From: a virus
Direction: 5' to 3' (one strand)
Virus record (IMG/VR): IMGVR_UViG_3300009605_003943
Coordinates: 1 to 22,038 of that record
Length of the DNA stretch: 22,038 nucleotides
Under the pieces are notes generated by a model. That model saw only the letters and a list, made by a program, of their open reading frames with translations. It was not told the DNA's origin and did not search any database. This document shows positions 1 through 22,038 of this stretch, piece after piece (the first letter of the stretch is position 1; every line of letters begins with the position of its first letter). Position numbers and translations under genes: made by a program.

Positions 1-1749
1 GCGCAGGGGACTAACTTTACTCCTGGCGCGATAGTGTTCTCGACTAATGGAAGTTCCAGCGGTGCGACTAATACCGATGTCACCGAGCGGATGCGTATCG
101 ACTCCGGTGGCAACGTCGGCATTGGCACGACAGCCCCAGGCGATTATCATGCAAATGCAGATAATTTGGTTATTCTTCAGGCAAGCGCACCTGTTGGGAT
201 AACCTTAGTCTCAGACGCGGACCAAGCTGGCAATATTATGTTTGCCGATGGGACGAGTGGTTCGGCGGCGTATAGAGGATTTATTCATTATAGTCATGCC
301 AGCACTGAGCATATGCAATTAGCGACTGCGGGTGCGGAGAGTTTGCGTATATCAGGTGGCGCAACTCCGACAATGGAATTTGCAGGCGCATCAATCATCA
401 GCACTGCATCGGGCAACCTAACCATAGGGGCGGCTACTGGAGCCGATGTCCTGATTGGCGATAATTCCACGATTCTGTATGTGGATGGCGGCACAAATTC
501 GTTAGGAATCAATGTCGCCGCCAATGCGAATTACACGGCTTATGTTTCCAGAACTTTTACCGCTACTGGATTCGCGTCTCAGCTTAGAGTGTCAGGGGCT
601 TTAACAGGCGCGGTTGACGCTGATATGAACGTCTTCTCTATTGGGGCCAACACGCTGTTGGAGGCGGCAAGTGGCACACATGCGGTTGCCGCTGGCGTTG
701 CGTTATATGCGCCTGCGCTAACTACGGCGGGAGGAGGAGCAACTACCAATGCGGCAACGCTTTATGTCAATGGAGCCATGTCTGGAGCCGGAACAGGCAA
801 CTACGCCCTCTTCGTGGACGCTGGCGCGTCGAGGTTCGATGGGACTGTCAGCTTTCAAACTTCTGAAGGCGAGCGGCTTCAGATATATGGAGCTGATTCT
901 GGCGCTACCACGCCACTCATGATACGAGGTGCGTATCTTGTGTCTGCGGCAAGCAGGGGGATGCACTTCAAGGCGGGAAGCGCTACATCGGATTTCACCT
1001 TCCAAGATTCAAGCGGAACGGTACTATTGGGAATAGATGTCAGTAATGGCAAAGTCTTCATTAACGACGACACCAACGTCAACATGACCACGGGGTTGAC
1101 GATTAACCAGGGTACGGCTGATGACCATATATTTGCACTCAAGTCCTCTGATATTAACCACGGTATTACTACTGTTGCTGAAACAGATACTTATGGCTTT
1201 GCTAAAAAACAGAGTGCCGCCGGTGGCCTAAACCTCGTCGGACTCGCACACACCGGCACCCGTGCGCTTGCCATAGAAGGTATTGCGATTAGCGCTGATA
1301 CGAACAAAACATACGCGAGCGGTGATGCGGCAATCATCCTCAAGGGATGGATGAAGGACGGCACTGGCACGCAGGTCTTGGGGGCTGACGGGAACATCCT
1401 TGCTATACACGACGGCGCAACTGGAGTTAGGTTCATATTTGATGTTGAAGGGTCTGGTCATGCGGACGTGGAATGGACAACATTTGATACCTATGATGAC
1501 CTTTCGCTTATCAACGATATAGAGAAAGAGTTAGTTGCCTCCGAGTCTACAAGAGGCACTGAGCATAGACACATGCTGGAAAATACAGGCATTATAGGCA
1601 AGGATTCTTGGCACGTTGAAAACGGTAGGCCAAGGGCGATGGTTAACATGACAAAGCTATCAATGCTCCACCACGGCGCATTGATGCAGGCGGCGGATAA
1701 AATCAAAGCACTGGAAAATAGGCTTCTGGCAATCGAAGGAGCGAAGTAA
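1..1749 (+). CDS. Tail fibre protein, 5' end missing
   Basis: The reading frame is open from base 1 to a TAA at 1747-1749, so the gene starts left of the window; the GTG at 34 is internal. The visible 582 residues begin with the pattern ERMRIDSGGNVGIGT, a repeat signature found in long tail fibres of many environmental phages. It is followed by low-complexity, Gly/Ala/Thr/Ser-rich beta-type sequence (for example SGNLTIGAATGADVLIGD) and almost no Cys. The last 80 or so residues change character: charged, helical, ending MLHHGALMQAADKIKALENRLLAIEGAK-like (final helix given here only as a coiled-coil). This resembles the terminal helices of S74-type intramolecular chaperones, but no canonical S74 start motif was seen, so self-cleavage is not claimed. 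Expected role: trimeric fibre or spike contacting the host. Its base composition is GC-richer than the region after 2215. Confidence 0.82.
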   Translation, partial: AQGTNFTPGAIVFSTNGSSSGATNTDVTERMRIDSGGNVGIGTTAPGDYHANADNLVILQASAPVGITLVSDADQAGNIMFADGTSGSAAYRGFIHYSHASTEHMQLATAGAESLRISGGATPTMEFAGASIISTASGNLTIGAATGADVLIGDNSTILYVDGGTNSLGINVAANANYTAYVSRTFTATGFASQLRVSGALTGAVDADMNVFSIGANTLLEAASGTHAVAAGVALYAPALTTAGGGATTNAATLYVNGAMSGAGTGNYALFVDAGASRFDGTVSFQTSEGERLQIYGADSGATTPLMIRGAYLVSAASRGMHFKAGSATSDFTFQDSSGTVLLGIDVSNGKVFINDDTNVNMTTGLTINQGTADDHIFALKSSDINHGITTVAETDTYGFAKKQSAAGGLNLVGLAHTGTRALAIEGIAISADTNKTYASGDAAIILKGWMKDGTGTQVLGADGNILAIHDGATGVRFIFDVEGSGHADVEWTTFDTYDDLSLINDIEKELVASESTRGTEHRHMLENTGIIGKDSWHVENGRPRAMVNMTKLSMLHHGALMQAADKIKALENRLLAIEGAK

Positions 1750-1997
1750 TGGCAACAGGCGACACCGTAATTTCCATAGCCGTTGAAGGGGGCGTGACCA
1801 AGTCAGTCACCCTCGACTCGGCCACTAGAGTGCTGTCCCGTGCGAACGTGGCAGGGAATGATGAGGACATCGACACCGATGCCGAGTGGCAAGTCTTCGA
1901 GGTCAACAAATTGGCTAGCGTGATATTGGCTCAGGCCAACAGTCAGGCTCAGTCCGCGGCCTCTTGGACGCCCAAGACATTCACGGCGGCAAGTTAG
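1749..1997 (+). CDS. Small tail-associated protein of unknown function
   Basis: 82 residues. The ATG shares its A with the TAA of the fibre gene (TAATG), and an AGGAG lies about 7 bases upstream inside the fibre gene, so translation is probably coupled. The N-terminal half is predicted beta (DTVISIAVEGGVTKSVTL), the C-terminal half polar and Ala/Gln-rich. No family is recognised. Position directly behind a tail fibre suggests a structural accessory or fibre-assembly factor, which is inference only. Confidence 0.6.
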   Translation: MATGDTVISIAVEGGVTKSVTLDSATRVLSRANVAGNDEDIDTDAEWQVFEVNKLASVILAQANSQAQSAASWTPKTFTAAS

Positions 1998-2007
1998 GAG
2001 TTTAGCT

Positions 2008-2214
2008 ATGACAAATGACGAAGCGCTGGATATTCTGGCCGCGAAACGGTCAGCGGCAAACGCGGCGATTAACGGGCTGAACGAGTACCGTTCCCAATCG
2101 AGCGATTGGAAAACCTCTGTAGCAACTGCAAAAATGGCAGAGGTCAAAGCTAATGTTACTTCAGTTGGTGCAGACATCGATGCATGGGATGGCACGGACC
2201 CAGCTCCGGAGTAG
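2008..2214 (+). CDS. Small Ala-rich helical protein, unknown function
   Basis: 68 residues, ATG preceded by TTAGGAG. The sequence is Ala-rich and largely helical (LDILAAKRSAANAAINGLNEY) with an acidic tail (DAWDGTDPAPE). No family is recognised. It is the last gene of the GC-richer segment; the next gene begins 3 bases after its stop and has clearly different base composition. It could be a small tail-assembly or fibre-associated protein, but nothing in the sequence proves this. Confidence 0.6.
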   Translation: MTNDEALDILAAKRSAANAAINGLNEYRSQSSDWKTSVATAKMAEVKANVTSVGADIDAWDGTDPAPE

Positions 2215-2217
2215 AAA

Positions 2218-2760
2218 TTGGGACCTAGTTACGAATTCCCAGTAGTAATAAGTCGTGTTGTCGATGGGGATACTGTCGATGCTCGTATTGATATTGGGTT
2301 TAAAATCATATACGAAGAACGTATTCGTCTCCTTGGGATAGATACTCCTGAATCTTTCACCTCTAATAAGAAAGAAAAGGTTCTAGGTCTAGCAGCCAAA
2401 GAGAGAATCAAAGAGTTAATTTCCCAAGCTAATGCAATACCTCGTAAACGTGGTAGAAAGGATGTTGTTCTTAAAACATCAAAAGATGGGAAGGGAAAAT
2501 TCGGGAGAATTCTAGGGGAGATCTGGATTAATACCAACACTGGAGATGGTGTTAATATCAACCAAGTCCTTATCGATGAAGGTCATGCTAGATGGTATAT
2601 GGGCGGTAGCAAAGATGAAGTAGGTGAGTGGACTGTTGATACAGGTTGTTCCCATAATCATAAGGGTAAGAAAATGACTAGGGGTCGTAAATGTGATGGC
2701 ACTTGGACTAAGTGGACTCCTAATGGATATATCCCACACGATGTAGACGTAGGGATTTAA
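2218..2760 (+). CDS. Staphylococcal nuclease-like (thermonuclease) protein
   Basis: 180 residues, OB-fold SNase family, Ca2+-dependent phosphodiesterases that cut DNA or RNA. Visible motifs: VVDGDTV (14-20), RLLGIDTPE (37-45) and GKFGRILGEI (93-102), so the equivalents of the catalytic and metal residues are present (D18, R37, D42, T43, E45, R97), followed by the family helix INQVLIDEGHARWY. A C-terminal extension (about 143-160) holds CSHNH and a later Cys that could bind a metal. Start is TTG at 2218 with GGAG at 2208-2211; no ATG or GTG fits. No signal peptide is seen, so it probably acts in the cytoplasm or within the particle. It sits between tail and membrane-protein genes rather than with the replication genes, which leaves host-DNA degradation, DNA entry or packaging roles open. 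Confidence 0.88.
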   Translation: MGPSYEFPVVISRVVDGDTVDARIDIGFKIIYEERIRLLGIDTPESFTSNKKEKVLGLAAKERIKELISQANAIPRKRGRKDVVLKTSKDGKGKFGRILGEIWINTNTGDGVNINQVLIDEGHARWYMGGSKDEVGEWTVDTGCSHNHKGKKMTRGRKCDGTWTKWTPNGYIPHDVDVGI

Positions 2761-2762
2761 AA

Positions 2763-2999
2763 TTGGAACCTACAATCATAGCTAGTTTCATCACTGTTTT
2801 ATCTCTAGTAATAATAGCCCTAGGCAGTGTATTCTTTAAATTTGGGCAATTGACAAGTTTAGTTGAAGCTATAAGAAGGGAGAATACTCGTCGTCATGAT
2901 GATATAAGAAGAGAATCTAAAGAGAGATATGAGGGGATTCAAAAAAGGCTAATACGACTTGAAGACTATTTCATCGCTCGACTTTCAGGTGATGATTAA
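2763..2999 (+). CDS. Small membrane protein with coiled-coil tail
   Basis: 78 residues. One clear hydrophobic helix (about residues 5-26, IIASFITVLSLVIIALGSVFF) is followed by a strongly charged helix rich in Arg and Glu (about 36-72), likely a coiled coil. Start is TTG at 2763, 2 bases after the preceding stop; the other in-frame option is weak. The build (one N-terminal span plus charged helix) is seen in phage lysis accessory proteins such as holin-like or hemolysin-XhlA-type proteins, although XhlA has the reverse order. No family match can be named from the sequence alone. Confidence 0.65.
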   Translation: MEPTIIASFITVLSLVIIALGSVFFKFGQLTSLVEAIRRENTRRHDDIRRESKERYEGIQKRLIRLEDYFIARLSGDD

Positions 3000-3011
3000 A
3001 GGGGCAAAAAA

Positions 3012-3521
3012 ATGAAGTGGATCAAATACACGGATGAAATTGAAGACGCCGCTGGGAATCCAATTGTGATTCCTTCTATGGATAGAAAAGCAAATAGAGC
3101 TTGGGAAGATGCTATTCAGAAGGAACGCTCCAAAGCTGTAAGAATAGCACAAGAATCTGGAGTAGCAGATATCCCAATGGATCTGCCACCTCGACCGTTT
3201 ACTACAGCAACGTTCAGAGATTGTCTTATCTACTTCCACAATAATGGAACGTGGACTAGGGATGAAAATGGAGCTGTTACCCAACAAAGAACAGTTGAGG
3301 AACAGGATTGGGATTTGCAAATTGTACGTGCAATGCAGAACCCTGATGTTGAAAGGTCTCTGATAAAATTAGATGACCAAGCTCTAGAATGGTCGCTTGA
3401 CTGTTTGAAAGATGAAGGCATCAAAGCTTTCAGAGGAACAGTCCCAGCTATTCTTCGAGAACGTCTTAGTGGAGATAATGTACTAGAAGGGGAACCAACG
3501 CATGGCGGACAAAACTTCTGA
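3012..3521 (+). CDS. Phage protein of unknown function
   Basis: 169 residues, ATG with AGGGG 8 bases upstream. Soluble, mixed alpha/beta, with a Trp-rich N-terminus (MKWIKYTDEIEDAAGNPIVIPSMDRKANRAW) best read as a globular fold and helical C-terminal half (DVERSLIKLDDQALEWSLDCLKDEG). No catalytic motif or known domain is recognised. Its 3' end overlaps the next gene by 20 bases. Such mid-size proteins next to tail genes are sometimes tail-assembly chaperones, but no slippery frameshift site was found, so this is not claimed. Confidence 0.65.
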   Translation: MKWIKYTDEIEDAAGNPIVIPSMDRKANRAWEDAIQKERSKAVRIAQESGVADIPMDLPPRPFTTATFRDCLIYFHNNGTWTRDENGAVTQQRTVEEQDWDLQIVRAMQNPDVERSLIKLDDQALEWSLDCLKDEGIKAFRGTVPAILRERLSGDNVLEGEPTHGGQNF

Positions 3522-4221
3522 GGTTTCAGATGGTGATGCGCTCCTAATTGCTCAGTACAATGACTTGAGAGGGGAAGTCCTAAATCCATCTTTTCCTATG
3601 AATAGAGTAGGATCTTCCCTCTCATTTGCTGGTGTAAATGGAGCTAGTGATGGTATATCAGTAACAAGTGATGGGACTCTCCAATCCGCTGTAGTTTACA
3701 CAGGGGATATTACCTCCTTTGAAGTCAGAGCTAGTGTTGCTGGATCAGCTAGTTTCTATCTTCCATCAACGATATATGCTAAGTTTACTGTTCCGTGGGA
3801 AATGACGATAATCTCGGGCCTTGGCACTACTTATGCTGGAAATTCTAGTTTTAGTGGTTTAGCTCATGCAGGTGATGTTGGAACTACTCTGCCTATCGGT
3901 ACATCCCATAACTTTGCTGGAGTAAGGTGTAATTCTTCTGGTGTACATTTCGTAAATGGCAATGGGACTAATGAAGCATCTACTACGTTTACACCAGCGA
4001 ATCCTGCTGCTTCATTGCATAATTGTTCTATTAAATACAATGGCACAAACTTGAAGTTTTATAACAATGGGACTTTAGTAGCAACACATACAACCTATTT
4101 GCCAACTGTTAGTGGTAGTCCTGTACCTTACCACATTGGAGATAGTACAGGTGCTGGATCTGCCCAAGATAATTCTTTCTACTTTGGATCTATCTACAGA
4201 GAAGAAATAGGTGGAGCATGA
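3502..4221 (+). CDS. Probable tail / receptor-binding protein, lectin-like beta fold
   Basis: 239 residues; ATG preceded by AAGGGG, overlapping the previous gene. The N-terminus (DGDALLIAQYNDLRGEVLNPS) matches a short attachment pattern often seen at the start of phage tail appendage proteins. The rest is beta-rich, with many Gly, Ser, Thr and Asn, and ends with the strand pairs IKYNGTNLKFYNNGTLVATH and YHIGDSTGAG, reminiscent of concanavalin-like or LamG-type jelly-roll sugar-binding domains. No transmembrane span or signal peptide is visible. Likely role: accessory fibre or receptor-binding protein. The family assignment rests on pattern only and is uncertain. Confidence 0.6.
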   Translation: MADKTSEVSDGDALLIAQYNDLRGEVLNPSFPMNRVGSSLSFAGVNGASDGISVTSDGTLQSAVVYTGDITSFEVRASVAGSASFYLPSTIYAKFTVPWEMTIISGLGTTYAGNSSFSGLAHAGDVGTTLPIGTSHNFAGVRCNSSGVHFVNGNGTNEASTTFTPANPAASLHNCSIKYNGTNLKFYNNGTLVATHTTYLPTVSGSPVPYHIGDSTGAGSAQDNSFYFGSIYREEIGGA

Positions 4222-4487
4222 AAATACTTAAAAGTATTGATTCAACAGTTTTATACGTTTTAATAGGAAAACAATTTACAGTTAGAAGCAATCCAGGCAT
4301 TTTTGAAATTACTCCTAAAGAATCCTTAACTAGTGAAGAACAAACAAAACTAGACTTAATAGTTTCTAGCATTATCGGTTATCAATTAGATGATGTTAGA
4401 GAACTTGCCGCTATTGAAGATATGTACGATAACAATAATATCATTCCAGTAACGCAGAGAAATGTAGATGGCAGCCCAATCGAGTGA
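4218..4487 (+). CDS. Small protein of unknown function
   Basis: 89 residues; ATG overlaps the preceding TGA (ATGA), so translation is coupled to the putative receptor-binding protein. The N-terminal half is beta-like (STVLYVLIGKQFTVRSNPGIFEITP), the C-terminal half acidic and helical. This position, immediately after a fibre-like gene, is often occupied by fibre chaperones or small head-tail proteins, but no family is recognised. Confidence 0.6.
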   Translation: MKILKSIDSTVLYVLIGKQFTVRSNPGIFEITPKESLTSEEQTKLDLIVSSIIGYQLDDVRELAAIEDMYDNNNIIPVTQRNVDGSPIE

Positions 4488-4779
4488 AGATCGAATACTA
4501 GAATTAGAACGAGAAGTAATTGAACTTACTTCACGTACAAAAACTACACTTACTGGAAGTCAATTTCTCACAATTGTATTAATCGGACCGTTGTTCCTAG
4601 CTTTCGTAACACTAGGTGTTTTAATAGTCTGGAAGACAACTTCAAAACCTGCAGAAATTGCTCCGCACCTTGACATAATTTTAGTAGCGTTCGCAATCTT
4701 CGCTAATCCAGTTACAGCGGCTAGCGCTGTAATAGTGGGAATTATGCAAGATGACATGAAGAAGAAGAGTGATGAATAA
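4468..4779 (+). CDS. Two-span membrane protein, holin candidate
   Basis: 103 residues. A charged N-terminal helix (EDRILELEREVIELTSR) is followed by two hydrophobic segments (about 31-54, FLTIVLIGPLFLAFVTLGVLIVW, and about 67-92) and a short basic/acidic tail DDMKKKSDE. Two closely spaced spans, a charged C-terminus and the location at the end of the late region fit a class II holin, the pore former that times lysis. No endolysin gene is adjacent in this window, which weakens the call. It overlaps both neighbours. An alternative is a general phage inner-membrane protein. Confidence 0.55.
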   Translation: MAAQSSEDRILELEREVIELTSRTKTTLTGSQFLTIVLIGPLFLAFVTLGVLIVWKTTSKPAEIAPHLDIILVAFAIFANPVTAASAVIVGIMQDDMKKKSDE

Positions 4780-5665
4780 GAAATCTCCTGTAAAAATCTC
4801 ATTAAAAGTACCTACGCTTAATTTCAAACTTGGAAGACTTGGTACATTTAAGTTTCCACAGTTTTGGAATTTTAAGGTTCCCATACCTGGGGGAATCTAT
4901 ATGGGTGGTGGGAAGTTAATTGTTGGCTCTTTAGCGACTGTTTCTCTGGGGTTTATAGCTTCGCTGTTTGTCTTAATTAGTTCAGGTGACCAAGAGATAA
5001 CATGGCCGATGTTAGGTGCATCTTATGAAGCTCCTAGTATGATTGGTAGTCCTGTAGTTGATCGAGAGTTTCCGGAGGATAGATCCCAAACGCTACAAAT
5101 TAATCTTCCATCTAATATTCGATTGGATGAAGTTAGCTTTACGAATGTTTCTCTAGGTAAAAATGGCATCACAGATGCTTTCCAGATACAAGGCACAAGC
5201 ACATCGGACATGATAACTATTGATACTTTAACTATCAAAAATAGTGAGTTCCCCACTATGGATTGGGCTAATGGAGATATCTATACATTAACTGCTACAT
5301 CAAGTGTAATTGCTGCTGGTCATACATTCGAGATGACAATGGCTAGTACAACTAACGATGTAGTAATCGGATCAGGTAGGGGAGCCACTAGCTATATAGC
5401 AAAAGATATGACAGTTGACAGGATTTTAATCACCCAATCCAATACTGGTGGAGATGTCTTAATAGCCAATATGACATTAGACGGAGTAAAAGCTTGGACG
5501 GGGGCTTTTAATGCTGATTATTTTGAAATAGGAAGACTGATTTTAGAAAATGTACGCATCGGTGATGATGGTGATATCAACTCAGCAGATTTTGTAATTA
5601 ACAGTAGTGTAAGTGTTAATACAGTTAACGATGGAGTACTTGAAGAGCCAGTATTTATAAGGTAA
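4772..5665 (+). CDS. Membrane-anchored beta-rich protein, unknown function
   Basis: 297 residues from ATG 4772 (a GTG lies directly before it at 4769). The first 45 or so residues are strongly basic with repeated K-F/V-P elements (KVPTLNFKLGRLGTFKFPQF), then one hydrophobic helix (about 50-70, LIVGSLATVSLGFIASLFVLI), then about 225 residues with repeating short strands rich in I, T, D and N (for example MITIDTLTIKNSEF and ILITQSNTGGDVLIANMTL) that look like a right-handed parallel beta-helix or beta-solenoid. By the positive-inside rule the basic head stays in the cytoplasm and the beta domain lies outside. A single-span anchored beta-solenoid is unusual for a virion protein. It could act at the host envelope, for example in superinfection exclusion or lysis, or be a membrane-linked tail component. 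No family is recognised. Confidence 0.62.
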   Translation: MNKKSPVKISLKVPTLNFKLGRLGTFKFPQFWNFKVPIPGGIYMGGGKLIVGSLATVSLGFIASLFVLISSGDQEITWPMLGASYEAPSMIGSPVVDREFPEDRSQTLQINLPSNIRLDEVSFTNVSLGKNGITDAFQIQGTSTSDMITIDTLTIKNSEFPTMDWANGDIYTLTATSSVIAAGHTFEMTMASTTNDVVIGSGRGATSYIAKDMTVDRILITQSNTGGDVLIANMTLDGVKAWTGAFNADYFEIGRLILENVRIGDDGDINSADFVINSSVSVNTVNDGVLEEPVFIR

Positions 5666-5671
5666 AAAATT

Positions 5672-5842
5672 ATGAATTTACGAGATTTTTTTGGGAAAAT
5701 ACGTCCTCAAATCTTCTTATCTCTGTGTATTTTGGGAGTAATCGCTTATGTCGGAATCCAAAATGATCTAAATGAAATAGCTGTTGGATGCATTGCTGGG
5801 ATAATTGCGCTAGCCAAAGATGTATTACAGTCTGATGTTTAA
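5672..5842 (+). CDS. 56-residue membrane protein, holin-like
   Basis: A short gene, ATG at 5672 with AAGG at 5659-5662, ending TAA at 5840-5842 directly before the next ATG. Translation begins MNLRDFFGKIRPQIFLSL. It has two hydrophobic stretches (about 13-29 and 37-49) joined by a short polar turn (QNDLNEIA) and ends KDVLQSDV. This size and topology resemble small phage holins or holin regulators, but many short hydrophobic phage proteins look the same. Tight packing between two genes and a fitting ribosome site support that it is real. Confidence 0.6.
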   Translation: MNLRDFFGKIRPQIFLSLCILGVIAYVGIQNDLNEIAVGCIAGIIALAKDVLQSDV

Positions 5843-6235
5843 ATGATTTGTCCTAGATGTAACTCAATTCTCCAACAAAACTATATTACTGAACCACCAC
5901 TATGTGTTGCTTGTGGATTCGAAAACTATACTCACCCACTACCAAAGCAAAAAAAACATCGGGATAAGTTAATGAGTGGATTAACATCCCAGCTTAGATA
6001 TATTGGATTCTCACAAGTATTATACAATTCTACTATAACAGTACGCATGGAACGTAGCGAGTTACTTCGTATGGGAATTAAAATTATTCCGGTGTGTCCC
6101 TGGGACGAAAATGATATGGAGGTCGAAAAAAGTAGTTCTAAGAAACATAAATTAGAACGAACTTACAAATGTTCTAGAAAGCATAGAATCAGTCTATTAA
6201 GTAGTACTAACGGAGAATTGCGTGGATGGACATAA
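5843..6235 (+). CDS. Zinc-ribbon protein of unknown function
   Basis: 130 residues; the ATG follows the previous TAA without a gap. An N-terminal zinc ribbon is evident: CPRC at 3-6 and CVAC at 21-24. The middle is basic (KQKKHRDKLMS), and a second possible metal site uses C85, C110 and H114 (VCPWDEN and YKCSRKHR). No enzyme motif is visible. The protein may bind nucleic acid, for example as a late transcription or packaging factor. It is the only zinc-ribbon protein among the plus-strand genes, whereas the minus-strand accessory genes have many. Confidence 0.62.
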   Translation: MICPRCNSILQQNYITEPPLCVACGFENYTHPLPKQKKHRDKLMSGLTSQLRYIGFSQVLYNSTITVRMERSELLRMGIKIIPVCPWDENDMEVEKSSSKKHKLERTYKCSRKHRISLLSSTNGELRGWT

Positions 6236-6247
6236 CAAGAGGGAATC

Positions 6248-6427
6248 ATGATAAATGAGATACGTATGGCAATGAAGTATTCTGATACTCTACCCGAAGC
6301 TATTCAACTTATCGAACAGATCCAGAGTTGCATACGTGACGATGGAACTATGTCTCGTGAAAGTCGCAGTCAACTTATGTCTGATTTCTGGAAATTAGTA
6401 AAGACTGTAAAATTAGCTTCCTCTTGA
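6248..6427 (+). CDS. 59-residue helical protein, end of plus-strand block
   Basis: A short gene with ATG at 6248, AGAGGG 4 bases upstream and TGA at 6425-6427. The translation begins MINEIRMAMKYSDTLPEAIQ and is predicted almost wholly helical, with a short turn around RDDGTMSRES. No family is recognised. It converges with the minus-strand HTH-zinc gene, and the two stop regions overlap by 15 bases. The good ribosome site and position at the end of an operon support expression. Confidence 0.5.
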   Translation: MINEIRMAMKYSDTLPEAIQLIEQIQSCIRDDGTMSRESRSQLMSDFWKLVKTVKLASS

Positions 6428-6835
6428 TTTGAGGACTTTCCCTCCTCGGAATGTTATTCCCTTTCGTTGCTTATGCCAGCATTCTGGACTACACAGATTA
6501 AAATGTAAATTGCGCTTAATATTAGTACGTAATTTAAATACACTTTTACCGCACCACGTACATGAGACTTCTGCCCATGATTGCTGTTTAATATAAATCT
6601 TTCGACAACTCACACATCTTACTTGACGCTTAGATCTACTTGGTGAAATATGTACACCACAATCCTCACAAGAATCATTATTAGGTGGAACACGAGTAGG
6701 CAGTCCTAGCATAACTAAGATCTGCCTTACTCGTTCGCGTGTAATACCTAAGATTTCTGACATAGCCGATGCCGTAATTTCAGGATTCTGCTTCCTTAAT
6801 TCTTCTACTCTATAAGTATTTTTTCCGTACGGCAT
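6413..6835 (-). CDS. HTH protein with two zinc-binding modules
   Basis: 140 residues. Residues 20-40 form a helix-turn-helix whose recognition part GITRERVRQIL is very close to sigma70 region 4. Two Cys4 modules follow: C56/C59/C74/C77 and C92/C95/C115/C119 (CEDC, CVSC, CTWC, CSPEC). The tail is basic (KQRKGITFRGGKVLKSRG). This points to a DNA-binding regulator or a transcription-associated factor. The second module also resembles metal sites seen near HNH nucleases, but no HNH active-site pattern is present. Start ATG 6835 has AAGGG upstream. It is the last gene of the long minus-strand replication block. Confidence 0.7.
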   Translation of the reverse strand: MPYGKNTYRVEELRKQNPEITASAMSEILGITRERVRQILVMLGLPTRVPPNNDSCEDCGVHISPSRSKRQVRCVSCRKIYIKQQSWAEVSCTWCGKSVFKLRTNIKRNLHFNLCSPECWHKQRKGITFRGGKVLKSRGS

Positions 6836-6879
6836 TAGAACTTGCCCTTAATATATTAGGAAATACGAGAAAGATTTCC

Positions 6880-7233
6880 CTACTCGTCATCAACATCCTT
6901 AGACCGGAGACTAGTTCCTTCTTTTCCGTGTGCGTAAGCCTTCTCTAGTTGCAAAGGAGTGAGGAAACTATTTAGTAAATCCTTATCCCATTTCCCAGCC
7001 CCTCGTCGTTTGTACTGTGAAATCTGTACACCCTTTGAAATCAAAGTTTCAGCTTGCCTACTTTCCATAAACTCATGGATTTCCGAATCAATTATTTTTC
7101 GTTCCTTAGCCGCTTCTCTAGCTTTTGATTCTACTTCAGATAATAAATGACGACGCTCGATCTTATCCTGTAACTCTATCAACTCAGGACTCTCTTCTGT
7201 TTGTGCTAATATATCCAAATCTATAATTTCCAT
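6880..7233 (-). CDS. Charged coiled-coil protein, unknown function
   Basis: 117 residues; ATG with AAGGAG 6 bases upstream, overlapping the previous gene by 13 bases. Residues 15-60 are highly charged and helical (ELQDKIERRHLLSEVESKAREAAKERK), consistent with a coiled coil, followed by a short basic segment (YKRRGAGKWDKDLL) and a helical end. No enzyme motif is visible. Its place downstream of the DNA polymerase suggests a replication accessory factor, but this is based on context only. Confidence 0.62.
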   Translation of the reverse strand: MEIIDLDILAQTEESPELIELQDKIERRHLLSEVESKAREAAKERKIIDSEIHEFMESRQAETLISKGVQISQYKRRGAGKWDKDLLNSFLTPLQLEKAYAHGKEGTSLRSKDVDDE

Positions 7234-7454
7234 TCTTGCTCCTTATGCACATATTCCATTTCTAATTCAGTAAAACTATTTATTACTTTATTGAGTTTTA
7301 GACTAACTTCAAATGTCATTTCGAATTCCCATTCCCATCTGTCATCTTGCATGTATTTGTCTGTATCGGGAATGAAATCAATTCCTAGATCAACTAACTC
7401 GTAGTAATCATCCTCATGGCAAGTCATGATTCCTATTAATGAATCACAACTCAT
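7221..7454 (-). CDS. Small acidic protein, unknown function
   Basis: 77 residues, strongly acidic (HEDDYYELVDLGIDFIPDTD, then DDRWEWEFEMTFEV). Its ATG overlaps the preceding TGA in an ATGA arrangement, so it is translated coupled to the gene before. Acidic small phage proteins can be DNA mimics that inhibit host nucleases or DNA-binding proteins; charge alone does not prove this. Confidence 0.6.
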   Translation of the reverse strand: MSCDSLIGIMTCHEDDYYELVDLGIDFIPDTDKYMQDDRWEWEFEMTFEVSLKLNKVINSFTELEMEYVHKEQEWKL

Positions 7455-7897
7455 ATCTTAGGCTTGATGGTAACTTCTACTTTGTCGGAACCACCACTGT
7501 ATTGAGCCTGAATCACTAGATCCGATGGAGTAAGTAGTGAGTCAAAACCAAATGCATTTTCATCTAATGCTTCGTGACTTCTCTTAACACCATCGCAGAA
7601 TTGCGCAAGAACATTGACTGGAATTTCCAGTGCCTTAGCAACCTTTATGATTGCCTTGGAATCTAAGTTGTTGAAGTTCTCTATGTACCAAGATGTCATA
7701 CTATTTCCCCACTTTCGTTCTGACTTAGATGCCAAGGTTCGTTTTTTAATCTCTTGACTTATCCATAGATCAGCTTTTTCCAATGCTTCTAAATAGGACT
7801 TTCCCCACCCAATTGGATCATCATTACAAGCAGTTAAATGGTTGGAAACAGCATCCTCCATTACTCGTAATCTCTTCATTGTTAAACTTATAGTCAT
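7451..7897 (-). CDS. Phage protein of unknown function downstream of polymerase
   Basis: 148 residues from ATG 7897, which overlaps the polymerase TGA as ATGA and has GGAGTGGGAAG upstream; an in-frame GTG at 7906 would add three residues but lies inside the coupled site. The protein is mixed, with a helical N-terminal half (LRVMEDAVSNHL, SYLEALEKADLWISQEIKKR), a central helix pair (DSKAIIKVAKALEIPVNVLAQF) that could be helix-turn-helix-like, and a beta-type end (KVEVTIKPKI). No known domain is recognised. Coupling to the polymerase suggests a replication role. Confidence 0.65.
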   Translation of the reverse strand: MTISLTMKRLRVMEDAVSNHLTACNDDPIGWGKSYLEALEKADLWISQEIKKRTLASKSERKWGNSMTSWYIENFNNLDSKAIIKVAKALEIPVNVLAQFCDGVKRSHEALDENAFGFDSLLTPSDLVIQAQYSGGSDKVEVTIKPKI

Positions 7898-10461
7898 TCT
7901 TCCCACTCCTCATAAGGTACTAGTTGTCCCCAGTTAGGTCCAACTTCTGCTTCAACCGGTGTAGGCACACTCAATGGAACTATAGTTTCCATGATCTTAC
8001 TAGCATTGGGAATTAAATACTTAACATGTTCTCTAGCACACGAAAATACTAATTCATCATGAACTTGAAGAATCATCCTAGCATTGATTTTATGTCTATT
8101 TAACATCTTCATGATCTCAGCCATTGCTTGCTGAATGTGTCCAGCTGAACCGCCTTGAACTGGTGTGTTAACAGCATGGCGTTCAGCCTCTCTCCTCATA
8201 TGATAATTACGTGAAGTTATCCCAGGGAGATAGCGTTTAAATCCAAAGTGAGTCTCAACATACCCGTAATTCTTGGCAAAGATTATCATTGCATCTGCCC
8301 ATTGCCAAAACTGAGGATAGAGTCTTCTATGTTCTTTGAGGAATTTTTGAGCAACTTCCAAGCTACATTCTAAAGTCTGTGCTAGTTTTCTAGCTTCTGC
8401 TCCATACAAAGCCGCAAAATTACCATTCTTGCTTCCTTTGTAATAGTAGTCCCAATCAGCATGACTAGGAGTTATATCGTAAATTTCCCTACAAGTATTC
8501 TCATGAATGGAAACTTCTCCATCGTTGAAAATCTTCATCATAGTTACATCTTGGGATAAATGACCAGCCCATCGTAATTCTATTTGGGACTGATCGATAG
8601 CTACAATCTCATGACCAACTTCATCACCTATGATGATCTCTCTGATAACCTTCCACTGGATATCTCTTGCTGGTATATTCTGAATGTTAGGACCAGATGA
8701 AGAACCACGAGATGTCAATGTAATGATCTGATTAAAACTAGGATGGACCCTAAAAGTCTTAGGGTGAATATGCTTTTCCATTCCAGAGATAAACGTTGAG
8801 TTAATAGTACTTAAACTATTAAAATCAATTAACTTACCTACTATGGGGTTTTCATGTCTGATTGATTCTAAGTCTCCAGCGGCTACAGAATACCTACTTT
8901 TTGAAGGAGTCAATTTCGTAGGTGAGAGTTTCAAATCCTCAAACAAAACCTTTGCTGTTTGATCTCCAGAGCGTAAATTAAACTCTGTAGACTCTCCCAT
9001 TTTCTCTTTGTAAAGATCAAAGACTTCTTTTTCAATCCCTCTTAACATACTCTTAATCAAAGGCTTTAATGATTCGATTCTATCTATGTCAAGTTCAATA
9101 CCTTCATACTCTGAGTCAATCACCCAAGGGAGCAACTTCATCAAAGTATCCTCAAAGTATCTTCTCTCCCCATCATCAAACTTTGACTTTGCATACTCTG
9201 CATACAACAAAGTATAAATAGAATCATTACATCCATAGGGGAAAACTTGAGCTAATGGAGCTTCACTTAAAACATGTTTTTTTAAATCAATTATGGAATT
9301 AATATCGTTCAGTGTAATCCCAAATGTTGCTTTGGTAAGAGGCTTTAATCCAACTTGCTCTTCTCGTAATGAGTAAGCAGCTAGAATAGTATCGAATATT
9401 TTTCTGAATCTCAACCCATACTTTTTTAAACTTTGTATTTCATACTTGCTATTATGCATAAAAACTTCACATCTCTCAAAGTGAGGTTGAAGCAATGCTA
9501 GAAGTACATGTGGGACTTGGGAAGAATTCTCTAAATCAAAATTCCCTAGAGGAACATCGGCGTAATCAGAAGTGGGAATATACCATGCTCGTATTGTTTC
9601 GTCTAATCTATACGCAATAGAAAACCCAATGAGTTTATTCTGAATTGGATCTACATTCTTACTGCTTTTGTTGTTTCGAACCCAATCAGGTTCATCACAC
9701 TCAATGTCAAAAGCGAACTCTTGTACCTGAGACAATTGCTCTAGTAAAACTGCAAACTTCTCAGCTGTATCTCCTAATTCTAAATTATATTCCTTTGGCT
9801 TTTTCAGCTTTCCGGAATCATCCAAATTCTCATTTAAACGTCTTGATATATTTCTGTAATCCCACTCTAATACTTTTGCACTGACTGCTCTATTCACCCC
9901 AGCTGGATGATACAGTGGCATTACTGGATAACCATTCCAATCATAAACTTTACCATGTCCTTCTGCTAGAGAAATTCCCAACAAAGTCTTAGTGGCAATT
10001 CTTCCTATGGTAAAGATTACTTTAGGATCTACAATGGCAATTTCTGATAGCAGAAAAGGCATACACGCATCAATTTCATTCTTATACGGATCACGATTCT
10101 CAGCAGGATGACAACGAATTGTATTTGCAAATCGACATTCATCCAGATCAATCTCAGCTAATCTAGTTATCAATCTTTCTTTTAGATACTGGCCTGATCT
10201 ACCAACGAATCCCTCACCGATTCTATCTTCGTTTTCACCTGGAGCTTCACCAATCCAGAGATAAGGAGCATCGATAGGTCCACTCCCAGGAACTCCACAT
10301 ATAGAAGAATCCGTTAATCGAATAGCAGTTTTAGACTGAATAGGAACTGTGTATTCGCGCTTAACCTGTCCTTTGTTCTTTCCAGATTTGATAATACTCT
10401 CTGTGTACTCTCCGCATTTTCGACAATTTAAAATAGCTTCACGTAATACAGCTTCACTCAT
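7894..10461 (-). CDS. Uracil-DNA glycosylase-DNA polymerase I (family A) fusion
   Basis: 855 residues, three domains. Residues 1-200 are a family-4 (Fe-S) uracil-DNA glycosylase: cysteines C13, C16, C117, C133; GEAPGENED (71-79), GFVGRSG (84-90), NTIRCHPAENR, and HPAG (185-188). Residues about 245-420 are the 3'-5' proofreading domain: ExoI FDIECDE (251-257), ExoII HNSKYEIQSL (336-345, where the usual Asp is Glu341) and ExoIII YGCND (409-413). Residues about 430-850 are the polymerase: motif A DQSQIELR (623-630, Gln for the usual Tyr), motif B K678...NF682...Y686G, motif C QVHDELVF (799-806). There is no 5'-3' exonuclease domain. It replicates phage DNA and may sense or remove uracil. A UDG-like N-terminus on a phage family A polymerase is known from SPO1-type phages. 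ATG 10461 overlaps the XPF gene stop (ATGA). Confidence 0.95.
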   Translation of the reverse strand: MSEAVLREAILNCRKCGEYTESIIKSGKNKGQVKREYTVPIQSKTAIRLTDSSICGVPGSGPIDAPYLWIGEAPGENEDRIGEGFVGRSGQYLKERLITRLAEIDLDECRFANTIRCHPAENRDPYKNEIDACMPFLLSEIAIVDPKVIFTIGRIATKTLLGISLAEGHGKVYDWNGYPVMPLYHPAGVNRAVSAKVLEWDYRNISRRLNENLDDSGKLKKPKEYNLELGDTAEKFAVLLEQLSQVQEFAFDIECDEPDWVRNNKSSKNVDPIQNKLIGFSIAYRLDETIRAWYIPTSDYADVPLGNFDLENSSQVPHVLLALLQPHFERCEVFMHNSKYEIQSLKKYGLRFRKIFDTILAAYSLREEQVGLKPLTKATFGITLNDINSIIDLKKHVLSEAPLAQVFPYGCNDSIYTLLYAEYAKSKFDDGERRYFEDTLMKLLPWVIDSEYEGIELDIDRIESLKPLIKSMLRGIEKEVFDLYKEKMGESTEFNLRSGDQTAKVLFEDLKLSPTKLTPSKSRYSVAAGDLESIRHENPIVGKLIDFNSLSTINSTFISGMEKHIHPKTFRVHPSFNQIITLTSRGSSSGPNIQNIPARDIQWKVIREIIIGDEVGHEIVAIDQSQIELRWAGHLSQDVTMMKIFNDGEVSIHENTCREIYDITPSHADWDYYYKGSKNGNFAALYGAEARKLAQTLECSLEVAQKFLKEHRRLYPQFWQWADAMIIFAKNYGYVETHFGFKRYLPGITSRNYHMRREAERHAVNTPVQGGSAGHIQQAMAEIMKMLNRHKINARMILQVHDELVFSCAREHVKYLIPNASKIMETIVPLSVPTPVEAEVGPNWGQLVPYEEWEE

Positions 10462-11192
10462 GATAATTCTTCCTGTCCCTCTAATCGAGAACCTACAAAA
10501 TCCCTAACTTTTTTGACTGAACCTCTACCAAATCCTGGAATGTTAAATAACTCACTGTTAGTGAGTTGAACTAGAATCTGGAGATCAGGAGCAACTTTTG
10601 CTAGTTTTAAAGCACGTTTAATACCAATGCCCATTCTTTCGTAAATCTCAGCTAATGGGTCATTCATTAATTCAAAGTTAAGGATCTTCTTTTTTACAAA
10701 AACTTCTGTTTCTCGGTTAGTAACATTCCAGAATTTTTCTTGTGATAACACAAAAGCGGCTAGATGTTTTATATCAGGAACATGTCTTATATGTCCACCA
10801 CCAGCTTCAAACTTCATCAATGCTGAGTTGAACCAATGCCACGAATAAGCGGCATCCTGAAGCTGTCCAGTACGGTAATCTATATCCCTCATTTTCCCAG
10901 TAGATAGATTAATAGACATCGGATGACCTATAAAAACAATATAAGCTACATCATAAAACTCTAACATTCGAATAGGTTGATGTACTAATCTTCCATCTCT
11001 TAAACTAGCAAAAGCGTCTGATGGATAGTGTTTGAATTCTAACCCAACACTTATATGTTTGTCTTCAACTATACCATCAAAGCATAAATCTGCACATTCA
11101 AGAACTCTACTACTAACTCTACCAGAGAGAAGAGGAATTAATTCATGTCCAATATGACCTTCAATACATTCGTTACTATCAAGAGTAATCAT
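10458..11192 (-). CDS. XPF/MUS81-like ERCC4 nuclease with helix-hairpin-helix tail
   Basis: 244 residues. The N-terminal 100 hold an ERCC4-type nuclease core: D35/D39 in CADLCFDG, then LEFKHYPSD (51-59) in place of the usual ERKxxxD, and DGR (66-68) followed by HQPIRML, as in the 'DGR..Q..RL' signature. Arg of ERK is replaced by Phe53, and the Asp is one residue further. Residues about 185-235 form tandem helix-hairpin-helix motifs (MGIGIKRALKLAK and LFNIPGFGRGSVKKVRDF), which bind DNA branch points. The family cuts 3'-flaps, forks and related junctions. The two-part architecture equals that of short archaeal XPF. It lies between the Sak4 ATPase and the polymerase with 4-base overlaps on both sides, fitting a role in recombination-dependent replication. 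Confidence 0.88.
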   Translation of the reverse strand: MITLDSNECIEGHIGHELIPLLSGRVSSRVLECADLCFDGIVEDKHISVGLEFKHYPSDAFASLRDGRLVHQPIRMLEFYDVAYIVFIGHPMSINLSTGKMRDIDYRTGQLQDAAYSWHWFNSALMKFEAGGGHIRHVPDIKHLAAFVLSQEKFWNVTNRETEVFVKKKILNFELMNDPLAEIYERMGIGIKRALKLAKVAPDLQILVQLTNSELFNIPGFGRGSVKKVRDFVGSRLEGQEELS

Positions 11193-12043
11193 TCTTCTTC
11201 TTCATCCAGTGTTTTGTCGTAATTATCTCCAATGAGAATCTTCATGCGTTCAGTTGGAATTTCAGTTCCTTCCAACATACTCTTCACACCTTTGAAATTA
11301 ACGTCAGTTATCACAGCCCCGATTAAATCATTATCGTCTCTGCATTTCTCAACAAGTAGCCAACGACGATCAACTCCACCTGTTTTTGGATTTTGATCTA
11401 CCCCAATCCTAACTACTAAATCAGCATCTTGTAATGCTTTTTTATTCCCATGGTATTTATACAATCCAGTAGATTGTCCCTTTGAATTGTGGATTTCTGA
11501 CGCATGATTCAACATCAGCAAATTCAAATTAGTTGCGCGTAATGATTCAAACGGAGCAAGGAAAGCATTGTTCGCATACTTCCATTCAAATTGGAGGAAC
11601 TTCTGATTCCTCTCTTCAGCAATTTTCTTTCTAGGTTCCACTGTTACTTCAGAGCATATATTCCACAAGTTACTAGCTGTATCAATTACAATAGTACCCT
11701 CTGGAGCCATCTCTGAAACACCCTTCATCCAATCCAAACAAAACTGCCACATTTTATTATAATGCTGTTGTAACCTGATAAAAGGAGGCTTTCCATCAAA
11801 GCATTGTTGCCAAGCTTCGGTAATAAATACTTCATTAGGATTTAAGTTATCTTTTAAAACCTTCCTTCTCAAAGCAGAAAATGGTCCATCTGTTTCTAGT
11901 GACAATATATAAATCGGAGTAGGAAACCCCATTGAGAAATAAGACTTCCCCAATCCAGTCTCACTCCAAGCAACAACAAACCATCTGTTTCGTTCGGCTA
12001 GATAACTAGACCCACTCTGAAGAGTATTTATATCAAAGGTCAC
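11189..12043 (-). CDS. Sak4-like RecA-family ATPase (phage recombinase)
   Basis: 284 residues, P-loop ATPase of the phage Sak4 type (RecA/Rad51-like core without the extra RecA domains), which promotes single-strand annealing with its SSB. Walker A is SETGLGKS (27-34), with Ser in place of the first Gly; Walker B is TIVID (117-121); a sensor-like strand LLMLNHASE (175-183) follows; the tail is acidic (DEEEE). The start is GTG 12043, overlapping the upstream TGA (GTGA), with AGGAGG at a good distance. Neighbours are a Cas4-like nuclease and an XPF-like nuclease, the usual company of phage recombinases. Confidence 0.85.
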   Translation of the reverse strand: MTFDINTLQSGSSYLAERNRWFVVAWSETGLGKSYFSMGFPTPIYILSLETDGPFSALRRKVLKDNLNPNEVFITEAWQQCFDGKPPFIRLQQHYNKMWQFCLDWMKGVSEMAPEGTIVIDTASNLWNICSEVTVEPRKKIAEERNQKFLQFEWKYANNAFLAPFESLRATNLNLLMLNHASEIHNSKGQSTGLYKYHGNKKALQDADLVVRIGVDQNPKTGGVDRRWLLVEKCRDDNDLIGAVITDVNFKGVKSMLEGTEIPTERMKILIGDNYDKTLDEEEE

Positions 12044-12699
12044 TCTAATCCTCCTAAATCCAAAGTACTTTCAACATCATCACAAATCCACTTATAAGCG
12101 CAACCTTTACAGAGCCAAGTTAGAGGAGTTTTTGGTGGATGTGTCCCCTCGCTTAAATGTGTCGCAACATAATCTCTTCTGTTCAACATGATAGATTTTA
12201 ATTGTTCTAGTTCTTCCTCAGTCCAAGTCACAACATAGATTTGAACTCCAGGTACAGGAAGCATATAAAAAACAGCGAACCTAGATTGAGTTCTACCTCT
12301 AGCAATAGCATACGATCCTGCTTGTTCCAACCAATAAGTTTTCAGATAACTTTCAGTAGGAGCACGACCCCATGTAAACTTACATTCCCAATCATGAGGA
12401 TCATCACCAAAATCAATATGGCCTACTAGATCCTCTAGATAAACTTCTAGTTCTTGAGTTGTATTCCTCAAGTAAGTTTTAGCTAAAGCAGTCTCAAAGG
12501 CTCGACCGAATGCAAACCTTAAAGCAGTAGTAAACTCCCACTTGGGAGCATACTGTCTACCTAAAGTAGTTTGCCTTAAACATAGAATCAAGTCTGAAAT
12601 GTGAAGTTGCTCATCTCTAGGTTCTTGATTGACTAAATCTTCTACGTGTTGATCTTCCCACTCTATTTCAATCTCTGGACTTCTCTCTATACTTGGCAT
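12040..12699 (-). CDS. Cas4-like PD-(D/E)XK exonuclease with Fe-S cysteines
   Basis: 219 residues. It has the pattern of Cas4/RecB-type nucleases: an N-terminal Cys (C40 in DLILCLRQTT), motif II VGHIDF (92-97, D96), motif III WECKF (104-108, E105 and K107), the QxxxY helix (Q126, Y130) and a C-terminal cysteine group C197, C200, C206 (LCKGCAYKWIC), so the four Fe-S ligands are present. Such enzymes resect DNA ends, usually 5'-3', to supply single strands to a recombinase, here the adjacent Sak4 protein. ATG 12699 has GGAGG 4 bases upstream and overlaps the previous gene by 13 bases. No cas1 or CRISPR array is seen, so a CRISPR role is not supported. Confidence 0.88.
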   Translation of the reverse strand: MPSIERSPEIEIEWEDQHVEDLVNQEPRDEQLHISDLILCLRQTTLGRQYAPKWEFTTALRFAFGRAFETALAKTYLRNTTQELEVYLEDLVGHIDFGDDPHDWECKFTWGRAPTESYLKTYWLEQAGSYAIARGRTQSRFAVFYMLPVPGVQIYVVTWTEEELEQLKSIMLNRRDYVATHLSEGTHPPKTPLTWLCKGCAYKWICDDVESTLDLGGLE

Positions 12700-12869
12700 A
12701 TATCCTCCATAATATCCATAGTAGTTTCAAAGCAGAATCTATCTATAAATTTACCATCAGGAGTTTCCTCATGAAAGTAAACTAATACTCTGCTTCCCTG
12801 AACTACAGCAAAGTAATGAGATGTTCTTCCTTCTTCAAGAATGAATTTATCTATAATAGTTTCGTTCAA
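12687..12869 (-). CDS. Small protein of unknown function
   Basis: 60 residues; TTG start at 12869 with AAGGGAG 7 bases upstream. The sequence is beta-rich (HYFAVVQGSRVLVYFHEE, IDRFCFETT) and ends in an acidic helix. No family is recognised. Its location between the possible ssDNA-binding protein and the Cas4-like nuclease, and the overlap with the nuclease gene, suggest a replication accessory role. A hairpin (12892-12910) lies just upstream. Confidence 0.6.
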   Translation of the reverse strand: MNETIIDKFILEEGRTSHYFAVVQGSRVLVYFHEETPDGKFIDRFCFETTMDIMEDICQV

Positions 12870-12891
12870 TTGAATTCTCCCTTAAAGTAAA

Positions 12892-12910
12892 GGGGGGCAC
12901 AAGGCCCCCC
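12892..12910 (-). terminator. GC-rich hairpin, likely terminator or attenuator
   Basis: GGGGGGC (12892-12898) pairs with GCCCCCC (12904-12910) around a 5-base loop; read on the minus strand it is followed by TTTACTTT. It sits after the stop of the 12922-13416 gene and before the ribosome site of the next gene, so it may partly end transcription or lower expression of the genes downstream. The T-tract is interrupted, so full termination is uncertain. Confidence 0.6.
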
Positions 12911-12921
12911 CCTGATTAAAA

Positions 12922-13416
12922 CTACGACCCGAGTTTTGAGAACCCTAATGCTACGCCTGTTGGGAACAACTTGGAACTAGTACGGGTTTCTCCCGTATCT
13001 CTATCCCGATAAGATTCCTCAATTCCTTTCCAATGCAGGTCTGCTCCGATAAGTGCAGATAGATCGGAACCCTCAATTCCAATACCAGCTTTGGACTTAA
13101 GTGCAATTATAAGTTTAACTGCTTTTGCATTTCGATTTGGCTGTGGCCCCTTAGCCTCAAGCCCACTAGGAGAAACTTCATAGGAACCTGATCCCATTCC
13201 GTACCACTGCTTCTGGTACTTGTTAGGATCATCTCTATCTTCCGTATCCAAATTCCTTGGATCATACTCATACTCAGCTGGGATTATCGTAAGAGCAATC
13301 TGAGTACCGTAATCACCCTTCTCAAATGCTACTGAATTTATAGCCCCATCAAAGTCATCAAACAAACCCAAGGGGAAATCATCTAGGTTAACGCCAAAGT
13401 TTAGTTCGTTGGGCAA
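12922..13416 (-). CDS. Probable ssDNA-binding / OB-fold replication protein
   Basis: 164 residues, TTG start at 13416 with a weak AGAGAG upstream. The N-terminal part (FDDFDGAINSVAFEKGDYGTQIALTI) reads like the first strands of an OB fold, and the protein has beta-rich body, an exposed acidic loop (LDTEDRDDPNKYQKQWYGMG) and a basic/Gly loop (RDRDTGETRTSSKLF). Phages with a Sak4 recombinase usually encode an SSB nearby, and this gene sits between the helicase and the nuclease-recombinase genes. There is no acidic C-terminal tip of the E. coli SSB kind. The call rests mainly on context and strand pattern. Confidence 0.5.
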   Translation of the reverse strand: MPNELNFGVNLDDFPLGLFDDFDGAINSVAFEKGDYGTQIALTIIPAEYEYDPRNLDTEDRDDPNKYQKQWYGMGSGSYEVSPSGLEAKGPQPNRNAKAVKLIIALKSKAGIGIEGSDLSALIGADLHWKGIEESYRDRDTGETRTSSKLFPTGVALGFSKLGS

Positions 13417-13438
13417 TTGCTGCTCTCTTTCTCAATGA

Positions 13439-15055
13439 TTAAATGTGTAAATTGACTAATTGACCATTGCCCTCCTTAATACTTTCCATGAAATCTTTAT
13501 TTGTATGGACTTTACTGAGGAATCTCTTAATACTTTTGTCTAGGATATAAATATCACAAACATCAGTTTCAGTACGATTCCCGCGTCCTACCATTTGGAG
13601 TAAACTACTCAAGCATTCATGCTCATACCAGTCTCTATCAGATTTCATTCTTCTCTGAATAACTGGACTCGCTAAATTCGGCCATGGAAGTTTGCAAATA
13701 ATAATGCATTCGCATTCATCCCCTGGCAAGTCAACAGCTTTGTCAAAACTAGGACTAACTAGAATAGACATGGGATATGATTCCTTAAATCTATTTAGAA
13801 CCTCTACTCTATTCCTACTATCATGTCCCATCATTTGATTCTGGAACATTGAATTAGCCATAAGATACTTTTGAATCTCATATGAAACAGTATGAATAAG
13901 TATTTTTCTATCTGTATATTGAGACAATATCTGATTAGTCTCTTCGACTAAAACCGGAAGTCCTTGTTGTTTATTTTTATACGTTAAATCCACAGATGGT
14001 TTAAGGATAATCCTTCGATTCTCCACAGGGAAAACATATGGCAATCTTTTAAAATCAAAATTGTCAGTGCTTAATCCTATCTTTTTGCTTAACATCTTAG
14101 GACTAGGAATAGTTCCAGACATAATAATATGTCTTTTTGAGTGACCGAAGAGAACTCGTTCGGACTCATCTGTAGTCCATACAGGTGTGAACTTTATAGG
14201 ACCACCCTCATCTTCCATCAACCAATTGAACGAATCTAATGCTTGGATACGTTTCAAGTTTTTGATATACCTCTCAGCAGTTTGTATATGCCTTACCAAA
14301 ACTGTTGGAGGTGGGTTACTCCTTACTGAATACTTTTCTAATGAAGATTCTAATTGCCCTAGACGGGATTGGATCTGCTCTAGAATAAAAGTATTCTTCT
14401 TCCAGTAGGGAAAGTTAGTTTTATTCTTTACATCAATGTTAAATACTTGCTTGAGGACTTGACGAGATATCGTAATAGATAGGAAAGATTCCAGCATGTT
14501 ATCCAGAACATGACCTTCATCTTCAACAATTACATCAAATGCTCCTAAACCTTTTGTCAGGTTAAGCATGTTTAATCCCATTGGATAAGATGTAATGACT
14601 ACCCTAGAGTTTCTTGCTCTATCTCTTTGTACAAAATAACTACATTTTCCCTGAAATTCACACTCAAGACCACTCTGACAAGGAGCCTCATCTATATGTG
14701 TTTCAGTGCAATTCTCCCTGAAACACTCCTCCTCGACAAATCCATCGAATACCCCTTCAGTTAAAACACCACAGTGAAAATTATTCTTGCCCTTAACACT
14801 TACTGTATCTACTGAATTGTGGATTTTCATGTACTGCTCTTGCTCTAACTTTGTAGCGCACAGAATTAGAAACCTCCACTGAGGATTCTCTTGAGCATAT
14901 CCTAGAATAACTCCAGTTTTGCCAGTGCCAGTTGGAGCCTCTAAGACTTGTATGGGATTGTCCCCTAACCAAGAAATAGCTTCTTCTTGTTGAGGACGCC
15001 ATTTATCAAATATCAGACCTAATTCACTTGGTTGATTCAAATCTCTTCCTCGCAT
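13439..15055 (-). CDS. XPD/DinG-like Fe-S DNA helicase (SF2)
   Basis: 538 residues, an ATP-driven 5'-3' DNA helicase of the XPD/DinG group. Motif I is APTGTGKT (40-47). Between motifs I and II lies a Cys cluster (C95, C111, C116, C126, C132, C138), preceded by VKGKNNFHC, which matches the Fe-S domain entry of XPD. Motif II is EDEGH (178-182; DEGH instead of DEAH). Motif III is MSGTI (312-316), and motif VI is QMVGRGNR (487-494). The ATG at 15055 overlaps the upstream gene by 32 bases; a TTG at 15040 with AGGAAGAG before it is the alternative start. Role: fork or D-loop unwinding in phage replication or repair. Confidence 0.88.
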   Translation of the reverse strand: MRGRDLNQPSELGLIFDKWRPQQEEAISWLGDNPIQVLEAPTGTGKTGVILGYAQENPQWRFLILCATKLEQEQYMKIHNSVDTVSVKGKNNFHCGVLTEGVFDGFVEEECFRENCTETHIDEAPCQSGLECEFQGKCSYFVQRDRARNSRVVITSYPMGLNMLNLTKGLGAFDVIVEDEGHVLDNMLESFLSITISRQVLKQVFNIDVKNKTNFPYWKKNTFILEQIQSRLGQLESSLEKYSVRSNPPPTVLVRHIQTAERYIKNLKRIQALDSFNWLMEDEGGPIKFTPVWTTDESERVLFGHSKRHIIMSGTIPSPKMLSKKIGLSTDNFDFKRLPYVFPVENRRIILKPSVDLTYKNKQQGLPVLVEETNQILSQYTDRKILIHTVSYEIQKYLMANSMFQNQMMGHDSRNRVEVLNRFKESYPMSILVSPSFDKAVDLPGDECECIIICKLPWPNLASPVIQRRMKSDRDWYEHECLSSLLQMVGRGNRTETDVCDIYILDKSIKRFLSKVHTNKDFMESIKEGNGQLVNLHI

Positions 15056-15623
15056 TTATTACTATTGGACCTACCCCTTCCTCTAAATTCTCATCTAGTT
15101 GAATAAGAATATGTATTAATACTCGGTTTTGAAAGATTTCTTTCAAATACATATTTCCTAGAAACTCATTTCCAGCGTTAATCATAGCTAGAATGTTTGT
15201 CAAAAACTCGTTAAGCCTGACTTTGGCCTCTTGCCAACTTTGAACATTAGGTGCAATCATTGCGCTTAATCCATTAACAACGTCAGTTGTGTTTGATCTC
15301 ACCGAAGTCATCAAAGAAGTCTGGTAAGCTGTCCTACTTGCCTGTTCCATTAAAACCAATTCATGGTTTAAAGATTCATTAGAAACTTCTATGAATTTCG
15401 CAAAAGCCTCTAAAGTTACTGAACATGCAAATCTAACGAAATCACTTCTAGTCCGCATAGGAACACCACGTTCCTTGCCTTCCTGTAAACTTACATCAAT
15501 TAATCTTCCTAAAGTAGGAGAGATTCTAACTTGTAAAGTTTCAGTACTGCCATCCTTATCACTGGTTCCGGTATGGAATTGCCAAGGTTTCGGGACTCCG
15601 ATCTCTAGAATATCATCAGACAT
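15024..15623 (-). CDS. Ribbon-helix-helix-like protein, unknown function
   Basis: 199 residues; ATG 15623 with GAGG upstream. Residues about 28-75 show a short strand followed by two helices (ETLQVRISPTLGRLIDVSLQ and RTRSDFVRFACSVTLEAF), the layout of ribbon-helix-helix DNA-binding domains. The remainder is a long helical region (about 80-190), probably for oligomerisation. It may be a transcription regulator or a replication-initiation factor. The domain call is from pattern only. It overlaps the helicase gene and follows the excisionase-like gene by 3 bases, so the three are probably one operon. Confidence 0.6.
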   Translation of the reverse strand: MSDDILEIGVPKPWQFHTGTSDKDGSTETLQVRISPTLGRLIDVSLQEGKERGVPMRTRSDFVRFACSVTLEAFAKFIEVSNESLNHELVLMEQASRTAYQTSLMTSVRSNTTDVVNGLSAMIAPNVQSWQEAKVRLNEFLTNILAMINAGNEFLGNMYLKEIFQNRVLIHILIQLDENLEEGVGPIVINARKRFESTK

Positions 15624-15626
15624 TAT

Positions 15627-15956
15627 TTACCTCAGTTGGTCATAGACCCAAAGTTTTGTAATGTACCACTTTCCACTGAGTCGAAGTCCAGGTATTTTAC
15701 CTTGTTTCAAGTGTAAATTTAATGTACTTCGTGGAATGGAAAGAAGATCACCAACTTCCCCAGCTTTGAGGAAGTATTTATTCAGTAATTCCGTTAATCT
15801 TTCTTGGGTTTTGAAAATATCAGACTGTGATTTATTGTACTGTTCCGTAGCAAGTTTGCGCTGATTGTGTGCTTCCTTAACAGCAATGACAAAATCCCTA
15901 TCGTCAAATGGTAAATAGTCCTGTTGTTCTTGATCGAAAGGAACTTCAATTTGCAC
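15627..15956 (-). CDS. Excisionase-type helix-turn-helix protein
   Basis: 109 residues, GTG start at 15956 with AGGAG 8 bases upstream. The last 50 residues are a MerR-like 'HTH_17' excisionase-type domain: FLKAGEVGDLLSIPRSTLNL (helix-turn-helix), then IPGLRLSGKWYITKLWVYDQL (wing and final helix). The N-terminal half is a charged helical region. Although this domain occurs in phage excisionases, no integrase is seen, so regulator or replication-origin binding is as likely. It is the first gene of the replication block and lies directly after the non-coding stretch with the large hairpin, a plausible operator. Confidence 0.72.
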   Translation of the reverse strand: MQIEVPFDQEQQDYLPFDDRDFVIAVKEAHNQRKLATEQYNKSQSDIFKTQERLTELLNKYFLKAGEVGDLLSIPRSTLNLHLKQGKIPGLRLSGKWYITKLWVYDQLR

Positions 15957-16100
15957 AGTCGTTACTCCTGCTAAGTGTGTAGTACAAAAGTCATATCAAA
16001 TATGAGAATCTTATAGAAAACAGCTATTAAAAAATAGGGGACAGTCTAACCATCATTAAATCCTGGGAATAAAGAGTTTTTTAGTACTTAGAAATCGGTA

Positions 16101-16154
16101 TTGTTATACAGGGTTGGACATACCCCCCCCCCCTTGTCCAAGGCTGTATAACAA
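16101..16154. repeat. Long inverted repeat with C11 loop (hairpin)
   Basis: TTGTTATACAG-GG-TTGGACA (16101-16120) faces TGTCCAA-GG-CTGTATAACAA (16135-16154): two 20-base arms, complementary except for the two GG/GG positions, around a 14-base loop that consists of TA, eleven C and T. It lies in the 229-base gap between genes ending at 16186 and starting at 15956. No T-run follows on either strand, so it is not a standard terminator. It may be an operator for a dimeric regulator, a replication-origin structure, or an RNA hairpin. The G-run on the minus strand is unusual for this AT-rich region. Confidence 0.85.
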
Positions 16155-16185
16155 ATAACTATAGGGTGGATGTCCGACTGAACGT

Positions 16186-16656
16186 CTAACCTTGTACTAC
16201 AGAAAGCTCTTGGGATTCCACTAAAAATGAGTGATTGACGTTTTGATTATCCTTAATGATAACCAATGAATTCTCCTCAGTTGGGATGATTTTTATCATA
16301 CTCAGAGGAGCGCTTAATTCTTTAAAGGATTCTTGATGAGCAGTGCATCTTCCCTGAAGTCGTTCCTGGAAAATAATCAAAGCATCATCAGAATCTTCTT
16401 CAAGAATCTTCTTATTGCCAAACTCGCGCTTAATTCTATTAATGGACTTTGCCAAATCTAGAGAGAAGACCCATCTGCTCAAAGTAGATTCAGATACATT
16501 CATCAGTTCGCTAGAGATTTGAATTCCAGCATTCCTAACTGAACCTTTGTTTTGATGGATGTAATCTAGAATCAATTCATCAATTCTGACTTTGGACCCA
16601 TAGGCTAATTCATACTTAGTCTCTAGCAAAGCCATCTGTGGAGTTTTCCTTTTCAT
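16186..16656 (-). CDS. Helix-turn-helix protein, putative regulator
   Basis: 156 residues from ATG 16656, preceded by GAGGAG at a good distance; an in-frame GTG at 16680 would add eight residues. Residues about 25-70 give an HTH: DELILDYIHQNKGSVRNAG, then ISSELMNVSESTLSRWVFSL. The C-terminal half has a beta-rich part (LVIIKDNQNVNHSFLVES). It is the second gene behind the sigma70 promoter at 16850-16878 and lies directly before the C11 hairpin. It may be a regulator of the replication block, but target and effect are not visible. Confidence 0.68.
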   Translation of the reverse strand: MKRKTPQMALLETKYELAYGSKVRIDELILDYIHQNKGSVRNAGIQISSELMNVSESTLSRWVFSLDLAKSINRIKREFGNKKILEEDSDDALIIFQERLQGRCTAHQESFKELSAPLSMIKIIPTEENSLVIIKDNQNVNHSFLVESQELSVVQG

Positions 16657-16657
16657 T

Positions 16658-16831
16658 TTAGCTCTCCTCGTGCCTAGCACAAAACAGCTGAGAATCTGGT
16701 AAAGGGTTTGTTACTATACGTTCACAAGTAGGAAATATACAGGGAGTGTATAAGTATTTTTCACGTTGCTTTAATTCTTGCTCAAGTTCGAGTTGTTTCT
16801 TTTCCCACTTGAGGAAATCTATAATGGGCAT
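16658..16831 (-). CDS. Small Cys-containing protein, first gene after a sigma70 promoter
   Basis: 57 residues from ATG 16831 (MPIIDFLKWEKKQLELEQEL), which has GGAGG 5 bases before it. Upstream in-frame codons reach 16861 but lie in the promoter. The N-terminal half is a charged coiled-coil-like helix; the C-terminal half carries CIFPTCE and a later C.RH (CARHEE), a possible C-C-C-H zinc site. Function unknown; together with the HTH gene it forms a two-gene transcription unit. Confidence 0.6.
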   Translation of the reverse strand: MPIIDFLKWEKKQLELEQELKQREKYLYTPCIFPTCERIVTNPLPDSQLFCARHEES

Positions 16832-16849
16832 ACGTACCTCCATCCTAAT

Positions 16850-16878
16850 AGTATACCACATACGCTTGCACTTGTCAA
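16850..16878 (-). promoter_or_regulatory. Sigma70-type promoter
   Basis: On the minus strand TTGACA (16873-16878) and TATACT (16850-16855) are separated by 17 bases, a near-perfect sigma70 match, placed just after the terminator at 16892-16917 and about 20 bases before the ribosome site of the gene starting at 16831. It should drive the 16831 and 16656 genes and possibly read on toward the replication block. Confidence 0.85.
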
Positions 16879-16891
16879 GTTATTTTTAGAC

Positions 16892-16917
16892 AAAAAAGGG
16901 GGCTGGTTTCCCAGCCC
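16892..16917 (-). terminator. Rho-independent terminator
   Basis: On the minus strand GGGCTGG-GAAA-CCAGCCC forms a 7-bp stem with a GAAA tetraloop (16900-16917) followed by CC and a run of six T (16892-16897). It lies 7 bases after the stop of the 16925-17218 gene and ends that transcription unit before the sigma70 promoter begins the next. Confidence 0.9.
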
Positions 16918-16924
16918 ACTTAGG

Positions 16925-17218
16925 TTACTCTTCCTTTTTAACCCTTGGCAACCGTTTCTTAATGTCAATGAGCGCACTGCGAACGACTTTAGGTTCATCA
17001 TCTCTATCCAGAGAAACAATGAGAGACATCCCTGAAAGTGCATCTTCATTTGTATCGTTAGTTAGATCCATCACTGCATCAGAAGCCATTGTCTTGAAAC
17101 TATCTCTAGCATCACTATGTGCTTCTTCTTCTTGTGAAGTCTTAAGGTTTTCCAGTTGAGTGAGGATTCTAGAATCGTCTGGAATCTCAATTTCCATGCC
17201 TTCAATAACTATCTTCAA
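16925..17218 (-). CDS. Small acidic protein of unknown function
   Basis: 97 residues; TTG start at 17218 with AAGGA about 10 bases upstream. It starts with a short beta unit (MKIVIEGMEIEIPDDSR), continues with an acidic helix, and ends with a basic tail (DIKKRLPRVKKEE). No family is recognised. It has its own promoter (17290-17318) and terminator (16892-16917), so it is a single-gene transcription unit, which suggests separately controlled, perhaps strong, expression. Confidence 0.62.
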   Translation of the reverse strand: MKIVIEGMEIEIPDDSRILTQLENLKTSQEEEAHSDARDSFKTMASDAVMDLTNDTNEDALSGMSLIVSLDRDDEPKVVRSALIDIKKRLPRVKKEE

Positions 17219-17289
17219 TGCCGTTAATTCCTTCCACTTAAGTTTGATTTGCCCTGGGAACCTCCTCCTCCTTTCTCTAAGTTATATAT

Positions 17290-17318
17290 ATCATAGCACA
17301 CTTTGACCAATTTAGCAA
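17290..17318 (-). promoter_or_regulatory. Sigma70-type promoter
   Basis: On the minus strand TTGCTA (17313-17318) and TATGAT (17290-17295) are 17 bases apart, good matches to the -35 and -10 boxes. It lies 72 bases before the start at 17218. A purine stretch AAGGAGGAGGAGG (17261-17274) lies between promoter and gene but is too far from the start to be its ribosome site. Confidence 0.7.
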
Positions 17319-17319
17319 G

Positions 17320-17646
17320 TTAATCTAAGGTGTCAGTGCCACATATAAATACATCTCCTACTAGGAATTCATTTCTAAGCATAGCATGTGGAAATTCGAA
17401 ACCCATTATAGATGTAGCAATTGGATTGAAAGATTCACCTTTTAAACGTCCTTCTTCATCACAAAGAATCACAAGATCTAAACTCCGAAGCGTAATAACT
17501 TCGACTAAATCTTTTTGGCTTAATCCTATTAAAGATTTGATTTTTTCAAAACCAAGTGGTGGATTTGAAATAGAAATCCTCCCACTGGTTTTAATTAGAA
17601 TTCCACCACCTGATTTACAAAGCTGTTCTAATTCAGATTTTTTCAC
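17320..17646 (-). CDS. DUF3846-domain protein
   Basis: 108 residues from GTG 17646, which overlaps the upstream TGA (GTGA) and has GAGGAG 5 bases before it; TTG at 17667 is less likely. The C-terminal half fits DUF3846: VILCDEEGRLKG, NPIATSIMG and LVGDVFICG, the 'DEEG-LKG-NxxAT-VGD' pattern. DUF3846 proteins are common in phages and mobile elements, with no established biochemical function. Here the N-terminal half (LCKSGGGILIKTSGRISISN) is beta-like and not clearly part of the domain. It ends the run of accessory genes read from 18789. Confidence 0.75.
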   Translation of the reverse strand: MKKSELEQLCKSGGGILIKTSGRISISNPPLGFEKIKSLIGLSQKDLVEVITLRSLDLVILCDEEGRLKGESFNPIATSIMGFEFPHAMLRNEFLVGDVFICGTDTLD

Positions 17647-18065
17647 TTTGTCTCCTCTATTTCCCAAAGTCTTTGGTGAAGACTATCACTTATGATACGA
17701 ATGATATCTTCTTTAGGTATATGATTTTTAACAGTTTGTTCATCTAAGGTTGTATGTGTAAGAGCTGTTTTAATTGTTTGTGTAAATTCTTTGTAAGAAA
17801 TTACATCATTGGGATCTTTTACCTTTACTGCATTTTCCAAAATAACATTGTGAAGGAACAGTGCACCTTCAACTAACTCCTTTGCGAATTTAAGATTTAA
17901 GTTATAATTTTGACGTACTTGTTTAACAGCGGTTATTTTGCTATTTTCACATTCACAATCTATGTGCTCACTAACAATAGCCATAATGTCTTCGGTATAA
18001 ATTGGAATGATAACTTCCCCTTTACCGTTACAAGCTTCGCATTTATTGTGCATTTCAAAGTACAT
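17643..18065 (-). CDS. Zinc-site protein with an L7/L12 C-terminal-like segment
   Basis: 140 residues from ATG 18065 (AAGGAG 7 bases upstream; ATG 18086 is the longer option). An N-terminal CEACNGKGE and a later CEC (C9, C12, C37, C39) suggest a zinc site. Residues about 43-68, KITAVKQVRQNYNLNLKFAKELVEGA in pattern, match the helical core of the ribosomal L7/L12 C-terminal domain (K-x-x-V-K-x-V-R...L-x-L-K-x-A-K-x-L-V-E), the surface that binds translation GTPases: residues equal to E. coli K65, K70, R73, K81 and K84 are all kept. The remaining 70 residues are helical and not recognised. Possible roles: contacting EF-Tu/EF-G or mimicking the stalk. No L7/L12 N-terminal dimer domain is seen. 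Confidence 0.72.
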   Translation of the reverse strand: MYFEMHNKCEACNGKGEVIIPIYTEDIMAIVSEHIDCECENSKITAVKQVRQNYNLNLKFAKELVEGALFLHNVILENAVKVKDPNDVISYKEFTQTIKTALTHTTLDEQTVKNHIPKEDIIRIISDSLHQRLWEIEETK

Positions 18066-18076
18066 AGTTAAACTCC

Positions 18077-18277
18077 TTACATCCATTCTCCAGATTCTAG
18101 ATAAACAATGTTCTCTATCGTTTCTTCTTTACCACAGTCAATACATTCAAAAGTTGTAGCTTCATTACATTGACCACAAAAGTTTTCTACATGCTCATTC
18201 CTTTCTGCACCACAGCAACTAGATACGTAATCTAAACTAATTGTAGTATCACTTGCGCAACTATGAAGATTCGTCAT
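18077..18277 (-). CDS. Small zinc-ribbon protein
   Basis: 66 residues with SSCCGAERNEHVENFCGQCN and FECIDCG: several CxxC pairs able to hold one or two zinc ions. Such 'CCGA' zinc-ribbon proteins are common among phage accessory genes. The ATG overlaps the preceding gene's end by 17 bases. Function unknown; nucleic-acid or protein binding is likely. Confidence 0.65.
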   Translation of the reverse strand: MTNLHSCASDTTISLDYVSSCCGAERNEHVENFCGQCNEATTFECIDCGKEETIENIVYLESGEWM

Positions 18278-18476
18278 TAATCAATCCTGTACTGTAAATG
18301 TGCTGAAAAGTATCACTGTTAACTACAAAGTAAGCTGAGTCTGTATCATTCTCGTAATGACATACTTTCTCAGCGTAATCTATAGCTGTTTCTAAACCAG
18401 TAAACTGGCTTAATCTAATTCCACATTTCGGTGGGTCATCGTAGGAATCATTTGGAACTTTATATATTGAATACAT
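18261..18476 (-). CDS. Small protein of unknown function
   Basis: 71 residues from ATG 18476, one base after the preceding TAG. An in-frame GTG at 18527 would add 17 residues but would overlap the upstream gene by 50 bases; neither start has a good ribosome site. The sequence is acidic, with an amphipathic helix (FTGLETAIDYAEKVCHY) and a beta end (SAYFVVNSDTFQHIY). The layout resembles small phage proteins with a beta-alpha-beta unit. No family is recognised. Confidence 0.55.
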   Translation of the reverse strand: MYSIYKVPNDSYDDPPKCGIRLSQFTGLETAIDYAEKVCHYENDTDSAYFVVNSDTFQHIYSTGLINDESS

Positions 18477-18477
18477 T

Positions 18478-18789
18478 CTATGATATCTCACTAACTCTAG
18501 AGTCTGGTTGTTCGTCTTGAGTTGCACCGCATCTATGACATGCTAGTCTATCTGCTTTTTTGTGAATGTAATTAGCTTCACATTCACAATCCCAGTAATC
18601 AGGATTAGTTTCTGTGGTTTCTTTAAGTTTTTTAACTGCAAGCACAAAGTGCGCTAATGTAGATAACTGTTCTGGGGTAGCATCTAAAATCTTCCTATGT
18701 CCTACTTTTCCGACTACATCCATAGCCCTAAGTCCAGTTGCAAAGGCTTGTAGGAAAGGTGCATTCAATTCTGATTCGTTATTATTCAT
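18478..18789 (-). CDS. Small zinc-site protein of unknown function
   Basis: 103 residues; ATG with GGGAG 7 bases upstream. Residues 1-60 are helical and hydrophobic-patterned (FLQAFATGLRAMDVVGKVG, LSTLAHFVLAVKKLKE). The C-terminal part contains CECEANYIH and CHRCG, a Cys4-type zinc site. No family is recognised. Confidence 0.62.
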   Translation of the reverse strand: MNNNESELNAPFLQAFATGLRAMDVVGKVGHRKILDATPEQLSTLAHFVLAVKKLKETTETNPDYWDCECEANYIHKKADRLACHRCGATQDEQPDSRVSEIS

Positions 18790-18800
18790 TTTTTAACTCC

Positions 18801-19181
18801 CTATTCGTAATGAGGTTTAAATTGTGGATAGGTCATAGCTGGAATAGTTTCTACTCTTATAATACGTTTACCAGTAGTAGCGATTTCTCCTACGTATTCA
18901 GGAGGAGCATCATCCATAGAATCAGGAGACCATGTTCCTCCAGCCGTAATGAAGCTTTCTAAGTATTCTTCCTTATGTCCCAATATGTAATTGTCCAAAG
19001 TATACTTGAAGCAATGTGTTACTGGACAAATGTCATTACTTTGTTCGTGCCAGTCTGAATTACAATTACAAGTTGTTTTCATACACGTAACAGGTGTACC
19101 GATTTCATACCACCAACCACCTTCTTCGGGTCCACCGTAACCTTGTTGAACTGTATAAACATTAACGAACATTTCTCTCAT
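18801..19181 (-). CDS. Phage accessory protein, Cys-rich, unknown function
   Basis: 126 residues; ATG shares its A with the preceding TAA (TAATG), with GAGG upstream. The start, VNVYTVQQGYGGPEEGGWWY, resembles an N-terminal signature seen in other phage accessory proteins. Six or so Cys and His in TCMKTTCNCNSDWH and ICPVTHC may bind metal. No catalytic motif is recognised. Confidence 0.6.
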   Translation of the reverse strand: MREMFVNVYTVQQGYGGPEEGGWWYEIGTPVTCMKTTCNCNSDWHEQSNDICPVTHCFKYTLDNYILGHKEEYLESFITAGGTWSPDSMDDAPPEYVGEIATTGKRIIRVETIPAMTYPQFKPHYE

Positions 19182-19645
19182 TAGTTTTCCTCCTGTGGAA
19201 ATTCACCAATAAAGTTTACGGTAACTCCAATATCTGCAAAGTACTTAGTTAGTAATTCTTCTCTGGTCATATCGTCAAACTCTGATTCATCTTTATCGTT
19301 AATATTCATTAATTGTAATGTTTTATCATTGTTATGCCATATCCAGTAATCTTGACCGTTTCTCTCATTCCAATCGAAACGTACTAAACGTCTGATAGCA
19401 TCAGGAATAGTATCCTCAGTGTACCGTAATTCTGAACAAAACTCTGATGGTGTATCTATACCTGCTAATGTATTATCTGTTCCGTCTGCTAATTGATTAA
19501 TGTAAAATCCCAAACAACACATCTTACCGTTTTTGGTATCATCCGGTACTTTAGAATATTTGGAATCTGTCGAAATCTTAAGTTGGGTAAATCCTCCAAC
19601 TGCCCATGTTGCACGATCAACTGTAAATGTTAATGGTTCGTTCAT
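19181..19645 (-). CDS. Phage accessory protein with MCCLG motif, unknown function
   Basis: 154 residues; ATG with TAGGAG upstream. The block GKMCCLGFYINQLADGTD fits the 'MCCLGF' signature of a widespread but functionally unknown phage protein group. Other visible features: FDWNERNGQDYWIWHNND (aromatic-rich) and an acidic helix (DKDESEFDDMTREELLTKYF). It is translated coupled to the next gene. Confidence 0.62.
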   Translation of the reverse strand: MNEPLTFTVDRATWAVGGFTQLKISTDSKYSKVPDDTKNGKMCCLGFYINQLADGTDNTLAGIDTPSEFCSELRYTEDTIPDAIRRLVRFDWNERNGQDYWIWHNNDKTLQLMNINDKDESEFDDMTREELLTKYFADIGVTVNFIGEFPQEEN

Positions 19646-19656
19646 TTGATTAACTC

Positions 19657-19872
19657 CTAATCAGAAAATTCTGAGAATGTTTCGTACTGATGGTTTGAGA
19701 TTTTTACAGAAATGTTTTTCTTCTTTAAGAATTCTTCAATCTTAGATTCTAAAAGACTGAACCCATTCTTTTGTGGCTCGATGACCATGTTAATAATGCG
19801 CTCGTTGTCTACTTCACTACGACCAACTCGTTCAAATTCCAAAGTGAAATAGGTGTAAGTTCTAATTGGCAT
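19657..19872 (-). CDS. Small protein of unknown function
   Basis: 71 residues from ATG 19872, with AGGAG 9 bases upstream; a TTG at 19881 lies too close to that site. Mainly a beta part (RTYTYFTLEFERVG) and a helical charged part (LLESKIEEFLKKKN). No family is recognised. Confidence 0.55.
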   Translation of the reverse strand: MPIRTYTYFTLEFERVGRSEVDNERIINMVIEPQKNGFSLLESKIEEFLKKKNISVKISNHQYETFSEFSD

Positions 19873-19877
19873 TAATG

Positions 19878-20069
19878 TCAACTCCTGTTCTGGCTTAATA
19901 AAATATCCAATGCTTTGTAGACTCTAACGCTAGGAACTGTAAAATGTAAGTTGGAATAACGTTCGGAAGTCCAAATCATTCTATCGTATTGGCCTACATA
20001 AAATGCTCTAGACATCCACCAGTAATCCATTAATTCAATTGTGTTTATTTCGCTTCCGTTAATTTCCAA
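19878..20069 (-). CDS. Small protein of unknown function
   Basis: 63 residues, TTG start at 20069 with GAGGA 5 bases upstream, overlapping the preceding stop by 11 bases. Aromatic-rich middle (MDYWWMSRAFYVGQYDRMIW) and a short C-terminal helix. No family is recognised. Confidence 0.52.
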   Translation of the reverse strand: MEINGSEINTIELMDYWWMSRAFYVGQYDRMIWTSERYSNLHFTVPSVRVYKALDILLSQNRS

Positions 20070-20301
20070 GCCATTCCTCTACTTTCTCTCTTGATCCCCA
20101 ACTTCCAACAGGTAATTCCCAGAAAACCCAGAAAATAATATTAATAATTTCTGGTTCGTTGTTCTTATCAGCTTGTCTGAATGTTAAGATTAAATCATTA
20201 GATAACAAAGCTGTGAGAAAACCACCTGGACGTATTCTATCCTCAGCGTATAATTTCATTGGTTCCTGTAATCGAAGAGGTAATTTATTATAATCGTACA
20301 T
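20059..20301 (-). CDS. Small phage protein with PGGFLxxLLSNDL motif
   Basis: 80 residues from ATG 20301 (GGAGGG upstream); GTG 20340 is the longer, less likely start. The pattern Y...IRPGGFLTALLSNDL...ADKNN and a final WGSREKVEEWL is one I recall from many phage early-region proteins that lack a known function. Amphipathic helices dominate. It lies in a run of tightly overlapping small genes (20874 to 19657). Confidence 0.6.
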   Translation of the reverse strand: MYDYNKLPLRLQEPMKLYAEDRIRPGGFLTALLSNDLILTFRQADKNNEPEIINIIFWVFWELPVGSWGSREKVEEWLGN

Positions 20302-20497
20302 TTTTGTTTCCCTCCAGAAGTAATGGATGACTGTATTCACTAGGTCTAATTTCTCTCATGTTAAACATAAACCTAGGTGGGACTCCGATAAACTTTCCGT
20401 TACGAATCAATCCTCTACAAGTACAGCATAATCGCAATGGTTCATTTTGTATTGCATTGTAATCAATTAGTCTTTGGAAATCATGCTTACACTTCAT
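20288..20497 (-). CDS. Small Cys-containing protein, unknown function
   Basis: 69 residues, ATG with AAGGAG 7 bases upstream. CKHDF near the start and LCCTCRG at 23-29 can form a C-H-C-C metal site. The rest is basic and Pro-rich (GVPPRFMFNMREIRPSEY). No family is recognised. Overlaps neighbours on both sides. Confidence 0.55.
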   Translation of the reverse strand: MKCKHDFQRLIDYNAIQNEPLRLCCTCRGLIRNGKFIGVPPRFMFNMREIRPSEYSHPLLLEGNKNVRL

Positions 20498-20687
20498 TTA
20501 ATTGCTCCTTTAAGCAGTCGTTACAACATGCGTCATGTGTACAGTTAATTGTAACGAGATCTCCATCTTTTGTTACAATTGTTATTAATTCATCGCATGG
20601 TTCATGGGCAAGTGAAATGCTATGCCATGGAACATTTTTATTGCAATAAATACAACGCCAGTATGCTTCTAATTCTTTATTTGGCAT
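20487..20687 (-). CDS. Small zinc-finger-like protein
   Basis: 66 residues; ATG with GAGGA upstream. CIYC (12-15), a His-rich stretch with HEPC, and CTHDACCNDC near the end give two or more Cys/His ligand pairs. No family is recognised; binding of nucleic acid or protein is plausible. Confidence 0.58.
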   Translation of the reverse strand: MPNKELEAYWRCIYCNKNVPWHSISLAHEPCDELITIVTKDGDLVTINCTHDACCNDCLKEQLNEV

Positions 20688-20874
20688 TTAGACAATCCTC
20701 CTCTTTGTGAAATAGACTCTGGTTTTCATCGGTGTAATACGAATAATCCCGTAATCCATGCTTAATGGGAATTCGGAACTTTTCAGGTTTGGTTTTCCAA
20801 GTTTTTGTTTGACCGTTAATCTTCCATCGTTGGCACGAACCATCTGCATTAAAGAATCCATTAGCGTGATACAT
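20677..20874 (-). CDS. Small phage protein, RW-NG-TW type, unknown function
   Basis: 65 residues; ATG with AGGAG 4 bases upstream. The arrangement CQRWKINGQTKTWKT, RIPIKHGL and FHKEEDC fits a small, recurrent phage protein group ('RW.xNG..KtW...P.K.Gl') with no known function. The C..H..C pattern may bind metal. A slightly shorter reading in another frame (20688-20879) was discarded because this frame has the ribosome site. Confidence 0.58.
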   Translation of the reverse strand: MYHANGFFNADGSCQRWKINGQTKTWKTKPEKFRIPIKHGLRDYSYYTDENQSLFHKEEDCLNAK

Positions 20875-21049
20875 AGCACTCCTGATGAAAGATTAAATTA
20901 CTAACAGTGTTTACTTTGACTTCCTGTCCATCTTTTAAGAATTGTGAACATTTACAGCATCTTTGATTTAATCCATTGCCTTTGAATGGGAATCTAGTAT
21001 ACATCCTGCTCAGTCTCTTTTTGTTTGCTTCCATAAGTAATCTATACAT
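20861..21049 (-). CDS. Small CxxC protein of unknown function
   Basis: 62 residues from ATG 21049 with AAAGGA 5 bases upstream; TTG at 21091 is a longer alternative inside the upstream gene. A basic N-terminal helix (MYRLLMEANKKRLSRMYTRF) is followed by CCKCSQFLKDGQEVKV and HQECY, a treble-clef-like Cys/His site, pattern typical of small phage zinc proteins. Confidence 0.55.
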   Translation of the reverse strand: MYRLLMEANKKRLSRMYTRFPFKGNGLNQRCCKCSQFLKDGQEVKVNTVSNLIFHQECYVSR

Positions 21050-21383
21050 TGCTTTCCTTTGTTGCTTGGCATTGGTAACAACTTTTAACAAACGAACGAT
21101 GTTTTTTATGTTGTCGTCTAAGTCTAGCTATTGTACCTCGCTCTAAATCATTGGGAACTTCGATGCCGTCTAGATAAACTTTATCAGCATAGGCTTTTGC
21201 CAAGTTTATATGTCTAGCAGTAGTTACTGATGATTGATGAAGGAAAACTACCTTTAATCCTTCCTCATCTGTATCCCCGATTAATAAAGCGTAAGAATAC
21301 AATTCTTTCCCATTTGTACTCATTGAGCCAGACTTTCCTTCTTTGAACCGTAACCATTTGTCTACAACGTCGATGTTCTTCAT
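21042..21383 (-). CDS. Phage protein of unknown function, first gene after the repeat region
   Basis: 113 residues; ATG 21383 with AAAAGGAG upstream. N-terminal WLRFKEGKSGSMSTNGKELYSYALLIG followed by VFLHQSSVTTARHINL is a pattern I recall in phage proteins of unknown function; the C-terminus is basic with CYQC. It is the first gene of a run of overlapping small genes transcribed leftward and starts behind the 19-base-spaced repeats, which suggests an early promoter. Confidence 0.6.
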   Translation of the reverse strand: MKNIDVVDKWLRFKEGKSGSMSTNGKELYSYALLIGDTDEEGLKVVFLHQSSVTTARHINLAKAYADKVYLDGIEVPNDLERGTIARLRRQHKKHRSFVKSCYQCQATKESNV

Positions 21384-21412
21384 CTAAACTCCTTTTCTCT
21401 GTTAAATATTTG

Positions 21413-21457
21413 CCGTAATCTATATAGCGCCCCGTAATAAGTAAAATCCCCCGTTAA
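21413..21457. repeat. Three CCGTAAT-type repeats, 19 bases apart
   Basis: CCGTAAT at 21413-21419 and 21432-21438, and CCGTTAA at 21451-21457, start exactly 19 bases apart. They overlie the probable promoter for the gene starting at 21383, so they may be binding sites for a regulator or short iterons. With three copies, chance cannot be excluded. Confidence 0.5.
21417..21445 (-). promoter_or_regulatory. Possible promoter of the leftward small-gene operon
   Basis: On the minus strand TTTACT (21440-21445) and TAGATT (21417-21422) are 17 bases apart; both are only partial matches to sigma70 boxes, but the spacing is right and the position is directly ahead of the operon starting at 21383. Three CCGTAAT-type repeats overlap it. 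Confidence 0.4.
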
Positions 21458-21529
21458 ATGATTCTTTCAGATACGGATGTAGATAATTTCAATGGCCGAA
21501 AGAATCTATTTTTTTCTGAAAAAATCATT
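21457..21529. repeat. Imperfect inverted repeat in the non-coding stretch
   Basis: AATGATTCTTTCAG (21457-21470) and CTGAAAAAATCATT (21516-21529) are inverted with one mismatch, 45 bases apart. A further GAAAGAATC (21498-21506) can pair with the same left arm, so two alternative hairpins are possible. Together with the terminator-like hairpin at 21551 this fills most of the 210-base gap. Confidence 0.6.
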
Positions 21530-21550
21530 TGTAAAACCTCTTTTGAAAAA

Positions 21551-21584
21551 CAATGCGTACAGATCTTTTTTTCTGTACGCATTG
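21551..21584 (-). terminator. Perfect 12-bp hairpin after the RuvB gene
   Basis: CAATGCGTACAG (21551-21562) pairs perfectly with CTGTACGCATTG (21573-21584) around a 10-base loop. It starts 9 bases after the stop codon of the RuvB-like gene. On the minus strand it is followed by TTTTC, a short T-run, so it fits a rho-independent terminator for that gene, though the T-run is brief. Confidence 0.72.
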
Positions 21585-21593
21585 CCTTTGAAT

Positions 21594-22038
21594 CTAATTG
21601 AGAGTTAACTTTTCAGAATTAACTACTCGACCGGCTTGTGTTCTCAAAACATAGCCTAGCTGGATTAGGTATGGTTCAATAACTGAAACTATTGTTTCTT
21701 TATCAATTCCAATTACAGAAGCAATGCTATCAACTCCGGTGGGATTATTCCCAAAGGTTTGAAGTAAAGCAGTTATGTAGAGCCAATCCTGTTCAGTTGT
21801 TCCATTAGGATTAAGCGATCGATCTTCTCGCATATCTGCAATTACTTGTGAATCAAGTTTTTCTAGATTTCTCTCATCGGCTAAGTAGTAATCCTCAGCT
21901 AAACCGATGAAGTTTACAATTGTCCTTGGGACACCTCTTGAAATTCTAACTACATCCTGTAATGCTGAATCAGTCCATGTGTCCTTAGTTGCAAACCTTG
22001 CAATTTCTAATAACTGCTCAGGTGTATATGGTGAGAGA
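21594..22038 (-). CDS. ruvB: RuvB-like Holliday-junction branch-migration motor, 5' end off window
   Basis: The frame is open from the right edge (22038) to TAA at 21594; about 148 residues, the C-terminal part, are visible. Motifs agree closely with RuvB: the AAA+ small domain ISRGVPRTIVNFIGLAEDYY (cf. SRGTPRIANRLLRRVRDYA; R of sensor 2 kept), then the winged-helix end with GNNPTGVDSIASVIG and the signature IEPYLIQLGYVLRTQAGRV (cf. YEPYLIQ-GF-RTPRGRV). RuvB is the hexameric ATPase that moves four-way junctions with RuvA. The Walker motifs lie outside the window, so activity cannot be judged. The ATG inside this frame at 21833 is internal. RuvB is uncommon in phages; here it would work with the XPF-like nuclease and Sak4 recombinase. 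Confidence 0.9.
   Translation of the reverse strand, partial: LSPYTPEQLLEIARFATKDTWTDSALQDVVRISRGVPRTIVNFIGLAEDYYLADERNLEKLDSQVIADMREDRSLNPNGTTEQDWLYITALLQTFGNNPTGVDSIASVIGIDKETIVSVIEPYLIQLGYVLRTQAGRVVNSEKLTLN

Follow-up and report, generated by a model that had tools for sequence, protein, structure and literature searches.

The stretch of DNA analyzed here, hereafter the window, is a 22-kb virus record of 22,038 nucleotides. On its minus strand, an open reading frame at positions 17643-18065 (stop codon included) encodes a protein of 140 residues starting with the ATG at 18065. A ribosome-binding site, AAGGAG (18073-18078, minus strand), lies 7 bases before this start codon and shares bases with the upstream gene's stop codon (18077-18079). 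At the other end, the TGA of the gene and the GTG start of the next one overlap in the sequence GTGA (17643-17646, minus strand), which is preceded by AGAGGAG and couples the gene to a downstream DUF3846 gene (17320-17646, minus strand; PF12957, E=2.7e-6; likely start GTG 17646). The open reading frame is a real, translationally coupled gene. It belongs to a chain of short coupled minus-strand genes leading into a helicase, nucleases and a family A DNA polymerase, and it is from this position only that early expression is suggested.

Further small cysteine-rich proteins are encoded in the same cluster (18077-18277, 18478-18789 and 20487-20687, minus strand). A Cas4-like PD-(D/E)XK nuclease, a Sak4-like AAA protein and a weak ERCC4-like nuclease follow in a row (12040-12699, 11189-12043 and 10458-11192, minus strand). 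The polymerase (7894-10461, minus strand) has a uracil-DNA-glycosylase domain at its N-terminus (PF03167, E=2.4e-26) as well as a 3'-5' exonuclease domain, and is at most 34% identical to the listed phage records. A second IMG/VR contig has the same polymerase gene (100% protein identity) and ends before reaching the gene of the 140-residue protein.

The original prediction described a protein combining a CxxC...CxC site with an L7/L12-like segment, and translation of the reading frame, which gives 140 residues, confirms this. The order is a putative zinc knuckle at residues 9-39 (C9xxC12xGxG and C37xC39; 17949-18041, minus strand), an alpha-turn-alpha hairpin of the ribosomal protein L12 type at residues 43-66 (KITAVKQVRQNYNLNLKFAKELVE; 17868-17939, minus strand), recognized with Pfam, a phage hairpin HMM and a structural model, and a predicted helical tail at residues 69-140 (17646-17861, minus strand), where model confidence is mostly low. 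No relatives of the tail were detectable, in line with its earlier description as unrelated.

The Pfam family Ribosomal_L12 (PF00542) matches residues 40-68 (17862-17948) with an E value of 1.7e-5 computed over 24,736 families and a score of 25.5 bits, for a gathering cut-off of 25.9. In a genome-level search the score was 25.1 bits (E=4.5e-7), rising above the cut-off to 26 bits when neighbours in frame were included. An HMM built from 48 phage hairpins, with the 140-residue protein excluded, scored it at 22.9 bits; among 20,000 shuffled sequences the highest score was 12.3 bits, and 9,033 of them gave any score. In a gapless alignment with verified Escherichia coli L12 numbering, K43, K48, R51, K59, K62 and E66 correspond to K65, K70, R73, K81, K84 and E88. 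The resemblance could be put down to chance, given that the Pfam score is a little below the gathering cut-off, that only 29 residues are aligned and that the stretch was chosen by eye. This is most improbable in view of the E value over 24,736 families and of the shuffles, none of which came near, and it is contradicted by an independent homologue, described below, that scores above the cut-off at 30.7 bits. As judged from sequence comparison, the L12 resemblance of the hairpin is real.

The extent of this resemblance is more limited than the "L7/L12 C-terminal-like core" first proposed. The match covers only profile positions 9-37, i.e. 29 of 67. By this alignment, what is shared is the alpha-turn-alpha hairpin that binds factors, rather than the L12 C-terminal domain (CTD) in full; the hairpin part of the proposal stands, while "core" was an overstatement because the beta strands and the third helix are missing. 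Similarly, the five basic positions listed in the original prediction (K65, K70, R73, K81 and K84) were right, and E88 is present too, but two changes had been left out: N57 replaces the equivalent of G79, a position occupied by G in 42 of 48 phage hairpin groups, and F60 replaces that of E82, occupied by E or D in 40 of 48. The predicted absence of the L12 dimerisation domain, which binds uL10, was borne out, with no PF16320 match at E values up to 10 in Pfam; TIGR00855 scored 15.1 bits, for a cut-off of 84.4.

Structure prediction was consistent with the hairpin. A single-sequence fold was too poor for use (pLDDT 50.6), and a fold using 37 phage hairpin segments as alignment had a mean pLDDT of 73.5, with residues 41-70 averaging above 90. 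This second model has a short zinc-loop region, a helix at 24-34, a helix at 40-54, a turn and a helix at 58-80, so that residues 43-68 adopt the alpha-turn-alpha arrangement expected of them, in a model whose alignment itself carries the hairpin. Since the alignment consisted of hairpins only, the model backs the hairpin and tells little about the remaining protein. The complete alpha/beta fold of the CTD (three strands, three helices) was not seen: helices, not L12 strands, flank the modelled hairpin. Foldseek returned no significant match to the model in PDB or BFVD, and bL12 was absent among the 50 PDB fold matches listed. In the viral fold library, two phage bL12-like proteins were matched locally, with a probability of 0.80 and E values above 1.

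The N-terminal part resembles the central zinc domain of DnaJ (PF00684), which gave 13.6 bits for a cut-off of 32.7 (E=0.082). A co-chaperone-like role, with the CxxCxGxG knuckle working as in DnaJ and the hairpin being incidental, would account for this match and for a similarly weak one in the homologue (E=0.039). We regard such a role as very unlikely, as the protein has one CxxCxGxG unit plus CxC where PF00684 has four units, lacks a J domain and scores far under the cut-off.

Direct searches of IMG/VR, phage records and GTDB genomes found no close relatives of the 140-residue protein, and an alignment-guided scan produced 295 pattern stretches, none confirmed. We also scanned for zinc-plus-hairpin patterns, a search limited by codon choice. 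Patterns beginning TGTG or TGCG had no match. The pattern beginning TGTA recovered two stretches, one of which (L126) was rejected as the match is out of frame. The other (L125/L248 of IMGVR_UViG_3300032006_000003), the sole other zinc-hairpin protein found, is a 90-residue protein from an 82.7-kb phage, so the combination that the original prediction had proposed to look for in other phage genomes does exist. It shares 31% identity over 88 residues with the 140-residue protein, zinc part included (BLASTP E=5e-12 for the single pair), and has in common with it C9, C12 and C37 but not C39. When the N-terminal 42 residues were compared on their own, 7 of 5000 shuffles that left the motif residues in place scored as high. 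On these sequence grounds, L125 is a homologue beyond the hairpin. It is also the homologue that exceeds the PF00542 cut-off and weakly matches PF00684. A CxxCxGxG unit, a downstream Cys, the hairpin and homology beyond these motifs would define a group, with the 140-residue protein and L125 as members. The helicase of the window has no detectable copy in the L125 phage record and the two polymerases are about 25% identical; therefore, the two phages are not close relatives.

A GTDB scan with the TGCA pattern gave at least 119 stretches, and no in-frame zinc-hairpin protein was found among the matches listed. The stretches shown resemble out-of-frame rplL hinge DNA, so the scan is uninformative on absence. 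In phages Chaser, LeBron and DyoEdafos and Synechococcus phage B23, a seeming extension of similarity into the zinc part was rejected: the hairpins are present, without CxxCxGxG.

Hairpins of this type proved widespread. When IMG/VR was scanned with a degenerate pattern for a single strict form of the hairpin, 103 stretches were recovered, corresponding to 85 distinct proteins and to 48 groups with unrelated flanks. At these loci (L003-L013 and L033-L124), the hairpin is often at the extreme C-terminus and most proteins lack an annotated function. In two of them (L006 and L012) the hairpin is followed by a C-terminal zinc-ribbon-like CPKC...CLSC, a different arrangement of hairpin and cysteines. 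Among well-studied phages, carriers of the hairpin are gp86 of mycobacteriophage LeBron (a weak match, E=0.0017), Streptomyces phage gp3 and RIIB of N4-like phages; in Pectobacterium phage phiA41 (L016) and other N4-like phages, where the L12 domain lies within RIIB, a GHKL ATPase gene adjoins.

We scanned 50 hairpin proteins for domains, namely 46 group representatives, the 140-residue protein, L125 and two Pseudomonas phage RF-1 fusions. An L12 match was found in 48, the L12 dimer domain in one, and RF-1 in two, both added deliberately. With the dimer domain missing in 49 of 50, a hairpin without it is the rule in phages. Moreover, bL12 domains sitting inside larger phage proteins have been described by Mizuno and colleagues in 2019 (PMC6375957), whose mass spectrometry of E. 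coli 70S ribosomes detected a phage bL12-domain protein; purification of ribosomes with tagged phage bL12 was not possible. The "new arrangement" claimed for the locus is thus in part upheld: according to the scans, the combination of zinc knuckle and hairpin is rare, but it recurs in L125, and both the missing dimer domain and the placing of L12 domains in other phage proteins are usual or published. The novelty is smaller than first claimed, and the new part is the zinc knuckle joined to a phage L12-derived hairpin.

Alternatively, the segment could be a generic helix-turn-helix, MerR-like or similar, whose likeness to L12 is convergent and which acts with the zinc knuckle in binding nucleic acid. 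Basic helices and a zinc knuckle would be suited to this, and one of 38 scanned members of the phage hairpin set A3 matches MerR_1 (E=0.0036). However, 37 of the 38 match L12, and for the 140-residue protein itself the match is to L12, with no hit to any MerR model at E values up to 10. The acidic residue at E. coli position 88 and K65 agree as well, though neither is fixed by the search pattern. Convergence is therefore unlikely.

The two RF-1 fusions come from Otagovirus phages. In Pseudomonas phage M5.1 gp5 (L246:2234-2707) and its Pyxpy02 homologue (L259:668-1156), an RF-1 domain (PF00472, E about 4e-14) whose catalytic GGQ reads GGM is fused to the L12 hairpin. We considered that the name "peptide chain release factor" of M5.1 gp5 could be a misannotation, and rejected this, as Pfam and PDB searches show a real RF-1 domain. 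A literature search on the fusion of RF-1/GGM with an L12 hairpin found no matching paper. This fusion ties the module to translation and is an independent, indirect hint that the hairpin docks on translation factors; partners as different as a zinc knuckle and a translation domain would fit a portable factor-docking module.

The L12 CTD binds IF2, EF-Tu, EF-G and RF3 through helices 4 and 5, which form this hairpin and carry a conserved basic site, the partner surface being an acidic region of the G domain of these factors (PMC6753160, PMC3677378), and L12 mutants at K65 and K70 bind EF-Tu more weakly (PMC10602876). We therefore propose, with a probability of about 0.45, that the 140-residue protein is an accessory protein using its hairpin to dock on host translational GTPases. 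In this proposal, a small protein encoded in a cluster of short co-directional genes would have an N-terminal DnaJ-like knuckle (C9, C12, C37 and C39), presumably binding zinc, that runs straight into the L12-derived hairpin and then into the helical tail. The hairpin would retain the basic surface that in L12 contacts the acidic G-domain helix and could dock on one or more host translational GTPases; docking might tether the protein to them or let it compete with the stalk during infection, with a possible effect on translation. The redirecting or blocking of host translation factors suggested in the original prediction may be such an effect, with indirect support from the RF-1 fusion. The Pfam match, the shuffle control, the basic residues with E88, the pLDDT values, the RF-1 fusion, the published phage bL12-domain protein detected in 70S ribosomes and the occurrence of L125 in another lineage all favour docking. 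Against it, N and F stand at the otherwise conserved positions of G79 and E82, the supporting beta sheet of L12 is missing, Foldseek gave no significant match, ribosomes with tagged phage bL12 resisted purification in the published study, and for most phage hairpin proteins no function is annotated.

Some of these points would also suit an L12-descended hairpin reused as a general protein-protein contact or scaffold, in a protein acting outside translation, for example in replication or host takeover, where it could serve as a zinc adaptor. The hairpin is carried by 48 phage groups with unrelated flanks, mostly without function by annotation and including RIIB, G79 and E82 are lost here, and the gene is part of a cluster of small genes whose reading direction leads to replication genes. 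Yet the basic face is invariant over the phage set (partly through the search pattern) and kept in the 140-residue protein, and of the other curated domains next to the hairpin, RF-1, a translation domain, is the only one indicative of a process. This makes reuse outside translation possible but doubtful in our view.

Docking on GTPases could also be extended to the whole set. More speculatively, the L12 hairpin might be a portable phage docking tag for host translational GTPases, borne by many small effectors (with a zinc knuckle in the present case, with RIIB in N4-like phages and with a GGM release-factor domain in Otagovirus). The 140-residue protein would then belong to a large, so far undescribed class of phage effectors targeted to translation. 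Should the hairpin bind translation factors when outside L12, dozens of phage proteins without a known function would have a common mechanism, and the hairpin would be a simple sequence tag for spotting phage proteins active on host translation. The version with the zinc knuckle is a small protein and easily tested.

Compared with known systems, the 140-residue protein shares with the bL12 CTD (PF00542) the hairpin and its K65, K70, R73, K81, K84 and E88 equivalents, whereas it lacks the beta strands and third helix and is changed at G79 and E82; compared with bL12 as a whole, the dimer domain is absent and the hairpin is attached to a zinc knuckle and a helical tail instead. With DnaJ (PF00684) it has in common one CxxCxGxG unit, but DnaJ has four units and a J domain, and the score is far below the cut-off. 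The published phage bL12-domain proteins (PMC6375957) likewise hold a piece of L12 CTD inside an unrelated phage polypeptide; many are larger, their flanks differ and zinc does not appear in the main text of that paper. M5.1 gp5 and its Pyxpy02 homologue are small phage proteins with the same hairpin, also from a small-gene cluster, but there a GGM-bearing release-factor domain takes the place of the zinc knuckle. L125 has the same order of elements (CxxCxGxG, a later Cys-Glu and the L12 hairpin) in another phage lineage, without the fourth Cys and the long helical tail.
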